A stretch of 62,237 nucleotides of DNA, taken from the IMG/VR virus record IMGVR_UViG_3300044940_000392, positions 1-62,237 of that record. One strand, written 5' to 3'. The position numbers were made by a program, and so were the translations under genes. Positions 1 to 62,237 of the stretch are shown here, piece by piece. Position 1 is the stretch's first letter; every line of letters starts with the position of its first letter. The notes under the pieces are model-generated. The model searched no databases. It was given only the letters and a program-made list of their open reading frames with translations, and was not told the origin of the DNA. The stretch is from a virus.

Positions 1-125
1 GACCGGATTGCCCAAGCATGGAAGAAAATAGTTGTTGTGCGTTAATCGCTCGATTGGATGAATCAGAACCGAGTCCAGTTAATCCTAGCATTCTCTGTAG
101 TGCCGCTTGCTCACCGGAGGAGGTT
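1..125. repeat. Terminal direct repeat, left copy
   Basis: The first 125 bases are identical to bases 62113-62237. The repeat lies inside a coding region that continues in phase across the join. It is therefore best read as the overlap left by an assembler on a circular or circularly permuted genome, not as a biological terminal repeat. Confidence 0.95.
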
Positions 126-1279
126 AAATTTCCTCCCATACCAAGACGCGATAAAACATCTTGCATACCGGAACCCATTAAACCAGAACCCATTCCGAAT
201 TGTTGTAGCTGCAATCCTTGTTGGCCCATTCGAGCTTCGTTAATCGCGCTTCCGATATTTTTCAACATATCGGTTTCGTTTTCTTGAACCGCTTGATTTT
301 GTAATCCGCTTCGCACGGCAGGACCGCCGCCGCGCAACATAGCTTGACGATAATTCTGTGCGGAATTATTCGCAAATTGCGTCCCGGCTTTATCCGCTGC
401 CATGTTAGTAACTTCATCCATGGAAAGCAGAGGATCTTTTCCTAAAATTTGTTGGCCGCGGTTTCGTAAAAATTGATTTTCCGAAGTATTCCCCCCTGTT
501 CCTAAAATTCCACGACCGAGAGAGCTAAGAGCGTTTGAATTTTCATTAAAACCTTGTGTAGCAAGACCTTGTTTTGCGGCTTCAAGCGCAAGTTGATCCC
601 ACGGAGTCATACCGCCCGTTTGTAATCCGGATTGACCAAAACTCATTAAGGCTTGAGCTTGTGGAGTCATGCCGCCGCGTTTAATGGAATCTGTCCCAGC
701 ATCGACGGTAAAGTTTGAATATGGATTCGCGCCGCCGCCCTGAATAACTTGTTGGGCGATATTCCGCATTTGTGGATTTCCTGACTCATTCATGATTCGG
801 GAAATCATGTCAAACGCAGCTTGACTTTCTGGGGTTCTTCCTCCTTGTGTAAAAATAGCGGACCCAATTTCACCCATACCGCGCATTAGAGAACCAAGCT
901 GTCCCTGTTGATCCATGACATATTGCATCAAGGGATTAACGCCCGCGTTTGTTAGATTTTGACCGAGAAAATTAAATGGATTGTAAAATGAGTTTAAGTT
1001 TAATGAATCATTAAATAATCCCGTAACATTCTGACGAGTTTTTTCAGCGCCCGCGCCAGTGTTGTCTAAAAACGGAAGAAGCCTCGCATATAGATCATCC
1101 TTACCGCCCATGGCGATATCTTGTCCAAACTGCTTCGCATCTATTCCGGTATTCATCAAGTTAGAAATCAAGCCTTGCTGCCATTTCAACTGACTAGCTT
1201 GGTCTTGATTTCCACCAAAAATTCCACCAAGAATTTTTCCAGCAGCGCTCCCGATGAGAGATAGTGTAAGTGGATCCAT
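1..1279 (-). CDS. Gly/Asn/Gln-rich virion protein, N-terminal part (continues across the circular join)
   Basis: The frame opens with ATG at 1277-1279 (protein starts MDPLTLSLIGSAAGK) and stays open to base 1. It continues in phase from 62112 down to the stop at 61544. The joined gene is 1848 nt, exactly 616 codons, giving 615 residues. The protein is rich in Gly, Asn, Gln and Met with many short repeats of the GG/NQ kind and a small hydrophobic Gly/Ala N-terminus. It lies directly downstream of two large ejection-type proteins, so an internal virion or DNA-ejection role is inferred. No enzyme motif is visible. The leader, with GAAAGA a few bases before the start, resembles the one at 5510. 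Confidence 0.85.
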   Translation of the reverse strand, partial: MDPLTLSLIGSAAGKILGGIFGGNQDQASQLKWQQGLISNLMNTGIDAKQFGQDIAMGGKDDLYARLLPFLDNTGAGAEKTRQNVTGLFNDSLNLNSFYNPFNFLGQNLTNAGVNPLMQYVMDQQGQLGSLMRGMGEIGSAIFTQGGRTPESQAAFDMISRIMNESGNPQMRNIAQQVIQGGGANPYSNFTVDAGTDSIKRGGMTPQAQALMSFGQSGLQTGGMTPWDQLALEAAKQGLATQGFNENSNALSSLGRGILGTGGNTSENQFLRNRGQQILGKDPLLSMDEVTNMAADKAGTQFANNSAQNYRQAMLRGGGPAVRSGLQNQAVQENETDMLKNIGSAINEARMGQQGLQLQQFGMGSGLMGSGMQDVLSRLGMGGNLTSSGEQAALQRMLGLTGLGSDSSNRAINAQQLFSSMLGQSG

Positions 1280-1306
1280 ATTATTTCTTTCAATACTATT
1301 TTAACA

Positions 1307-1714
1307 TTATACCGTAAATGATGAACAAGACGGAGAGGAGTTAATCTCTAAGGCTAATCCAGAAGATAATTTAGTTTGAATGTAAAATGTAACTTTTTGT
1401 CCCGCGGGTCCCGGAATAAATATTTGAACAGGAGAAGATTGTGTCGAAACCGGACCAGAAAAAGATTGAATATTTACCGTCGCCGGGTTCTCAATTGTCC
1501 AATAAACGAAATATTCATTAAATCCATTCGGTTCGTCAAATACAATAGTAAAGTAAGTACCCCCGGAAATTGTATCTATTCGTGCAACGAACGGAGATGA
1601 AACATTTTTAATCCTTTGTCCAGATTTAATCTGCGGAGGAAGAACAGCACCTTCCGCGGCATTACGTAGATTCGCAATTCGATTTACAATAAATTCTGAA
1701 GATTCAGTTCTCAT
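1307..1714 (-). CDS. Small beta-rich virion protein, unknown
   Basis: 135 residues, not recognised. The sequence alternates hydrophobic and polar residues in short strands rich in Ser, Thr and Pro. This suggests an immunoglobulin- or fibronectin-like beta sandwich after a helical N-terminus of about 25 residues. Its start overlaps the stop of the nozzle-like gene upstream by one to four bases, so translation is probably coupled. Position in the tail cluster suggests an attachment or tail accessory protein; that is inference from context only. Confidence 0.7.
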   Translation of the reverse strand: MRTESSEFIVNRIANLRNAAEGAVLPPQIKSGQRIKNVSSPFVARIDTISGGTYFTIVFDEPNGFNEYFVYWTIENPATVNIQSFSGPVSTQSSPVQIFIPGPAGQKVTFYIQTKLSSGLALEINSSPSCSSFTV

Positions 1715-4023
1715 TATGCTCCAGAGGTTGGGGTAAAGATAAATGAAAGATTATGAAGTTCTAGAGGATCAGCGTTGTTTATTAATCGCATTTCAAGCGC
1801 AATTCTTTCAGCAACTTCATTAATTTGAATATATTGTGTTTTATACCCTTTACTCGGATTCCTTCGCGGAGGGTCGGTTAAAATATCTGAAGAAATCCCA
1901 TCAGTCCAAAAATCATCAAGGTAAAAATAACAATAAGGGTCCGAATCGGTTGAATTGATCATTGTTCGGTCGAATTTAATCATCGAAACATTCGGAACCA
2001 TTGCTTCTTTTACAAGCGCGTTTATGTGATTTCCCGGCGAAATTTCAGCAAGATGAGTTGTAAAGAATAAATTAAATGAACGCGGCCCGTCCCAAAAATA
2101 ATCTTGAGTTTCCCGCGCTGTTGGGTCGAGTCGTGCAAATTGGCCCTTTTTAGAAACCTCATCCCATATAAAAAAGATAGCGCGGCGTTGAGAAGAAGCT
2201 TCTGAAATTCTTCCAACGGCCATTACTGTACAATTAATATCCCACGGAGTAAACCAGAAAGGGTATTTATTTTCTTTAGTTTTATTAATATCCATCACCC
2301 ATTGACGGGATAACGTTGGATTATCTGCCCGGTGAGAGCAGACAAATAACCATTGTTTGTCTAAATCCGCCCAATATTCAATTTGAAACTCGCCGCCGCC
2401 GTTTGAAGAATCGACTAAATCTGTATATAAAGGTTCAGATATATTCTGCGGATTTTCAATTCCTTCCATTAATACAATTTGAAAATCGTGAGTAAGCGAG
2501 GCTACAGTATTTCCATAACGAGTAATCGCTAATGGGTGGCCGGGAGGGCTTCCCACTTGATCAAAAATTGGGCGAAGATTAAATGAATCTAATGTTTGTC
2601 CGGTTATAATGTATGATTGATTTACAGTTGTGATATATAACGCATCCGCGGTTGCCCGAAGATTTGTAATATTGTCCTGTAATGCGTAAAAGTTTCCATT
2701 TAATCCTGATGGAAAACATTCTTCAGGGACGCCGTCAGTGATTTCTTCGTTTCCAGAAAATACTAATTTAGTTCCAATTCCGTACCAAATTCTTCCCGCA
2801 TAATACGCCAGTGGCGTAGAAGCTTGAATAGGATCGACTCCGACAACTTTTGGCGCAATATTCGGAGGAGGAGGATCATTTGAAACAGTAGTTGGAACAA
2901 TAGTTGATACGTCATTTGTAAGTGCGGAATCAGTTACCGGAGAATCGAAGCCAGAGGATCCAATAAAATCTGCAAGGTGTTTATCTTCATACGTTACTGT
3001 AGTCGCGCCGGGGTTTGGAATTGTGTCGAGTAAATAAAATCTTCCGCCGCCGTCAGTGGTTCGATAAATACGAATATAAGGAATATTAGTTGTATCCGCG
3101 GTTCCCGTTAAAATAATCTTTGGAATAAGATTATTAAATGACCCCGTTGCCGAAGGCGCGTTTCGCGGATCTGCTTCTTGTGGTACGCGGGAAGAAACTT
3201 GTCCTGTAATTGATTCGTAACAATAAGCATAACGCCACGTTACATTTACATTTACAGGAAAATTTGACGTTGCCCATGAATTTCGTAAAACACACAAAGT
3301 TCGGTCTAAGTGCGGCGCGGCAGTAGTTCCACCAACTCCACGAGTTATGGTAAAAGTTAGCCCGGTTTTAGATGTAACAGTGATTAATTCATTATCTAAT
3401 TGAAATGTAAATGGCGCGGCAGGAAATGGATCAGGGCCTTGAATTGTTAATGACGTTGTGGAGTTATTAATTCCACCATTAAGATATCCAATAGTAGCGT
3501 CAATTCTCGCAGGAACAGTCGGAGCTTGAATACCCCATGGGTAAAATTTAGCAATGCCGTCTGTACCGTCAAAAATAATAGAACCAAATAAATCATCTGC
3601 CGCGGCGGGGTAAGATTTAATATATAATTTCCCACGAGAAGCCACAGCTTCGTGTGCGATTAACGATTTATTACACCCGCGGATATCTGGAAATTTAACA
3701 ATCTGTGAAGGTGTCGGAGATTGGTATCTTTGGTAGTATAATTCCCATAAATTTGTGGTATGATTAAACGCCGAGTAAATTGCATAAATTCTCTGCGGTG
3801 TTTCTTCTGTTTGAACAAAAAAGATCCTATCAACCCGAAAATCAAAGCGCCCGTTTGGAATTTCCTTAGTACCAGGACGGCGGCGAAGTTTTCCTTTTCG
3901 AGTAATGAATGTGTTTAAACCTCTGATTAATCTCGGAGTGTTTACAAGTTCATTCTCGATTCTGTTATAAGGAAAATCAAGACGGTCGTATGTAGTTGCG
4001 TCAAATGCGGGATATTGAGGCAT
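1714..4023 (-). CDS. Putative tail nozzle protein (tail tubular protein B-like)
   Basis: 769 residues. The N-terminus has an arginine-rich GKLRRRPGTK stretch at residues 44-53, like the RPG/RPP segment that begins podovirus nozzle proteins (T7 gp12 type). It is followed by long beta-rich repeats and a central segment around residues 400-560 that looks propeller-like, as those proteins do. Residues 189-246 form an extra small domain with an ITRG..GT.A..H pattern; the same pattern opens the putative receptor-binding protein at 8698-9723. The gene sits among adaptors and virion proteins. Assignment is by architecture and context and no alignment was run. A P22 gp10-like nozzle is an alternative. 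Confidence 0.6.
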   Translation of the reverse strand: MPQYPAFDATTYDRLDFPYNRIENELVNTPRLIRGLNTFITRKGKLRRRPGTKEIPNGRFDFRVDRIFFVQTEETPQRIYAIYSAFNHTTNLWELYYQRYQSPTPSQIVKFPDIRGCNKSLIAHEAVASRGKLYIKSYPAAADDLFGSIIFDGTDGIAKFYPWGIQAPTVPARIDATIGYLNGGINNSTTSLTIQGPDPFPAAPFTFQLDNELITVTSKTGLTFTITRGVGGTTAAPHLDRTLCVLRNSWATSNFPVNVNVTWRYAYCYESITGQVSSRVPQEADPRNAPSATGSFNNLIPKIILTGTADTTNIPYIRIYRTTDGGGRFYLLDTIPNPGATTVTYEDKHLADFIGSSGFDSPVTDSALTNDVSTIVPTTVSNDPPPPNIAPKVVGVDPIQASTPLAYYAGRIWYGIGTKLVFSGNEEITDGVPEECFPSGLNGNFYALQDNITNLRATADALYITTVNQSYIITGQTLDSFNLRPIFDQVGSPPGHPLAITRYGNTVASLTHDFQIVLMEGIENPQNISEPLYTDLVDSSNGGGEFQIEYWADLDKQWLFVCSHRADNPTLSRQWVMDINKTKENKYPFWFTPWDINCTVMAVGRISEASSQRRAIFFIWDEVSKKGQFARLDPTARETQDYFWDGPRSFNLFFTTHLAEISPGNHINALVKEAMVPNVSMIKFDRTMINSTDSDPYCYFYLDDFWTDGISSDILTDPPRRNPSKGYKTQYIQINEVAERIALEMRLINNADPLELHNLSFIFTPTSGA

Positions 4024-5510
4024 TATTTACCAATAAGTGAACTGCCGTTTGGAAGATTTCCTGCTATTTGCGAATTTGCAGATTGTTTAGGTGCGCCGAA
4101 AGGATTTCCTGTATTGGCTTCGTTTCCACCAGAAGCCATGGAATATAAGCCGCCGCCGTAACGCCCGCCGCCACCGCCCGCAGCACTCATTCGAGAAACG
4201 CCGTTTCCAGATTGAGCATATAAACCACCGCGGCCCTGTGGCATGAAATATTGAGAATTCATATTTGAACCAAGTGGCGCGTTTTGATTTGTATTTGGCG
4301 TACCTGTCGCCGGAGCTTGCGGAGTACCGCCCGAAGGGGGTTGAGTTCCTGTATTACCTCCCGGATTCGGCATTTGAGGCGTTCCGATGTTTCCGGTTAT
4401 GTTATTGAAAATAGGGAACCCGTTGGGGCCGTTTATAAATTGCATTTGCCCGCCTTGGAATTGAACGGGGTTGGATGTTCCCATACCGGGGTTTGACGGA
4501 TTTCCGGGAACCGGACCCGAAGGAGTATATGTTGGATTCCCACCAGCAAACTTTGATGGGTCCCAACCGGGCGGCGCTTGCGGAGAAATTACTCCGCGTT
4601 CGACGAGGTTAATTGCGTCGGTATTAATATTTGGGTCATTTGTGTGTTGTTGATTCCATACACCCATTAGATTAATGACATCAGAAAGGGCGTTGAATGG
4701 ATTTTGTGACGACGCCGCGTTGCCTAAAAGTGACCCAATTGCGGAAGCGTCAATCATCTGCCCATTAGGCATTCGGATATATTGATCACGTTGCGTTGTG
4801 CCGAAAGTTGCGAATGGAGAAGTTACAACTTCGCCGCCAAGAAGTTTTGCTAATTCTTGGGGATTATTAATAACTCCTAATGCGCGGGTGATATTTTCAG
4901 TTTGGCCGTTATTGAAATTCTGCCACTGAATGTTCATCGGGTCAAAACCGAATTGTTGACCGCCGAGCATAGCTTTCATTAAATCAGACTGCCAGCCGGG
5001 GTTAGCATTAAACCAAGCCTGTTGCTGTGATGTAAATTGATTCTGTGCCGGGGGTTGTCCACTTCCAGCCGGAGGAGTTCCCGCAGGTGGATTTGTTGGC
5101 GTTTCCGTTTGTGCGGGATTTGGAATATTACTTAAAGTATTATACAAACCTTGTATTGAGCTAAAAAACGGATTTGGACGTGCCGTTTGATTTGTATTTT
5201 GAGGCGTTTGCTCAACCGAAGATTGAGAAACAGGGCGCGGCGATGTTGGCATTTGTTGACGAACGCCTTCCGGTTGATTAAACGTATTAATATCCATTGT
5301 TTGAATTGGATTTTGCATTTGCATTGCCGCCATGTAATCGTTTAAAGTAAATGGAGCAGGAGCTTGTATTTGAAATTGTTGACTGGGATTTGTAATCGAA
5401 GGTTGAGGCGTCGGATTAAATGGCGAAGTAGAAATAAAATTCTGTATATTATCGAAGCCGCCGTTGGAAAATGTAAATGGACTATAAAGCCCCTGTTCAA
5501 TTAATCCCAT
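4023..5510 (-). CDS. Pro/Asn/Gln-rich low-complexity virion protein
   Basis: About 495 residues if ATG at 5510 is used; a TTG at 5525 would add five. ATG is preferred because the bases before it match the leader of the gene starting at 1279. The protein is dominated by Pro, Asn, Gln, Gly and Thr with a Gly-rich tail. A middle part of about 100 residues (roughly 160-300) looks more globular. No family is recognised. It lies between the nozzle-like gene and another N/Q-rich gene, so a structural or ejected role is likely. Its stop overlaps the next start. Confidence 0.75.
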   Translation of the reverse strand: MGLIEQGLYSPFTFSNGGFDNIQNFISTSPFNPTPQPSITNPSQQFQIQAPAPFTLNDYMAAMQMQNPIQTMDINTFNQPEGVRQQMPTSPRPVSQSSVEQTPQNTNQTARPNPFFSSIQGLYNTLSNIPNPAQTETPTNPPAGTPPAGSGQPPAQNQFTSQQQAWFNANPGWQSDLMKAMLGGQQFGFDPMNIQWQNFNNGQTENITRALGVINNPQELAKLLGGEVVTSPFATFGTTQRDQYIRMPNGQMIDASAIGSLLGNAASSQNPFNALSDVINLMGVWNQQHTNDPNINTDAINLVERGVISPQAPPGWDPSKFAGGNPTYTPSGPVPGNPSNPGMGTSNPVQFQGGQMQFINGPNGFPIFNNITGNIGTPQMPNPGGNTGTQPPSGGTPQAPATGTPNTNQNAPLGSNMNSQYFMPQGRGGLYAQSGNGVSRMSAAGGGGGRYGGGLYSMASGGNEANTGNPFGAPKQSANSQIAGNLPNGSSLIGK

Positions 5511-5561
5511 AATAGTATCTTTCAATACTATTATATAATATGTAGTTATTTAAGAATAAAA

Positions 5562-6446
5562 CTAAAAACCGCGTGGATTACTAAAAGAATGATATGAATT
5601 AAAACGTTGTGTTTGCGGGTTAGATTGTACAGTAGGGGGTTGCGGCGCGGGTTGTTGTGGTTGTCCAGCCGGGTTTGGTTGTGAGAAATTCTGCTGCGCC
5701 CGGTTTTGAACGGGAGAATACATGCTAGAATTGCTAGAATTACTAGGCATCATACTGGGAATCATCGAGCTTTGCGAAGGCATTCCGCCAGGATTTGAAT
5801 TAAATTGATTACTTGAATTTTGTGGATTAAAACTGCGTACGAAATCCATTAAACCACGACTGCTCTTCAAAAAATCTGCTTCGGCTTCGGCCCAATTAGC
5901 TGGACGCCCATAGTATGCTTGATATTCTTCGTGTGCTTTTCTCTCCCGTTCATCTGCGTTCACTCCAGAAAACATAAGACTGTATGGATTAGGTGGAGGA
6001 GTCTGTCCGCCAAAACCACCATTTGAAGCATTTGGAGGAAGATTATTTAATTGTCGAATCTGTTCCTGAGAAATCCTGGAGTCGGGATTAAATCCGGGAG
6101 TATTTCTTGATAGATTAAAAAACTGTTCTAAAGAATTTACTCCCTGTTGATTTTGAGACATTATCTGCTGTAAAAATGCTTGCATTGGATTTGGTCCTTG
6201 AGAAGTTGCAGGAGATTGTTGTTGTCTAAAAAATTGCTGAGCCGCGTTTGGTTGATGAAAATTTGTATTATTTGGATTTCTTGAAATGCTCGAAATAAAT
6301 GCTTGAAGCGGATTACTTACCTGCGGAAGCTGTATTTGAGGTTGCCGTGGAACCTGCTGTTGCTGCCGCCCTTGATTCAACATCATAAGCATTTGCATCA
6401 ATGCCATGGGATTCGCTTGTTGTCTAAATAATCCTTGATTAAACAT
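5562..6446 (-). CDS. Gln/Asn/Pro-rich virion-cluster protein
   Basis: 294 residues, very rich in Gln, Asn, Pro and Ser with long QQQ and NNN-type runs. A charged helical patch near residues 165-195 contains ERERKAHEEYQAYYGR. There is no recognised domain. Composition is close to the neighbour at 4023-5510 and to the protein spanning the join, so the three may act together, for example as internal or ejected proteins. Only composition and position support this. Confidence 0.7.
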   Translation of the reverse strand: MFNQGLFRQQANPMALMQMLMMLNQGRQQQQVPRQPQIQLPQVSNPLQAFISSISRNPNNTNFHQPNAAQQFFRQQQSPATSQGPNPMQAFLQQIMSQNQQGVNSLEQFFNLSRNTPGFNPDSRISQEQIRQLNNLPPNASNGGFGGQTPPPNPYSLMFSGVNADERERKAHEEYQAYYGRPANWAEAEADFLKSSRGLMDFVRSFNPQNSSNQFNSNPGGMPSQSSMIPSMMPSNSSNSSMYSPVQNRAQQNFSQPNPAGQPQQPAPQPPTVQSNPQTQRFNSYHSFSNPRGF

Positions 6447-6461
6447 TACATTATTATAATA

Positions 6462-6725
6462 CTATTTTTTGTTCATTTTATTTTTAACTGAATTCTTCGG
6501 CGTATTTTTTGAAGAATTTTTCAATACATTTTCTAACGGATTTGGGGTCGTCATTTTTTCTTTCATCCGTTCATTTACAATTTTTTGTAAATATAAAGGA
6601 TCGGCGTCGGAGGGCGTGGTTACAGTTTCTTGTTTTGAAGTATCTCCTTGGGCCGCGGCTTTGTCTAAAACTTTTTTAGCCGGAAATACATAATTTTTAA
6701 TCTTATCTAAAAGTGTATCTTGCAT
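6462..6725 (-). CDS. Small Lys/Asn-rich protein, unknown
   Basis: 87 residues. It is mostly charged and likely helical, ending in a basic tail of Lys and Asn repeats (NSSKNTPKNSVKNKMNKK). No family is recognised. It starts two bases after the stop of a 36-residue basic ORF and lies in the tail-adaptor cluster. A nucleic-acid-contacting or packaged internal protein is possible but not shown. Confidence 0.6.
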   Translation of the reverse strand: MQDTLLDKIKNYVFPAKKVLDKAAAQGDTSKQETVTTPSDADPLYLQKIVNERMKEKMTTPNPLENVLKNSSKNTPKNSVKNKMNKK

Positions 6726-6727
6726 TA

Positions 6728-6838
6728 TTAATCCTTTTTAATTATTTTAATATTTTCACGCCGAGGGTTATTTTTCACCTTCTTTTGTTTCTTACTTTCG
6801 GACTTAACAAAAGTTAAATAAACTTTCTTTATCTCCAT
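6728..6838 (-). CDS. Tiny basic protein filling the adaptor gap
   Basis: A 36-residue ORF (MEIKKVYLTFVKSESKK...). It begins inside the last codons of the adaptor gene at 6829 and ends two bases before the start at 6725, so it exactly fills an otherwise empty gap. About a third of the residues are Lys or Arg. Such tight packing on both sides is typical of real phage genes. There is no homology call and the product is unknown. Confidence 0.5.
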   Translation of the reverse strand: MEIKKVYLTFVKSESKKQKKVKNNPRRENIKIIKKD

Positions 6839-7536
6839 AGAATATTCCCCGGCCAAAATGAACCTGAAGTTGTAGCTAGCGGCCCGGAAGGAGTAATATT
6901 TGTATCTCCATCATTTAACCCCTGATCGCGGGACATTTCTTCAATTGCCGTTAAAGCTTTTAGCTGTGCTTTTTCGTCCATCGGATTTCCATTTAATTCA
7001 TAACCTTTCCATAAAGCACATTCCATTAAAGTGAAAAAGTATTTATCATCAAATGGTAATAATGTACCTTGAAAATTACTCGATAAAACTCTCGGTGGAA
7101 GTGTTTTATAAGTTCCAGTTATTAAATACTCCGGACAACCCCAAGAATCGGGAACGCGGGGAAAAACTCGGAAAGCGCGTTTTTCAGGAACAAAAGCAAT
7201 CGATGAAGGAAATGATCGGACGTTTGTTTCAAGTAAAATCTTTGTAGTGTCTAAAGGAATTTTACGAACCGGGTTTCCGTTTAATTGAACAAGAAACGCG
7301 GTCCGAAGTCCATCAAAATCTTCAGGAACAATGTTTAATGGAGAACCGTAGTCTTGTACGCTTGGAGCAAGCCAAAACGCGGGGAGGGTTTTAATGGATT
7401 CTCTCCAGTCATACCGTTTCCAAATTTCTTGAATTGTCATATTACAAATTAACGCCGCAAAATCTTCTTCGGTTGTGCGAGAGATTTTTTTAGAAATTGC
7501 GGAAATTAATTCGCCGTATGTAAGAGTTCTGGCCAT
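6829..7536 (-). CDS. Head-tail adaptor candidate, copy B (T7 gp11-like)
   Basis: 235 residues. An N-terminal helical segment with a W.RYDWRES region is followed by beta strands with PEDFDG near residue 71. A TGTYKTLP strand and a helical end follow. This order (helices, W-rich turn, P.DF loop, beta core, C-terminal helices) matches podovirus gatekeeper or adaptor proteins. The gene directly upstream shows the same order of motifs, so the two look like paralogues. Start and stop touch neighbours (ATG at 7536 abuts the upstream stop). Likely role: ring connecting portal to nozzle. Confidence is by pattern, not alignment. Confidence 0.6.
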   Translation of the reverse strand: MARTLTYGELISAISKKISRTTEEDFAALICNMTIQEIWKRYDWRESIKTLPAFWLAPSVQDYGSPLNIVPEDFDGLRTAFLVQLNGNPVRKIPLDTTKILLETNVRSFPSSIAFVPEKRAFRVFPRVPDSWGCPEYLITGTYKTLPPRVLSSNFQGTLLPFDDKYFFTLMECALWKGYELNGNPMDEKAQLKALTAIEEMSRDQGLNDGDTNITPSGPLATTSGSFWPGNILWR

Positions 7537-8237
7537 TATTTCTTAGTCCTTTTTGGATCTTGTGAAGTTTTAACGTCAATAAACGGAAGCGGTTCTCGTT
7601 GACGAATTTCTTCAATCATTGATTCCATTTCGCCGCGTTGCCCGTTTGCCGTCATTTGTCCATTGGAAAATTGAATATTTCCGGCGCGCTGATCGTCCGC
7701 ATATCGGTACGCGTAGTATAGAACAATATTACGAAATACATCAATATATTCATCTGGAAAAATTAATGAACCGGGCGTGTATATTGTAGTTTCGTCAAGC
7801 GTGTTAAATTCTTTTTTATATGTCCCGGTTAGCGTCGGAAGTGTGCCCGGCGCATATCCAGATGGAACGGGAGAAAAACGATAATTACCATTAACACCTG
7901 CTCCCGAAATTGCTAATTGAGAGGGTTGTCCAGTTTTAGCGGATTCAAGCGGCAGAAATGGAACAATTTCTAATTCTTTTGTAAGTTTATCGGCAAATAT
8001 TAAATTTGCATCGACGCCATATAAAAAATCTGACGGAAGTGTTACTGTATAGTCTTGTGTGTTATTGACTAAAACTGTAGTAGGCAATGATCCTAAAGTC
8101 CAACGCCAAGGCGCGGCTCTCCAAAAATATCTGGCGGCGTCATTAAGAACCTCAACTTGCAGACGATATAGCGGCATATTTTTAATATACTGTTGTGCCC
8201 ATAACAGGGAATCAATAGGTCTTTCTGTTGCCGCCAT
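7536..8237 (-). CDS. Head-tail adaptor candidate, copy A
   Basis: 233 residues. Helical N-terminus, then a W-rich AAPWRWTLGSLP segment, then QDYTV.LPSDF.YG, a beta core with TGTYKKEF and LIFPDEY, and C-terminal helices. It shares motif order with the gene at 6829-7536: QDY followed by a P.DF loop, then TGTYK, then PD(D/E). The two probably form stacked rings at the portal exit, as separate adaptors do in several podoviruses. No alignment score is available. Confidence 0.6.
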   Translation of the reverse strand: MAATERPIDSLLWAQQYIKNMPLYRLQVEVLNDAARYFWRAAPWRWTLGSLPTTVLVNNTQDYTVTLPSDFLYGVDANLIFADKLTKELEIVPFLPLESAKTGQPSQLAISGAGVNGNYRFSPVPSGYAPGTLPTLTGTYKKEFNTLDETTIYTPGSLIFPDEYIDVFRNIVLYYAYRYADDQRAGNIQFSNGQMTANGQRGEMESMIEEIRQREPLPFIDVKTSQDPKRTKK

Positions 8238-8259
8238 GATATTTAATTACCTGATCTTA

Positions 8260-8667
8260 TTATCTCACACCAGGCCCCCCGATAGCTTCACCGGGAGGTA
8301 GCAGATGTTGTGGAATAGAATTCTTTAACCATTCTTTTCCGCAAGTCTGACAAATTCCCATGATTTCTCCGTGGTGATTATAAGACGCGACAAGCGCGGT
8401 TGTGCCGTTGGGTTTTTTATGATCACAAGATTCTTGTATACGAAGTTCCTCCTCGCGCTTAGCTTGTGCTTCTTTCGCTAGAACTTCCTGCTGCTTCTTA
8501 CGAATTGACTTTTTGCGATTCTCTTCATCGATATCTTTTTGATATTTTTCAAGAAGAATCTGGGCAAGTTGTTCTTGCACGGAAGATGAAACTAAACTTG
8601 TAGGTTGTCCCATCATAGCTGCTTGAATTACTGAAATATCTTCGTCGTTTGATTGAAATTTTTTCAT
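8260..8667 (-). CDS. Small protein with coiled coil and zinc-ribbon-like Cys/His cluster
   Basis: 135 residues. Residues about 30-80 are highly charged and helical (probable coiled coil). They are followed by a CDH and, about 27 residues later, a CQTCGKEW knuckle. C.H plus C..C could bind one zinc ion. The C-terminus is Pro/Gly-rich. Position between adaptor and fibre genes suggests a virion or assembly role. Not recognised otherwise. Confidence 0.65.
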   Translation of the reverse strand: MKKFQSNDEDISVIQAAMMGQPTSLVSSSVQEQLAQILLEKYQKDIDEENRKKSIRKKQQEVLAKEAQAKREEELRIQESCDHKKPNGTTALVASYNHHGEIMGICQTCGKEWLKNSIPQHLLPPGEAIGGPGVR

Positions 8668-8697
8668 TTATTTATTGAAATCCTTTATTAAAAATTA

Positions 8698-9723
8698 TTA
8701 AGATTGAATCATTGTGGGAATCGTTAATCCCCAAGGACGTCCTGTGACGTTGCCTAATCTACCATAAAAGCCATAATGAGTGGGTGTAAATAGCAATGTT
8801 CTGGAAACAGTTTGAAGTGGTAAAAAATTTTCTCCATCACGGGAAATTCTAAAACCCCGGTTAGTATTATCATCAAACATTTGCATCCAGAAATCATGTC
8901 CCCATAGAGTTGATTGGTTATACGCCACAAGGTTTGCTTGGCCGCCAAAATTATTATTAGTGAATGTCGCACCTTCTAAAACAATAAATTGATTTGAATT
9001 TGATGTACTATATACTGAAAAAACATGACAGCCAGTTAAAGATACAGTATTTGAATTACTGAATAAAATTCCATATTGAGCAAATTGACCACTTTGTCCT
9101 CCTAAAAATTGCGGTAAAATTTTGAATGTAATAGTATATGGAGGAGTTGGTGTTGGGAGAAAGGCCATTTCCATTGCGCCTTGTGTATTACTATTTGTTC
9201 CGAAATATAATCCGCCCTTAGAATCAGTTAATGTTGCATTTCCATTTGTAGCAACAGTCCAATTTGAAGCCGCCGGGGGCCGGGTTACTTTTCGTCCATT
9301 TAGAAAGTAAATTAAATTCGTTCCATTATCATAAACGAATGGGTAATATGAATCTTCAAGAAGATAAACATTTCCTGTTTGCCCAGGAGAGGGAAGCGCG
9401 GCGAATGTTGAAGGACTGACTACTGATCCACTACTATTAGCAATAATATCCTCCATTGTTTTCTTAGTCACGATATTATACACCGTCGCTTGTGCGGAAT
9501 GTTCCGTTGCGGTAGTTCCTTGAAACCCTCGAGTTACTGTCCATAAAACTGTCGAGTTATTATCAACCCGAATAATTTCACTGTCAATTAAAACGTAAAA
9601 AAAATCGCCGGGGGAAGTGATTAAAGGAAATCCGTCATTAGAAGCAACTGGAATTGAGGTTTGAGACGCAGTGATTGACAGGGTTAATGACGTAACCGCA
9701 TTATTTGCAAATAATTCAGCCAT
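8698..9723 (-). CDS. Putative receptor-binding / tail fibre protein with lectin-like C-terminus
   Basis: 341 residues. Residues 18-84 form a small beta domain with WTVTRGFQGTTATEH, a module seen at the start of many tail proteins and also inserted in this phage's nozzle-like protein (residues 189-246). Residues about 150-341 are rich in aromatic and Asn/Ser/Gly residues in a pattern typical of concanavalin/LamG-like jelly rolls, which bind sugars. This suggests an anchoring domain joined to a host-binding domain. The product is exported on the virion, not secreted (no signal peptide). Confidence 0.6.
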   Translation of the reverse strand: MAELFANNAVTSLTLSITASQTSIPVASNDGFPLITSPGDFFYVLIDSEIIRVDNNSTVLWTVTRGFQGTTATEHSAQATVYNIVTKKTMEDIIANSSGSVVSPSTFAALPSPGQTGNVYLLEDSYYPFVYDNGTNLIYFLNGRKVTRPPAASNWTVATNGNATLTDSKGGLYFGTNSNTQGAMEMAFLPTPTPPYTITFKILPQFLGGQSGQFAQYGILFSNSNTVSLTGCHVFSVYSTSNSNQFIVLEGATFTNNNFGGQANLVAYNQSTLWGHDFWMQMFDDNTNRGFRISRDGENFLPLQTVSRTLLFTPTHYGFYGRLGNVTGRPWGLTIPTMIQS

Positions 9724-10358
9724 TAAATTCGAGCCTTTACATCCTTCCGTTTTCCTGTTTTAGAGGCCCATTCGGGAGTGTTGTCTGAAGAAAAAACTTC
9801 CTCAACGCGAGTTAAAGAAACGAGACCGGATTGAATTAATCGAATTAAAATTGTTCGATAACCCATTTTTGCAACATTCCACGGAATTGTGTATTTTGTC
9901 AACCCGGGCTTTTCGCCTTCGTCAATTTGAATAATTCCATTAATATCGACCCGCGGCGCGTCCATTTTTTTCGGTGTCCACGAAGGATTTAAGCTATCAG
10001 GATCAACGTCAGTAATCGTGCGTGTATTTAATAATGTCCTCTCAGGAACGATACCTTCTTCAAACGCGGCGATGTATTTTTTTGGATTTAATCGAGTATT
10101 ATACACAACCCATATATTTGGTTTTTGTGGATGACGCTCTACTTGAACGTAATATGATAATTGTTCAAGTTTATTTTTAACATCCGTACTTGATAAACAA
10201 TTTCCCATTTGAGATACAACACTCGTCGGATCATTGTCTTTTCCGAGCAGCACGGCATTTTCATACTGACGAAGTGAATCTAAAATTCTTTGATTATCAG
10301 TTTCGACTTGCTTAAAAAAACTATCTGTTTGTAATTGTTCCGTGTCTTTGATTAACAT
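9723..10358 (-). CDS. Tail-cluster protein, unknown
   Basis: 211 residues without recognised motifs. It has a helical first 60 residues, then mixed alpha/beta, ending in a basic segment (KTGKRKDVKARI). Its start lies 38 nt inside the 3' end of the membrane protein gene at 10321-10596. Its stop overlaps the fibre gene's start. Virion or assembly role is inferred from position only. Confidence 0.65.
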   Translation of the reverse strand: MLIKDTEQLQTDSFFKQVETDNQRILDSLRQYENAVLLGKDNDPTSVVSQMGNCLSSTDVKNKLEQLSYYVQVERHPQKPNIWVVYNTRLNPKKYIAAFEEGIVPERTLLNTRTITDVDPDSLNPSWTPKKMDAPRVDINGIIQIDEGEKPGLTKYTIPWNVAKMGYRTILIRLIQSGLVSLTRVEEVFSSDNTPEWASKTGKRKDVKARI

Positions 10359-10596
10359 ATATCATTTCTTGTCGAAGAGATTTTACTTCAATTGTTAATT
10401 CTTCAATTGAGGAATTTAACACTTTGCCTATTGCTTTTCCTTCTTCAATATCTTTTTGCATTATTTCAAACTTTTGTAAATAAGTTCCGGTTACAAATGA
10501 AAGTGAAATTAAAATTGTAGCAATGGAAATTACCCAACCCATTAATTGACCAAAGGATAGTTTAATTTCATGAACTTTTTCAAATGTATTTTCCAT
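10321..10596 (-). CDS. Single-pass membrane protein with coiled coil; holin or spanin candidate
   Basis: 91 residues. One strong hydrophobic segment lies at about residues 16-38 (MGWVISIATILISLSFVTG). A charged heptad-like region covers about residues 42-85. This N-in, one-span, coiled-coil layout fits XhlA-like holin partners or an inner-membrane spanin. The M15 endolysin lies 11.5 kb away in the same strand cluster, so the lysis genes would not be adjacent. Function is inferred from topology alone. Confidence 0.55.
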   Translation of the reverse strand: MENTFEKVHEIKLSFGQLMGWVISIATILISLSFVTGTYLQKFEIMQKDIEEGKAIGKVLNSSIEELTIEVKSLRQEMIYVNQRHGTITNR

Positions 10597-11009
10597 TATG
10601 CAGGCACCGGAATAATTGATCCATTGGTTAGTGGAGCATTCAATGTTAATAATGGAAGTGTTACTGTTGCGGAATTTACTGTAAATAAATTGCCCGGCCC
10701 TGCAATAATTCGCATCGTTGAATCAATTATATAATGAACATATTGCGTATTCGGGGGAGTTATATCTTCATTATAAAATAATCCCAGTGCATCATCAAGC
10801 TTACCATCTTGAATGGGAATTAAAGCAAACGACGTGGGGAGAGGTAAATTTTCATCAGTATCGCCGTAGTTTACGTTAATCCATGCAGTTTGAGGAGTTC
10901 CGTCTGCCGTGGGGCGAGTTAATCCAATAATCGCGGCACCGTTGAAGTTAGTCCCGTCCGACCACTGGAAAATCTGTGATTGATCAAATTTACCTATCCG
11001 CGGCGTCAT
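10596..11009 (-). CDS. Small virion-cluster protein, unknown
   Basis: 137 residues, beta-rich, with many Thr, Pro, Asn and Leu and no membrane segment. No family is recognised. Stops and starts of the adjacent genes overlap by one base on both sides, pointing to a single translationally coupled tail operon. A fibre-linker or tail accessory role is possible. Confidence 0.6.
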   Translation of the reverse strand: MTPRIGKFDQSQIFQWSDGTNFNGAAIIGLTRPTADGTPQTAWINVNYGDTDENLPLPTSFALIPIQDGKLDDALGLFYNEDITPPNTQYVHYIIDSTMRIIAGPGNLFTVNSATVTLPLLTLNAPLTNGSIIPVPA

Positions 11010-11539
11010 TATAGCCCAAGTACCTTTTTAATCGCGGCTAAATCAGAAAGAACTTGCGCTTCAAAAGCAGGATTATTTCCTCCCGCCGAAGAGCGCGTTT
11101 CAAGATATTTCTTGTACTTTTCCTTATTTCGCGCTACAACAGAAAAACCATCAGGCGAGCGTACAATATCGTACTCATTGACGAAATTATCTCTAAGCGG
11201 GCGGTTTTGTTTCAGAATTAAAGGTTTTCCAGTAAAGTTAAAATCCTTCGGAGGAATATTTACTAAAGGCGCGTCAGTGCGAAGCATTAGGATTAATTCA
11301 GTAACATATTTCCCTTCTGCATCATACAACCAATTGCCGTTTTCATCCACAGCAACGGTATCAAATAAAATTTGACGTGAAGTAGATGCAGGAGCATTTA
11401 ACGTCCAAAGTTTAATTGGTTTACGTTCATCAAAAGGCGGAGGGTCGATATTAAACGCTTTTTTATACTCTTCGGGAGTTGCGTACTCAGGTACTAAAAA
11501 ATGTGGTTCAAGAGGTTCAAGTGTATCGATGTATTGCAT
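11009..11539 (-). CDS. Capsid-adjacent protein, unknown
   Basis: 176 residues. Acidic, Pro-rich N-terminus (LEPLEPHF...PEEYKKAF), mixed middle, and a C-terminal helix (FEAQVLSDLAAIKKVLGL) that may oligomerise. It is the first gene after the capsid terminator and probably has its own transcript start in the 200-bp gap. It could be a decoration or fibre-attachment protein; nothing in the sequence decides. Confidence 0.6.
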   Translation of the reverse strand: MQYIDTLEPLEPHFLVPEYATPEEYKKAFNIDPPPFDERKPIKLWTLNAPASTSRQILFDTVAVDENGNWLYDAEGKYVTELILMLRTDAPLVNIPPKDFNFTGKPLILKQNRPLRDNFVNEYDIVRSPDGFSVVARNKEKYKKYLETRSSAGGNNPAFEAQVLSDLAAIKKVLGL

Positions 11540-11739
11540 AGGATTCTTATTTACAGGGGATTACTTGCCCGTCAGAAGCAACCCCCCGCAAATCGGTTAT
11601 GATCGCCCCCTTTCGGTTAAGTGTAGCATAAACAGCCTTTCTAAATATATTGTATCATAGCCTTTTAGTTGTCTATAATTTTTAGATAAAAAAATATCCC
11701 CGATTTCTCAGGGATATCTTTTTGCACGGAAGAAACTAA
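11540..11739 (-). promoter_or_regulatory. Intergenic control region after the capsid gene
   Basis: 200 bp without an ORF. Read on the minus strand it contains the capsid terminator (11694-11717) and then a TAGACA-like box followed 15 bp later by TACAAT (around 11650-11675), a weak sigma-70-like promoter. A GC-rich leader with runs of five and six G follows before the ATG at 11539. A copy of the TAGACAACT motif seen near 28 kb lies here. The leader could fold, but no known riboswitch was recognised. Confidence 0.4.
11687..11725 (-). terminator. Intrinsic terminator after the major capsid gene
   Basis: Perfect 7-bp stem ATATCCC (11694-11700) with GGGATAT (11711-11717), loop of 10. On the minus strand it is followed by a run of seven T. 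It lies 15-50 bp past the capsid stop. T-runs on both sides mean it could act both ways. Confidence 0.75.
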
Positions 11740-12738
11740 TTATCCAAGAGTAGAAACTTGATCGATGGTACGAGAGCGATAAACACCCCCGATACCCGCA
11801 GGACCTTCAACGAAACAACCTGTAGTTACGAAGTTGTACGAAACGGCCCCGCCGATCTTACCTTCAGGATCATAAAGAGTAGCGCCCTGACGGCCTACGA
11901 CGTTGATCTTGAATTTCTGTGTCTTAGGATCAGTGACTTTGGAAGGACCGCGGCCCGCTAGATCAATTTTCTTTAGACCGCCCTTACCGAAGATATATGT
12001 ACGATATTGACCACTGTTTGTGAAAACGTTAGTGCTTTCAAGAATTCGAGTAGTAGCGATATCTGCAACCCAACCGCGATCTTCTTGCTTGAGAAGCGGA
12101 GAATTCTTAGCCCCGCCGCCCGCCATTTGATACTTATTAATATCAGCAAGCCCGTTAGCAGTTGGATCATTTACAAGGTCAAAAGTGATAAACGGGTGCA
12201 TGATACAGAAGTAAAAACCGTCATCAAAAGGTTCAACGTCATTTGCAGAGAGAACCGCTTTGACACCGCGGAGATCCTCAACAGTAAATACAGAACCGAG
12301 GGGAGAAAATACGGTCGAAGCGGCTTGCGCGTCGATGATATTTCGGAACATTGTATCTACGGATAGGCCCGCACGATAGCCAAGCAGTTCAGCGTAGTGA
12401 TTTACTTGAGGATCATACGCGGTATCGACTAGGAAATCAGAAAGGTTAATGTAATTCGCAAACTGAGTAAGAGTTGCACTTACGGTGCGCGAATTTACAG
12501 TTAGAGATGTACCAACAGTTCCTTCCGCAGTGGGAACGGTGGACGCGGACATATTCTGATAACGGTACATTGTAACAACGCGGCCTTCTTGTTTAGGCAT
12601 TGTTTCGTTATCAAAAGCATCACAGAAACGGAATTTCTTCATTAGCCGATCAAGCGCGGTTCGGTTGTAATAAACCTTTCCGGCAATGTGAGCTAGACCG
12701 GGGGATGTAGTTTGCATACCAGCAGGTGTATAAGACAT
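11740..12738 (-). CDS. Major capsid protein, N4 gp56 family
   Basis: 332 residues. The start (MSYTPAGMQTTSPG), followed by a YYNRTALDRLMKKFRF helix and a GRVVTMYRYQNMS strand, then the T..EGTVGTS loop, is the pattern of the N4 gp56-type HK97-fold capsid family, and length fits. It is a shell protein of the virion head. It has its own transcription unit, bounded by strong terminators on both sides (12794-12813 upstream, 11694-11717 downstream), as expected for the most abundant late product. The scaffold candidate lies just upstream and the portal two genes further. Ribosome site TAAGGT lies about 10 bases before ATG. Confidence 0.85.
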   Translation of the reverse strand: MSYTPAGMQTTSPGLAHIAGKVYYNRTALDRLMKKFRFCDAFDNETMPKQEGRVVTMYRYQNMSASTVPTAEGTVGTSLTVNSRTVSATLTQFANYINLSDFLVDTAYDPQVNHYAELLGYRAGLSVDTMFRNIIDAQAASTVFSPLGSVFTVEDLRGVKAVLSANDVEPFDDGFYFCIMHPFITFDLVNDPTANGLADINKYQMAGGGAKNSPLLKQEDRGWVADIATTRILESTNVFTNSGQYRTYIFGKGGLKKIDLAGRGPSKVTDPKTQKFKINVVGRQGATLYDPEGKIGGAVSYNFVTTGCFVEGPAGIGGVYRSRTIDQVSTLG

Positions 12739-12789
12739 AGATAATTGTTACCTTACAAGAATATCATAACATATAACATATAAAAATAA

Positions 12790-12820
12790 AAAAAGAGGAT
12801 ATTTCTATCCTCTTTTTTTT
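12790..12820 (-). terminator. Bidirectional terminator between scaffold and capsid genes
   Basis: Perfect 8-bp stem AGAGGATA (12794-12801) with TATCCTCT (12806-12813), tetraloop TTTC. It is flanked by A-run and T-run on both sides. It ends the portal/scaffold transcript before the capsid gene, which implies a separate capsid promoter in the 55 bp before 12738 (a TATGAT box is present there but no good -35). Confidence 0.85.
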
Positions 12821-12838
12821 TATTATTTTGTTTAATTT

Positions 12839-13624
12839 TTACTGACGAATTAGCGCTTCAAGTTGTGAATTATCTAATCGATTCAGATATTCTTCAATAT
12901 CTCCTTCGGGAAGCATTGGTGTTGCTGTGCGGTTTACAGTTGGCGGGGGCGCAAATTGATTTTGGTTATAACCATAAGTCTGAGGAGGTCCATAGTTTTG
13001 ACTCAAGTTTTGTTGTTGAGGAGTTTGAATTAAGCCATAAGAAGTAGCAACGCGATATGCAGCTTCTAGTCCTTCAAAGGTAAGAGGGATGTTTAACTGA
13101 TTTGCCACGCCTCTAAGAATTTGCGCGTTTTGGTCAGTATTTTGAAACTCCGGGTGTGCGTTTAGAAACTTATAGGCCGTAAGCTGATGTTCAAGTGCGG
13201 CGACATTATTAAGCTTTTCTTTAATCGCTGGAGGAACGCGCTCAGGACCATACCGAACTTCGTCAAGATAATTGAAAGCTTCAATTGGGTTTTCTTGAAT
13301 AAGTTTTACAAATTTTTCGCGGTCAAAAGATGGTTCATTTTGATTTTTTGAAGCTGGAGTTTCGGATTGATATCTTTTCAACTCTTCCATTTGGGAAAGA
13401 AGTTCTGCTTGGTTTTGAGCAACGGCGGAAAATGCGTTGTTAATTGCAGTATTCATTTCTTCCACAGAAGAAAATACATAATCCGTGCCGCCAATGTTTA
13501 GCTTAATTTCCTGTTTTGGCCTTGCATCTTCATCATTTTCGATGTTAATGCCCGCCGCTTTAAGCTGTTCATTAACTGCGTTTTTAATTAATTGTTCGTC
13601 TACCATATTGTCTGAGTAACTCAT
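12839..13624 (-). CDS. Putative scaffolding protein
   Basis: 261 residues, acidic and largely helical, with charged repeats in residues 60-150, a Gln/Pro/Tyr-rich linker about 200-235, and a short helical tail (DIEEYLNRLDNSQLEALIRQ). Position immediately upstream of the capsid gene and downstream of the portal, with this composition, is typical of a podovirus scaffold that fills the procapsid and leaves. No sequence motif proves it. The leader holds the TTTTAGGCAACTTTT motif also found near 28 kb. Confidence 0.6.
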   Translation of the reverse strand: MSYSDNMVDEQLIKNAVNEQLKAAGINIENDEDARPKQEIKLNIGGTDYVFSSVEEMNTAINNAFSAVAQNQAELLSQMEELKRYQSETPASKNQNEPSFDREKFVKLIQENPIEAFNYLDEVRYGPERVPPAIKEKLNNVAALEHQLTAYKFLNAHPEFQNTDQNAQILRGVANQLNIPLTFEGLEAAYRVATSYGLIQTPQQQNLSQNYGPPQTYGYNQNQFAPPPTVNRTATPMLPEGDIEEYLNRLDNSQLEALIRQ

Positions 13625-13657
13625 TTCTGTATTTATTGTATCAAAAGTTGCCTAAAA

Positions 13658-13924
13658 TTAAAGAGCCTCTTCGATTGGAATTCGATAAGTATCTTCATAT
13701 GTTTGCTTTGCCTCATCAGGGGCGGTTATCAGCATCGAGTAAAGCATGTTTAGAGCCTTCCATTGCGAATGAGTAATTATAATCTCATCTGGATCATTTT
13801 TCTCTACTAGATCTCGCTGAACTTCTTTAAGTTTTTCCATAAAAGTATCACAAAGCGTTGTGAAGCCTTTGTTAAAACGAAGCCGATATACTTCAATTAA
13901 AATATTTTTTTCGTTTTGATCCAT
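13658..13924 (-). CDS. Small helical protein between portal and scaffold
   Basis: 88 residues, almost all helix, charged, no family recognised. Its start overlaps the portal stop by one base, so it is coupled to the portal. Size and place allow a head assembly helper or chaperone. Confidence 0.65.
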   Translation of the reverse strand: MDQNEKNILIEVYRLRFNKGFTTLCDTFMEKLKEVQRDLVEKNDPDEIIITHSQWKALNMLYSMLITAPDEAKQTYEDTYRIPIEEAL

Positions 13925-16137
13925 TATTTATTCTTTTTCTCCGGTTTTTGTGATTCATTAATGCGTGGTTTCATCATAGCACGCATTTTGTCCAATTCAA
14001 GTTGTTGATTATTCTTTTTAGCTGTAAATTCAAGATTAGAAGCCGACATTAAAGAGTCTATTAACATCTTCTGTCGAGAAGCTACGGCGTCATTTTGAAT
14101 TTTGTTTTGTGTTGCTTGTGCTTGTAATTCGGACTGAGCGCGCTTTGCTTGAATCTGTTGTTGATTCTTTTCGCGCTCAGCTTGAATTTTAATTTGTGCT
14201 AGTTCTTTTTCAAATTGTAATTTCATTTGATTGAAAAGCATTTCCGTCTGCATTTCCATTTGAGCCTTTTGTTGCTCAATTTGCAGCAGCGCTGGATCAG
14301 TTTGTTTTTGCATCTGAACTTTTTGCAGTTCAGTTTGTGATTTCATTTGTTGAATCTGAACACGAGTCTGGAGATCCGCGTTTTGTTTTTGTTGTTGCGC
14401 TTGCTGTGCTTGTTGCTGCGCTTGTTGCCGTTGTTGAATTTCTTCTGGCGAAAGCGGGCGGATTAGTGTGTATTTTTCAGAAGTGCCCGCCGCATCTTGT
14501 AAAAATCGTAGAAGTTCATTTGGATCAACTGTTTGATTTGCATTACCAAGCTGTTCGAGAAATGGCCCGTTTAGCAAATATTGTGTAATAAACGGAAAAA
14601 TTTGTAAAAGCTTTTCCCGCGTAACCATTTTTGAAGAAGCGCGGATTACAAAATTTACACGAGAATTAAATACCTGTGCTGGAATACGGTACATTTGACC
14701 GTCTGCTGTGCGGGCATCGAGGAAATCATACATTCCAGTGTGCAGTGAAATCATATGATATAGTTTGTATAACATTGGAATTAGCATGTAATTTTCAATG
14801 TTTTCAACAATATCAAGTAACCGCATTGATCCGCCAGAAACTTGAGCATTAACGCCCGTCGCGGTTCGATTTACATTACCGCCGCGGGGAACGCCCATAC
14901 CGAAACCGTTAATACCTGTACGTCGTTCTGCCGCGTTTTGAATAAATTCAATTTCGCTGAACACGTTTGGAATTACGTCTTGCGGTTGGACGAGATCATA
15001 ATCAGTTTTATCATCAACAGTTACAATCTTGCCCGGATGCCACCGATTATTTCCCGGAGTATTAAGTGTTGATCGTTTCATTAAACGCGGCGGTTCAAGG
15101 GATAAATGAATTCGATCCAAACGGGCATTTAATAATGCTTCAATGTATCGTTGATTATGCTCCTGTACGTCTGGAATTCCCATTGCGTACCAACGACCGG
15201 GATAAATGTAACACGGCGCAAAACAGAAAGGGATAAATTTATACGGATTACGTTCGTTATAAACAACAACTTTACGATTTAAAACCCAGATGATTCGATC
15301 TTTTGAGTAAAAAATTAAACACTCGATTAAACGATCCGACGGGTTAGCCGGAATGTCAGTGGAGTTTGGGAAATAACTCCGCCCTTGGATAGCTTCTTGT
15401 TGCGATTTTGTTTGATCCGCGGTTGCATACGGAGATTGTGTTGAAAGAGTGTAGAGTTCGTTATCGTCGGGAATTTTCATATTCGGGACGCCGCGATACT
15501 CGATTAGTTCTTTAACTGTAAACATTTTGCGCCGAATAATGCTTCGCGCTTCATCAAGATTTGGAACGCTCAAACCCGGATCAACGTAGATATCTCGTAA
15601 ATCAACCCATGAAAGAATTGGACGTTTTTGAACATCATTCCATTCAATAAAAACCCCTCCGTTTCCGCGGTAGATAACATCTTTTGTAGCAAGTTTTAAT
15701 TCATTAATCCCCGTTCCACCAAAGTCATTTCTTGCATGTTCTAGAATAAATCGTAAATGATCCTCAATCATTACGAGATTCTGTGGCGGCGTTCCCCGGC
15801 CCGCTTCAACGTCAAACCATTCGCCGGAACCAAAAAGAGCTTGGGAAATAGACGGATGCGCGGATTCGATTTGATCGAATGTTAAATTAAATGGAATCGA
15901 TGAACGCGGAATATTTGTATTTGGCCAAACTTTTGCTGGAACGAAACCCGTGTATAGCCGATCTTGTTCGTTAAACCGCCGATCATGGTTAATGAATCTG
16001 TAAGATTCGTAATTAGAAAACGTCTGGGTTACGAGTTGAAGCGCATAGGTATTTTTAATTGCATCGAGAGGAGATACAAGAGGTTCATTATCTAAATTTT
16101 CATGTGGAAGTTCTGGAATGTGTTTTAATTCGGGCAT
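13924..16137 (-). CDS. Portal protein
   Basis: 737 residues. N-terminal helices with INHDRRFNEQDRLYTGF, a long alpha/beta stem region with DLRDIYVDPG, an IDPxL-like WVDLRDIYVDPGLS turn at about residues 176-190, a crown-type C-terminal region of about 170 residues made of Gln-rich coiled coil (residues 560-720), and length typical of podovirus portals. It forms the 12-fold ring for packaging and ejection. It follows the large terminase with only a 54-residue ORF between. The very long QQAQQAQQQK-like segment is unusual and may form the internal barrel. Confidence 0.8.
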   Translation of the reverse strand: MPELKHIPELPHENLDNEPLVSPLDAIKNTYALQLVTQTFSNYESYRFINHDRRFNEQDRLYTGFVPAKVWPNTNIPRSSIPFNLTFDQIESAHPSISQALFGSGEWFDVEAGRGTPPQNLVMIEDHLRFILEHARNDFGGTGINELKLATKDVIYRGNGGVFIEWNDVQKRPILSWVDLRDIYVDPGLSVPNLDEARSIIRRKMFTVKELIEYRGVPNMKIPDDNELYTLSTQSPYATADQTKSQQEAIQGRSYFPNSTDIPANPSDRLIECLIFYSKDRIIWVLNRKVVVYNERNPYKFIPFCFAPCYIYPGRWYAMGIPDVQEHNQRYIEALLNARLDRIHLSLEPPRLMKRSTLNTPGNNRWHPGKIVTVDDKTDYDLVQPQDVIPNVFSEIEFIQNAAERRTGINGFGMGVPRGGNVNRTATGVNAQVSGGSMRLLDIVENIENYMLIPMLYKLYHMISLHTGMYDFLDARTADGQMYRIPAQVFNSRVNFVIRASSKMVTREKLLQIFPFITQYLLNGPFLEQLGNANQTVDPNELLRFLQDAAGTSEKYTLIRPLSPEEIQQRQQAQQQAQQAQQQKQNADLQTRVQIQQMKSQTELQKVQMQKQTDPALLQIEQQKAQMEMQTEMLFNQMKLQFEKELAQIKIQAEREKNQQQIQAKRAQSELQAQATQNKIQNDAVASRQKMLIDSLMSASNLEFTAKKNNQQLELDKMRAMMKPRINESQKPEKKNK

Positions 16138-16289
16138 TGATCGTCTTTCTTATCTTTAGTTAATTGCGCCGCGATATCAATAGACTTGGATAAAACTATC
16201 GGAACTGGCACACCGAGTCCTTCAATTTTATCCTTCGCCTTGTCAGTAATTTGTAGCGCTTTTTTGATTTTTTTCCAAAACGTTTTCAT
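16125..16289 (-). CDS. Small basic protein between terminase and portal
   Basis: A 54-residue ORF beginning MKTFWKKIKKALQITDKAKDK. The ATG is at 16287-16289 and the stop at 16125-16127, inside the first codons of the portal. It fills the 160-bp gap between terminase and portal. The first 20 residues form a basic amphipathic helix and the middle has a short hydrophobic stretch (VPVPIVLSKSIDIAA). Function unknown. A weak ribosome site keeps confidence moderate. Confidence 0.5.
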   Translation of the reverse strand: MKTFWKKIKKALQITDKAKDKIEGLGVPVPIVLSKSIDIAAQLTKDKKDDQCPN

Positions 16290-16300
16290 ACATTTTTATT

Positions 16301-18565
16301 TTACCAAGGGACGCCAGAAAGTTTAGGAATACCTTCTGTTGTATAATACTCCGCATCCTCATCCCAGGGTGAAAGAATTCCTAGCGCTGCTTCCTCCATT
16401 TTTGATTTGTAAATTTCAATTTCAGGCTTAGCATCAAGCCGCCCGAAGTATTCTTTTCCGTTAAAAAAATCTGATAAACAGTCAAGAATATCATCGTTCG
16501 GAGAATTCGGAAATTGAATTAATTGTTTTTTCAATGCCTCTAAAGCTTCAATATTTGACAAAAACCTCATTTCGCGGTTAATGTACCACGGTTGAAGTGT
16601 TTTTAAAATTCGTTCAGTTTTGCTTAATGACGTATCGCGTTTAATGAATTCCAGAGGGAGCTTGAAACCTGGGTATTTTTTCTGTAAAACTTCTTCTTCG
16701 CGCCCGATTGCGGCGTTTAAACCGCGGACGAACCCCGTTTCTTCAATTTTAATTTTTAATACAGGAGATATTTTCGATTTATTCCACTTAATATATAAAG
16801 CCAATAAATTTGAAACGATCTGGTTTGGCAACCATTTTCCATAAATGATATCCACGATGTAAGGTCGTCCGCTTTTCGACCACGCCGCAACAGCCATTGC
16901 TGTATAATCCGACCGCCCGCCTACTGTTTCTGCTGTATCGACGGAAATTTCGTAATGAGATACTCGGATATTTTGTTTGAATTTATCCTCGTCGATTAAT
17001 GCAGGATAATTCTCCTTAGGATCGACCGGGAATAATACTTGTCCATCGACGCCGCCTATAGGAAAATTCAATTGCTGTGAATTGCTAGAAGCATACCCTT
17101 GTGAAATGTAGTTTCCGGTTTCAGTTTCAAGTGCGTACACAGTTTCAGTTGAATGATATGTAATATCAAGAATTTTAACTTTAGTACCAAAATGGCTTGC
17201 CCGATTTTCTAAATTTTTATAAATTAATTCTTTTTTACCAAGAATTCCATGAACAGCAAATAATCTCCATAATTCACTTCCAATTTTTGGAACATCATAT
17301 ATTTTTTTACCACCGCCGCGCTTTCCCATGTACCATTTATGATCTAGGGTGCAATATATATTTTCTCCATTTGAAAGAGATAGTTTATATACGTCTGCGG
17401 TTTTAGAAAAAACAGCCTTAACTTTTGTTTTTATTAACCGTGGAGTTTCAGACGGAACATATACATTATCAAATCCAATAATTTCATCTCCAACCTTAAT
17501 AGTGGAAATATCACTTTCTGACCAATCGGCTTTTAAGATTTTAGCCCAAGAGGGCGTACAAGAAAACGTCGCTTGGTCTGTGCGTTCCATTTCTTCGAGT
17601 TTCTGTAATGTAAATCTTTCTGGCCATACAGGGATGCGTTTTCCTTCTTTATCTTTTTTAAAGGGAAGGTTTTGCTCTTCCGGAGTATACTCAGGAGGTT
17701 TTTCACCTGTGTCTCGCTCAAAGCACGCACGGACGTACATAAGATACTCAGGTTCTCGATTCTCTTTTTTTGCCTTTTCATATCCTTCGATAATTTTTCC
17801 ATAAACGTCTCCGAAATTATATCTTGTCCCTTCTACGTCAATCCAGTACGACGGCGCGACGAGAAGATTTTCAGCCATATAAAAAGATTTTGCAACTTTA
17901 TCTAACATGTCGCCATAACAATTATTTGGATCGACAATATCAGAAAATTTTATGACATCAAAGTGAAGCCCGGCAGTGCCTTTTTCAATTGATCCCGCCA
18001 GCACCGAAGGTTCTTTACGCATTGATGTAATGTCATAAAATGGGCGGATATTAAATTGCCCGACTTTACCGAAATCATTTACTGATTTTTGCGGGCAAAG
18101 TTCGGGAAATAATTGACGAAGCCGCGGGTTATGTCGAAAGTGATCGCGGATTTCATCTACGATCATATTACCTTTATCAAGGTTTGATTGGATAATATGT
18201 ATCGCCGCGTCGGGATAATTTAACAACCACTGAATTGTGTGCGCTTGGCAATTAATTGTGGTTTTTAAATGTCCGCGGGAGTCAAGAATAAGCCTGCGGC
18301 GCTTTCCGGGAAGTTTTACAAATTCTTTTAATGTATATATCGGTTTATATTTCCAACGCCCGTTTTCGTAAATATCATTAGCTTCAAACTGTTCACGCGT
18401 CGGTTTGGGAAATGCTTGAAGAGTTTTTATTAATCCTCCGTGTACTTTATCCGAAACATCGACGTACCCGAGAATTTCGTTACAGAGATAAATTAAATCA
18501 AACCGTGCAAGCCATCGCGCTTTTCTCCAAGCAACTACCTCCTGCGCGGATATTTTTTGTTTCAT
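16301..18565 (-). CDS. terL: Large terminase subunit interrupted by a mini-intein
   Basis: 754 residues as translated. The ATPase loop SRGHLKTT (residues 96-103) is a deviant Walker A common in phage terminases, with an acidic Walker B-type strand VIKFSDI (204-210). The nuclease domain starts near ISVDTAETVGGRSD (540-552), whose Asp residues are the expected metal ligands, and continues to the D-rich SPNDDILD near the end. Residues 336-495 are an intein inserted after TFS. Removing it restores TFSSQQLNFPIG, the usual terminase junction between ATPase and nuclease parts, leaving a 594-residue enzyme of normal size. The enzyme pumps DNA into the procapsid and cuts concatemers. Confidence 0.9.
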   Translation of the reverse strand: MKQKISAQEVVAWRKARWLARFDLIYLCNEILGYVDVSDKVHGGLIKTLQAFPKPTREQFEANDIYENGRWKYKPIYTLKEFVKLPGKRRRLILDSRGHLKTTINCQAHTIQWLLNYPDAAIHIIQSNLDKGNMIVDEIRDHFRHNPRLRQLFPELCPQKSVNDFGKVGQFNIRPFYDITSMRKEPSVLAGSIEKGTAGLHFDVIKFSDIVDPNNCYGDMLDKVAKSFYMAENLLVAPSYWIDVEGTRYNFGDVYGKIIEGYEKAKKENREPEYLMYVRACFERDTGEKPPEYTPEEQNLPFKKDKEGKRIPVWPERFTLQKLEEMERTDQATFSCTPSWAKILKADWSESDISTIKVGDEIIGFDNVYVPSETPRLIKTKVKAVFSKTADVYKLSLSNGENIYCTLDHKWYMGKRGGGKKIYDVPKIGSELWRLFAVHGILGKKELIYKNLENRASHFGTKVKILDITYHSTETVYALETETGNYISQGYASSNSQQLNFPIGGVDGQVLFPVDPKENYPALIDEDKFKQNIRVSHYEISVDTAETVGGRSDYTAMAVAAWSKSGRPYIVDIIYGKWLPNQIVSNLLALYIKWNKSKISPVLKIKIEETGFVRGLNAAIGREEEVLQKKYPGFKLPLEFIKRDTSLSKTERILKTLQPWYINREMRFLSNIEALEALKKQLIQFPNSPNDDILDCLSDFFNGKEYFGRLDAKPEIEIYKSKMEEAALGILSPWDEDAEYYTTEGIPKLSGVPW
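17081..17560 (-). other. Mini-intein (Hint domain) within the terminase gene
   Basis: Residues C336 to N495 of the terminase reading frame, 160 residues. Block A begins with Cys and carries a KVGDEIIGFDN strand. Block B is NIYCTLDHKWY with the T..H motif at T406/H409. The end reads ETGNYISQGYASSN followed by Ser as first residue of the C-extein. There is no room for a homing endonuclease, so this is a mini-intein. The residue before the terminal Asn is Ser, where most inteins have His, as happens in a minority of active inteins. Cys1, Asn-end and Ser+1 are all present, so splicing is plausible. Confidence 0.85.
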
Positions 18566-18567
18566 GA

Positions 18568-18807
18568 TTAAGAATAAGGAATGTCGTTTTCAGAAGTTTT
18601 CGGAAAGGTGTCGAAGCCTGTTTTTGATTGTTTAATTTTAACAATTAAAGCAATCGGGGTTATTGGAGAAATTACACAAGAATATTGTTCAAGACGTGTG
18701 AATATTGCTTCGGGAATATTTTTAGGAGAGGGGAGTACAGGAATAGTGTATCCGCGTGACAACACAAATGAACCAAGCCCTGATACCCCCGGAACTCCCG
18801 AAATCAT
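18568..18807 (-). CDS. Small protein before terminase, unknown
   Basis: 79 residues, Ile/Pro/Ser-rich with short strands. It fits tightly between its neighbours (5 bases after the upstream stop, 2 bases before the terminase ATG), which favours this strand over the overlapping plus-strand ORF. No family is recognised. It may belong with the beta-rich small proteins upstream. Confidence 0.55.
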   Translation of the reverse strand: MISGVPGVSGLGSFVLSRGYTIPVLPSPKNIPEAIFTRLEQYSCVISPITPIALIVKIKQSKTGFDTFPKTSENDIPYS

Positions 18808-18812
18808 AGATA

Positions 18813-19085
18813 TTAAAGCGCGACGATATTAAAAGTAATTGTCGGGGGATCAATTGCCGCGTTTGTTAAATTACCAAGACGAACAATTACAGTTCCGGGT
18901 GTGGTGCAATATGCGTCAGAAATGACAAGATTTGCATTAAGCCCAGAAGCGGACACTAAGTAAAAATGATCTTTAGGTGCGCCCGGCGCGGGGATTGAAA
19001 TATTTGTTGTTGCGTTTGCCGCGCAAGAAGGAACGTTAAAAGGAATCTTAGCAATAAAAGATGGATTAATAGCGGTTTTAAACAT
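18813..19085 (-). CDS. Small beta-rich tail-type protein
   Basis: 90 residues, Ala/Thr/Asn/Pro-rich, with alternating hydrophobic residues and a short aromatic-poor beta pattern (TVIVRLGNLTNAAIDPPTITFNIVAL). It resembles a single beta-sandwich module such as those decorating capsids or fibres. Unknown function; the gene lies between fibre and terminase genes. Confidence 0.6.
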   Translation of the reverse strand: MFKTAINPSFIAKIPFNVPSCAANATTNISIPAPGAPKDHFYLVSASGLNANLVISDAYCTTPGTVIVRLGNLTNAAIDPPTITFNIVAL

Positions 19086-19105
19086 TTTTATTTCCTATTT
19101 CTATT

Positions 19106-19444
19106 TTAGTACAATTCAATCTGACAAAGCGGGGCTGTAATTGCATTTGAAGAAACAAATCTCACGTATGGAATTTTTTCTAAAATCCATGGTGGAAATG
19201 TTACAAGAAAATTACCTGCCCCGGTTGGAAGAGTGAAGTTTTGGTTTGGGGAAGTTGATGCGGAAATATGTACAACTACATTGAAAAATAAAGTACCGTT
19301 AAAAGAACCTTGTACTGTAATAGTTCCAGAAGCATTTGAATCTAGAACTTTAACCGCGCTTACCGGTTTAATTCCTTTCTTAATTACAGTAGAAGTTGTT
19401 TGGTTATTATTAATAGTCGCAGAATGTAAAGCGGGAAATGACAT
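19106..19444 (-). CDS. Small beta-sandwich virion protein
   Basis: 112 residues with a strand pattern (VKVLDSNASGTITVQGSF, then YVRFVSSNAITAPLCQIELY) like single-domain virion decoration proteins. It is followed 20 bases later by the next small beta protein. Not recognised as a named family. Confidence 0.6.
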   Translation of the reverse strand: MSFPALHSATINNNQTTSTVIKKGIKPVSAVKVLDSNASGTITVQGSFNGTLFFNVVVHISASTSPNQNFTLPTGAGNFLVTFPPWILEKIPYVRFVSSNAITAPLCQIELY

Positions 19445-19461
19445 ATTATTCTCTATCTTTA

Positions 19462-20037
19462 TTATGATACATCAGGGACAATAATTAAATAACCCCGTGC
19501 AAGGGTATTTTTATTGCCCGATTTAGTTAATTCAATATCGTAAGGAAATCTTTGAATATATGCGGGCAAAGATGCGGTTAAATTACCGGCGATTGTGCAG
19601 GTAAATTTCCCTTCAGGGGCGTTAGTAATTAAAATTCCTGAAGGCGGGGATGATGTTAATTGAAAAAATGGAACCGTGTCGTTTAGATTTTTTTTACAAG
19701 TTAATGTTAAATTTGCCAAAGAAAGATCGACCGCGTTTCCGTCAAGAACAGCGATACAGTCAAAGATATAATTATCGCCGCGGACTAATTGGATATTTGT
19801 ATTCATACGTTCTTTTCCATAAATTGTGTCGGATGAAAATTTTCCCGCGCCGAGCGATGGCCATACAGGAGGAATTGGAGGGTCCATTGCATAAGGAGGA
19901 ACAGGAGGAGAAGACGCGGGAGGGGTTGCGAAAAATCCATAAATTAATTGTCCCCAGGGAAGTTTTCCACCTTGATATGCTTGTGTGTTGATTGTTGTAG
20001 AGATATTGAAAATTAAATCATCAAATACTTGTGGCAT
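19462..20037 (-). CDS. Tail/baseplate-type protein with Ig-like domain
   Basis: 191 residues. The first 75 are Pro-rich. Residues about 82-190 form a module of the kind LVRGD.Y.FD...DG.AVDLS, then GKFTC.I, then YDIEL.KSG and TL..GYLI..PDV. Many phage fibre and upper-baseplate proteins carry this Ig-like N-terminal module to plug into the tail. The start overlaps the stop of the large fibre gene. Likely a fibre anchor or linker. Confidence 0.6.
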   Translation of the reverse strand: MPQVFDDLIFNISTTINTQAYQGGKLPWGQLIYGFFATPPASSPPVPPYAMDPPIPPVWPSLGAGKFSSDTIYGKERMNTNIQLVRGDNYIFDCIAVLDGNAVDLSLANLTLTCKKNLNDTVPFFQLTSSPPSGILITNAPEGKFTCTIAGNLTASLPAYIQRFPYDIELTKSGNKNTLARGYLIIVPDVS

Positions 20038-21533
20038 TATGGAACAACCACCCAGAGAGATCCGCGAGAATTATTATTAGAACCATTTGAAGGACCTAAA
20101 CAATACCAATTATGTCCATCAAAAGACGCCGTAGTTCCTTGAGGTTGTGCATCGGAGGAAATAAAAGCGTCATATAATTGTCCAGTCCAACGAGATTTTG
20201 CACTAAAATTTCCTGAAAAAGCTATATGAGGCTCTAAAATAACACGAGAACCATTCACAAATTGCATTGTTGAACCGGCATCAGCTAGACGAGAAGGAGT
20301 TGGCGTTAAAAGAGAAATTGCTCCAATAGTGCTGGTATTAATTAAGATAAATGAATTTCCGTTAAGACATTGATATGAAGATGCATTTTCAGCACCAAGA
20401 CGAGTAAAAGGAAATGCTATACTGGAAGTTTCATCTCCTGAACCCCAAAAAGCCATAGCTACACGATCATTAGTCGGTTTAGAACAAACTCCTCCAGTAG
20501 TATATGCGCCGTTTCCTTGAATTGGAATTGTATACTGTGTTGGAGATGTTACTGTGATAGTAAATGTACCATTTGCTGCAGTATTTCCACCAATTCCTCG
20601 ATGAAAAACAGTATCGCCTGTTACATATCCATGTGGAGCAGAAGTTGTTATTACAATTGGATTAGTATTTGTTGCATTTGTAATAACTCGTGGAGCTAAA
20701 AACGAGTAAACAAACGGAACGCCTGCGTGAAATGCCCCACCCCCACCATTAGGAGCTGCGCCACCGTCAATGAAAAGATAAAATGAATAGCGATTTGCAA
20801 TTATTCGCCAACTTACAGGGCCAGGGGTTACAAACGCCCCGCGATAACCGTAAGTACTAGTATTTGGTTCAAAACCGTTTGCAAATGGATGCGATCTATA
20901 GAGTTCATTTTCATCCATCACATAAAAACGAACCAAATGTGTTAATGAAATAAGAACTTCTTGTGCATCAACTCCGTAAACTCGAACTTGTTGTTGTGTG
21001 ATTGGAGTTTTCGGTGAAGTCCAAATATATCCAGCAATACGATTATTTGGAAAAGTAAATGAAAAATTACCATTTCCAGATGTACCAAAAGAATATAATG
21101 CTTGTTGTCCAAATGGTGTTGTATTAATTTTAGACTGAACGCGCATTCTACCAGAAGTATTTGAATTTCTTCTAAAGTCTGCCGCAGTAATAAATTGATT
21201 TAGCGGAGTATTATTTCCATATTTAGTGCCTTCACCAGGGCCTTTATTAATTGCATTATATAAGTTTTCAGCAGTATCAGAAGCTGTTGCATCAATTAAT
21301 ACATCATTAGCATTTGCAATACTTGTTTTGAAAGTATATGTTTGTCCCGCAACAGTTACAGTATTGTTATTATTGGGTTGGCCCGTCCAAACAAGTTCTG
21401 AAAACGCAAAAATATTTTCGGAAGACCAACCCGCTGCGGTCAGGGTTGTATTAATTGAATTTAATAATTGCTGCCTTGTCGAAATAGAGTAAACGTCATT
21501 CCGATAAGGCCCGCCGGAATATACGAGAGCCAA
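20037..21533 (-). CDS. Tail fibre protein with FCCH-like beta domain
   Basis: 498 residues, rich in Asn, Ser, Thr and Gly, the most fibre-like protein of the set. Residues about 56-92 (TVTVAGQTYTFK, then ASDTAENLYNAIN) form a small repeat module common in phage tail proteins. Residues about 290-345 (VITTSAPHGYVTGDTVFHRG, then ANGTFTITVTSPTQY) match the FCCH-like domain often found in phage fibres. The C-terminus is aromatic and Gly-rich (NWYCLGPSNG, then GSLWVVVP) and could be the receptor-facing tip. No reverse transcriptase is present, so this is not a diversity-generating target. Confidence 0.65.
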   Translation of the reverse strand: MALVYSGGPYRNDVYSISTRQQLLNSINTTLTAAGWSSENIFAFSELVWTGQPNNNNTVTVAGQTYTFKTSIANANDVLIDATASDTAENLYNAINKGPGEGTKYGNNTPLNQFITAADFRRNSNTSGRMRVQSKINTTPFGQQALYSFGTSGNGNFSFTFPNNRIAGYIWTSPKTPITQQQVRVYGVDAQEVLISLTHLVRFYVMDENELYRSHPFANGFEPNTSTYGYRGAFVTPGPVSWRIIANRYSFYLFIDGGAAPNGGGGAFHAGVPFVYSFLAPRVITNATNTNPIVITTSAPHGYVTGDTVFHRGIGGNTAANGTFTITVTSPTQYTIPIQGNGAYTTGGVCSKPTNDRVAMAFWGSGDETSSIAFPFTRLGAENASSYQCLNGNSFILINTSTIGAISLLTPTPSRLADAGSTMQFVNGSRVILEPHIAFSGNFSAKSRWTGQLYDAFISSDAQPQGTTASFDGHNWYCLGPSNGSNNNSRGSLWVVVP

Positions 21534-21536
21534 AAA

Positions 21537-21977
21537 TTATACCCCGTTTGTAGAAGTTGAATTGAAAATCGCGTCAGAAGTAACGCGGAGTAGTGCGGAT
21601 TTCAGGTCAGAAGTGGTACTTGCGCCGTTCAGGTTATTAACAACCCAGGGGATAGTTAGCGCGGTTCCACCAGATGCAGGAGTTCCACCAAAACGCACAG
21701 TTGGGGTGTAATTCTGGGAACCGTCGTCCGCGATAGTAATGTACCATGCGGAGTTATTATTCGCGGGTGTTTGCGAAATGTTATTAAACATACCGTTATA
21801 CGCCATCCAGATAGCAGTACCGAGAAGTTTGGAAGAAGTCGAAGCGCCGTTTAGGTTATTCTCAATCGCCGGAAGAGTTACAACAGTACCTCCGGAAGCG
21901 GGAGTACCGCCGCGAATCACGGCAGGAGTAAAAACACCTGCACCGTTGTTAGCTAGGTTAATTTGAAAAGATGCCAT
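21537..21977 (-). CDS. Internally duplicated small virion protein
   Basis: 146 residues composed of two similar halves of about 70. Each contains TP.V..GGTPASGGT, then a short strand, then NNLNGAST followed by a helix. The duplication is clear by eye and gives two domains per chain. Such simple repeats occur in capsid decoration and fibre proteins. It is the most upstream of the fibre operon; the plus-strand HTH gene begins 53 bp away. Confidence 0.7.
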   Translation of the reverse strand: MASFQINLANNGAGVFTPAVIRGGTPASGGTVVTLPAIENNLNGASTSSKLLGTAIWMAYNGMFNNISQTPANNNSAWYITIADDGSQNYTPTVRFGGTPASGGTALTIPWVVNNLNGASTTSDLKSALLRVTSDAIFNSTSTNGV

Positions 21978-22030
21978 AGTTAAATCTCTATTTATATATT
22001 ACAATAACAATAGATAAAGTTGACTAAAAG

Positions 22031-22282
22031 ATGCCAAAAATTAAATTAAATGTGAATGATCTTCGCGCAATTTTTTATTATCGTTCGATTGGATATCCTA
22101 TAGATAAAATTGCTTCAGCATTTTTTATCTCTAAATCTCATGTTTCGCGGATTTTGAACTTTGAGCGCTGGGAAAAGAAGAGAAGTCAAATCTTTTCGCG
22201 AGAATTTGATCAAACTGATACCAAGAAGCCGGAGGAGAACCGGACCGAAGTTGAGTATGAACAGGCTCAACAAGACGTTTAA
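22031..22282 (+). CDS. Small helix-turn-helix protein on the opposite strand
   Basis: 83 residues on the plus strand between the minus-strand endolysin and fibre operons. Residues 8-45 read as a canonical HTH (DLRAIFYYRSIGYPIDKIAS, then FISKSHVSRILNFERW), the type found in small phage DNA-binding proteins. The last 50 codons overlap the 3' end of the endolysin gene on the other strand; that part is charged and disordered-like. This is the only clear HTH regulator in the late arm. It may control the late operons that flank it. Confidence 0.6.
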   Translation: MPKIKLNVNDLRAIFYYRSIGYPIDKIASAFFISKSHVSRILNFERWEKKRSQIFSREFDQTDTKKPEENRTEVEYEQAQQDV

Positions 22283-22736
22283 AACTTCCACCGGAGGTTA
22301 ATCCGAGTTTTTCAGCTTCTTCTTGCATGATTTTGTATCCCTCCGGATGATTCCAGTCCGCTTTACCGGGCGGGTTTTCGACATAACAATCAACGGCTTC
22401 TCCCCAATTATGCCAAGACTGGCCGGGAAGTGCGTTGGTGATGATTTTTTGTTTAATTGTTGTCTTTTTTCGTGTTGATAAAGCAAATTGCAGAATCACA
22501 CGAAGATTTTCACAACCAAGATTTTGAAAAGTGCGGATAATGTTCAGAATTTGAGGGTCAGTTCGGCCTACGCAGTAATTTTGTGCTTGTATCAAAGGGC
22601 TACGCAGGGTGGAATATGGGACAATTTTAATGCCCCGCGCCGCAACATTTTCAATCATTTGTTGGATTTTTTCCCGAAACTCCGGGACAAGATCGTCAAG
22701 GGATCGGGAGTTAAAGTTTATAGGCAACTTATCCAT
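22131..22736 (-). CDS. Endolysin, M15-type L,D- or D,D-peptidase
   Basis: 201 residues from ATG at 22736. A TTG at 22802 would add 22 residues but overlap the upstream gene by 44 nt, so ATG is preferred. The zinc site of M15 peptidases is seen as SWHNWGEAVD (H109, D116) and E157-P-V-H160. A RS.LIQAQNYCVGRT segment near residue 45 matches the family. These enzymes cut the peptide bridge of peptidoglycan (VanY, T5 endolysin). There is no signal peptide, so release would need a holin; the single-span protein at 10321 is a candidate. Confidence 0.85.
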   Translation of the reverse strand: MDKLPINFNSRSLDDLVPEFREKIQQMIENVAARGIKIVPYSTLRSPLIQAQNYCVGRTDPQILNIIRTFQNLGCENLRVILQFALSTRKKTTIKQKIITNALPGQSWHNWGEAVDCYVENPPGKADWNHPEGYKIMQEEAEKLGLTSGGSFKRLVEPVHTQLRSGSPPASWYQFDQILAKRFDFSSFPSAQSSKSAKHEI

Positions 22737-22758
22737 ATTTTTAGTATACAGGATAAAA

Positions 22759-23880
22759 CTACTCTTCTTCGGTATTCTCTTTCTTAGAATTATTGATGTC
22801 AAACAAAAATTTCAACACCGCGTTCTGCTCTGTGTTTGAAATTTTACGATGAAGTTTTTGTTTTGCCTGTGCGCCGTATTTTAACAGCTCAGTGTCAGTT
22901 AATTCTGGTAATTTAATAATTTGTATTCTGTCATCTTTATCAGATTTTTGTTTAGCACCGGAAACTCTATGTCCTTGAACAATTTCGGCCTCAGGATAAA
23001 GACTTTTAATCAATGGAAGTATTTTTTTAATATCAGAAGCCCCTACTGAATGTTGGGGGTCATAACTGCCTTTTCCATGTTTTGGATCAAAGAAATTTTC
23101 TGAATATTTTTGCCGATTAAACAACTCAAGCATTTCAGCTTTATCTTCATTTTTACCTGAAGGTCTTTGTAATGTGTATGGAGCAATAGAAATATCAACA
23201 GCTTTATTAAATTTTCTATTTTTATAAATATAATCTAAAAGATCAGAATAAGTAAAAGCCTTATCATAAGTTCCAAATTTAAAATTTTGAACTAAATTTT
23301 TAATATCTTCAAAAGGAACATATTCATTTCCTAATTTTATTTTTTCTGTATTATAATCTATTTTTTCACGTAAAGAAGCTACCGCTTTAGGATCCACACC
23401 TTTTGATGCAAGAGTTACTTTTATTTGATTTCTGCTACCCGTACTAGACCTGTCTACAGGCTTTTCGCCGTATCTAAACGTAGATGGAATAGCAACAAAA
23501 GAATCTAGTGAAATTTTTTCTGTTTTTGGTTTACTCTGTGCCTGCTTTGTTGCTAATTTTCGTAAATATTTTAAAGCCGCAGGAACTACTGCATAAGAAG
23601 GATCAATAGATGTTGGAATTGATCTGTTTGGTTTTGGTGGTCCCGAATTTTTAATTCCGGGAAGAAGCCCAAGAATATTATTTTGAAATTGAGCAATAGC
23701 AGCATACTGACCTAAAATTTCATTTGCGCGTGCGACTTCAGGTGATAACGGCGCTCCCCATTCGGCATCTAATTCTTTTTGACGCGCTTCGGGCTGTTTA
23801 TCTAAAAAAGATTCCACAGCGCGGCGTTCAATTGTTTGTTGAAGAATATCTGAAAAGGAAAGATTTGGTTTAACTGCCAT
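22759..23880 (-). CDS. Large late protein, unknown
   Basis: 373 residues, basic and mostly helical, without recognised motif. N-terminal 60 residues look like a charged coiled segment. The middle has SKPKTEKISLDSFVAIPSTF and the C-terminal third is Lys-rich. It is coupled to the next gene upstream (overlap of one base) and lies just before the endolysin. Could be an internal or ejected protein; nothing stronger. Confidence 0.6.
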   Translation of the reverse strand: MAVKPNLSFSDILQQTIERRAVESFLDKQPEARQKELDAEWGAPLSPEVARANEILGQYAAIAQFQNNILGLLPGIKNSGPPKPNRSIPTSIDPSYAVVPAALKYLRKLATKQAQSKPKTEKISLDSFVAIPSTFRYGEKPVDRSSTGSRNQIKVTLASKGVDPKAVASLREKIDYNTEKIKLGNEYVPFEDIKNLVQNFKFGTYDKAFTYSDLLDYIYKNRKFNKAVDISIAPYTLQRPSGKNEDKAEMLELFNRQKYSENFFDPKHGKGSYDPQHSVGASDIKKILPLIKSLYPEAEIVQGHRVSGAKQKSDKDDRIQIIKLPELTDTELLKYGAQAKQKLHRKISNTEQNAVLKFLFDINNSKKENTEEE

Positions 23881-24926
23881 TAAAATTCTCGATTTTTATT
23901 CCGAAGATGTTGATTTAACTTTAAATTCATCATTTTTTCTTCAGCAAGTGACTGTTTAATTAAATCATATTTTGCTTTTGTTAGTTCTGTGCCTAATAAA
24001 GCTTCCATTTCAAGAGCTTCAGCGTACTCTTTCATGGAAGTAAAGCCTTTAGAACGTGCTTCAGGACGTAGTTCGGATAAAGCAAGCCGATCAGCGCGGT
24101 TTTCGGGAATATTTTTACCCGCGTTGACAAGATTTTCGACATTCATATCTAAACCGCGCCGTTTTGGTAAAAATGGATTTGGTTTTTTACCCATTCCGAG
24201 GAATTTATCGAGTAAAGCTTGTGCGCCTTCTTTTACCCATTCGGGAGAAGATCCGGCGGAACGCGCTTGACGGTTTAGGTATTGTTTTCCGCCCGCGGGG
24301 GTAAATTTATGCGCGTCTCCGCGTGGAGATAATCCAGAAGAGGGAATCATTGGTTTATTTGGAGAGGCAATTGCTTCGCGGGGCGGTATAGTTACAGGTG
24401 CGGGAGTCGCCGGGGACGGGTTATTCATTCCAACAGGGCCGGAAAGATTACTTGGCCGCGCCATACCACGAGCACCAAGAGGGGACGCGGCGAGTAGAAT
24501 TTGTAATCCAAGACCCATTGGTGTTAAATTCTTCTCTAACTGTTCAAACGCCCGTTGCCCGGCATCCTGATTTTCGCGCAAAGCAGTCATTTGACGAAGA
24601 TTGGAAATTTCTCCCGGCTCAAATGGAAGTTGAGGGGATAAACGGGGTTTATCTTGAGGAACAAAACCTTGTTGAGAGGGGTTGTTTTGTGTTTCTGTAA
24701 TTTTATTCAAAATTTCAGTAATGATTTTTTTTGCTACTCTTTTTTTCTTAGAAACTTTTGGTTTTTCTTTAATAATAAGTCCATCATTAGGAGGTAAAAA
24801 TTGAGCAAAAGGATCAGGAATATCATATTCTGAGCTTTCTTCCGGGTTATTTAATTGTCCAGAAATATATTCCGGAGAAATTAAATTCTCCAACATTCGC
24901 ATAGTGGCTAGCTTAGTCTCTGACAT
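23880..24926 (-). CDS. Pro/Lys-rich late protein, unknown
   Basis: 348 residues. Acidic N-terminus, basic KKKRVAKKI patch near residues 60-70, a short hydrophobic Gly/Ala stretch near residues 140-155 (MGLGLQILLAASPLGARGM), Pro-rich middle and a helical, Glu/Lys-rich C-terminus. It begins a two-gene unit with the 373-residue protein and lies just past the terminator of the reductase. The hydrophobic patch fits a virion or ejected protein. Confidence 0.55.
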   Translation of the reverse strand: MSETKLATMRMLENLISPEYISGQLNNPEESSEYDIPDPFAQFLPPNDGLIIKEKPKVSKKKRVAKKIITEILNKITETQNNPSQQGFVPQDKPRLSPQLPFEPGEISNLRQMTALRENQDAGQRAFEQLEKNLTPMGLGLQILLAASPLGARGMARPSNLSGPVGMNNPSPATPAPVTIPPREAIASPNKPMIPSSGLSPRGDAHKFTPAGGKQYLNRQARSAGSSPEWVKEGAQALLDKFLGMGKKPNPFLPKRRGLDMNVENLVNAGKNIPENRADRLALSELRPEARSKGFTSMKEYAEALEMEALLGTELTKAKYDLIKQSLAEEKMMNLKLNQHLRNKNREF

Positions 24927-24954
24927 TTTAATTCTTTCATATTTATTATAAAAG

Positions 24955-24995
24955 AAAATCCCCGATACCGTTTTCAGGACAGTACCGGGGATAGT
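24955..24995 (-). terminator. Terminator after the ribonucleotide reductase gene
   Basis: Stem ATCCCCG (24958-24964) with CGGGGAT (24986-24992), extended inward by three pairs past a mismatch, loop about 12. On the minus strand it is followed by TTTTCTTTT. It lies about 50 bp past the reductase stop and isolates the reductase from the late genes downstream. Confidence 0.75.
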
Positions 24996-25044
24996 AGGAG
25001 GAGAAGAGAGTGCGTGAGCGTCGAGTGTTGCTGGTTTTATTATA

Positions 25045-26916
25045 CTACTTTACAGGGCAAAATCCTGAAACACATTCTAGCGATTCCATTTCGCCGTCAG
25101 AAATTTCATCAATGTCGATTGGTTTTAGTTTTTTAGTTAAACTTTCGTACTCTTTTTGTGTAATTTCTTCCTTCGGAGCTTGTTTAAAGCCATGATCTGA
25201 ATGAAGAAGGAATGAAATTGACTTTAATTCCGATAAATGATTTTTTAAGAATGTTTTAATATACGGAATATCTTCTTTTTTGTAATAAACAGTTACCGAG
25301 ACTGAATTATCTGACCAATATCGTTGCGCTAGAAGGACGGTTTTTAATTGATCTTCCAACGACCACAAATCCGCGGTTGGATACCCTTCTGGCGCGGCGA
25401 CGTAAAAATCTACTACTAGAGTATTATGATCCAGTGTTCCGTCAAAGTTTATTTGTGGTTCAATTTTATGTCCGGCGGCGCGAAGTTTTGGAATTAAAGG
25501 ATCATCAGAAGCAAAGCGGATTCTTTGAATATAGTATTTCGAATACGCGGCGTGGATGCCTTCGTAGCCTTTTTGAGATAAAAGTTTCGAAACTGTGCCG
25601 GAAGGTTTAATTGTAGTTAATCGTATAGATTCCGGCACGCCGAGTTCTTTGGAGTATTCTTTATCTTGTTGACGGAGATATTTATATAGTTCATCAAGAA
25701 TTTCGGCGGTAAATAAAGATGAACCTAAACATCCAGTTAAACCGATACCTATGCGGTGATTCTTTTTGACAATTTTATCCGTAATCGGATTATGATACTT
25801 TTCTAAAGTAACCCGTTTTGCATAACGATATAATAGCCTCGCGACTTTGAATAATTCTTCTTTTGATGAAATGTTCATTAGAGGAATTTCAACTAAACAG
25901 CACGGCTCGCCGTTTTCCAGACAAATTTCAGCGCAGGGATTTACGCCGATTGCGGAATCTTCTGATAATTCGCCGATTCGGCCATATTTTTGCATTGTGG
26001 CACGGTTGACTATTCCAAACGGTTCGCCATTTTCGTAAGTTTTCCAAAATTCGGGGTGAACATCTTCCATGTCGGATGCGACGATTGAATAATTTGCAAA
26101 TGCGCGGTAGTTCGGGATATTTCCCAAATCCCAGCGTTTTGCTTTAAGATATTCTTTATCCCAACAATCACCAAGAATAATAATTGCCGAACGGCGCACA
26201 TTGCCCGCGACGACCATTTGACCAATCATGCAAATAATATCCGCCGCGTCTATCGGTCGAATGTGTTTGCCCGCCCGGTTGTCTAAAAGTGTACATAATT
26301 GTTCAATAAATTTGAGTAATGGTGTGGGGCCTGAAGCTACGCCGCCGAATCCTTTAATCGGTTCGCCGTATCCGCGAATACATTTTGTTGAGAAGTTAAA
26401 AGATTTTCCGGTTTCAAAATATGATTTTAAAACTTTCCGAGTGAGTTCACACCAACCTTCTCGGGAATCGGGGACAATAAATTCCGCGTCATAGGTATTC
26501 AGGTGTTGAATTTTTACATTCTTTTTAACTTTCGGAAGTTTACTGACAAAACGATGTTCAACAGATAAACCCACTCCGCCACCGAGCATTAAATAATCTT
26601 GTGCATAAACAAAATGCTCAAAATTTTCCGCCGTCCAGAAAAAACAATTGTTTAATGAAGCCCCGCCGAGCCTTTTTTGTGTCTCTGTTCCTGATTGCCA
26701 TAAACCGCGCCCTGCTGGAATACCCTTTCGGGATAGCATTACAGTTCTTAACTCTTGTCGTTCGTCCATTCCCACAGACACCAAAGCAGTGTTGCCGCGA
26801 ATAACGCGATCAACGGTATCGGGCCATGATTCCAATTTTCCATTTTCTTTACTCCTTGCGTATGTTCTTTTGTATACAATTTTGGCTAACGAATCCCATT
26901 CGTTTTGATTATACAT
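25045..26916 (-). CDS. nrdJ: Class II (B12-dependent) ribonucleoside-triphosphate reductase
   Basis: 623 residues, the monomeric adenosylcobalamin type. Catalytic set: N326-P-C328-A-E330 (thiyl-radical Cys plus Asn/Glu), the disulfide pair C91 and C339, and a C-terminal re-reduction tail ECVSGFCPVK with two Cys. It makes dNTPs from NTPs without oxygen dependence, using host or environmental cobalamin. Length is shorter than the Lactobacillus enzyme (739) but all active-site parts are present. It is transcribed as a single gene between two terminators. No cobalamin riboswitch was recognised in the 350-bp gap upstream. Confidence 0.9.
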   Translation of the reverse strand: MYNQNEWDSLAKIVYKRTYARSKENGKLESWPDTVDRVIRGNTALVSVGMDERQELRTVMLSRKGIPAGRGLWQSGTETQKRLGGASLNNCFFWTAENFEHFVYAQDYLMLGGGVGLSVEHRFVSKLPKVKKNVKIQHLNTYDAEFIVPDSREGWCELTRKVLKSYFETGKSFNFSTKCIRGYGEPIKGFGGVASGPTPLLKFIEQLCTLLDNRAGKHIRPIDAADIICMIGQMVVAGNVRRSAIIILGDCWDKEYLKAKRWDLGNIPNYRAFANYSIVASDMEDVHPEFWKTYENGEPFGIVNRATMQKYGRIGELSEDSAIGVNPCAEICLENGEPCCLVEIPLMNISSKEELFKVARLLYRYAKRVTLEKYHNPITDKIVKKNHRIGIGLTGCLGSSLFTAEILDELYKYLRQQDKEYSKELGVPESIRLTTIKPSGTVSKLLSQKGYEGIHAAYSKYYIQRIRFASDDPLIPKLRAAGHKIEPQINFDGTLDHNTLVVDFYVAAPEGYPTADLWSLEDQLKTVLLAQRYWSDNSVSVTVYYKKEDIPYIKTFLKNHLSELKSISFLLHSDHGFKQAPKEEITQKEYESLTKKLKPIDIDEISDGEMESLECVSGFCPVK

Positions 26917-27039
26917 ATATTAAAAATCCTTATCAGTGTTCGCGCCTTGAACTTGGCGTGTTACTATTTTACCAGGGGTTCTTGGGCAGGCTTGGCCTTC
27001 TAAGCATTAAAAATTTTTATAAAAAGATTAGTTCACTAA

Positions 27040-27216
27040 ATGTTCAAACACAATACTTTCTTAATCGGCGATTTGCATTTAATCAATAACTAGAATAATG
27101 TTGTAAATCCAAAAGATAAAATTTATGTTCTGGGCGACGTTGTGATGAATAAACGCGACCTTTGGAAATGCGGAATGCTGAATGGTGATAAAGTTCTCAT
27201 TTCTTTGATGAAATAA
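27040..27216 (+). pseudogene. Metallophosphatase remnant
   Basis: ATG at 27040 opens MFKHNTFLIGDLHLINN, then TAG at 27091, then the same frame continues NNVVNPKDKIYVLGDVV...LNGDKVLISLMK to TAA at 27214. GDLH and YVLGDVV plus the LNGDKVLI segment are the start and middle of a calcineurin-like phosphoesterase. In that family the sequence before GDVV reads about NNWN..V.P.D, so the TAG likely replaces a TGG (Trp). The region between GDLH and the second motif is missing, as is the GNHD end. This is a decayed, internally deleted gene. A different, intact metallophosphatase lies at 55189. Confidence 0.8.
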
Positions 27217-27252
27217 AAAATCTCCCAGTTCGATAAAACCGGGAGATTTTTT
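27215..27252. terminator. Bidirectional terminator between pseudogene and coiled-coil gene
   Basis: Stem AAAAAATCTCCC (27215-27226) with GGGAGATTTTTT (27241-27252), loop of 14. A/T tracts on both sides make it work for both strands. It ends the 27267-27548 transcript and once served the dead plus-strand gene. Confidence 0.85.
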
Positions 27253-27266
27253 TTTATAAGTAAGAA

Positions 27267-27548
27267 CTAAGCTTCTGGATCAGGCTCAGGTTCAGGATCA
27301 ACAGGAACTTCAGGATCTTCTTCATGAAAAGCGACGGGAAACGAATTGTCCACCGCCTCTAGCTCCGAAAGCGATACTGACAGTTTAGCCGCGAGATTGT
27401 CGACTTTAGTTTGCAGTTCATTTTTGCCCTTAACGACTTCTTCGAGTTCATCGATAAGAGAAAGCATGGCCGCGTAGTCTGCTTTAATGTTTTCAATTAA
27501 AGCCGCGATTGCGTTAATTTTTGCTTCAAGTACAGATAAGTCTACCAT
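27267..27548 (-). CDS. Small coiled-coil protein with acidic Pro-rich tail
   Basis: 93 residues. Residues 1-65 are heptad-like (probable dimeric coiled coil: VLEAKINAIAALIENIK, then LIDELEEVVKGKNELQTKV). The tail is an acidic run (PEVPVDPEPEPDPEA). A very good sigma-70 promoter (27555-27583, minus strand) would start transcription about at its ATG, so the mRNA may be leaderless. Function unknown. Regulatory, decoy or structural roles are all open. Confidence 0.65.
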   Translation of the reverse strand: MVDLSVLEAKINAIAALIENIKADYAAMLSLIDELEEVVKGKNELQTKVDNLAAKLSVSLSELEAVDNSFPVAFHEEDPEVPVDPEPEPDPEA

Positions 27549-27554
27549 GATTTT

Positions 27555-27583
27555 ATTTTATCAAATAGTTTAAAAACTGTCAA
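27555..27583 (-). promoter_or_regulatory. Strong sigma-70-type promoter
   Basis: Minus strand TTGACA (27583-27578), 17-bp spacer, TAAAAT (27560-27555). This is a perfect -35, a near-perfect -10 and ideal spacing. The predicted start of transcription is around 27548, the first base of the coiled-coil gene's ATG. It is one of the best promoter matches noticed in the window. Confidence 0.8.
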
Positions 27584-27599
27584 CATTTTATAAAGTATT

Positions 27600-28019
27600 T
27601 TGTCTAAGTTTTTCTTTCTGGCTTCAGAAGCTTTAGCGGATAATAAAAGCATGATAGTGAATAAATTCCGTGCGTTCGGTTTTAACAAAAAATCATTTTA
27701 TTATGATGTATTTATTCACGCTACACTTTCGTCCCTGCGCGACGAATGGGATAAGTTGCCTAAAAATGCCACGCCGCACGGAAGCAACGGAGTTAATGCA
27801 TATACATTAAAATACTTTCCGCCTGAGAAAAAGTGTTTGGGCGAAATTCATTTGACTAAAAACTCCCCGGAGGATATTATTTCTCATGAATGTTGTCACG
27901 CCGCGCTACATTATATTTCAAATAAAAAATATCCAGCCGGGCTTGACTTAGAAGAAGAATTTTGCTACAATCAACAATATTTTTTTAAGAATATTAAAAA
28001 TAAACTTCGCGTAAATTGA
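27600..28019 (+). CDS. Zinc metallopeptidase-like protein (HECCH motif)
   Basis: 139 residues from TTG at 27600; ATG at 27651 would give 122. The motif ISHECCHAALHY (H96, E97, H100) is a HExxH metal site, followed by an acidic segment (LDLEEEFCYNQQ) that could supply the third ligand. Size and pattern fit small phage peptidases of the SprT/IrrE-like kind, but no alignment was made. It is the first plus-strand gene and directly precedes the repeat region, so it may be transcribed at once after infection. Possible role: cutting a host regulator. Confidence 0.6.
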   Translation: MSKFFFLASEALADNKSMIVNKFRAFGFNKKSFYYDVFIHATLSSLRDEWDKLPKNATPHGSNGVNAYTLKYFPPEKKCLGEIHLTKNSPEDIISHECCHAALHYISNKKYPAGLDLEEEFCYNQQYFFKNIKNKLRVN

Positions 28020-28241
28020 TTAACATAGTCCGCTGTGCTATCGAAAAAGTTGCCTAAAATACCGCCGCCGGGTTGCCTAAAAATAAAAACCGCGTTTCCA
28101 TATATAAAATCTTTAATATAAAATCTTTAGACAACTTTTAGAAAATTTTTCTGAAATTTTTGTAAAAATTTTTGTAAAAATTTTTTCCTTCAATCGAGAA
28201 CTTAACATCACATGTGCCAAAGCCCACATGTAATCGGAAAA

Positions 28242-28670
28242 GTACTAGTACTAAAGTACTAAGGGTACCAGTACCCCCGGTCTAGTACTATGGGACCCCT
28301 TTCCCAGTACTAAATTGGTACTAAAGTACTATTGACACCTACATTTTTCTGTGCTCTAGTACTAAAGTACTACACATTAATGTGACTAAAGTACTATTGA
28401 CTTTAGATAGTAATAGGATAGAAGTACTATCGGTACTATAGAAATTGGTATTAAGGTACTATACAATTCGTACTAAGTACGGGATGTCAATAGGAATTTA
28501 GTACTATACAGTACTAGATGTAAAATGAACCGTTCGTACTATTAACTTCCCGAGGAATGTATGAATGTAGTACTAAAGTCCCACCGGGCACACCCACGCG
28601 GCTAAGTCAAGTACTATTTTCCAATTTAATCACTTAGTACCTTCGTACTGCAAAAATAAATCGAAAGTAC
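28242..28670. repeat. Cluster of 25 GTAC sites (AGTACTA repeats)
   Basis: GTAC begins at 28242, 28248, 28256, 28265, 28271, 28285, 28307, 28318, 28326, 28359, 28367, 28391, 28424, 28433, 28456, 28470, 28477, 28501, 28511, 28536, 28570, 28611, 28637, 28645 and 28667. About 1.7 are expected by chance. The usual core is the palindrome TAGTACTA. The dimer GTACTAAAGTACTA occurs at 28248, 28318 and 28359 with 8-bp spacing, and AAAGTACTATTGA recurs near 28323, 28388 and 28664. Sites are irregularly spaced, unlike a CRISPR. They look like binding sites for one protein. Confidence 0.9.
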
Positions 28671-28778
28671 TATTGAGGTCCCACGTTTTATGTATTTTAA
28701 AAATGGTATACTACATATTGTGGTGGGTTTAGGGGAAGATACTATATGTAGTGGTGTGGTGGAATAGATATTTGTTAT

Positions 28779-28807
28779 TTGACTATAAGCGGGCGGGTGT
28801 ATATATG
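28779..28807 (+). promoter_or_regulatory. Candidate early promoter
   Basis: TTGACT (28779-28784), 17-bp spacer, TATATG (28802-28807). The -35 is good and the -10 mediocre. It faces the early operon whose first ATG is at 28970. A second weaker candidate with an extended -10, TGGTATACT, ends at 28712. Confidence 0.45.
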
Positions 28808-28969
28808 TGTGCGTGTATCTTAAACAACTTTTAGTGCGGGTGAAGTCAGATAGAGGGACCGCGAAAATAAGTGGAACAAACGGCGCCTATAGGTGCTATA
28901 GTATTAATAGAGAGATTCCTCTCAATCACGGTTTGGCCGTATTCCGTCAAACGGCCTATAGGAGTAAAT

Positions 28970-29236
28970 ATGGCTCGTGGGAAAACCACCACTAAGGCGT
29001 TTGTGGACGCCCGAATTAACGTTGAGGACCTCATTTGGCACATTGCCAAGCAGGGGGGACAGTATGTATCTCCCCTGAAGCTGGGGAAAATCTTGTATGA
29101 GCTTGAAGCTCAGATTCAGGACGCCGCTAAGGCAGCGATGATGGAAGCGGTTAAGAACCGCGTTCACCTTGCGGCAAATCTTCCGGTCAATGAAGAGGAA
29201 CTCACCACGGAGGATTACGTTTCTGTAATCCCCTAG
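28970..29236 (+). CDS. First early protein, unknown
   Basis: 88 residues from ATG at 28970, chosen because CTATAGGAG lies 6-14 bases upstream and the longer ORF reads through a structured leader. Basic N-terminus (MARGKTTTKAF), then a helical body (LKLGKILYELEAQIQDAAKAAM) and acidic end. No family is recognised. As the first gene after the GTAC repeat region it is a fair candidate for the protein that binds there, though no DNA-binding fold is evident. Confidence 0.65.
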   Translation: MARGKTTTKAFVDARINVEDLIWHIAKQGGQYVSPLKLGKILYELEAQIQDAAKAAMMEAVKNRVHLAANLPVNEEELTTEDYVSVIP

Positions 29237-29248
29237 ACAATTTACCTA

Positions 29249-29292
29249 TAAGGGCATCCGTACTCAATAAGTCTGGGTGCCCTTATTCTATT
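29249..29292 (+). terminator. Hairpin with short U-tract after the first early gene
   Basis: AAGGGCATCC (29250-29259) pairs with GGGTGCCCTT (29275-29284), one G-U, plus an outer T-A pair; then ATTCTATTTT. It is probably a partial terminator or attenuator, since the next gene has its ribosome site within 20 bp. Confidence 0.6.
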
Positions 29293-29304
29293 TTAGGAGG
29301 AAAC

Positions 29305-29661
29305 ATGAATTACGAAATAGCCCAACAGTGGGTAGCCGCGCTGAGGAGCGGGGAATATGCCCAAGAAAAGTCTAGACTGAAATCAGACAACGGCTATTGT
29401 TGTTTGGGTGTTTTGTGTGATTTATACACAAAACAAAATCCATATGTAAAATGGAAGTCATTGGAATCAGTGACAGCATATTTCATTCTAGAGCATAGTC
29501 TTGTTCTGCCTTGCGAAGTGAAAGAATGGGCCAGAATGAAGTCGGAGTGCGGGCAATTCATCGAAGAAGGAATGTTTTTGCGACTAGATAAAATGAATGA
29601 CGACGGTCATTCATTTAACGAAATCGCCGATGTAATAGAAAAAGTGTGGGAGAGATTATAG
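29305..29661 (+). CDS. YCCLGVLCDLY family protein, copy 1
   Basis: 118 residues. A first of six copies in this genome. Family pattern: a start I...W..ALRSG.Y.Q.K..L, then GYCCLGVLCDLY (here residues 30-41 with C32, C33, C38), a middle part with LP.EV.EWA, and an end L..MND.G.SF.EIAD.IE. Three conserved Cys and several aromatic residues suggest a compact fold, perhaps metal-binding. Good ribosome site AGGAGG. Similar proteins occur widely in phages but I know of no assigned function. Confidence 0.75.
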   Translation: MNYEIAQQWVAALRSGEYAQEKSRLKSDNGYCCLGVLCDLYTKQNPYVKWKSLESVTAYFILEHSLVLPCEVKEWARMKSECGQFIEEGMFLRLDKMNDDGHSFNEIADVIEKVWERL

Positions 29662-29663
29662 CA

Positions 29664-29747
29664 ATGAATGAAATCAGCATGATTGCTTACATTCCCGCCG
29701 CAATCTTACTGATATCTTGGTATATCAGTAATCGGAATTCAATCTGA
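29664..29747 (+). CDS. 27-residue membrane peptide
   Basis: ORF of 27 codons (MNEISMIAYIPAAILLISWY...) starting three bases after the previous stop. It is almost all one hydrophobic helix with a short charged tail. Tiny membrane peptides are common in phage early regions. Support is position and composition only. Confidence 0.4.
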   Translation: MNEISMIAYIPAAILLISWYISNRNSI

Positions 29748-29755
29748 GAATTCAC

Positions 29756-29787
29756 AAGGATATTATAGGGAAACCTATAGTATCCTT
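29756..29787 (+). terminator. 14-bp hairpin with GAAA tetraloop
   Basis: AAGGATAT then TATAGG pairs with CCTATA then GTATCCTT; a single T-G pair, otherwise perfect, and the loop is GAAA. There is no long T-tract, so it may protect or space the mRNA rather than terminate. Confidence 0.55.
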
Positions 29788-29838
29788 TGAATCTTTAGAT
29801 ATAGATTCAATTGTCATTTCACGTTCAGTCGCTTATCT

Positions 29839-29868
29839 TTCAATTCATTTATTTCGGGTATATATAAT
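29839..29868 (+). promoter_or_regulatory. Candidate promoter for the DUF932 gene
   Basis: TATAAT at 29863-29868 is a perfect -10. The -35 (TTCAAT at 29839-29844, 18-bp spacer) is weak. It lies 74 bp before the ATG at 29942, downstream of the strong hairpin at 29756. Confidence 0.4.
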
Positions 29869-29941
29869 ACTCCGGTCAAAATGTTTTGTAAGTTAGCGGC
29901 AATTATTTTCCGTCAATTTGTTTTTTAAGGAGAAAGGTTTC

Positions 29942-30964
29942 ATGGCTCATGAAATACAGCATTATGTCGGGCGGAAGTCCGCTTGGCATAATCTTGGGAC
30001 GGTATATGGAGATTATCTTTCCATAGATGATCTTCTAAACGATAGCGCGCTTAACTATACCGTAAGTAAGCGCCAGCTAGAATATGATAGAAAACCAATC
30101 GACGCATGGGGAACGTTTCGTGATGATACAAACGAATTTCTTTCTACAGTTGGAAAGGATTACGTTGTAATGCAGCACGTCGATGGTTTTAAGATTGCTG
30201 ATTCCTTTATAGGAAACGGCGTTACAAAGTTTGAAACAGCCGGAGTACTGGGAATCGGGGAGCGGGTTTGGTGCTTAGCCCGGCTTGACACTGATATTCT
30301 TATCGGCGGGGAGGATAAAATCGAGAATTATCTTTTATTCTCAACTTCCCACGACGGTTCTCTCGCGTTTGAATTTCGTCTTACAAATATCCGTGTTGTT
30401 TGTGCGAATACGCTCCGTGCGGCTAAGGCGCAAGGGCTGAGTAATTTCAAGGTTTACCATACTAAGAACGCGCAAGCCTCATTCGAACAGGCGCTTCAGG
30501 CAATGAAAGCTACAAGGGAGGAGTTGAAAACTGTTGAGGAGCAACTGAACTTCTTAAACTCCCGTGCCGTTCGGGAGAATGATATGAAAGAGATCTTCGA
30601 CGCTCTGTTCGGAAAGAAGGATTCCAAACGCGGCCAAACTCGGTTGGAGAATGTTTTGAATGACATTCTCGAATTGTATGAGTCCAACGACAATGACTCG
30701 TTTCCTCATCAGCGCGGCACTGCGTATAATCTGCTGAATGCTATTGTGGAATATACCGATCACGTTAAGGGAGGGTTTTCCAATCTCTCTTATGCAACCA
30801 TCGGAGCGGGCGCTAAACTTAAAGAAGCCGCGTATGAGATTATTTTGGACGCGGCGGGAAACATGATGCCGTCCAGTAATCGAGTTTATTATTCGATTCC
30901 TGCTGCTGAACCATCGAATGATGATGTCAACAAAAACGCAGTGAAAGAGTTGTTGGGTTTATAA
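29942..30964 (+). CDS. DUF932 family phage/plasmid protein
   Basis: 340 residues from ATG at 29942 (AAGGAG 7-12 bases before). The start region with SAWHNLG, the middle with FEFRLTNIRVVCANTLRAA, and the C-terminal helical part with RGTAYNLLNAIVEYTDH are the signature of the DUF932 or phage/plasmid-like family TIGR03299. Function of the family is unknown. It is common in plasmids and phages near replication genes. The gene has its own promoter candidate and probably a strong early transcript. Confidence 0.85.
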   Translation: MAHEIQHYVGRKSAWHNLGTVYGDYLSIDDLLNDSALNYTVSKRQLEYDRKPIDAWGTFRDDTNEFLSTVGKDYVVMQHVDGFKIADSFIGNGVTKFETAGVLGIGERVWCLARLDTDILIGGEDKIENYLLFSTSHDGSLAFEFRLTNIRVVCANTLRAAKAQGLSNFKVYHTKNAQASFEQALQAMKATREELKTVEEQLNFLNSRAVRENDMKEIFDALFGKKDSKRGQTRLENVLNDILELYESNDNDSFPHQRGTAYNLLNAIVEYTDHVKGGFSNLSYATIGAGAKLKEAAYEIILDAAGNMMPSSNRVYYSIPAAEPSNDDVNKNAVKELLGL

Positions 30965-31022
30965 TAAAATACCCAGACCTGCTCGCTTTACTGCAAACAT
31001 TTGTTCAGAAAGAAAGGGTTAA

Positions 31023-31199
31023 ATGACTTACAGAGAACTATTGAAACTATTAGCTGAAATGTCCGAAGAGATTCTGGATCAAAACGTAACAGTGTTTGAT
31101 TCCGAATCTAAAGAGTATTATCCAATGGTTAAATACTCGGTTACAAAAGAAGATGATGTCTTAGATAAAGGACATCTCTTTCTGAGTTACGACAGATAA
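31023..31199 (+). CDS. 58-residue protein, conserved type
   Basis: Starts MTYRELLKLLAEMSEEILDQ and continues with VTVFDSESKEYYPMV. The pattern (ELL..L..MSEE.LDQ.VTV.D....EYYP) is one I know from many uncharacterised phage and bacterial proteins. Ribosome site AAAGGG lies 5 bases before ATG. Function unknown. Confidence 0.7.
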   Translation: MTYRELLKLLAEMSEEILDQNVTVFDSESKEYYPMVKYSVTKEDDVLDKGHLFLSYDR

Positions 31200-31201
31200 T
31201 T

Positions 31202-31308
31202 TTAAGAACATTTATAGACTACGTTCTTTTAAGCGCGTGGATGTCGTAGCTGAATTGTTCGGAATGTAAGTGGATTTATAGGGCGGATTTATTCAATTAA
31301 GTCCGCCC
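31202..31308 (+). other. Two hairpins in the 180-bp gap
   Basis: AAGAAC (31204-31209) with GTTCTT (31223-31228) followed by TT, and GGGCGGA (31281-31287) with TCCGCCC (31302-31308). They divide the early transcript into short units. There is no ORF of note on this strand until 31380. Confidence 0.5.
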
Positions 31309-31379
31309 GGTTAAATTCATTTATTACTCAGCGAGTATATGAATTTACCGCAAAGTATGAACGAAGAGGAGAACTTTAG

Positions 31380-31649
31380 ATGAGTATCCAACAATATTTC
31401 ATAAAATTCGGATTGTTTAAGGTTACTTCGGGAAACGAAGTGGAGTTTCATCCTGTCATTCCGCAAACGAAAGTCACGCCAGATATGCAGCTTGGTTACG
31501 GTGTTTCTGTTTTCGGCTTTAGCACATTTGAACAGTGTTTCCAAACGCTGGAAGAGGCCATTGCGTATTGCCGCGAAGATTTCAAGGAAAACAAGGAATT
31601 TAAGATCATCGATGAGGATGCGCAGCTTCTCATTTCGATTAACGAATAA
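31380..31649 (+). CDS. Small early protein, unknown
   Basis: 89 residues, alpha/beta, with FGFSTFEQCFQTLEEAIAYC and an acidic helical end. Ribosome site GAGGAG lies 9-14 bases before the ATG. Not recognised. It is followed by a strong terminator, so it is a single-gene unit or the end of the first early transcript. Confidence 0.65.
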   Translation: MSIQQYFIKFGLFKVTSGNEVEFHPVIPQTKVTPDMQLGYGVSVFGFSTFEQCFQTLEEAIAYCREDFKENKEFKIIDEDAQLLISINE

Positions 31650-31664
31650 TTGAGTGAAATTTAT

Positions 31665-31700
31665 AAGCCGATTGAGTAAATTCAGTCGGTTTTTATAATT
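31665..31700 (+). terminator. Intrinsic terminator in the early arm
   Basis: CCGATTGA (31668-31675) pairs with TCAGTCGG (31682-31689), one G-U, extended by A-T pairs; loop about six; then TTTTTATAATTTTATT. A good terminator shape 20 bp past the stop of the 89-residue gene. Confidence 0.7.
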
Positions 31701-31726
31701 TTATTCAAGGAACAAGAAGGTATAAC

Positions 31727-32878
31727 ATGATCGAGTGCTTAAAGTCCAAATCTGGGAAAACTAAATTCTCAGATTACGAAATTTTGGAATATCCTAATAT
31801 GAGGAAAGGCGAGTATGCGGTTCCTATCGGTATGATTAAGACCGATATTGGAAATCTGTATTTATTCAGATTTATCATATTCGGCGGGGTTAATAATTTC
31901 TTTCATCAATCATACGTTCAAGTTATTTATGAACGTATGCCGATGAGTAGAACCAAAATTTTCTATTCAAACAGGGAATTAGAAAATAGTTTTGGTTATT
32001 ACAATGAATTTTTTTCTTCAGTGTATTGGTCGAATTGGAAGAAATCTAAAGATGATCCAATACTAATCAAACCGCGAAAATGTTCTAATTGGATCGAGAG
32101 GGAAATAGTACGGGTTGTATACGGGGAATACAATCTATTGGATAGCAATATCTTAGTCTATCCAATAAAGCACTTTCCGCATATTGTTGTTAAGGATAAG
32201 GAACTGTTTGTTTCTTTTATTCCTGACGATAAATACGGGGACGCGGACCGCCGGGTTCAAATGAAGATCGGACGGTATTTGACTAAATATACCGCGTATT
32301 CAAATGAGGAAATTAAAACTCTCATTCTAAAACTTAAAATTCATCATTTAGCTGAAAATAGTTTCAGCCTTCACTTCACTGAAGATAGAGATAAAATACG
32401 GGAAATTTTCGAGATTCCTATGTATGCTCAGGACTCCAGTCAAGTTTCCTGTATGTATAACAAATTTCAGGCTTGGGAATTTCGCCCATACGACATATAT
32501 GCTCACAACCCGACAATGTGTGTCGCATATATGACTTGCGAAGAACTCATTGTTGCGCGATCAGTAATTAATGTTGCAGAAAACGGCTACGTCCGCACAT
32601 ATGCAATAAAGGAAAATAATTCCTTATTGCATACTAAATTCCGTAAATTGTTACAAAGTGAAGGTTATCATAAAACCTCACTTGAAGGGTGCTGGTTTTA
32701 TGCTAATTATACTAAATCAGGCCACTTAATCGCGCCATATATTGATGGGGACGCACAGAAGGGAATAGCTTTAGGAACTAATCGAGTTTCGATTGTTAGT
32801 TCTGATGAATGGTCCTGCTGGGATTATGAATTCACTTCTACTGACGGCGTAGCTGAGCCGGGCAGCGAAGATAAATAA
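31727..32878 (+). CDS. Paralogue pair member 1, SCM/RPYDIYA protein
   Basis: 383 residues, about the same length and order of motifs as the next gene. Shared blocks: KHFPHIVV.(D/E)K.L.VS, then KYG....R......G.YL, then VSCMYNKF..W..RPYDIYA.NPTM.VAYM, then IARSVIN....GYVR.YAIKE, then KTSLEGC.F.ANY and a final APYIDG.AQKG. The SCM...YA.NP...ARS block recalls a widespread, uncharacterised phage protein family. Function unknown. The pair arose by tandem duplication. No signal or membrane segment. Confidence 0.75.
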   Translation: MIECLKSKSGKTKFSDYEILEYPNMRKGEYAVPIGMIKTDIGNLYLFRFIIFGGVNNFFHQSYVQVIYERMPMSRTKIFYSNRELENSFGYYNEFFSSVYWSNWKKSKDDPILIKPRKCSNWIEREIVRVVYGEYNLLDSNILVYPIKHFPHIVVKDKELFVSFIPDDKYGDADRRVQMKIGRYLTKYTAYSNEEIKTLILKLKIHHLAENSFSLHFTEDRDKIREIFEIPMYAQDSSQVSCMYNKFQAWEFRPYDIYAHNPTMCVAYMTCEELIVARSVINVAENGYVRTYAIKENNSLLHTKFRKLLQSEGYHKTSLEGCWFYANYTKSGHLIAPYIDGDAQKGIALGTNRVSIVSSDEWSCWDYEFTSTDGVAEPGSEDK

Positions 32879-32896
32879 TTTTGAAGGAGAAAGAAT

Positions 32897-34027
32897 ATGA
32901 ATACTTCAAATGAACTAGAAGTTATTAAACTTGATGGTATTTATAATACTGAGCAGTATTTAATACCATTAGCAGTAGCGAAAACAAGCGTCGGAAACTT
33001 CTATCTCGCCAAGAATGTTTCTTTATTTAATTATCGGCAAGAGATAACAGTATCTGATTATCTTTTTGGATATGAAAGAAACCATCTTAGGCACTTTTAT
33101 TGTTTCTCCGACAGCAGGGAGATGAATAATTATTTTCTGCCAAATGGTTTCTTCGATATTGACATAACTGCTGTTCGGATTAAGAATATAATGAATGAAC
33201 CCGTCATTTGTTATTTGAAGAAAGTGAATGACTGGCGTGCCCGGGAATGCTATAAGATTGCCCTCGGAGAATATACTCCAATAAATCCAAACTACTTTAA
33301 GTATATCCCCCAACACTTTCCACATATCGTTGTGTACGAGAAAAACTTATATGTCTCGTATTTCATCAACGAAAAATACGGAGAATCGAATCGACGGGCT
33401 GTAACTCGATTGGGAAAATACTTGCGTAGTTTGAATATGTATTCAAACGAGGAAATTAAAGATATTGTTGAAAAAATGAAAATCAAATATATAGATTTTC
33501 ACGATTGTGAATTAAAATTTACATCCAATAAGGATAAGATTCGGCAGATATTTGAGACTCGAATGATGGCGGAAGATTCAGATAGAGTTTCCTGCATGTA
33601 TAATAAATTCAACCACTGGAAAGTTCGCCCTTACGACATATATGCTGATAATCCGACAATGGAAGTAGCATATATGGAACGCAAGGGGAAAATAATCGCA
33701 CGGTCAGTGATTAATTCATTAAGCCGTGGTTATGTGCGGCCCTATGCGATTAAAGAGGATAATAAAATGATTATCCATAAATTTATCGAACTTCTTTCCG
33801 ACAATAAATATAATAAAACAAGTCTTGAAGGGTGCTGTTTTACAGCTAACTATAATCAAGCGCTTGAATTAGTTGCGCCGTATATTGATGGTAAGGCGCA
33901 AAAAGGAGTTCTTTTACCAGATAGAAAGATAAGGATTGTACATAATAATTCGAAGAAATGGGACTTTGAATTCGACAATACCGAAGGGGTTGCCTTTGAT
34001 AATGATGAAAATGAGGAAATAGAATAA
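32897..34027 (+). CDS. Paralogue pair member 2, SCM/RPYDIYA protein
   Basis: 376 residues. Matches the previous gene along its whole length with clear substitutions, strongest from the VSCMYNKF..W block to the end. It follows after only 18 bp with ribosome site AAGGAG and its stop overlaps the start of the peptidase gene by one base. Conservation of both copies suggests each has a role. Possibly they bind each other. Confidence 0.75.
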   Translation: MNTSNELEVIKLDGIYNTEQYLIPLAVAKTSVGNFYLAKNVSLFNYRQEITVSDYLFGYERNHLRHFYCFSDSREMNNYFLPNGFFDIDITAVRIKNIMNEPVICYLKKVNDWRARECYKIALGEYTPINPNYFKYIPQHFPHIVVYEKNLYVSYFINEKYGESNRRAVTRLGKYLRSLNMYSNEEIKDIVEKMKIKYIDFHDCELKFTSNKDKIRQIFETRMMAEDSDRVSCMYNKFNHWKVRPYDIYADNPTMEVAYMERKGKIIARSVINSLSRGYVRPYAIKEDNKMIIHKFIELLSDNKYNKTSLEGCCFTANYNQALELVAPYIDGKAQKGVLLPDRKIRIVHNNSKKWDFEFDNTEGVAFDNDENEEIE

Positions 34028-34815
34028 TGCAAATAAGATTAGAGCAGATGTTACAGTACATGCGCCCGGCGGGGACTCATACTGAAGTAGAATTTATACA
34101 AAAGTATATAGATTCAATCGAAGGAATTAAAACTGATTCTTTCGGGAATAGAATTCTAGAATACCCGGGTTCGAAAGTACTAATTACATGTCACACTGAT
34201 ACAGTTCATAGAATGCCGGGGTTACAGAAGATTGAGAAAAAAGGTAATATAATCCAGTTATCGAAAAATAGTCAATCTAATTGTCTGGGCGCAGACAATA
34301 CAGCCGGGGTTTACGCGGCGCTAAAGATGATTCGGGCGGGAGTGCCGGTGTCGTTTGTTTTTCACCGGGCGGAAGAGTGCGGCGGACTAGGTTCAGCATA
34401 CTTTGTCCAAGTATTCGAAGAACATATACGGAAATATGATGTTTGTTTATCGCTCGATAGAAGAGGATATACAGATATCATTACGAAACAATCACTAACG
34501 CAAACAGCGAGCCGGGAGTTTGCTGAATCACTTGCAAATGAGTTGCAAATGGGTCATTTGCCATCAGAAAATGGAATATTTACTGATAGTCTTAATTACT
34601 CCCATATAGTTCGTGAATGTTCTAATTTATCAGTCGGATATTTTAACGAACATACTTCACGTGAGTATTTAGATAAAGATTACTTGGATAGATTAATACA
34701 AAAGCTAATCAAAGTAAACTGGCATAATTTGAAAATTGCGAGGAGTTTTCAGGAAGATTATCTGCTTGATGTTTTTGATGAAACGGATACTTTTAATATA
34801 TCCCGGTTTCTTTAG
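34027..34815 (+). CDS. M28/M20-type zinc aminopeptidase
   Basis: 262 residues. The metal-ligand pattern of co-catalytic zinc peptidases is complete: CHTDTVH (H56, D58), GADNTAG (D90), AEECGGLGS (E116/E117), LDRRG (D144) and NEHTSREY (H209). It lacks the extra lid domain, so it resembles short M28/M20 or tripeptidase-like enzymes. It is rare in phages. It lies at the end of the paralogue-pair unit and is coupled to it. Possible substrates: peptides freed by host proteolysis, or a small modified peptide; nothing in the sequence decides. Confidence 0.8.
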   Translation: MQIRLEQMLQYMRPAGTHTEVEFIQKYIDSIEGIKTDSFGNRILEYPGSKVLITCHTDTVHRMPGLQKIEKKGNIIQLSKNSQSNCLGADNTAGVYAALKMIRAGVPVSFVFHRAEECGGLGSAYFVQVFEEHIRKYDVCLSLDRRGYTDIITKQSLTQTASREFAESLANELQMGHLPSENGIFTDSLNYSHIVRECSNLSVGYFNEHTSREYLDKDYLDRLIQKLIKVNWHNLKIARSFQEDYLLDVFDETDTFNISRFL

Positions 34816-34849
34816 TAAGTAATCATAATTGGTGTAAATGAGTGTATAA

Positions 34850-34889
34850 GTACTACTTATTTGCACCGCATATACGAACATAGTACAAT
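34850..34889 (+). promoter_or_regulatory. Good sigma-70-type promoter with GTAC boxes
   Basis: TTGCAC (34861-34866), 17-bp spacer, TACAAT (34884-34889). GTAC sites lie just upstream (34850) and overlapping the -10 (34883). The same motif is concentrated at 28.2-28.7 kb, so a GTAC-binding regulator could act here. Leader of about 25 bp with GGGAGGAG before the ATG at 34920. Confidence 0.7.
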
Positions 34890-34919
34890 AGAGAGAGCCA
34901 TAGGGAGGAGAGACTAGAA

Positions 34920-35093
34920 ATGCGTAAATTGAAGTGTACATTCCAGTTCAAAGGAACTGATAAAGGAATTGTTTTTTACGATACGGCTGATAGCTCGATG
35001 GATGAAATACGAGTTAAAGCCGTCGATCAATTATTGAAGCTATTCCCGGAAATGAAAGATGAAACGGTGGAGGGGGAAATCGAATGGATGTAG
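34920..35093 (+). CDS. 57-residue early protein
   Basis: MRKLKCTFQFKGTDKGIVFY, then a helical KAVDQLLKLFPEM. Alpha/beta, acidic end. Strong ribosome site (AGGGAGGAGAG) behind a good promoter suggests high expression. Overlaps the next start by 10 bases. Function unknown. Confidence 0.6.
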   Translation: MRKLKCTFQFKGTDKGIVFYDTADSSMDEIRVKAVDQLLKLFPEMKDETVEGEIEWM

Positions 35094-35263
35094 AAATGGA
35101 GAGAAAGGCTTGCGTTAAATTGGCGCGGAAAATATTAAATAATCGAGATAAATTTGAGAAAAAGTCTTGCGATTTGATTGATCTAGCGGAGTATTTTATT
35201 ATTCTCGATAATAAATTGAAAACGGGCGCTGATTTTCCTCATTGCTGGTTGGTTAATAAATGA
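35084..35263 (+). CDS. 59-residue early protein
   Basis: MDVEMERKACVKLARKILNN..., helical and basic, then LIDLAEYFIILDNKL. It starts inside the preceding gene and ends overlapping ATGA with the next, so translation is chained. Not recognised. Confidence 0.5.
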   Translation: MDVEMERKACVKLARKILNNRDKFEKKSCDLIDLAEYFIILDNKLKTGADFPHCWLVNK

Positions 35264-35442
35264 GAGCTTGCTGTGAAAAGGAAATTACGGAATTAAATAA
35301 GAAAAGTGCATATTTTTCTTGTTATATTCCATTCGGTTTTAGTAGTAAAATTCCAGTAACTTATCATAATGGAGAAAAAGTTATGATAAATGGAGTTGAG
35401 AAAAAGAAAAGGGGAGAGAGAATCGTATGTTTCAGAAGTTAG
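35260..35442 (+). CDS. 60-residue early protein
   Basis: Basic, Cys-containing (MRACCEKEITELNKK, FSCYIPFGF). The ATGA overlap with the previous stop points to coupled translation. Function unknown. Confidence 0.45.
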   Translation: MRACCEKEITELNKKSAYFSCYIPFGFSSKIPVTYHNGEKVMINGVEKKKRGERIVCFRS

Positions 35443-35579
35443 TTGCGACACTTATTCTGATATTTTCAATCGTAATGTTTGTAACATTACTTTGCTCAAC
35501 TAATGTTCAGAAAAACGCGTCCGATTGGGGCATTTTGGCATTAATTCTTTTTATTCTTCTAAAGGATGACAATGGATAA
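35427..35579 (+). CDS. 50-residue two-span membrane peptide
   Basis: MFQKLVATLILIFSIVMFVTLLC then a polar turn and WGILALILFILLK. Two hydrophobic segments with short ends; possibly a holin-like or superinfection membrane peptide. Overlaps genes on both sides. Confidence 0.5.
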   Translation: MFQKLVATLILIFSIVMFVTLLCSTNVQKNASDWGILALILFILLKDDNG

Positions 35580-35670
35580 AGACCTAATATACATGCTATA
35601 TATTCTTATAGTAATCGGATTAGCCGCGGTTGCTGTTGAATATTTCAATAATGGAGGATTAAATGATTAA
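35572..35670 (+). CDS. 32-residue membrane peptide
   Basis: MDKDLIYMLYILIVIGLAAV, one hydrophobic helix. It starts 8 bases inside the previous gene and ends 8 bases into the next. Chained overlaps support translation. Function unknown. Confidence 0.4.
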   Translation: MDKDLIYMLYILIVIGLAAVAVEYFNNGGLND

Positions 35671-36307
35671 ACATGTTAGATACGGGTTTGCCAATAACTC
35701 GTCATCAAGCCATTCGCTGATTATGACTAAAGATCCAGTTAAATTGAAAGAAAAACCTGAAAAGGATTTTGGATCTTTTGGGTGGGATTTTTTTGTATTA
35801 AAAACGCCGGAGAATAAAATCCGGTATATGTTTTCTCAAATTTTTGATTTTCTATGTAGAAGATCAAAAATCACTTGGCCTTCCCCGGAACATGTTATTG
35901 AAAACGAGAAAAGAAAAATCCACGAAAAAGTATTTCTTTTTTTCCTCGCCCGGTATCCTAAATACACGAATCAATTACCAGCTTTCAGTGCACACAACAA
36001 TTATGTAGACCACCAAAGTCAATTCTGTTTCCCGGAATACGCCGACGGGACTTTGAATTGGAATTTTTGTCAAGCGTTTATTGACTTCATTCTCCGGGAC
36101 GATATCACAATTCTCGGCGGGAATGATAATGAATATAGTCCGAAATCGTGGAATAAGTATTCCGACGATGTTATTTACCTGTTCAAATTCATGACGGATA
36201 CGCGGACAAAATTCCGTGCCCGGTTTGATGTAAATAACAACACATGGGTTATTTATGACCGCAAAACTGGACAGAAAGTTTCTATAAATTTTAAGGAGAT
36301 AGCATGA
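35663..36307 (+). CDS. NSSSSHS protein coupled to a radical SAM enzyme
   Basis: 214 residues. The N-terminus VRYGFANNSSSSHSLI (residues 5-20) is a motif found at the start of a poorly known phage protein group. The rest is helical with many aromatic residues and a C-terminal beta end (ARFDVNNNTWVIYDRKTGQK). The stop overlaps the start of the radical SAM gene in ATGA form, so the two are made together. It could be the substrate or partner of that enzyme; the Ser-rich/His N-terminal segment is a possible modification site. This is inference. Confidence 0.65.
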   Translation: MIKHVRYGFANNSSSSHSLIMTKDPVKLKEKPEKDFGSFGWDFFVLKTPENKIRYMFSQIFDFLCRRSKITWPSPEHVIENEKRKIHEKVFLFFLARYPKYTNQLPAFSAHNNYVDHQSQFCFPEYADGTLNWNFCQAFIDFILRDDITILGGNDNEYSPKSWNKYSDDVIYLFKFMTDTRTKFRARFDVNNNTWVIYDRKTGQKVSINFKEIA

Positions 36308-37098
36308 TCGAGAATAAAGCCTACATGCCAGAATTGGTCGATTTGAAGATTACAGATTACTGTAATTACAATTGTGTGTATTGTTATCAAAATAGTACTA
36401 CAGAAGGACGGCACGCGGAGATAGATTTGATCGAAGATATTATTCTCGATTGCGTGAATAATGAAGTATTTGAAATCGCTATCGGAGGCGGCGAACCAAC
36501 GACTCATCCTGATTTTCTCCGTATTTTGAAATTCGGGCGCGAAAATGGAATTCAATTGAATTTCACAACTAGAAATTCAAAATTTCTAATGCAAAATGCT
36601 TGGCTTCTTGAACATCATTCAGTCGCTTTTTCCATTGATTCTGTAACGGCAATTGAATGGTATGCCTCTATTATGCATCTTCCACAATTACAATTTACGC
36701 CTCAACTAGTATCCGGTGTTCTTACGGAAGAACAATATACTCGGATAATGGAATTTTGTAAGGAAAAAGAAATAATTCCAACTTTACTCGGCTTTAAGCA
36801 GGTCGGGCGCGGCGGCCCATTTAAGCTGGTCCATTCACAAGCTAAAATGACGCCGGACGCGGAAATTGAAATCGCGCTTCGGACGTTCGGAAAAATCAAT
36901 GTGGATACCGCAATGCTTAAACAATGTTCCAGCGTAACTGGGTCGATTTGTAAAAAACTATTTTTCACAAACGAGGGGCTAGTTTCTTGTTATATCGACG
37001 CGGTTAATAAAACAATTGCTTCATCGTCTTATCACGAGGAAACAGCGATTCCTTATCATTCATTAAGAAAAGACTGGAAGAAACTTCCGGTTGTTTAG
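36304..37098 (+). CDS. Radical SAM enzyme
   Basis: 264 residues. CNYNCVYCY gives the CxxxCxxC iron-sulfur motif (C20, C24, C27), followed by the SAM-binding GGGEPTTHP (residues 61-69). There is no SPASM-type Cys cluster typical of peptide maturases, though C208, C216 and others in the C-terminal third might bind a second centre. It is not QueE (different motif and length). The conserved N-STTEGRHA segment after the Cys loop marks a phage subgroup whose substrate I do not know. Coupled to the NSSSSHS protein. Confidence 0.85.
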   Translation: MIENKAYMPELVDLKITDYCNYNCVYCYQNSTTEGRHAEIDLIEDIILDCVNNEVFEIAIGGGEPTTHPDFLRILKFGRENGIQLNFTTRNSKFLMQNAWLLEHHSVAFSIDSVTAIEWYASIMHLPQLQFTPQLVSGVLTEEQYTRIMEFCKEKEIIPTLLGFKQVGRGGPFKLVHSQAKMTPDAEIEIALRTFGKINVDTAMLKQCSSVTGSICKKLFFTNEGLVSCYIDAVNKTIASSSYHEETAIPYHSLRKDWKKLPVV

Positions 37099-37120
37099 TT
37101 TAATTAAAGGATATAAAAAA

Positions 37121-37726
37121 ATGAATCTCGACATAATCAGAAACCTGACAATTCTGTATAATTCCACAAACCCGTCCCGCCGTTTTGAGGGTTTGAAATT
37201 CTGGAATGAAATTTCCGACAAAGTTTACCGAGAGGCGCGGACGTTTCATATTCCTGATAAAATCCTCTGCGGTATGACTGCGATTCTATCGCCGGGCGTA
37301 GAATTAAAGAAAGCTCTTGAATATTCATTGCAAATCGCGGATGAGCTTAAACGTGGATATAAGATGAATGAATTAACTCTCCTCGGCGCGTATGGATGGA
37401 ATAATTTATCCAAAGCGGCGGAGTTATTCTTAACCGGAAAAGTCGATCTTATTTCTGGAAATAAAGTAGTTAATACTTATGAACTACTCGTAAGACCGAA
37501 TCGAGAAAATGTTTCAATTGGACGAAATGAAAAACGGGCGGCGTATAATGATTTCGTCACTGATGATTCTAAGTTGAAAATTTCCCCGAAAGAATATGAG
37601 TTCCTCGCGGAGCATTACAGATACGCCGCAGGCGAATTAAATCTCAGACCTTGCGATTTACAGGCGGTTATTAATATTCAAGTAAAAGAATATTTTGCAC
37701 GAACCTTGTATGGTGTTATCGTATGA
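37121..37726 (+). CDS. Conserved phage protein of the AILSP type, unknown
   Basis: 201 residues from ATG at 37121 (AAAGGA before). YREARTFHIPDKILCGMTAILSPGVE, then NLSKAAELFLTGK and SGNKVVNTYELLV, resembles a widespread phage/actinobacterial family with (A)LSP near the N-terminus, a KA..IL.G motif, a GxKV..FY segment and a His/Arg-rich nucleotide-like site; here the last is SIGRNEKRAAY. Helical throughout. Third gene of the NSSSSHS/radical SAM unit. Confidence 0.6.
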   Translation: MNLDIIRNLTILYNSTNPSRRFEGLKFWNEISDKVYREARTFHIPDKILCGMTAILSPGVELKKALEYSLQIADELKRGYKMNELTLLGAYGWNNLSKAAELFLTGKVDLISGNKVVNTYELLVRPNRENVSIGRNEKRAAYNDFVTDDSKLKISPKEYEFLAEHYRYAAGELNLRPCDLQAVINIQVKEYFARTLYGVIV

Positions 37727-37809
37727 AAGATATCATACTTTGGGTATTGGTGTTTTTTCTAATGGTTGAAGTAATCGCCAGTTACTTTGAAAGGAAAATT
37801 AATGAATAA
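37723..37809 (+). CDS. 28-residue membrane peptide
   Basis: MKDIILWVLVFFLMVEVIAS then a charged end. ATG overlaps the previous stop (ATGA) and the stop overlaps the next start. One transmembrane helix. Unknown. Confidence 0.4.
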   Translation: MKDIILWVLVFFLMVEVIASYFERKINE

Positions 37810-38161
37810 AGAAATTAAAGAAAAATGGATCGCCGCGCTTCGCAGTGGTGAATATACACAAGCAAAAGAAGTATTAAAAAATGAAGATAGTTTTTGTTGC
37901 CTAGGTGTTCTATGCGACTTGTATTCAAAAGAAAAGAATATACCATGGAAACCCGGGGGGATCGGTCTTTCAATAGAAGATTGCTATTTTTCCTTACCTG
38001 CTAAAGTTATTGACTGGGCGGGATTCAAAAATAAAAAACCAATTCCAATAGTGACTTTACCTGATGAGCGTGCTGTGGATCTTTCCGCGTTAAATGATAC
38101 GTTTAACTTTTCATTTAACCAAATTGCGGATTTAGTTGAACAACAAGGAGATAATTTGTAA
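37802..38161 (+). CDS. YCCLGVLCDLY family protein, copy 2
   Basis: 119 residues from ATG at 37802 (GAAAGGA lies 10-15 bases upstream). It has IAALRSGEYTQAKE, then SFCCLGVLCDLYSKE (Tyr replaced by Phe), then LPAKVIDWAG and SALNDTFNFSFNQIADLVEQ. Same core as copy 1 with more divergent middle. Overlaps the next start by one base. Confidence 0.75.
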   Translation: MNKEIKEKWIAALRSGEYTQAKEVLKNEDSFCCLGVLCDLYSKEKNIPWKPGGIGLSIEDCYFSLPAKVIDWAGFKNKKPIPIVTLPDERAVDLSALNDTFNFSFNQIADLVEQQGDNL

Positions 38162-38550
38162 TGTCGTTAAATATTGAATTATTAAATAAAGTGAAGGAAT
38201 GTATCTTAAATGATCCTTCTCAATTTGATATGGATTATTTTCACATGGAGGATCCAGAATCTACTTGCCAGACAACTTCATGTATCGCTGGATGGGCCGC
38301 TTATTTGAACAATCCTGAATGGTATAATTCAGCATCATTAAATGAAAATTTTACCTATTTTCTTTCTTTTGAGGGTGAATATGTCCTCGGATTAACTTCT
38401 TTGCAAGCAGGAAAACTGTTCTATTATCATAGGTGGCCGAAACAGTTTGCAGAAGCATATTCAAAAGCGAAATTAGAAAATAACAAAAAGCAAATGGCGA
38501 AAGTAGCTGCGGATTACATTGATTATTTTATTAAAAATAAGGATGAATAA
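38161..38550 (+). CDS. Conserved phage protein with CIAGWA motif
   Basis: 129 residues. The segment CQTTSCIAGWAAYL near residues 36-49 and the helical C-terminus (AKVAADYIDYFI) match a common, uncharacterised phage/bacterial family with (T)xxCIAGWA. Two Cys flank it. Coupled to copy 2 of the YCCLGVLCDLY family by a TAATG overlap. Function unknown. Confidence 0.7.
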   Translation: MSLNIELLNKVKECILNDPSQFDMDYFHMEDPESTCQTTSCIAGWAAYLNNPEWYNSASLNENFTYFLSFEGEYVLGLTSLQAGKLFYYHRWPKQFAEAYSKAKLENNKKQMAKVAADYIDYFIKNKDE

Positions 38551-38949
38551 ATGCTTCTTCAGACAAAAATTACGATTTTAAATATAAATGAAATTCAATC
38601 GGTGAAAATTACAGAGAATGATATTACTGTTCTATTCAAAGGACGTAATGATTCCGTAATTTTACATGATCCCGACATGGTTGAAATGTTAAAAATTTCC
38701 TTTGCTGCGGGACTTATTACCCCGGAAATTGCAAAAACTCAAAATATAGAGTATTCAAAACTCGTTAAACTTCAAGCTGCCCAGTCCGCACTGAAAGCAA
38801 AAATTCAACAAAAAATGGTTCTTGCGGAAATCGCGGAAATGGAGGAAGATTTGGAATACATTGAAAAATACGGTATTCAAGAATTTATCGCCCGCGGTCA
38901 AAAATTTCCTCCGCCGATTGTGACTCCCGGCGGAAACAATGTCCAGTAG
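38551..38949 (+). CDS. Small protein with C-terminal coiled coil
   Basis: 132 residues: short beta N-terminus (TKITILNINEIQSVKITEND), then a long charged helix of about 60 residues (SALKAKIQQKMVLAEIAEMEEDLEYIEKYG), then a Pro/Gly tail. Starts directly after the previous stop. No family is recognised. Confidence 0.6.
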   Translation: MLLQTKITILNINEIQSVKITENDITVLFKGRNDSVILHDPDMVEMLKISFAAGLITPEIAKTQNIEYSKLVKLQAAQSALKAKIQQKMVLAEIAEMEEDLEYIEKYGIQEFIARGQKFPPPIVTPGGNNVQ

Positions 38950-38978
38950 AAAATTATTCAAAAATGAAAGGAAAAATA

Positions 38979-39881
38979 ATGTTCAAACCATCCGCTGAAA
39001 TTCTAAACTACGTAGTAACCAAATCGGGTGACCGATTAATTTCATTCAAACTCACAATGCACCGATGGGTTCTTTCTGAATTTAATACCCACCGCGCATT
39101 TTCCCGCAATTCCGCATCTTCCCGTGCTATTCCGATTCATAAAATGATCGAATTAGCAGAAACTTCTGATGTTGCTCCCGTCGAATGGGGTAAGAATTGT
39201 TCAGGAATGTCAAATAAGGAGATTATTTCTGAACAAAGTATTTTAGCTTCTATTCAAAATGAATGGGAAATTGCGCGGCATAATGCTATCGAATCAGCTA
39301 GACGATTAAATAATCTTAATGTTCACAAACAAATTGTGAATAGAATTCTTGAACCATTTTTACCTCATACAGTAATCGCAACAATGGACCGACAAGCATT
39401 GGAACATTTTCTAATGCTAAGAACTTCAATTGAAGCTCAACCTGAAATCCGCGCACTGGCCTTAGAAATGCAAAGACTATATCATTCAACGCGTCCGGGA
39501 ATGTTGTATGATTTTCAAATCTATTCGCCATTCGGAATCTATGAATGGGAATGTCTTAATATGACAGAAGTTCCCGATGATCAAACCGGGCAATACGAGA
39601 ATAAATTAATGTATTCTCCAGTAATTTACCGTGACGTTTCAAAATGTGCGCGAATTTCCTATTTGAAACATGAGGAAACCGCGTCTGAAGAGAAGGATGA
39701 GAATTTGTTCTGGAAGTTGTTCAAAGCAAAGCATTTAAGCCCGTTCGAGCATCTTGCTTTATATGACCCGCAACGACGTTTTAGTAGATTTTTCGGATAC
39801 TTCGGTGAGGAAGATTTATACAAATCTAATTTTCCGAAAACATTCATTCAGCTAAGAAAGCTGATTGAAATGAATTTCTAA
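38979..39881 (+). CDS. thyX: Flavin-dependent thymidylate synthase, ThyX-type
   Basis: 300 residues from ATG at 38979 (AAAGGA before). The ThyX signature RHRxxSxNxxSxR is present as NTHRAFSRNSASSRAIP (residues 36-52), and typical later blocks (LEPFLPHTVIATMDRQALEHFLMLRTS, with the dUMP-binding Arg; then ALALEMQRLY; then ARISYL and the HLSPFEH end) are all there. The enzyme makes dTMP from dUMP with FAD and NADPH. The first His of the RHR motif keeps but Arg is Thr, so the FAD pocket is altered. Works with the dUTPase at 50881. Confidence 0.85.
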   Translation: MFKPSAEILNYVVTKSGDRLISFKLTMHRWVLSEFNTHRAFSRNSASSRAIPIHKMIELAETSDVAPVEWGKNCSGMSNKEIISEQSILASIQNEWEIARHNAIESARRLNNLNVHKQIVNRILEPFLPHTVIATMDRQALEHFLMLRTSIEAQPEIRALALEMQRLYHSTRPGMLYDFQIYSPFGIYEWECLNMTEVPDDQTGQYENKLMYSPVIYRDVSKCARISYLKHEETASEEKDENLFWKLFKAKHLSPFEHLALYDPQRRFSRFFGYFGEEDLYKSNFPKTFIQLRKLIEMNF

Positions 39882-39962
39882 CCCCCGCTTCGCATATATA
39901 CGCACGCGACATGATTACTAATATATATATTATATATAATAAAAACCGCATGTATACGCAGA

Positions 39963-40030
39963 GGCGCGTATATGGTAAGTGCGCGGACGTGCATATATGG
40001 TAAACGCATGTGGGCGCGTATATGGTAAAC
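39963..40030. repeat. Three 25-bp direct repeats
   Basis: TATATGG occurs at 39969, 39994 and 40019, exactly 25 bp apart, within GCGTATATGGTAA, GCATATATGGTAAAC and GCGTATATGGTAAAC. Related words flank it (CGCATATATACGCAC at 39891, GTCGTATATATGC at 40033). They look like iterons or operator sites just before the GC-rich segment. Confidence 0.75.
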
Positions 40031-40049
40031 ACGTCGTATATATGCTATG

Positions 40050-40240
40050 ATGAAACCGTAGCCCGTCGAGTGTGGAACTGGTACTTTGGTACTGGTGGTG
40101 AAGCCCTTGAGACGCGCCGTTAAAACCTCTCCCCTTGAGCCACAGAGGGCCGCTATTGAATCGGTCCGCTGTGCCGGGGGTGACTAGGCCAATGCCGAGG
40201 CCGACGCAATACAGAGCGTTTCTGGGCCAAAACGGACACA
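40050..40240 (+). ncRNA. Candidate structured RNA
   Basis: A GC-rich island between AT-rich genes. The clearest element is CACAG-A-GGGCCG (40141-40152), loop of nine, CGGTCC-G-CTGTG (40162-40173): 11 pairs with one A/G mismatch. Smaller stems are CCTCT/AGAGG and GGCC...GGCC (40187-40202). Two GGTACT words lie at 40080-40094. A TATGAT box around 40044 could be the -10. It fits a small RNA or long leader; it is not a tRNA and no known riboswitch class was recognised. Confidence 0.45.
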
Positions 40241-40276
40241 TAAATTTCAACTGAAAAATAAAAAAAGAGGAAAAAA

Positions 40277-40633
40277 ATGAATCAAAAAATTGCAAAAAAA
40301 TGGATCGATGCTTTGCGTAGTGGGCAATATAGAAAATCTAAACATTGTCTTAAAAATAAACGCGGTTATTGTTGTTTAGGTGTATTAACGGATTTATACA
40401 GAAAAGAACATAAAAAAGAATGGGATTATAATTCAAACCATAAACAATATTCTTTTATGTTTGCATATAATTTCTTACCAAAAGAAGTTATAGAATGGGC
40501 CGGAATGAGAAATGAGTTTGGAGAGTTTTATGTAAATAAAGAAAAAAGAATTACATTATATGAAGAAAATGATAAAGGAAAATCGTTTTCAGAGATTGCG
40601 GATATTATTGAAAAATATCTGGAAGTATTGTGA
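40277..40633 (+). CDS. YCCLGVLCDLY family protein, copy 3
   Basis: 118 residues: WIDALRSGQYRKSKHCL, then GYCCLGVLTDLY (third Cys is Thr here), LPKEVIEWAGM, and an end NDKGKSFSEIADIIEKYL. It is closest in C-terminal part to copy 1. It begins just after the structured RNA segment, so its expression might be controlled by it. Very Lys-rich. Confidence 0.75.
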   Translation: MNQKIAKKWIDALRSGQYRKSKHCLKNKRGYCCLGVLTDLYRKEHKKEWDYNSNHKQYSFMFAYNFLPKEVIEWAGMRNEFGEFYVNKEKRITLYEENDKGKSFSEIADIIEKYLEVL

Positions 40634-40637
40634 ATTT

Positions 40638-40751
40638 ATGAAAAAACAAAAACTTGTCGAAACAGCATTTGAAGCAATGATTAAGGCAATTAAGCCTGAA
40701 GTTAATAAACTTGTTAAATTTTACGAAAAAAATTATAAGGAAAAAGTATAA
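40638..40751 (+). CDS. 37-residue basic peptide
   Basis: MKKQKLVETAFEAMIKAIKP..., all helical and Lys-rich, from ATG at 40638, five bases after the previous stop. It is the C-terminal part of a longer open frame that overlaps copy 3. Not recognised. Confidence 0.4.
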   Translation: MKKQKLVETAFEAMIKAIKPEVNKLVKFYEKNYKEKV

Positions 40752-40762
40752 GGAAAATTATC

Positions 40763-41170
40763 ATGAAAACTCTAAACATTAAATTGTCTGCTCCCGAAGG
40801 TTTTGAATTTATTCCATTTGATACCGAGCCGCGCTTTTTAGAAAAAGATGAATATGGAATTATTTATCCTAACGATGATTCGGAAGATAATGTAATAAAA
40901 GCTAAAGAAAAAACTTTATTAAAATATATCCCTTTAAGAAAGTTTTCTCAGTTGCCTAAAATTTCATTCAAAGTGGACAGTTCACATTCATATAATGAAA
41001 ACATCTGTATCCCTGATGGATATGTTATTTTAGGTTTCGATAAATTATTCTATTTACAACAGAGTGGCGCGGATTATTGGTTAGATTCTTTTGGAAAAGT
41101 CAGAGAATTTAATAATGCCGATGGAATTGATTCTTATCAATTCTGGTTCGGATTAAAAAAGAGACCATAA
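40763..41170 (+). CDS. EYG/IP-GY paralogue 1, unknown
   Basis: 135 residues. Paralogue of the gene at 44101: both have IKL..P.GF.F.P, then (R)...K.EYG, then IP(D/E)GY...GFD, then Y.L...GKV and a final GLKK. The same order over about 130 residues is good evidence for a second duplicated family in this arm. Unknown fold and function; beta-rich. Confidence 0.65.
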   Translation: MKTLNIKLSAPEGFEFIPFDTEPRFLEKDEYGIIYPNDDSEDNVIKAKEKTLLKYIPLRKFSQLPKISFKVDSSHSYNENICIPDGYVILGFDKLFYLQQSGADYWLDSFGKVREFNNADGIDSYQFWFGLKKRP

Positions 41171-41210
41171 AAAATTAATTACTTTTTTAAGAGAGGAAAT
41201 AAAAAATAAA

Positions 41211-41606
41211 ATGAATACTCAAATTGCACAGGAGTGGGTTTATGCTTTAAGGAGCAGAAAATATGAACAAGCAAAAGGTAATTTGAAAACATTTTCAGGT
41301 TATTGCTGCTTGGGTGTTTTATGTGATTTACATAAAAACCAAACACAAGAAGGTGAATGGATAATTTCCCAAGATGGAAATTATTGTTATAAAACAAAAT
41401 CTGAAGAATCTAGAATTTTTTTACCTGAAGAAGTCGTTGAATGGGCGGGAGTAAAAACATTCAATCCTTATATTACAAACGAAGAAAAATGCGAAAAAAC
41501 GGATAAAAAATTTATGAAAAAAATACCGTTATCACGATTGAATGATAATTATTGGAACTTTCGTGAAATTGCTGAAATCATTGAAAAATATCAGGAGGAA
41601 CTATAA
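41211..41606 (+). CDS. YCCLGVLCDLY family protein, copy 4
   Basis: 131 residues: WVYALRSRKYEQAKGNL, then GYCCLGVLCDLHKNQ, LPEEVVEWAGV, SRLNDNYWNFREIAEIIEKY. All three Cys present. Part of a run of three copies (41211, 41608, 42010), each following within a few bases, so recent tandem duplication is likely. Its C-terminus carries an extra Lys-rich insertion (KKFMKKIPLS). Confidence 0.75.
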   Translation: MNTQIAQEWVYALRSRKYEQAKGNLKTFSGYCCLGVLCDLHKNQTQEGEWIISQDGNYCYKTKSEESRIFLPEEVVEWAGVKTFNPYITNEEKCEKTDKKFMKKIPLSRLNDNYWNFREIAEIIEKYQEEL

Positions 41607-41607
41607 A

Positions 41608-41997
41608 ATGAAAGTTGAAATTGCACAAAAATGGATTAATGCATTAAGAAGAGGTGAATATGCACAAATAAAAAGAACCTTGAAATCTTTTTCCGGCTTT
41701 TGTTGTTTAGGTGTTCTATGTGACATTCATAGAAAAGAAACCGGAAAAGGCAATTGGGATTTTCAGTCATCAAATGGTGAAATTTGTTATAACATTGATG
41801 CAAGAGATTATACTGCTTTCTTACCGAAAGAAGTGTGTGAATGGGCAGGTATAAAAGAAGAAGATCCTAGAGTATTATTAAGTGACGAAGAAAATCCTGC
41901 TGAAAAAAACATGTCCTCTTTATCATCCTTAAATGATAGTGGAACTAGTTTTTCGGAAATTGCGGATATTATTGAGGAAAATATCGAAACAATATAA
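41608..41997 (+). CDS. YCCLGVLCDLY family protein, copy 5
   Basis: 129 residues from ATG at 41608. The longer frame to 41542 lies inside copy 4. WINALRRGEYAQIKRTL, then GFCCLGVLCDIHRKE, LPKEVCEWAGI and SSLNDSGTSFSEIADIIEE. Ribosome site AGGAGG lies 11-16 bases before the start. Second of the tandem triple. Confidence 0.75.
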   Translation: MKVEIAQKWINALRRGEYAQIKRTLKSFSGFCCLGVLCDIHRKETGKGNWDFQSSNGEICYNIDARDYTAFLPKEVCEWAGIKEEDPRVLLSDEENPAEKNMSSLSSLNDSGTSFSEIADIIEENIETI

Positions 41998-42009
41998 GAA
42001 GAGATTATA

Positions 42010-42363
42010 ATGAATATACAAATTGCTGAAAAATGGATTGAAGAATTAAGAAGCGGAAACTACGTACAAGGAAAGTTTAAGCTAAAATCCAATGAAGGAT
42101 ATTGTTGCTTAGGTGTTCTATGTGAGCTTTATCTGAAAGAAAATCCTAAAAAAGAAAACTGGAAATACAATAAAATAGTAGATGCATACACAATTTTTAA
42201 TGAGTATGATTATTTACCTGAAGAAGTCCAGAAATGGGCGGAAATAAAATCAGATGATGCATATCTTTCTCCGGGTGTATCTTTAAGTATCTTGAATGAT
42301 CGTCTTGATTATGATTTTAATCGAATCGCACAAATTATCGAAAATGAAAAGGAATTTCTATAA
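42010..42363 (+). CDS. YCCLGVLCDLY family protein, copy 6
   Basis: 117 residues: WIEELRSGNYVQGKFKL, then GYCCLGVLCELYLKE, LPEEVQKWAEI, SILNDRLDYDFNRIAQIIE. Third of the tandem triple. The next gene begins on the next base. It preserves the Cys and the LND..(D/S)F..IA end despite about half of the residues differing. Confidence 0.75.
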   Translation: MNIQIAEKWIEELRSGNYVQGKFKLKSNEGYCCLGVLCELYLKENPKKENWKYNKIVDAYTIFNEYDYLPEEVQKWAEIKSDDAYLSPGVSLSILNDRLDYDFNRIAQIIENEKEFL

Positions 42364-42726
42364 ATGGAAATTTTCATTAATGGTTTACGCGAAGTAGAAA
42401 CAAAAAGTGGAAAAAACGCGGGGAGAAAATCTTTATTCTTTTCCGTCGCGTTCAAAATTGGGAATTCATTAATCATAACCACCGGGTGGAGATTATTTGA
42501 TAAAAAAATCCATCCTCAAATGGCTATGTACGGCGGCGGCAGGATTTTAAATCTATCCGCCGTTGATTCAGCAACCGCCGCGATGATTTATTTTAAATTG
42601 AAAGAAAAACTAGTAGATGAATATTCAAAATATGAATTATCAGAAGATTTGAATGAAGCAACGCGGTTAATCATCGCACGGAAGTCTGATGTACAAAAAA
42701 TGCTACCGGAGTTAATCAATGCCTAA
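42364..42726 (+). CDS. Small protein, unknown
   Basis: 120 residues, alpha/beta with Lys/Arg-rich loop (LREVETKSGKNAGRKSLFFSV) and GWRLFDKKIHPQMAMYGGGRILN. Overlaps the next gene by 8 bases. Not recognised. Confidence 0.6.
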   Translation: MEIFINGLREVETKSGKNAGRKSLFFSVAFKIGNSLIITTGWRLFDKKIHPQMAMYGGGRILNLSAVDSATAAMIYFKLKEKLVDEYSKYELSEDLNEATRLIIARKSDVQKMLPELINA

Positions 42727-43732
42727 GGCTGTAAAGTATGACTTTACTGAAAACGGAATTCAAGCTCGAATTGATAAATTCAATTCAGAACTGATCGGAC
42801 AAGATCACGTTAAAAAGTCTTTTGAGAAAGTTTTCAAACAGATTTATTTTGACGAAACATTTGGCTTCAAGGAAAATTCGATAATCGGCGCGGCGTTTCT
42901 ATGCGGGCCATCTGGAAGTGGTAAAAGCTTCGCCGCAACCGCAATGAGCAAGGCTATTCATGGCACGGATAGACATATTCTTAAAGTGAATTGTAATGAA
43001 TATGTAAACGATCATGAAATTGCTAAATTACTCGGAGCGCCGCCCGGATATTTAGGACACAGGGAAACACAACCGTTATTGTCTCAAGCGCGGTTGAACG
43101 CGGTAGCTTCGGAATTGTCCCCGGTTTCAATCATTCTATGGGATGAAATTGAAAAAGCATCTCCAAAGTTTGCTGATACAATCATGCAAATTCTCGACCG
43201 GGGTATTCTTCGTGTCGGAGATAATTCGCTTGTAAATTTTGAAAAAACATATCATTTGTTTACAACGAATATCGGATATAAATATAATTCATCAAGTTTT
43301 CTTTTAGCGGAAAATCAGAATAAAGAAAAAGATCAGATGGCCGCGCTTCGTAAAAATTTCCGCCCGGAATTTCTTAACCGAATCTCCTCTTTTTTGTTCT
43401 TCAATCCGTTTTCTAAAGCAGAAATTCAAAAACTGTTTGAAAAAATGTTGGTTGAACGCTTCGCTAATATTAGGCTTCAGGCTTCAGCACTTAAAGCGCG
43501 GTTAAATAAAATCGTTCTTTCTGTGAATTGCATGAACGAATACTTACCGAGGTTATCCGATTCAGTTTCCGGCGCGAGGAATATTAAGTATATCATTAAC
43601 AATGAGTTCTACCTCGTCGGGGCTGATCGGGTTTGTAAAGAAATAAATGATCTTCCAGAAGATTTTAATATTTACTTTGATTTCGTAAAAAACGAGTTAA
43701 TCGCTGAAATTATAACCGCCTATGAAGATTAA
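42719..43732 (+). CDS. Stand-alone Clp-type AAA+ ATPase (single D2-like module)
   Basis: 337 residues matching the second ATPase module of ClpA/ClpB: Walker A GPSGSGKS (63-70), pore segment GAPPGYLGH (106-114), Walker B IILWDEIEKA (139-148), sensor 1 TTNIG (182-186), Arg finger FRPEFLNRI (214-222), then a C-terminal helical lid. N-terminal and middle domains and the first module of ClpB are missing. It likely forms a hexameric unfoldase or remodeller. It lacks the IGF loop that docks ClpP, so action with a protease is not indicated. Phage targets are unknown. Confidence 0.85.
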   Translation: MPKAVKYDFTENGIQARIDKFNSELIGQDHVKKSFEKVFKQIYFDETFGFKENSIIGAAFLCGPSGSGKSFAATAMSKAIHGTDRHILKVNCNEYVNDHEIAKLLGAPPGYLGHRETQPLLSQARLNAVASELSPVSIILWDEIEKASPKFADTIMQILDRGILRVGDNSLVNFEKTYHLFTTNIGYKYNSSSFLLAENQNKEKDQMAALRKNFRPEFLNRISSFLFFNPFSKAEIQKLFEKMLVERFANIRLQASALKARLNKIVLSVNCMNEYLPRLSDSVSGARNIKYIINNEFYLVGADRVCKEINDLPEDFNIYFDFVKNELIAEIITAYED

Positions 43733-44111
43733 TAAAGTAGAAATTCATTTATCAAATTTCGTATTCTTAGCCGGAAGTATAAATCGAGATATTAAACTTC
43801 GATTTACTCTTTCCGTTCTAATGTATTGTGACGAAGGTGATCCTTTGGGTTATTCTATCTATGGTTGTATTGCTTATATCAATCATCAAGATAGATTAAC
43901 TTGGCACGGTCCTGCAACACGCTCACGCGGCGTGTTATATCAAAACTTTGTACCGTTTAAACGGCTACATATTGCAGTAACTAATAAACTCGCAGAAACT
44001 AAGTATGCGAAAAAACTGAAACGAAATGTTTTATCTTATTTTGAAAAAACGCCGGGGGAATTAGATCCATCTTTGGAGAATGAAGAAAAGGAGATTAGTT
44101 TTGAACTCTGA
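43722..44111 (+). CDS. Small protein, unknown
   Basis: 129 residues, beta-rich with many His, Lys and Tyr (YCDEGDPLGYSIYGCIAYINHQ). Overlaps the ATPase stop by 11 bases and the next gene by 11 bases. No family. Coupling to the ATPase hints that it might be its adaptor or substrate carrier. Confidence 0.6.
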   Translation: MKINKVEIHLSNFVFLAGSINRDIKLRFTLSVLMYCDEGDPLGYSIYGCIAYINHQDRLTWHGPATRSRGVLYQNFVPFKRLHIAVTNKLAETKYAKKLKRNVLSYFEKTPGELDPSLENEEKEISFEL

Positions 44112-44520
44112 TTTTATAAAAAATATCGAACTTCCTGCGGGATTTAAGTTTAATCCAGAAGATTGTGCTTTAAGACAGATTGGAAAAAATGAATATGGAT
44201 TATTTCTGAATAATAAAGGAAATTGGGTTTTATACTCAGGATATTCAGTAGATCCTGAAATATTAGGTATTCCGGTGTTTGAGAAAAAAAAGGAAAAATT
44301 GCATAATACTAAAATTATCTTAGAAGTTTTTAATTTATACAATCCTGATATGCGTATCCCTGAAGGATATATTCAATGCGGTTTTGATACTCCGAGAGGT
44401 TTATTCAATAAAGACATTAAGTATTATCTTTCTTATGAAGGGAAAGTTGAAGATACTTGGTTTAATTTAACATCTTCTCTTATTGTTGTAGGATTAAAAA
44501 AGGTTAATGAAAAGGAATAA
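44101..44520 (+). CDS. EYG/IP-GY paralogue 2, unknown
   Basis: 139 residues from TTG at 44101 (AAGGAG at 44087-44092, spacing 8). ATG at 44080 would add seven but lies inside the ribosome site. The chosen start matches the length of paralogue 1. IELPAGFKFNPE, KNEYGLFLNN, RIPEGYIQCGFD, YYLSYEGKVED, GLKKV are shared. Function unknown. Confidence 0.65.
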   Translation: MNSDFIKNIELPAGFKFNPEDCALRQIGKNEYGLFLNNKGNWVLYSGYSVDPEILGIPVFEKKKEKLHNTKIILEVFNLYNPDMRIPEGYIQCGFDTPRGLFNKDIKYYLSYEGKVEDTWFNLTSSLIVVGLKKVNEKE

Positions 44521-44527
44521 TTAAAAT

Positions 44528-45100
44528 ATGAAAATTGAAGATATCGAATCTCTCCAAGAACCGCTTGATGAAAATTTTCGTAAGAAACCCGGCGATCCAA
44601 AGTTTGATCCGGTAAAAGAATCTGAAGCCGCTGCGGATACGGAAGTTAAGGAAATTGAAACGCGGGACGCCGATTTAGTATTAACCATAACTCCTTCAGT
44701 TTCTGAAAAAACTTCAACCGGGCAGGTAGCTAAAAAACTAGCAGAAATGTTATACAACGGCGTTTCCCGGGAGGTAGCATTAAAAACCCTAGGCGTTGAA
44801 GATCATGAAATTGATGCCCGGCAATTAGCGATTGAAGCGAATTCCTTCATCGTTCAAAATTACACATTCCCAGATGAAGCGCGGCGCATGGTCGTAAAAG
44901 CTACGCTTAACAAGTTGCTGACCGATGCTATAATGACCGGAGACATCGACACGGTGTTGAAGGCAACTAAGCAAATCGCGTCTGACCCGGACGTTGGTTT
45001 GACCGCGCCGCCCCAGAATGTGGTAAACATTTCATTAGAAAAAGTTAATGAAGCGTTGAATAAAGCGAATGATAGAGATGAATTCAAATTTGATGATTAA
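44528..45100 (+). CDS. Terminase small subunit candidate or DNA-binding protein
   Basis: 190 residues. Disordered acidic N-terminus of about 60, then KKLAEMLYNGVSREVALKTLGV (an HTH-like segment near residues 78-100), then helices and IASDPDVGLTAPPQNVVNIS near the end. The combination of HTH, an IA.DP.(V)GL segment and this size recalls small terminases. But it lies on the strand opposite the large subunit, 26 kb away, so the role remains open. No other candidate small terminase was seen. Confidence 0.4.
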   Translation: MKIEDIESLQEPLDENFRKKPGDPKFDPVKESEAAADTEVKEIETRDADLVLTITPSVSEKTSTGQVAKKLAEMLYNGVSREVALKTLGVEDHEIDARQLAIEANSFIVQNYTFPDEARRMVVKATLNKLLTDAIMTGDIDTVLKATKQIASDPDVGLTAPPQNVVNISLEKVNEALNKANDRDEFKFDD

Positions 45101-45119
45101 AGAAAAGTTTAATTAAAAA

Positions 45120-45278
45120 ATGTCTGAACCAAAATTTCAAGAATACGCGCACGATAAATATTTCAATACAAAACAATCCGATATTGAACAACCCGCGACG
45201 CCGGGGATTCATATTTTAAGAGAAACAGAAATAAAGAAAATGAAGAAAAAATTAAAGGAAATTCTGTTAAAGAAATGA
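45120..45278 (+). CDS. 52-residue basic protein
   Basis: MSEPKFQEYAHDKYFNTKQ..., ending in a Lys-rich helix (EIKKMKKKLKEILLKK). The ATGA overlap with the nuclease gene indicates coupled translation. Unknown. Confidence 0.5.
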   Translation: MSEPKFQEYAHDKYFNTKQSDIEQPATPGIHILRETEIKKMKKKLKEILLKK

Positions 45279-46126
45279 ACTGGAAGGCATTAAAAAAAGA
45301 AATCGATTGGGATAAAGTCGATTCTGCGATCATATCCGCGGATCAAGAAAATATTTCAACGGAAGTATTTAAAGTCGCAAAAAATATGGTCATGGACGCG
45401 ACTGAGTATTTTTTACCACTTGATTTGAAATGGTTCACGATTGTTCAGGTTGAAAAAGAATTTGAACATACATACGGAACATTGACTGACCGCGGGTTTA
45501 TTGATTTAATTCTTAAAATTAAGAAAACCGCAGGTAAGCCGTATTCAGATTACGCGGATGAAAAAATCTTAATCGACTGGAAAACCACGGGCGGCGAATT
45601 AAATACTACATGGAGGAATTATTATATTGAATCGTGGCAATGGAAGCGTTACTCCGCGAATGAAGGGAATAAGTTATTTGAATATCGCGGAATTTCTTCA
45701 AAAACGAACTGGGATGGAAATCGTTTCGTATCTTCTTGCGCTCCGTTGATTTTATCAGTCCCTGATAATAATTACGAAAATGTCGAAGATGATTTACTTC
45801 TCCGTCAAAAACTGCGGCTTGCATTACAAAATTCCACACTATACCCAAGAAACATGCCTTCGGCTTGTTTTAAGTTTAATGAAAAGTGTGAATTTTTCGA
45901 TGGATGCGCGGCGGGCACTTCTAAACGGGATTTAATTCCGCTAGAAGTTTTAAATAAAACGTCTTATTCCTCGGACGAAACGTTCTTACTTTGCCCGGAA
46001 AAATATCGGCTTACGAAATTAACAGAAAGCCGTAAAGATGATTTTGAAAACTCAAGCGGAATGGGAACATTAGTCCACCGCGGTTTAGCTGAAATTTATT
46101 TACAATTCAAGGAAGAAAATGCTTAA
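45275..46126 (+). CDS. RecB/Cas4-like PD-(D/E)XK nuclease with permuted motif order
   Basis: 283 residues. Core: VEKEF (E60), GFIDLI (D77), LIDWKT (D101, K103) and ESWQWKRY (Q122, Y126), the metal site of RecB-type nucleases. Three Cys follow (C198, C205, C211). In the usual RecB/Cas4 order, CP..Y and G..(V)H come first. Here LLCPEKYR (C240) and GMGTLVHRG (H268) are last. The four Cys could still make an iron-sulfur cluster. So the domain looks circularly permuted, or is a first copy followed by the start of a second. It overlaps the next gene. Confidence 0.8.
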   Translation: MNWKALKKEIDWDKVDSAIISADQENISTEVFKVAKNMVMDATEYFLPLDLKWFTIVQVEKEFEHTYGTLTDRGFIDLILKIKKTAGKPYSDYADEKILIDWKTTGGELNTTWRNYYIESWQWKRYSANEGNKLFEYRGISSKTNWDGNRFVSSCAPLILSVPDNNYENVEDDLLLRQKLRLALQNSTLYPRNMPSACFKFNEKCEFFDGCAAGTSKRDLIPLEVLNKTSYSSDETFLLCPEKYRLTKLTESRKDDFENSSGMGTLVHRGLAEIYLQFKEENA

Positions 46127-47060
46127 TTTAAAGAAAAACACTGAAACATCTTCATCAAATGTCGTCGCGCCGCCGGATAAAAAAGTTCTCCGCGCTCCGG
46201 CTAAGAATTATCGAATTATCGACCCGGAGGAAGGCGAAGTTGTTCCTCAGGTTAATATTGCACTCATGGGATTACCGGGAACAGGCAAGACAAAATTCGT
46301 TGCCGATTTAATTGAACGCGGCGCGAAGGTTTTTACAATTAATACTGATCCGGGCGGCGCGGGAATGGAAACTATTCTTTCGCAGTTTATTAAGAAAGAT
46401 AATCTGGAAAAGTTCAAAACAAACTTTCGAGAAATTCAAATTTCCGATTATGACACACTCGATGAATTCCTAGAGAATCCTTTAAAGTTTTACCCGAAGA
46501 TGTGGGAATTTAATCCTGACTTTCTTGTATGGGAAGGGTTCTCGAATTTCCAACAAACGATGTTATCGGAAAAGATTGGGGAATTATATCGCGACGCTGC
46601 GGAAAGTTCGGATAAGAATAAAAACGTATCAGAAACCCGCGCTGAGGGCTTGAAGCTCGAAATGCAAGACTGGGGTATGATTCGGAATGGTACAATCCGC
46701 CGGATCGAAGATTTTCTTCAAATCAAAAATCCGAATAAAGCCGCATTTCCGAAAATTTTAACAATTCACGAAGCGGTTGAAACTGTTACGTTGAAGCAGG
46801 AAAACGCGCCCCCGAAGATTGAAGAACGCGCTTCATCTCGCCCGGCCCTTCAAGGCGGTGCTAAAAATATTCTTGGCGGCGGGTTTTCACTAATTCTCCG
46901 AACGTCAATTGAAGGAAAAAGGTATTTCTACGAAAATACAACCAAAACCCTCGGTATGACAAAAAATCGTGGAATCGATCTTCCTGAAGGGAAATTTGAA
47001 GCGTCCGCGGAAACCGTAATCAATGCAATCGAACGGTCATATGGAATTAAACTGTTCTAG
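46119..47060 (+). CDS. Sak4-like RecA-fold ATPase (AAA_24 type)
   Basis: 313 residues. Walker A GLPGTGKTK (51-59), Walker B FLVWEG (135-140), a TDPGGAG segment near residues 76-82 and a C-terminal beta part. This layout is that of Sak4 and AAA_24 phage ATPases, which help pairing of single strands with SSB. Its neighbours (RecB-like nuclease directly upstream and coupled, SSB candidate downstream) support a recombination module. The first 30 residues are a Lys/Ser-rich disordered tail. Confidence 0.75.
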   Translation: MLNLKKNTETSSSNVVAPPDKKVLRAPAKNYRIIDPEEGEVVPQVNIALMGLPGTGKTKFVADLIERGAKVFTINTDPGGAGMETILSQFIKKDNLEKFKTNFREIQISDYDTLDEFLENPLKFYPKMWEFNPDFLVWEGFSNFQQTMLSEKIGELYRDAAESSDKNKNVSETRAEGLKLEMQDWGMIRNGTIRRIEDFLQIKNPNKAAFPKILTIHEAVETVTLKQENAPPKIEERASSRPALQGGAKNILGGGFSLILRTSIEGKRYFYENTTKTLGMTKNRGIDLPEGKFEASAETVINAIERSYGIKLF

Positions 47061-47069
47061 GAAAATCTA

Positions 47070-47549
47070 ATGGTTAAATATGAAGTTTTGTCTAAAATTT
47101 TTCGTCATTGTGTTGAGAATGATACAAAATTTTTTAGATCATCCGTAGCTTACGAATTACATGACATATCTGCCGGAAATATTGGATACAGTTTAAAAGA
47201 ATTGAGGAAACAGAAATATATTGAATTAATCGGGTATAACGATTACGAATTAACTGTATTTTCTCAAATGATGTTATATATCGGAAGAGTAATTCGCCGA
47301 TATTTTTCAATCGCAAATACAGAGATACGCATTGAAATATTGAAATGCTTAGAAGGAAATGGAATTCGCGGCGATTTTATGGACTTCATTCTTACGAATG
47401 ATTTAACACCAGAGGAGTTTGCGAAGTTTCTTGATCTTTCTATCCAAGAAGTTAATTATTTACTTGATTATATCGACATAAACCTGTGCCGTACTGCTAT
47501 TAAACGGCGGATACAACTTCCTTTTTCAACTCTTTTGTTAGATGAGTAA
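47070..47549 (+). CDS. Helical protein with possible winged-helix domain
   Basis: 159 residues. FFRSSVAYELHDISAGNIGY followed by LKELRKQKYIELIGY looks like a winged-helix fold, and LTPEEFAKFLDLSIQEVNYL like a second HTH. May bind DNA in recombination or regulation. Its last 50 bases overlap the 3' end of the minus-strand gene at 47500. Not recognised as a named family. Confidence 0.55.
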   Translation: MVKYEVLSKIFRHCVENDTKFFRSSVAYELHDISAGNIGYSLKELRKQKYIELIGYNDYELTVFSQMMLYIGRVIRRYFSIANTEIRIEILKCLEGNGIRGDFMDFILTNDLTPEEFAKFLDLSIQEVNYLLDYIDINLCRTAIKRRIQLPFSTLLLDE

Positions 47550-48000
47550 ATAATTCACCGGGGTCGGTTTTATACGAAGTCAATTCCCATAACATATTAC
47601 ATACATGTTGCAAGACATAAATACAAACTTCAGAACAAAAAAACTTATGGGGACGTTGACGGACAAAAGGTAAAACGAATTTGAAAATTCCGGCCCAGTC
47701 GTACCCGGCGTCACATAAAGAGGCGGCGTAGGCGAGAAGATTTTCATATTCATAATCTGGAATTTCAATAGGAACTAAATCCCATTTTTCTGGATTTAAG
47801 TGAATGAATTTGAATCGAACGCCGCCTTCTTTTTCATAAGATGAGAAACATAATGATAATTCCCTGTTATTTTTTTCATCTTTAATTTTATGTGGAAAAA
47901 TCATTTCCACATGAGAATATGGTGATTTGGTTTTCCATGAAATTGCTTTTGAAAATGCTCCACCGTGCGCGGCTTTGAAAAATGCTAAATGGATTATCAT
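47500..48000 (-). CDS. Permuted NlpC/P60-like (papain fold) protein
   Basis: 166 residues on the minus strand inside the plus-strand arm. PYSHVEMIF (H30) and KFFCSEVC (C122) match the His-first, Cys-last pattern of permuted NlpC/P60 enzymes (YiiX/LRAT-like), with a helical region between. Such proteins cut peptides, amides or acyl groups. Being alone on this strand, it probably has its own control and is a moron-type insertion. Roles could include lysis, DNA delivery or host interference. Convergent overlap with the gene at 47070. Confidence 0.65.
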   Translation of the reverse strand: MIIHLAFFKAAHGGAFSKAISWKTKSPYSHVEMIFPHKIKDEKNNRELSLCFSSYEKEGGVRFKFIHLNPEKWDLVPIEIPDYEYENLLAYAASLCDAGYDWAGIFKFVLPFVRQRPHKFFCSEVCIYVLQHVCNMLWELTSYKTDPGELFTHLTKELKKEVVSAV

Positions 48001-48028
48001 ATATTTTTATTATAAATTATTAAAAATA

Positions 48029-48421
48029 ATGAATAATAATCTAAAAATCTTAGAAAAATATTATAAATCCTTACCTAAACTCCCACGCGGTCAACATAGA
48101 CTCGTTGCGGGAATTTGGGAGAAAAATAAATTAATCTCTTTAGGGTTCAATCAGCTAAAAACTCATCCGTATCAAAAACAAACGCAAGAAAAAATTAACC
48201 CGACGCGGCAATTTCTTCATGCCGAAATACATGCGCTAATCCAAGCGTTTCGTGTCCCTTCTTGGTCACCAGAGAGGTCAACCATGATCGTCTACAGGGA
48301 AACGCGGGGTGGCATTCCGGCGACCTCTAGGCCCTGTGAAGGGTGCTCTGAGGCGCTGCGCTTAGCCGGGGTGCGCCGCGTGCTGTATATGGACGATGAA
48401 GGCTTCATTAAAACTCTTTAA
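48029..48421 (+). CDS. Cytidine/dCMP deaminase-like protein
   Basis: 130 residues from ATG at 48029. The zinc site is clear: H64-A-E66 (LHAEIHAL) and P102-C103-x-x-C106 (RPCEGC). In a nucleotide-making phage, deamination of dCMP or cytidine would feed dUMP to ThyX. Length and the short spacing fit the deaminase fold, though substrate specificity cannot be read. The last third is GC-rich and differs in codon use from its neighbours. Confidence 0.75.
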   Translation: MNNNLKILEKYYKSLPKLPRGQHRLVAGIWEKNKLISLGFNQLKTHPYQKQTQEKINPTRQFLHAEIHALIQAFRVPSWSPERSTMIVYRETRGGIPATSRPCEGCSEALRLAGVRRVLYMDDEGFIKTL

Positions 48422-48514
48422 TCTAAGTAGTCGCGCCGCACACTACTAGTACAATGTGAATAGGCACGCAGAGTACCGCCAGCCTGAAATACCTCAAATA
48501 GAAAATAAACCAAA

Positions 48515-49204
48515 ATGTCAACACAATTCGCAAAAATGCAAGCAAAACCCATGCCGTCATTGGCGTGCGTTGGTAAAGTAACAGAAGTCGGCCCCGTTGC
48601 TGTATCCAAGTCCGGCGTTTATCTAACCTGCCCTGTTAAAATCGCCGCTTATGGCGCTGGCCGGGCACAAACTACTTATTTCACATTTAACCCCTCGTGG
48701 CTTACTCAAAAATTCCACGAAGCAGTTAATGAAGTTGGATCCGTGGAAAATTATTTTTCTGAAAACTTTGGAGGTCAAACATACGAAAAAGATGGAGTTG
48801 AAAAGGATGTAGCACGAAGTTTTGGTTTCGTGTATTCATCCAATATCGGAAATGCCGATGGCGATTCATTCCTAGAATGTCTACTTGGTGAAGATTTTGA
48901 TTCTTTCGTTTCGGAGGCATTTTCCGCTGATTTTGATGAGGAAAACCCAGATCTGGAAGCTATGACAAATCTTCTCGATTCGCAATTCCGGAACCGAAAG
49001 ATTGGTTATGTTCTGGTTCAAGGCCGTATTGACACCGGAAAGACTGACGAAAACGGGAAAAGGATATACGTTAAGGATAATAATTATGTTATCAAAAACT
49101 TTTTCCCGGTTAATGAGAAGAAGATTAAGTCCCTCGAAAAGTCTGCCGCGAAGTCCAAGACGGGCTTTAAGCTTACATTCGATCCAGACGAAGTTCTTAG
49201 TTAA
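48515..49204 (+). CDS. Putative single-stranded DNA-binding protein
   Basis: 229 residues. The first 60 have an OB-fold-like strand pattern (LACVGKVTEVGPVAVSKSG, then YLTCPVKIAAYG). The middle is acidic and C-terminal part rich in Lys with FDPDEVLS at the end, an acidic tip as in phage SSBs. It lies after the Sak4-like and nuclease genes and is followed by a strong terminator. A promoter-like TACAAT with a GTAC box lies 60 bp upstream. Assignment is by context and composition. Confidence 0.45.
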   Translation: MSTQFAKMQAKPMPSLACVGKVTEVGPVAVSKSGVYLTCPVKIAAYGAGRAQTTYFTFNPSWLTQKFHEAVNEVGSVENYFSENFGGQTYEKDGVEKDVARSFGFVYSSNIGNADGDSFLECLLGEDFDSFVSEAFSADFDEENPDLEAMTNLLDSQFRNRKIGYVLVQGRIDTGKTDENGKRIYVKDNNYVIKNFFPVNEKKIKSLEKSAAKSKTGFKLTFDPDEVLS

Positions 49205-49213
49205 TTTTTGAAA

Positions 49214-49262
49214 GGAATATCCGGGATGGTAGAGTAATTTCCACTATCCCGGATATTTTTTT
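49214..49262 (+). terminator. Strong terminator after the SSB candidate
   Basis: AATATCCGGGAT (49216-49227) pairs perfectly with ATCCCGGATATT (49246-49257), 12 bp, with extra inner pairs, then a run of eight T. One of the strongest terminators in the window. It separates the recombination module from the next unit. Confidence 0.9.
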
Positions 49263-49263
49263 T

Positions 49264-49452
49264 ATGGATAAAAGTGTTTATAAAATAAATTTTACCGGAA
49301 GTTTGTATGTCGAAGTTCCTAAAAATAAATATGTGTTGTTAGAAAAAATGGAAGCAACAGAAAAAGGAAAGGATATTTTATTGAATATAGAATTAGAAAA
49401 AAATATAATTCTTAATTTTCAGGAAATTGAATTTCAATATCTAAAAAAATGA
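49264..49452 (+). CDS. Small Lys/Glu-rich protein, unknown
   Basis: 62 residues, alpha/beta, MDKSVYKINFTGSLYVEVPK then charged. It starts inside the T-tract of the terminator. No family. Weak ribosome site lowers confidence. Confidence 0.4.
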   Translation: MDKSVYKINFTGSLYVEVPKNKYVLLEKMEATEKGKDILLNIELEKNIILNFQEIEFQYLKK

Positions 49453-49508
49453 AAGAAAAATTGGTTGAAATATAACTTAAAATTTTTTAATTCGGAGAGT
49501 TTGTAAAA

Positions 49509-50072
49509 ATGACATATTCATCATGTGGATGGGGTTATACAGAAATTCCCCCACTAAGAGTCAGTAGTTATTTATTTATTGAAAAGAAAAGAAACCTTCT
49601 TAATGGAACTGCAATAGGAGTTTTTTCTCAGCCGGGGAAAATTTTATCGTTCCGAATACTATTCGATAACGGCGCGATGGTTAGTAAGGTTCCATTAAAC
49701 TTTATTGGCGAAATTGGTTGTGAACCTTTTTATTTTCCTTACGAAGCTCAAGTGTGGGATTGCTTATCTTACGGAATTTCTTGTCATATTCTTTCGCACG
49801 TTGAAGGATGTACTGTGAAAGTTAATTATAAAGCTGTGAAAACAGAAGCTTCGTACTTATTCACTCTTTCCTTCTGGGGACAAGGGACGTATGCTTCTAA
49901 AGGTGATGAAATAGGATATAAAGATTTACATGTTCTTTCGACTTCAAATGGGCTAATTGCTTATCCAAATACAAACATTGTATGGAATGAAAGTTCTCAT
50001 GTTACCCCGTTTTCATGGGAAAATGCTCCGAAAATAGAAACTTTACAAGAACTTCCTTCTTGTGAATCATAA
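49509..50072 (+). CDS. Beta-rich protein, unknown
   Basis: 187 residues, many aromatic, Ser and Gly residues (MTYSSCGWGYTEIPPLRVSS, LFTLSFWGQGTYASKG), eight Cys. Not recognised; composition is unlike replication enzymes. It ends directly before the glycosylase. Ribosome site GGAGAG lies 10-15 bases before the start. Confidence 0.55.
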   Translation: MTYSSCGWGYTEIPPLRVSSYLFIEKKRNLLNGTAIGVFSQPGKILSFRILFDNGAMVSKVPLNFIGEIGCEPFYFPYEAQVWDCLSYGISCHILSHVEGCTVKVNYKAVKTEASYLFTLSFWGQGTYASKGDEIGYKDLHVLSTSNGLIAYPNTNIVWNESSHVTPFSWENAPKIETLQELPSCES

Positions 50073-50900
50073 ATGAAGAAAATTCAAATAAATATTCCTT
50101 CAGAACCGCAAGAATGGACGTCGCAGGGATTATTAAAAAAACCCGCGGGCTGTAAATTTTGCGCGATGTACGAGAAAGGTCAAAACTTTGTTCCCGATTT
50201 TATTCCAGAAGGTATTAAGCTTCTTTTCGTATTTTCTTCTCCAGAAAAGGATGATATTCTTGACAATCGGCTTTTATCTGGTAATTTGGGATGGTTTAGA
50301 AAAAATAAGCTCATTTATGATCTTGGATTAAAAGATCACGAAGTCGGGTTGTGTTCCATTATCCGCTGTTATCCGGGGAAAGATAAGTTTAATAAACTTT
50401 TTTATCCAGAAAAAGCGATACGTGTATCTTGTGAAAAGTTGTGTCGGCAATATGATTCGAGAAGTTTAATTGCGGGAAATATTATACCCCGCGGCATCAT
50501 AAATTTTGATCCAAATGTTTTCGTACTAACCTTCGGTATTGAAATGTTAACCCAAGGTGCGGCTTTTCAACATTTAATGAAAGCTGATATTAAAAAAGCG
50601 TTGAAAACAATTCCAAACGGAGGGCGTCCCGCAATACTTTTTGGAGAACCCGCGATTAATTTATTTGCCCCGTATTGTTTCGGGCCCGGTCAAGGCGGTG
50701 TAAAAGCTTGGCGCGGCCATATATTTGAAGGATCATGGAAAGATTTATCTATTAAGGATTTGGATATAAAGGAAATTTCTGAACAAGAGAACCCTTTTAG
50801 ACGATGGAAGCCTCAGAAAAAAGGAAAGATTATACCTGTTTTGAAAAAATTTCATAAAGCGGAGAGTAAGAAACCACATAATGATATTAATAAACACTGA
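50073..50900 (+). CDS. Uracil-DNA glycosylase superfamily protein, family-4-like
   Basis: 275 residues. Iron-sulfur-type Cys pattern: C27-x2-C30, C99 (IIRCYP) and C120/C124, as in family 4 UDGs. LLFVFSSPEKDD and the GNLGW segment stand where GE.PG..ED..G.PF.G is expected, so catalytic residues are changed. RCYPGKDKF matches the NVVKCRP.GNR-type block. The protein may bind uracil DNA or a modified base rather than cut it. It is next to dUTPase, which keeps uracil out of DNA. Confidence 0.7.
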   Translation: MKKIQINIPSEPQEWTSQGLLKKPAGCKFCAMYEKGQNFVPDFIPEGIKLLFVFSSPEKDDILDNRLLSGNLGWFRKNKLIYDLGLKDHEVGLCSIIRCYPGKDKFNKLFYPEKAIRVSCEKLCRQYDSRSLIAGNIIPRGIINFDPNVFVLTFGIEMLTQGAAFQHLMKADIKKALKTIPNGGRPAILFGEPAINLFAPYCFGPGQGGVKAWRGHIFEGSWKDLSIKDLDIKEISEQENPFRRWKPQKKGKIIPVLKKFHKAESKKPHNDINKH

Positions 50901-51528
50901 AGAAAAAAAATTAAAAATGTACGAAGCAATTAATGAAGCTGTTCGAGAGTTCGTGATTACAAATTGGGAAAAATTGCCAAAAGATGAAACATCGAAGGAA
51001 GAATGGTATACAATGTTGAATCAAGCGGTTGTTCATGCTGCGAATATTTATAATTGTTTAAGTGCCCGGTTTGTCGAAATTTATAAACTATCCGAAGATG
51101 TTAAAACACCTGTTTATTCAACCGACGGCGCTGCTTGTTTTGACATTCATGCACATCTTCCGCCAGAACAGAAGATTTACATCTACCCCGGCGGCGCAGA
51201 AGTAATTTCTACGGGGTTAATTTTTAAAATTCCCCGCGGATTTTGTATGAAAATTTATTCCCGATCAGGGATGGGTTTTAATGATAATATCTCATTAATC
51301 AACTCCGTAGGAATAATTGACTCGGATTACCGCGGAGAAGTTAAAGTGAAGCTTATCAAAGCATTAAACGGAAGTGATACTGATTATGCTCCTTATTGTA
51401 TTCAAAACGGTGATCGAATTGCGCAAGCTATGATCGTTCCGGTTACGAGAGTTTTGTTTTCAGAACTAAAAGAAAAACCAGAATTAGAAGGAAATAGAAA
51501 GGGCGGGTATGGATCTACAGGAAATTGA
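50881..51528 (+). CDS. dut: dUTP diphosphatase (dUTPase)
   Basis: 215 residues. All five trimeric dUTPase motifs: AACFDI (84-89), YSRSGMG (126-132, the catalytic SRSG), NSVGIIDSDYRGE (141-153), NGDRIAQAMI (176-185) and the C-terminal GGYGSTGN (208-215, P-loop-like). The first 60 residues are an extra helical domain not usual in dUTPases. Hydrolyses dUTP to dUMP, the substrate of ThyX. Overlaps the stop of the UDG-like gene by 20 bases. Confidence 0.9.
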   Translation: MILINTEEKKLKMYEAINEAVREFVITNWEKLPKDETSKEEWYTMLNQAVVHAANIYNCLSARFVEIYKLSEDVKTPVYSTDGAACFDIHAHLPPEQKIYIYPGGAEVISTGLIFKIPRGFCMKIYSRSGMGFNDNISLINSVGIIDSDYRGEVKVKLIKALNGSDTDYAPYCIQNGDRIAQAMIVPVTRVLFSELKEKPELEGNRKGGYGSTGN

Positions 51529-51829
51529 TATTGAAATTAAGAACTTAAAAAAGCTTGAAAAATTCAATAACAGTTTTCCTGAGTTCATATTCAGCGAAGT
51601 CGTTAATGATGTAAATGAACTTTCAAAATTCTTAGCGGAAGCATTTTTACACTACGAGTATTATGATTATAAAAAATCTCTCGTAGAAAATGTACAAACA
51701 TTAATTGGACTACATATGCACGACGCGATTGAAGAATATAATCAACGCGTAATAAACACAAACGCCGATTTTTATGGAAAAGAATCTTTTAAATTAGGAA
51801 ATTTGCATATAGAGACAAAAAATGAATAA
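51509..51829 (+). CDS. Small helical protein, unknown
   Basis: 106 residues, helical, acidic and Lys-rich (IEIKNLKKLEKFNN..., VNELSKFLAEAFLHYEYYDY). It overlaps the dUTPase by 20 bases and the next gene by 8. Function unknown. Confidence 0.55.
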   Translation: MDLQEIDIEIKNLKKLEKFNNSFPEFIFSEVVNDVNELSKFLAEAFLHYEYYDYKKSLVENVQTLIGLHMHDAIEEYNQRVINTNADFYGKESFKLGNLHIETKNE

Positions 51830-52025
51830 AGAATTAATTGAAAAATTTATTAAAAAAGCAGATGCCGCGCTTGATATGAGCATGAAGGTTCTTGAATCAA
51901 TTACTGATCTATTAGAAAAAGAAAACATTAACATCGAGATAACTCAAAGCGAAGATATTGATCGAATATTTTCAGAATATTTCGCTGCAAGGACGGAATT
52001 GAAAGTTGAAGTGAATAAAAATTAA
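51822..52025 (+). CDS. Small helical protein, unknown
   Basis: 67 residues, helix-forming (LIEKFIKKADAALDMSMKVL, then LLEKENINIEITQSED). Last gene before the convergent minus-strand ORF at 52022. Function unknown. Confidence 0.5.
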   Translation: MNKELIEKFIKKADAALDMSMKVLESITDLLEKENINIEITQSEDIDRIFSEYFAARTELKVEVNKN

Positions 52026-52264
52026 TCAAAAAGCTTTTTGGATGCTTTACGCGCATTATTGTAATCTTGTACAGAAATTACACCTAAATTTGAATTACAA
52101 TTCTCAGGAAATATCGCCCCCTTTTCCGGGCATCCAAAAAGCTTTCGGAAAAATTTATCATAATGTTTTTCAAACTCAAACACACGTTGCCTTAAATTAT
52201 CAACTTCAGGCGATTGGCCTTTTAAGAGAAAAAGAGTAAAAAACATTAAGGCAAATTTCCGCAT
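52022..52264 (-). CDS. Small exported protein, possible lysis accessory
   Basis: 80 residues on the minus strand. N-terminal MRKFALMFFTLFLLKGQS is a signal-peptide-like hydrophobic segment. Then charged helix (VDNLRQRVFEFEKHYDKFF) and two Cys (FGCPEK, ENCNS). No lipobox is evident. A signal peptide plus coiled coil is what outer or unimolecular spanins have, but that is speculation. It is the second lone minus-strand gene in the early arm. Weak ribosome site. Confidence 0.4.
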   Translation of the reverse strand: MRKFALMFFTLFLLKGQSPEVDNLRQRVFEFEKHYDKFFRKLFGCPEKGAIFPENCNSNLGVISVQDYNNARKASKKLFD

Positions 52265-52300
52265 TATATTTATATTTTAACGTAAAAAAAGGAGAAGAAA

Positions 52301-52723
52301 ATGTTGCAGTACTATGATTATGAAAATGTTCGGATTTTTAACGAAACATATTACTTACAGAAAGAAGAGTGTTTTCATTTAGAGTATTTTTATAAACAAA
52401 TCCAGCCGCAAAAAATAGAAAATTTAAGCGAATTTGTCGGTAATATGATCGTAAAAGGTATTTCGTCAATTAAATTAACCAATTCTTCTGTATTAGTTTC
52501 TGGTATACGATTTGATGAATCATATTATTCTGATTCAGCAAAGCCAGTTATTGTAGTTTATTATCTTAAGACATTAAGTTTAAAAGAAATTGAACAATAT
52601 GAAAACTGGAAAGAAAAAGAGAAAAAAAATAAAAAGAAACTGAAACAAGAGCTTAAACAAAAGCAACAAGAAGAAGAATATAATTTATATCTCGAATTAA
52701 AGAAAAAGTATGAAACAAAGTAA
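52301..52723 (+). CDS. Protein with Lys/Glu/Gln-rich coiled-coil tail
   Basis: 140 residues. Globular first 100, then a charged Lys/Glu/Gln run to the end. Overlaps the DNA polymerase start by 14 bases with ATGAAAC. AAGGAG lies before the start. Function unknown; placement suggests a polymerase partner. Confidence 0.55.
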   Translation: MLQYYDYENVRIFNETYYLQKEECFHLEYFYKQIQPQKIENLSEFVGNMIVKGISSIKLTNSSVLVSGIRFDESYYSDSAKPVIVVYYLKTLSLKEIEQYENWKEKEKKNKKKLKQELKQKQQEEEYNLYLELKKKYETK

Positions 52724-54797
52724 AATAGCCATCCCCGGCTTAACTGAAGTTCAACCGAGTTTGTTTTGTAATGAAATTCCTGAGGTTAAATTTCACGATA
52801 AATTCCCTGAAGTTAAAACTTCTGAAAAAGATTTTATAAAACTTTTGGAAGAATTTGATCCCACATTTGGTTTAGGATTAGATTACGAATTTGATGTAGA
52901 TACATATAAACCGACAATTATTGGAATTGCAGATAAAAACTACGCAGTATCTATTCCGGCGAATGATATTTTATTGAAACAAGCATATGATGCAATTAAT
53001 GATAAAAAATCCCGTTTCGTTGGATATTCAATTTTCGGCGCGGAAAAGCCTATAGTAGATAATATATTGAATACTGAGACTCCCTTAGAAATATGGGACG
53101 ACGGATTGAGGAGTTTTTATCTAGCGAATTCCATTTTATGTAAATCGCCGGGTAAAGAGGAGAATGACGAAGGCGGGTCCCTTGGTTTCATGGGATTGAA
53201 TACCGCAGCGATGTTTTATCTGAATATACCAGTTTGGAAAATTTGTCGCGGTAATAATTGTTATGGGCCATGTCCTTATCATCAGGTATTTGAATACAAC
53301 GGTGTCGATGCTTGGGCCGGATTACTTGTACACAATGCCGCGATTGCCGATTTTTTGAAAAAGGGAGGAGAATATAAGACATATTTACGAAAACTGAATT
53401 ACGCATACATTTGCTGGAAAAAACAGAATAAAGGAATTTATATAGACAAAAAACAAGTGCTTGAAGTTGAAAAAGTACTTGAAGAAAAGAAAAATTCACT
53501 ATTTAAAGATCAAGATGTAAACCCCGGCTCTCCCGTTCAGATTATCAATAAAGCGAAAAGTTTGAATTATAAACTTGAAAAAACAGATATTAAAACCGTA
53601 CAGAAAAGTTTAGAAAAAGAACTTCGGTCCATGGGTTATGGATCAATTCAAGATTTTGAATCAATTCACGGAGAAGGACAAGAAGATTTTGACCCTGAAT
53701 TTGTTGCTAAAAAGATTGAAAAATTTGATGTGAAGAACGCCGAAATTGCGGCGTTTTTTTATAGATTGTATAAGTACAAAAAAACTGGAAAGGGGACTAA
53801 ATCATGGTTTGATGAGAAATATTTTAAACGACTAAATGTCCTAAACCCGCGCTTTAACGATACCGGATCATCTCTCGGAAGATTATCATCAAGTAAGCCG
53901 AATTTTCAAAACGTACCCCGGACGGGATTCGGAGAAGAGATTCGGAAATGTATTGTATCTCCACCCGGTTTTGATATTATTAAAGCCGACTTTTCAAATC
54001 TCGAATTACGAATTATTCTCTGGAAAGCCGGGTTCGATATTAAGACGATTCTTAAACACGATCCATTTCAATGGTTGGTTGACAACTCGAATGATCTGTT
54101 TAATCAAGTCGCGGTGAAAATGAATACCGGATTTTCGGCCCGCGATTGGGCTAAAAGTGTTTCGCATGCGAGTAATCTTTTAGAAGGATTTACATTATTA
54201 TCGCCGAGGGATTTAATCAAACCGCAAACGGAGAAGTTAATAAAAAACGGGGCGCTGCGGGTTTTTCATGACTGGCAATTCCGGGGTAAAACTGTTGCAT
54301 TTACTGGCGCAAATCTAGCGGAAAGACTTTTAGGAAGTAAGACTGAAGTCAATCGAAAAGCAATGCTGGAAATGCAATGGGATATTTATTTCAAATCTTT
54401 TCCGATTCTGAATGATTTTCATAGAAAACTTTTAAATGAAATAGAAAATGAAACTATTTTTCATATACCCGGCGGTATGGTCTTAGACTTATATGGGCCG
54501 GATTTGGATGATGCTAAAATCAGCGCGGCGGCAGTAGGGCAGGGAGGGGGTGCGGCCTTCACACAAGAGGCGGAGACGCGGCTAGTTGACCACATCGGCG
54601 ACGTGCCGTTTGCGACAGTTCATGATGATATGAATTTTTATTTTGCCGAAAGTATGAGTGATGAGAAAATCCTGGATATAATGAGAATAATAGTGGAACC
54701 GAGTACACTATTACCTAGTATGATCTGCCCAGCTAAAGTATTACGGGGCAAGAATTGGAAGGAATCAGATATGAAATTATTAGGGAAAATTTACTAA
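52710..54797 (+). CDS. polA: Family A DNA polymerase with Cys-rich insert
   Basis: 695 residues. Exonuclease domain: exo I LDYEFD (D58, E60), exo III YNGVDA (D200); exo II region VGYSIFGAEKP lacks the expected Asp, so proofreading may be weak. A Cys/His cluster C179...C184...C188..H191 (ICRGNNCYGPCPYH) lies just before exo III. Polymerase domain: GRLSSSKPNFQNVP (390-403), motif A DFSNLELRI (D427), motif B RDWAKSVSHASNLLEG (R478, K482) and motif C VHDDM (D639, D640). At the E. coli positions Phe762 and Tyr766 it has His and Leu. Replicative polymerase of the phage. Confidence 0.85.
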   Translation: MKQSKIAIPGLTEVQPSLFCNEIPEVKFHDKFPEVKTSEKDFIKLLEEFDPTFGLGLDYEFDVDTYKPTIIGIADKNYAVSIPANDILLKQAYDAINDKKSRFVGYSIFGAEKPIVDNILNTETPLEIWDDGLRSFYLANSILCKSPGKEENDEGGSLGFMGLNTAAMFYLNIPVWKICRGNNCYGPCPYHQVFEYNGVDAWAGLLVHNAAIADFLKKGGEYKTYLRKLNYAYICWKKQNKGIYIDKKQVLEVEKVLEEKKNSLFKDQDVNPGSPVQIINKAKSLNYKLEKTDIKTVQKSLEKELRSMGYGSIQDFESIHGEGQEDFDPEFVAKKIEKFDVKNAEIAAFFYRLYKYKKTGKGTKSWFDEKYFKRLNVLNPRFNDTGSSLGRLSSSKPNFQNVPRTGFGEEIRKCIVSPPGFDIIKADFSNLELRIILWKAGFDIKTILKHDPFQWLVDNSNDLFNQVAVKMNTGFSARDWAKSVSHASNLLEGFTLLSPRDLIKPQTEKLIKNGALRVFHDWQFRGKTVAFTGANLAERLLGSKTEVNRKAMLEMQWDIYFKSFPILNDFHRKLLNEIENETIFHIPGGMVLDLYGPDLDDAKISAAAVGQGGGAAFTQEAETRLVDHIGDVPFATVHDDMNFYFAESMSDEKILDIMRIIVEPSTLLPSMICPAKVLRGKNWKESDMKLLGKIY

Positions 54798-54798
54798 A

Positions 54799-54906
54799 AT
54801 GTCAAGATTAAAATTTTTAAGTGTATTTTTTAATGGAAACAGTGTTACTTTCTTATTTGATACCCCGGAAGAATCTGTTGTTACAGCAACAACTTTAGGA
54901 GTTTAA
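54799..54906 (+). CDS. 35-residue peptide
   Basis: MSRLKFLSVFFNGNSVTFLF...; ends TAATG overlapping the next ATG. Begins one base after the polymerase stop. Unknown. Confidence 0.4.
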   Translation: MSRLKFLSVFFNGNSVTFLFDTPEESVVTATTLGV

Positions 54907-55202
54907 TGAGAAATAAAGACATCAAGTATTCAGATAAAGAAGTCGCGATTTTATTAAATAATCTTGTCATCGCGCAACGGCATGTAATTCAAAATTTATC
55001 TACTGCGCGGGTCACAAGATTACGGGAATATACAAGCGCGTTAATCGAACCTTGTTTTGAACACATAAATGAAGGTTTATTAACAAAAGACGAAGCGTGC
55101 TTTATTATTACTTCCGCAGCGCTGCTTTTATTTATGAAAACAAAAAAAATCACAAAAATGCCCTCTGAAAAGATTGCGAGGAATGTAGTTGAAGATAATT
55201 AA
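54906..55202 (+). CDS. Small helical protein, unknown
   Basis: 98 residues, helical, basic (DKEVAILLNNLVIAQRHVIQNL). Overlaps the next gene by 14 bases. No motif recognised. Confidence 0.55.
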   Translation: MRNKDIKYSDKEVAILLNNLVIAQRHVIQNLSTARVTRLREYTSALIEPCFEHINEGLLTKDEACFIITSAALLLFMKTKKITKMPSEKIARNVVEDN

Positions 55203-55971
55203 ACATCCATTAAAAAATGAAACAACCATGGTTTCTATTGGTTGTTTGCATTTAGGAAAAGAAGATCCGTATTTATATAATTTATTTCTTCAATATATTG
55301 AAAAAATTAAGCCTGATATTGTTTTATCCGGCGGCGATTTGACTGATGCGTCGGAATTTCGCAGTTCAGCAAAAGTTTCTGATGTTCAAATAAAACGGGC
55401 TATAGAAAGAGATAAGAAATATACAAGAGATTTTTGTAATAATGTTTTTCAATTTGGAGGTCCGAGTGTTAAATTTTTATATTTAATTCAAGGAAATCAT
55501 GAATTACGTTATCGACGAATGGCGGAAAGTAAAGAATTATTCAGAAATGAATTATCCCGCGAAACGTTTAAAAAAGAATGGATTAATCCAAAAGCAAAAA
55601 TTATCTGGGATTATCCGGACGGTGAAATTTTACAAATTGGAAAGTGTAAATTCATTCATGGACGTTGGTATTCAAAAAATCATTTGAAACAACATTATGA
55701 TGCTTATGGTTCGAATACTTTTTACTGGCATACACATCATTTATCAAGTAATTCATTCACTCATGCTAAAAATAAATCCGCGGATATTGTAGCTACTCTT
55801 GGTTGTGGAGAAAAACTGCTGCCTGATTGGATGGTGGGTAAGCCTCACGATTGGGTTAACTGTTTCCAACAGTGGTATTTTGATAAGAAAGGAAATTATC
55901 ACATGTATAACATTGTGTATCATCAAGATCGAAAAATTATTTGTCCGGACGGAGAGGTTTTAACTGTATGA
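55189..55971 (+). CDS. Calcineurin-like metallophosphatase with a changed first motif
   Basis: 260 residues. GGDLTD (D50), IQGNHE (N103, H104), a middle IHGRW (H157) and WHTHH.SS..F (H181, H183) are the usual metal ligands. But the first motif, normally D-x-H, reads IGCLHLG: C19 replaces Asp, with H21 kept. Activity is therefore uncertain, or the metal set differs. The family includes phage nucleases and phosphatases. It overlaps its neighbours by 14 and 4 bases. Confidence 0.8.
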   Translation: MKIIKHPLKNETTMVSIGCLHLGKEDPYLYNLFLQYIEKIKPDIVLSGGDLTDASEFRSSAKVSDVQIKRAIERDKKYTRDFCNNVFQFGGPSVKFLYLIQGNHELRYRRMAESKELFRNELSRETFKKEWINPKAKIIWDYPDGEILQIGKCKFIHGRWYSKNHLKQHYDAYGSNTFYWHTHHLSSNSFTHAKNKSADIVATLGCGEKLLPDWMVGKPHDWVNCFQQWYFDKKGNYHMYNIVYHQDRKIICPDGEVLTV

Positions 55972-56210
55972 GTATTGAAAATAAAGTTCTTCATTATGAA
56001 AATGATTATTTTCCCTTTTGTGAATCATTCCTAGATGAGCTGGAAAATCCAGAGGAACCGGGTAGCTGTTTTGCAATTAGATCATATTCAAATGATGAAT
56101 TAGAAGTAGAAACATTTGCATTAATCGCGTACGGGAAGTATGCAAAATTTTGTCGACAAGTACTAGAACCACTATTAATTGAGGAGTCAAAGAAAAATAA
56201 TGAACAATAA
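55968..56210 (+). CDS. Small acidic protein, unknown
   Basis: 80 residues from ATG at 55968 (ATGA overlap with the metallophosphatase stop). Acidic and aromatic; no family. Overlaps the next gene by 11 bases. Confidence 0.55.
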   Translation: MSIENKVLHYENDYFPFCESFLDELENPEEPGSCFAIRSYSNDELEVETFALIAYGKYAKFCRQVLEPLLIEESKKNNEQ

Positions 56211-56685
56211 TCAATCAGAAGTTTCACAAAAGCGCGATCCGCGCCCGTTTTATATGGGTTTGCCTCTGGAGGTTTTTAGCCGAATCGCCGAGACATATCA
56301 AGAAGGTGTTATTAAATACGACAGCAGCGCGTGGGAGCGATTTTATCAAAAAAAAGCGCATCCCGAAGATTTTCTGAAGATGTTTGACCATGCGGTTAAG
56401 CATATTTTTGAAGCCTATGACGAAATTGTAAACGGAAAGATTCACAATGGTCTGGAAGATAATCTTGCACATGCTGTGGTGAATTTATGTATGATTATGT
56501 GGGCAACGGAAAATGGGATGCTTCCGAATAAATTGAAAGTAATGAATGTAATCCCCGATTTAATGAATGAAAGTTTCGCTGATCAAGAAGAGGAGACAGA
56601 AAAAGAAAGTATTGATGAAAAATCAGAAGAAAAAAATGAGACTCCCACTACAAAGTTATTAAAAATTTTTGGAGCTTTGAAGTAA
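56200..56685 (+). CDS. dATP/dGTP pyrophosphohydrolase-like protein (DUF5664)
   Basis: 161 residues from ATG at 56200. The helical block A.TYQEGVIKYD...W..F, FDHAVKHIFEA, and LEDNLAHAVVNLCMIMWA, with D/H/E spaced as metal ligands, matches DUF5664-type enzymes that hydrolyse dATP/dGTP. The C-terminal 45 residues are an acidic extension. In this genome it may balance the purine pool. No PurZ, so this is not a diaminopurine phage. Ribosome site is weak; overlap with the previous gene suggests coupling. Confidence 0.7.
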   Translation: MNNNQSEVSQKRDPRPFYMGLPLEVFSRIAETYQEGVIKYDSSAWERFYQKKAHPEDFLKMFDHAVKHIFEAYDEIVNGKIHNGLEDNLAHAVVNLCMIMWATENGMLPNKLKVMNVIPDLMNESFADQEEETEKESIDEKSEEKNETPTTKLLKIFGALK

Positions 56686-56737
56686 TAAATTATTGAATTA
56701 ATTTACTGTACTATTTTTTTAATAGGAGAATAACGAT

Positions 56738-57688
56738 ATTGCTGTTAAAGCTGCACGATTATTCGAATTATTGAATCGACCAATTCAAACAGCCCCTTGC
56801 TGGATTGAGCCGGGGATTTTACCGAAAAACGGGCTTTGCGTAGTCGGCGGCGAAGCTAAAATCGGGAAAACTTTCAATATATTTTCAGGATATGCAAAAG
56901 CATTGGCATGTCAAGAGAATTTATATGAAAACCCAGAATGGATTGTACCGCAAGCTTGTAAAGTTCTCGTAATTGAACAAGAACTTGGGGAATATATTCT
57001 CCAAAAGCGCGTTCAGGCGATGTATAAAAATTCAAATCTTAAGTATTATTCTGATAATCTATGGGCAATTTCAAAAGAACCGGAATTAAAACTAGATCTT
57101 GCGTTGGAAAAAATTAAAAAACAACTGGATATTATCCAACCCAATGTTTTAATTCTCGACCCAATCAGTAATTTTCACTCTGGTAATGAAAACGCCGCAC
57201 AAGAGGTAGAGTTTTTAATCAATCAGTTAAAACTTCTTCTTCGAGATTATAGAGAGTTAGATTTGTCAATTATTTTTACACACCATTTCGGTAAACCCCC
57301 GGCGGCACAATTCGCAGACGAAGTTGATAGGTTGTCTCCGTATGCTTTTCGCGGAAGTTCAAAATGGTATGATGCTGTAGACACAGCACATACGATAATT
57401 AAAACAAAAACTTTCAATCGAAAAGAAGGTAACGATACATTCATTGGATGGCAAATGAAAAATCGCTTTACCTTACGAGCTTCTGAATGTCCGCCCGATT
57501 TTTATACGGAGTTTAATAAAAATAACGATCAAAGAGTTATCTTTTCACATTATCAAGGCCAGCCCGCGCCAGGTAAGACTGTTAAAATCTATGAACAAAA
57601 ACCCGTTAAGGTTATTGATTCGGCGGCGAAACAAGCTGTTCTTGCGAAGCCGGGGGAGGAAAACCTACTCCTTCAGAACCTTGATTAA
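56738..57688 (+). CDS. RepA-like (AAA_25) helicase, probable AUU start
   Basis: 316 residues if translation begins at ATT at 56738. AGGAG (56724-56728) sits nine bases before it, and the residues between 56738 and the next candidate TTG at 56771 (AVKAARLFELLNRP) extend the family's helical N-terminus. Counting from 56771: Walker A GGEAKIGKT (26-34), VLVIEQE (65-71), Walker B VLILDP (126-131) and THHFGK (170-175), the RecA-fold set of RepA-like hexameric helicases. It probably unwinds DNA for the family A polymerase. No primase was found. The last 77 bases overlap the opposing ejection gene. Confidence 0.75.
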   Translation: MAVKAARLFELLNRPIQTAPCWIEPGILPKNGLCVVGGEAKIGKTFNIFSGYAKALACQENLYENPEWIVPQACKVLVIEQELGEYILQKRVQAMYKNSNLKYYSDNLWAISKEPELKLDLALEKIKKQLDIIQPNVLILDPISNFHSGNENAAQEVEFLINQLKLLLRDYRELDLSIIFTHHFGKPPAAQFADEVDRLSPYAFRGSSKWYDAVDTAHTIIKTKTFNRKEGNDTFIGWQMKNRFTLRASECPPDFYTEFNKNNDQRVIFSHYQGQPAPGKTVKIYEQKPVKVIDSAAKQAVLAKPGEENLLLQNLD

Positions 57689-59936
57689 TCGGCGGTTGCT
57701 GCGGTTGTTGATTTTGCTGCGGCGCGGGTGCCGATTCATTTGTGACTGCTAATTCTTTCAAATATTCAACTATGTCAGTAAGCTCATTTTCAGTAATGGG
57801 CTTACTTTCATTTTTAATGAACGTCGCAAGATAAGGGACTTGCGCGTATGTAAGCGTGCCGCCCGAATCAATAAATCGAATAAAATCATTCGCAAGACGT
57901 TCATTCCGTAAAGCTGTCCGAATAAGAACCGGAGTAGCAATCGCAAGAGCCGCGATTCCCGTTGCCGCGGTTTTCAGTAAAGCGCCACCGTGAAATTGAG
58001 ACGCGCCGAAGAGCATATAAATACCTTGGTATGCCGCGCCGCGAATAGCCGCCCCGGTTAAATACGACCGAACATAATCTGAAGTTGTACGATTATTTCC
58101 TTGAGGTACAGCTTTAATTAACCGATCCGCGAGTTTCGCGAATTTTTCCTGCCCACCCGGAACACCATAAAATTGTTCAATATTAGGAAGGCCATATTTG
58201 GCCAAATAATTCTGCATGTTTGAGAATTGGTTTGTTTTTGGATCAATAGACTTTACAAAAAAATCAAATACAATCGCATCCCCCATAGCTTCATTAAACG
58301 CTTTCTGTTGCGCTTGTGGGATATATTTAATAAAATCAGAATATTCATCCGGGCGCATACTACGAACAATTTGTACGAATTCGTCAATATTTTCCCCCGA
58401 TTGGACAATTTTTTTAATATTCGGAGGTAATACGCTTAAGGAATTAAGTTGCTCTTGTACGGTTTTGATTTCATTTTGTACTTTTTGTAAATCAACTCCT
58501 GTAATTTCTTTTTGTTTTTTATAAAAATCAGCTTCCTCTTGATTAATTTTTGCAATTTCAGTTTTAGCTTTTGTTTGTTCTGTTTTTAACTTTTTTTCTT
58601 CGGTATTTAGCCCCGCTTGATATTTTTTATTTATTTGTAAATTTCTATCTGCGGCGGTATATTGCCGTTTAAATGCGTTTAACTCTTTATCAACAAGTTT
58701 CTTATCAATTTCAAATGATTTAATACTTTCATCAAATGATGAATAAATTTGCTTGTATTTGTTGTCTAAAAGTTTTAACGCGTCTGCTTTTTGCGCACGA
58801 TTCATTTTCTTGTTAAGTAAAATTTTGCGCTGTTCAGTAAGATAATCTTGCTTCCATTGTTCCTTTGAAAGTTGATTTTTCAATTGATCGGCGGATTTAT
58901 CAATTTGTGTATCTTTTAGCCCGCCCTGCGTTTCTTTAGAAACTCTTTCCTTCGCAATACTATTTGCAACCGCGGCTTGCCTAGCTTGGGCACGGCGGAT
59001 GATAATATCGTTTAATTTATCATTTACTTCATCGAGTTGTTTAAGTAGAATATCTCGCTGTAAATATTGTTGAGTTTTTGCAAACGGCCCGGTCGCGGAA
59101 TTTGCAGTAAAAGATTTTAACTGATCTTCAAGCGTTGTTTTTTGAGATTCAAGCCCTGTAATTATATTTTCCAACGGCTCTAATGTCGTGGTGCGAATTC
59201 CTTCTTGTGCAGTTTTAGCAAGTGGTTTAGCTTTATCAAATGCGAAAGGCGCAAGTGCATTATACGGTGAAGCGGTCGCCTGTTTTGATAAATTTTTATT
59301 TGTCAATTGATCCAAAAGCCCCGGAATTGCGCGTTTTAAGCGTGCAGAAATAACCCCTGGAGAAGCTTCACCTACATTCTTCCAAGCATTGCCGACATTC
59401 GGAAGAAGCATTGATGTAATTCCTTCGGGAGAAATAGGATTAAAACCTTGAGGTTTATCCGTATCAATGCCCGTTTGAAGCATTTTACCTGCTTCGGCCT
59501 CAGCCAACCCCGCCCCACCACGGATTACAGGGCCTAGCATAGCAGGGGCCTTTGACGCTACCGTTCCCACACCTTTGCCAATCGCGCCGCCGAACAGAGA
59601 GCCAAGAGTACCCGCCGCCCACTCTCCTTTTGTCATAGGTGGAAAAGCGAAGCCTAGCGAAGCCCCCACACCACCACCGAGCGCCGCACCGGGAACGCCG
59701 CCCCCTACCACGCCGCCGCCTATAGCCCCCGCAGTACCCATACCGAGCGCCCCAAGCAGACGATCTTTCATTGTTACTTCATTTGAAACAGGATCAATTG
59801 TTTCTGTTTTTAATTTTGTAAGATCAATATTCGGATCATCGGCGAGGGTATTATATAGTAATTCAATTTCTTCTTTTGAACTTGCAGTATAAACTTGACC
59901 GTTTGGCGTTGTAATTTTTAAAGTCTTACTGGGCAT
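57612..59936 (-). CDS. Large DNA-ejection-type protein with glycine zippers
   Basis: 774 residues. Residues about 60-125 are very Gly/Ala-rich with GxxxG patterns (AIGGGVVGGGVPGAALGGG...) and residues 615-680 have two more hydrophobic Gly/Ala segments (LTGAAIRGAAYQGIYMLFGA; AATGIAALAIATPVLIRTAL). Between them lies a long charged coiled coil (250-500). This is the make-up of podovirus internal virion proteins that insert into the host envelope. Its 3' end overlaps the helicase gene by 77 bp on the other strand. First gene of the late unit on this side. Confidence 0.65.
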   Translation of the reverse strand: MPSKTLKITTPNGQVYTASSKEEIELLYNTLADDPNIDLTKLKTETIDPVSNEVTMKDRLLGALGMGTAGAIGGGVVGGGVPGAALGGGVGASLGFAFPPMTKGEWAAGTLGSLFGGAIGKGVGTVASKAPAMLGPVIRGGAGLAEAEAGKMLQTGIDTDKPQGFNPISPEGITSMLLPNVGNAWKNVGEASPGVISARLKRAIPGLLDQLTNKNLSKQATASPYNALAPFAFDKAKPLAKTAQEGIRTTTLEPLENIITGLESQKTTLEDQLKSFTANSATGPFAKTQQYLQRDILLKQLDEVNDKLNDIIIRRAQARQAAVANSIAKERVSKETQGGLKDTQIDKSADQLKNQLSKEQWKQDYLTEQRKILLNKKMNRAQKADALKLLDNKYKQIYSSFDESIKSFEIDKKLVDKELNAFKRQYTAADRNLQINKKYQAGLNTEEKKLKTEQTKAKTEIAKINQEEADFYKKQKEITGVDLQKVQNEIKTVQEQLNSLSVLPPNIKKIVQSGENIDEFVQIVRSMRPDEYSDFIKYIPQAQQKAFNEAMGDAIVFDFFVKSIDPKTNQFSNMQNYLAKYGLPNIEQFYGVPGGQEKFAKLADRLIKAVPQGNNRTTSDYVRSYLTGAAIRGAAYQGIYMLFGASQFHGGALLKTAATGIAALAIATPVLIRTALRNERLANDFIRFIDSGGTLTYAQVPYLATFIKNESKPITENELTDIVEYLKELAVTNESAPAPQQNQQPQQPPINQGSEGVGFPPPASQEQLVSPPNQ

Positions 59937-61509
59937 TTAATTTTCTCGCTGCATCATCAATTAATTTTTGAACATTCGGGCGGTTAGCGGATCTGGGAGA
60001 AGTTTCTGTTGGTTGTTTATTTTTATAACTTTTATATTCTTGAATAATATCTTCTAAATACGGAAGCTTCGGAGCGCGTTTTGCATTTTTTGCAACTTGC
60101 ATTAAAACATTCATTTTTGCTTTAACGAAATTGTAAAAATTACTATCGCCTTTAACTTCAGCAATAAGTTCAGGTTGAACTTTTTCAAGCAAATTGCTTC
60201 GTGTTAGAATACCCTGTGTAAGCAATGCCGCGGCGTATTGCTCAGGCGAAGAAGCTCTTCCTTCTACAATAATTTTTAAATCATTAATAAGAGATTCGGG
60301 AGCGCGGCCACCATAAATACTTTTAACGTGCATGAGCGCGGCGAATGACGGAACCTGCCAACCAAAGGCACTTGCGGTTGCAATGTCAGGGATGTTGTTA
60401 ATAAAAGCCTTAATCTGTTGTCCAAGTGAAGTATTATTTAATCCTGTATAATCTTTAATCTTTCCAGAAGCAAGATCAGCAAGAGCATTTGCACCAGCAC
60501 TTCTGAATAGCGAATCTGCTTGTCGCATTTCATTTAAGCTTCTTACTTCTGCAGCAGGAATATATCTACCCGGAAGTTCCTCAATATCTTCAGAAAGTTG
60601 TCCTGTAATTGGATTATAATTTTTTAAAGGTTGCGTTTTTATGAAATCAATTTCTTTTGTTTCAGGATTATATACTGCACGATCTTGGATGGGGCCGCGG
60701 TATAACTGTTGACGAAAATTTGTAGGACGAGATGCACTAAGAAGTTCTTTTAAAATATTAAAAGATTCTTCTGGTAATTTTCCTTGAGATAAAAGCCCGG
60801 AAAAGTCTGCTAAATTCTTAGGACGATTAAGGTTATTTTTAATCTCTTCAATTTTCGCATCATTCAAAGCGCCCTGTGACGCGGCTTTTGAAACTTCTAC
60901 AATAAATTGATTACGAACTTTTGTATCCTGAATCTTATTTGCTTCTTGTTTTGCTTTAAATAAAAGCTCATTCTTTTCTTTATTGATCCGCGCTTTTTCA
61001 TATTCGGAAGATAACTTTCCAAATAAATTATTTAATGAAGTTTCTCTACCGCGTTCGTTCGAAATTTGTTTATCAACACGGTCTTTCATTAATTCGTAGC
61101 GTTTTAATTCTTCATCTTCTCGCCGAACACGCAAACCGCGCCCGGAATCTACAGTCAGAAGTGCGTCAAGAATTCCTAAACCGATTGATCCGAGTTTTCG
61201 TTTCTTGCTTGCGCCTTTCCATTTGTACATTCCACGATAATCTTCTCGCGCTTTTTCAATCGGATCATAGTCGATTGATTTAGAAAGATTTTTAATATTT
61301 TCATCCACGCCGCTGATTTTATTCCGAAGCGTGGCCATATCAGATTCGATTTGACTAAAATTCGACGTATCTTGTTGATAAGGCTTTAAAGCCTTTTCAA
61401 TATCAAGTGGCGTTTCTTGTACATTTACAGATGATGTATTAAATGAATCTTCAGGTTCTAGGCCCGGAGAGTACATATTTTGAAAAAGCCAATTTGGAAA
61501 TTGTCCCAT
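59926..61509 (-). CDS. Ejection/internal virion protein with coiled coil
   Basis: 527 residues. A charged helix at about residues 60-200 (EDEELKRYELMKDRVDKQISNE) and more helices to the end. No enzyme motif. The stop overlaps the start of the 774-residue protein, so they are co-translated. It follows the N/G/Q-rich protein at 61544 in the transcript. Likely part of the ejectosome. Confidence 0.6.
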   Translation of the reverse strand: MGQFPNWLFQNMYSPGLEPEDSFNTSSVNVQETPLDIEKALKPYQQDTSNFSQIESDMATLRNKISGVDENIKNLSKSIDYDPIEKAREDYRGMYKWKGASKKRKLGSIGLGILDALLTVDSGRGLRVRREDEELKRYELMKDRVDKQISNERGRETSLNNLFGKLSSEYEKARINKEKNELLFKAKQEANKIQDTKVRNQFIVEVSKAASQGALNDAKIEEIKNNLNRPKNLADFSGLLSQGKLPEESFNILKELLSASRPTNFRQQLYRGPIQDRAVYNPETKEIDFIKTQPLKNYNPITGQLSEDIEELPGRYIPAAEVRSLNEMRQADSLFRSAGANALADLASGKIKDYTGLNNTSLGQQIKAFINNIPDIATASAFGWQVPSFAALMHVKSIYGGRAPESLINDLKIIVEGRASSPEQYAAALLTQGILTRSNLLEKVQPELIAEVKGDSNFYNFVKAKMNVLMQVAKNAKRAPKLPYLEDIIQEYKSYKNKQPTETSPRSANRPNVQKLIDDAARKLNAQ

Positions 61510-61543
61510 TTATTTATCCTTAATAATCATTCCCTGAAGTATT

Positions 61544-62237
61544 TTAAACCCATGTGCCACCCCCGCTATTGTTGCCTCCGCGTTTCTTTGATATCAATTG
61601 GCCCGCCGCATCAATGCCCGCAGAAATAGCTTCTCCATAAGGATTCTTCATATTCTCTGGTGGTTTATAGTTGCCGAGTGAAAATAGGCCGCCAAGTGCA
61701 TTATTATACATACCAAAACCCTGCTTCATAAAATCGTTAATTGGATTTAATCCGCTCAGAAAATTTTGTTGCTGATTATTTAAAAAGTTCATTCCTGAAT
61801 TTAAATTATTTTGATAAGCGCCGTATTGAGTCTTTAATCTATCAAGCCCGAATGAATCCCCGGCGAGGGAATTATTGAAAATATTTCCGTAAGCATTAGC
61901 GCTGCCGCCAAAGCCCGCGTTTCCGACATTTCCAGCATTGATAGCAAAAGAATTTTGTCCTTGAAGATTGTTTAAATATTGAGCAATTGCGGCTAAGTCA
62001 GTATTGTTAGTTTGCCCGAATAGATTAATCCCCATTCCAAGCTTATCATTCGCTTCCTTTAATCCTTGCATACCAAGTCCGCCGAGCGTTGCCATGTTTT
62101 GGTTGCTAAGCTGACCGGATTGCCCAAGCATGGAAGAAAATAGTTGTTGTGCGTTAATCGCTCGATTGGATGAATCAGAACCGAGTCCAGTTAATCCTAG
62201 CATTCTCTGTAGTGCCGCTTGCTCACCGGAGGAGGTT
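61544..62237 (-). CDS. Gly/Asn/Gln-rich virion protein, C-terminal part (joins 1-1279)
   Basis: C-terminal half of the gene described at 1-1279. The in-frame ATG at 62203 is internal; reading continues without stop past 62112 into base 1. Sequence is rich in Asn, Gly, Gln and Leu with repeats like LGG and NNLQ, ending in SKKRGGNNSGGGTWV. The bases 62113-62237 duplicate 1-125 and should not be counted twice. Confidence 0.85.
   Translation of the reverse strand, partial: TSSGEQAALQRMLGLTGLGSDSSNRAINAQQLFSSMLGQSGQLSNQNMATLGGLGMQGLKEANDKLGMGINLFGQTNNTDLAAIAQYLNNLQGQNSFAINAGNVGNAGFGGSANAYGNIFNNSLAGDSFGLDRLKTQYGAYQNNLNSGMNFLNNQQQNFLSGLNPINDFMKQGFGMYNNALGGLFSLGNYKPPENMKNPYGEAISAGIDAAGQLISKKRGGNNSGGGTWV
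62113..62237. repeat. Terminal direct repeat, right copy
   Basis: Identical to 1-125. Joining them gives a 62,112-bp circle and keeps one open frame of 616 codons across the join. Confidence 0.95.

Follow-up and report, generated by a model that had tools for sequence, protein, structure and literature searches.

A clustered and oriented array of GTAC sites at the early/late junction of a tailed phage genome, a candidate binding field for control of the early arm

The junction between the early and late gene arms of the phage genome analysed here carries a clustered and oriented array of a short, selected motif with the consensus A-GTAC-T-A (25 cores, 28242–28670, plus strand), and such an array recurs at the junction of another phage. 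With moderate confidence, we interpret the array as a cis-acting field of binding sites for one DNA-binding protein, acting primarily on transcription of the early arm; we infer the protein binding, the direction of its effect and the identity of the protein.

The genome, IMGVR_UViG_3300044940_000392, is a single virus record of 62,237 bases with phage genes; its full length is referred to as the window. A minus-strand arm of late genes (about 1.3–26.9 kb) codes for terminase, portal, major head protein and tail proteins, with endolysin and ribonucleotide reductase near its start, and the plus-strand early arm (about 29–57.7 kb) codes for thymidylate synthase, an exonuclease-like protein, Sak4, dUTPase, DNA polymerase and primase/helicase. 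The source is a tailed, virulent-looking phage. Scanning of the window proteins, several small ones of which belong to no family, revealed neither ParA, ParB, integrase or Rep nor a repressor, and no RNA family matched anywhere in the window. The large subunit of the terminase (16301–18565, minus strand) seems to hold an intein-like insert, extending from CTPSWAKILKADW to near ISQGYASSN, which is missing from the terminase of Tunturiibacter phage Tunturi_3 in an alignment.

The surplus of GTAC noted in the preliminary description, 25 sites in 429 bp, was confirmed exactly: the 25 starts fall within 28242–28667, where the density elsewhere in the record predicts 0.75 (Poisson P ~2e-29). The baseline of one site per 256 bases on which that description relied does not apply, the genome-wide rate being about one per 470–670 bp. 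A count across the rest of the record found it to be far sparser, the next densest 429-bp stretch containing 5 GTAC; in 100 simulated order-3 Markov genomes the maximum in any 429 bp was 7, and GTAC ranks first in clustering among all 256 tetramers. Noncoding GTAC outside the array was found 10 times, as compared to roughly 17–19 expected. The GTAC boxes near the promoters at 34861 and 48450, to which the array had been linked, are therefore unremarkable, and GTAC as a general promoter element was rejected because noncoding sites elsewhere are not enriched.

In the core-aligned sites, the base 5′ of GTAC is A in 18 of 25 cases, and the two bases 3′ of it are T and A in 21 of 25 cases each, with little conservation beyond A-GTAC-T-A. 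GTAC being identical on both strands, only the flanks indicate a direction: GTACTA reads forward only at 15 sites, both ways at five, and in reverse only at one, i.e. mainly towards the early arm. The gaps between sites are irregular (6–41 bp, most commonly 8 and 6), and no helical phasing with a 10.5-bp periodicity was detected among them (permutation P 0.84). After masking of the cores, the spacers did not share words above the level of shuffled sequences (P 0.23, 0.47 and 0.47 for k = 4, 5 and 6), and one-mismatch GTAC words number 16 versus 15.8 by chance, which leaves no sign of copies in decay. Tandem duplication, decayed or not, was rejected as the origin of the array on account of the unrelated spacers and the chance level of damaged copies; coding Ser/Thr repeats, which explain most loci retrieved with a loose GTAC pattern, do not explain this one. 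The simplest reading is that selection maintains every core as a short recognition site, and the earlier proposal that one protein binds all sites is well supported, if indirectly, by the invariant core, the A/TA flanks, the unrelated spacers, damaged copies no more frequent than chance, and the common orientation. That the array is functionless, resulting from recent repeat expansion or from faulty assembly, appears very improbable. Some of the pairs (the three copies of GTACTAAAGTACTA) could be mutual copies of each other, but the properties of the spacers and of the damaged copies argue against expansion, as does the independent occurrence of an array at such a junction in a different phage, G316, described below, and scattered 7-mers in unique sequence are not produced by any assembler.

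The motif TAGTACTA and its 8-bp-spaced dimer occur as previously described, the latter as three copies of GTACTAAAGTACTA and one of GTACCTTCGTACTG. Dimers of the form AGTAC-N4-GTACT are located on the plus strand at 28246–28261 and 28357–28372 (both TAGTACTAAAGTACTA), and at 28636–28649 (AGTACCTTCGTACT); a further plus-strand dimer, TGGTACTAAAGTACTA, lies at 28316–28331. At 28324–28337 (plus strand), the sequence AAGTACTATTGACA contains a GTAC box that leads directly into a -35-like TTGACA, and AAAGTACTATTGA recurs at 28389 and 28665; three copies run into -35-like sequences. No convincing -10 partner was found for these -35-like sequences, and the promoter scan does not list the one at 28324–28337. 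The scan gave no clearly good promoter within the array, which speaks against a role in early-arm control. The exact dimer-plus-box pattern yielded 18 matches in 257 Gb of bacterial genomes, close to the 14–15 estimated by chance, indicating that it is not a common bacterial element.

The dimers raise the question of host LexA-type SOS boxes, since they resemble the boxes of cyanobacterial LexA (PMC3091678). According to such a reading, AGTAC-N4-GTACT would be the operator of a cyanobacterial-type LexA, and the array would couple the early arm to host DNA damage or titrate LexA. Four pairs in the array match the Nostoc box RGTACNNNDGTWCB (PMC3091678), a cyanobacterial consensus that may not be that of the host; four pairs in G316 match as well, all of them perfect AGTAC-N4-GTACT, although the pattern used to select G316 itself contains the dimer. 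The resemblance is limited to the dimeric subset, as only 8 of the 25 sites are part of dimers, the other 17 having no GTAC partner at that spacing, and at the other boxes any enrichment of partner half-sites is weak. One or two boxes are the norm for LexA operators. A nucleotide search with a 20-kb part against 291 cyanobacterial genomes returned only short chance-level or low-complexity matches. We consider LexA control of the array unlikely.

The array is situated in a gap (28020–28969) that is noncoding apart from a 5′ extension of the open reading frame 28871–29236. The first gene of the early arm (28970–29236, plus strand), encoding a protein of 88 aa of no known family, starts about 300 bp downstream of the array. 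On the other side, the perfect inverted repeat ACATGTG-N8-CACATGT (28209–28231), a hairpin, lies between the array and an AT-rich flank (28085–28200), which is a candidate unwinding element. The AT-rich neighbour with short repeats mentioned in the preliminary description is indeed present, with an AT content of up to 84% at 28101–28200 and with tandem repeats of 14 bp and 11/12 bp at 28102–28129 and 28142–28185. The array had also been placed where the two arms diverge; it does lie at the arm junction, but actually at the head of the plus arm, with some 0.6 kb between it and the point of divergence. This position follows from a strong sigma70-like promoter at 27583–27555 (TTGACA-17-TAAAAT, 11/12, TG present), which in the promoter scan was the strongest promoter-like site nearby on the minus strand and points into the minus arm with the array behind it, and from the plus-strand open reading frame 27600–28019, which separates the array from the divergence point.

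The chief alternative to early-arm control is a replication origin, possible but clearly the less probable of the two. AGTACTA would then represent initiator-binding iterons, and the stretch at 28085–28200 the unwinding element. The phage encodes DNA polymerase, primase/helicase and Sak4 itself and therefore needs an origin, and the short, directional repeats of the array, next to a stretch that ranks among the most AT-rich of the window and has repeats of 11–14 bp, would suit one. Iteron origins with AT-rich unwinding elements, as described for plasmids (PMC4980987) and for the origin of the phage satellite PLE (PMC7145576), likewise combine clustered direct repeats with an adjacent AT-rich stretch in a noncoding gap; the array differs from them in its much shorter unit, in its irregular spacing without helical phasing, and in the absence of a neighbouring initiator gene and of DnaA boxes. 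No initiator family was matched among the genes beside the array, and no DnaA-box-like site was found within 600 bp of it, the nearest being at 29422. Cumulative GC skew, proposed earlier as a check, gave a divided answer: the raw curve, with its minimum at 1252 and its maximum at 57858, has no extremum at the array, but the detrended curve reaches its minimum at 28684, on the right-hand border of the array. The change in skew tracks the switch of the coding strand and could reflect transcription as well as replication; in G316, array and detrended minimum lie 2 kb apart. Because the spacing is irregular and neither an initiator nor DnaA boxes were found, control of early transcription is favoured over an origin; the AT-rich flank and the skew keep the origin a candidate, and the two functions may coincide.

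When virus contigs were searched for GTACTAAAGTACTA-N0-30-GTACTA, 19 matched, most of them with isolated matches or matches in coding sequence. A second array was found in G316 (IMGVR 3300019487_000012), a phage contig of 42.2 kb, which has 11 GTAC in 102 bp (32898–32999) versus 0.19 expected (Poisson P ~3e-16). This array is located in a gap (32387–33206) exactly between a minus-strand early arm, coding for DNA polymerase, Sak4, exonuclease, helicase and primase, and a plus-strand late arm, coding for terminase, portal and head protein. It resembles that of the window in its word, in its gaps of 8 bp (four) and 6 bp (two), and in its noncoding position where the early arm begins; read towards the early arm, GTACTA occurs seven times forward and twice in reverse, and the phrases GTACTAGTAC, GTACTAAAGTACTA and GTACCAGTAC are common to both. 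In the pooled arrays, 12 of the 22 gaps of ≤15 bp measure 6 or 8 bp (uniform model, P ~6e-5). A run of A/T adjoins the G316 array too, which would also be in line with an origin. Since G316 was chosen by the three-site GTACTAAAGTACTA pattern, part of the motif similarity is due to selection, but its position, eight further sites and the arm layout are independent of the pattern. Judging from its proteins, G316 is apparently unrelated to the window phage, with one accessory protein family in common. Structurally unrelated tailed phages might carry a junction GTAC array as a mobile control cassette, the target of a common host regulator such as a LexA-type SOS repressor; we regard this as a long shot, in which case the array would be a multi-site SOS switch or a regulator-titrating sponge during infection.

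Scans with ribonucleotide reductase (RNR), DUF932, terminase and portal did not reveal a close relative covering the array region, and the two close matches from the capsid scan (95% and 78% identity) are short fragments that stop before reaching it. Two syntenic relatives, G002 (IMGVR 3300048587_000332, 61.8 kb) and G009 (IMGVR 3300048834_000258, 73.6 kb), have capsid, portal, terminase, tail, polymerase, primase and Sak4 in common with the window phage, at about 30–41% identity. The early arm of both begins with a compact array of AGTATA, GTATAC and TATACT (11–13 counted matches in about 110 bp), which folds into strong hairpins; AGTATA/GTATAC palindrome arrays with perfect hairpins lie at 4326–4413 of locus L211 and 9791–9880 of locus L244, from two related phage records. 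With 96–98% identity between G002 and G009, as compared to about 80–92% for adjoining coding sequence and mostly lower values for other noncoding sequence, the array is the most conserved noncoding block between them. Like the GTAC array, it consists of short noncoding palindromes where the early arm begins, but with AGTATA/GTATAC and perfect hairpins. Because the core word differs, it is an analogue in position and not a proven homologue, and the difference in core word also counts against our preferred reading. The repeats at the end of G002 (GCCAAC) belong to a pentapeptide-repeat gene.

Repeats 5′ of ParA-like genes were encountered on two contigs. In G009 (71.1–71.6 kb; locus L245, 11081–11575), an inverted-repeat array of TGCCTCTATGGAGGCATA, which probably is a partition site, directly precedes a ParA-like gene, and an unrelated contig (locus L173, 11440–11735) has GTAC repeats with an exact 8-bp spacing in the corresponding place. 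Both would be compatible with the GTAC array serving as a centromere for partition in a phage that has a plasmid-like phase. However, the scanned window proteins include no ParA, ParB, integrase or Rep, and the ParA-linked repeats of G009 differ from the array at its junction, which makes a centromere decidedly improbable.

Intergenic clusters of AGTACT/GTAC are also present in distant capsid relatives (locus L249, 829–965; locus L261 of G016, 7931–8000 and 9037–9110), one of them adjoining a TTGACA-16-TATAGT promoter, and the palindrome GTTCACTNAGTGAAC is repeated across the G016 genome. The only cultivated relative from Acidobacteriota is Tunturi_3, whose largest noncoding gap (78.7–80.3 kb; locus L176, 28676–30337) is rich in short repeats, among them AACGTACTCAATA (four copies) and AGACCT (six copies).

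Position at the junction, the G316 array and the arrays of G002 and G009 all support the preliminary proposal of an operator field or origin at this place; as to which of the two it is, the sequence does not decide. The proteins suggested there as binders of the sites are not convincing. For the product of 28970–29236, no family, database relative or solved relative was found, and a low-confidence model (pLDDT 60) is helical without a strand, for which reasons a ribbon-helix-helix protein was rejected. The product of 22031–22282 is plausibly a small HTH protein, given a weak match to HTH_23 below the Pfam cut-off, but no homologue was detectable in the array-bearing phages. The sole clear protein family common to the window phage and G316 (phmmer) is phrog_18067-like and has six paralogs in the window, encoded by 29305–29661, which adjoins the array, 37787–38161, 40277–40633, 41211–41606, 41542–41997 and 42010–42363. 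Homologues occur singly in G316 and in Tunturi_3 and in five places in Synechococcus phage B23. The family was rejected as GTAC binder because its carriers Tunturi_3, Synechococcus phage B23 and Alteromonas AD45 have no comparable array in the parts examined; that no binding protein was found, the only family common to both GTAC-array phages also occurring in phages that lack the array, weakens the case for early-arm control.

Among known systems, the operator/stoperator sites of mycobacteriophage L5, recognized by a Gp71-type repressor (PMC9283540), offer a parallel. Both systems comprise more than 20 copies of a short asymmetric site whose orientation is correlated with transcription, and in L5 one protein reads all sites, as is proposed here for the GTAC array. 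The L5 stoperators, however, are 13-mers scattered over the genome, whereas the sites of the array have a core of 4–7 bp and all lie within 429 bp; those of cluster A phages are dispersed in intergenic spaces, whereas there is no surplus of GTAC in noncoding sequence beyond the array. L5 is a temperate phage with a known repressor; among the scanned proteins of the window phage, several small ones of which match no family, neither a repressor nor an integrase was found. The combination of many exact copies with absent helical phasing is unusual for operators and iteron origins alike.

In the early-arm control that we favour, one sequence-specific protein, encoded by the phage or the host, would recognize AGTACTA with its GTAC core and load on many or all of the 25 sites, mostly in a common orientation, to form an extended nucleoprotein complex just 5′ of the early arm. 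Its primary task would be transcriptional, setting or shutting down transcription that enters 28970 and beyond, and the many weak sites would result in a graded or switch-like dose response; the complex may also serve replication. If this holds true, the array shows where the switch lies in a phage lineage without a cultivated close relative, and the seven bases of AGTACTA would provide a handle for finding the protein that throws it. The recurrence in G316, which has no detectable structural-gene homology, would then imply that control regions either move between phages or converge on one regulator, whatever the rest of the genome in which they reside.
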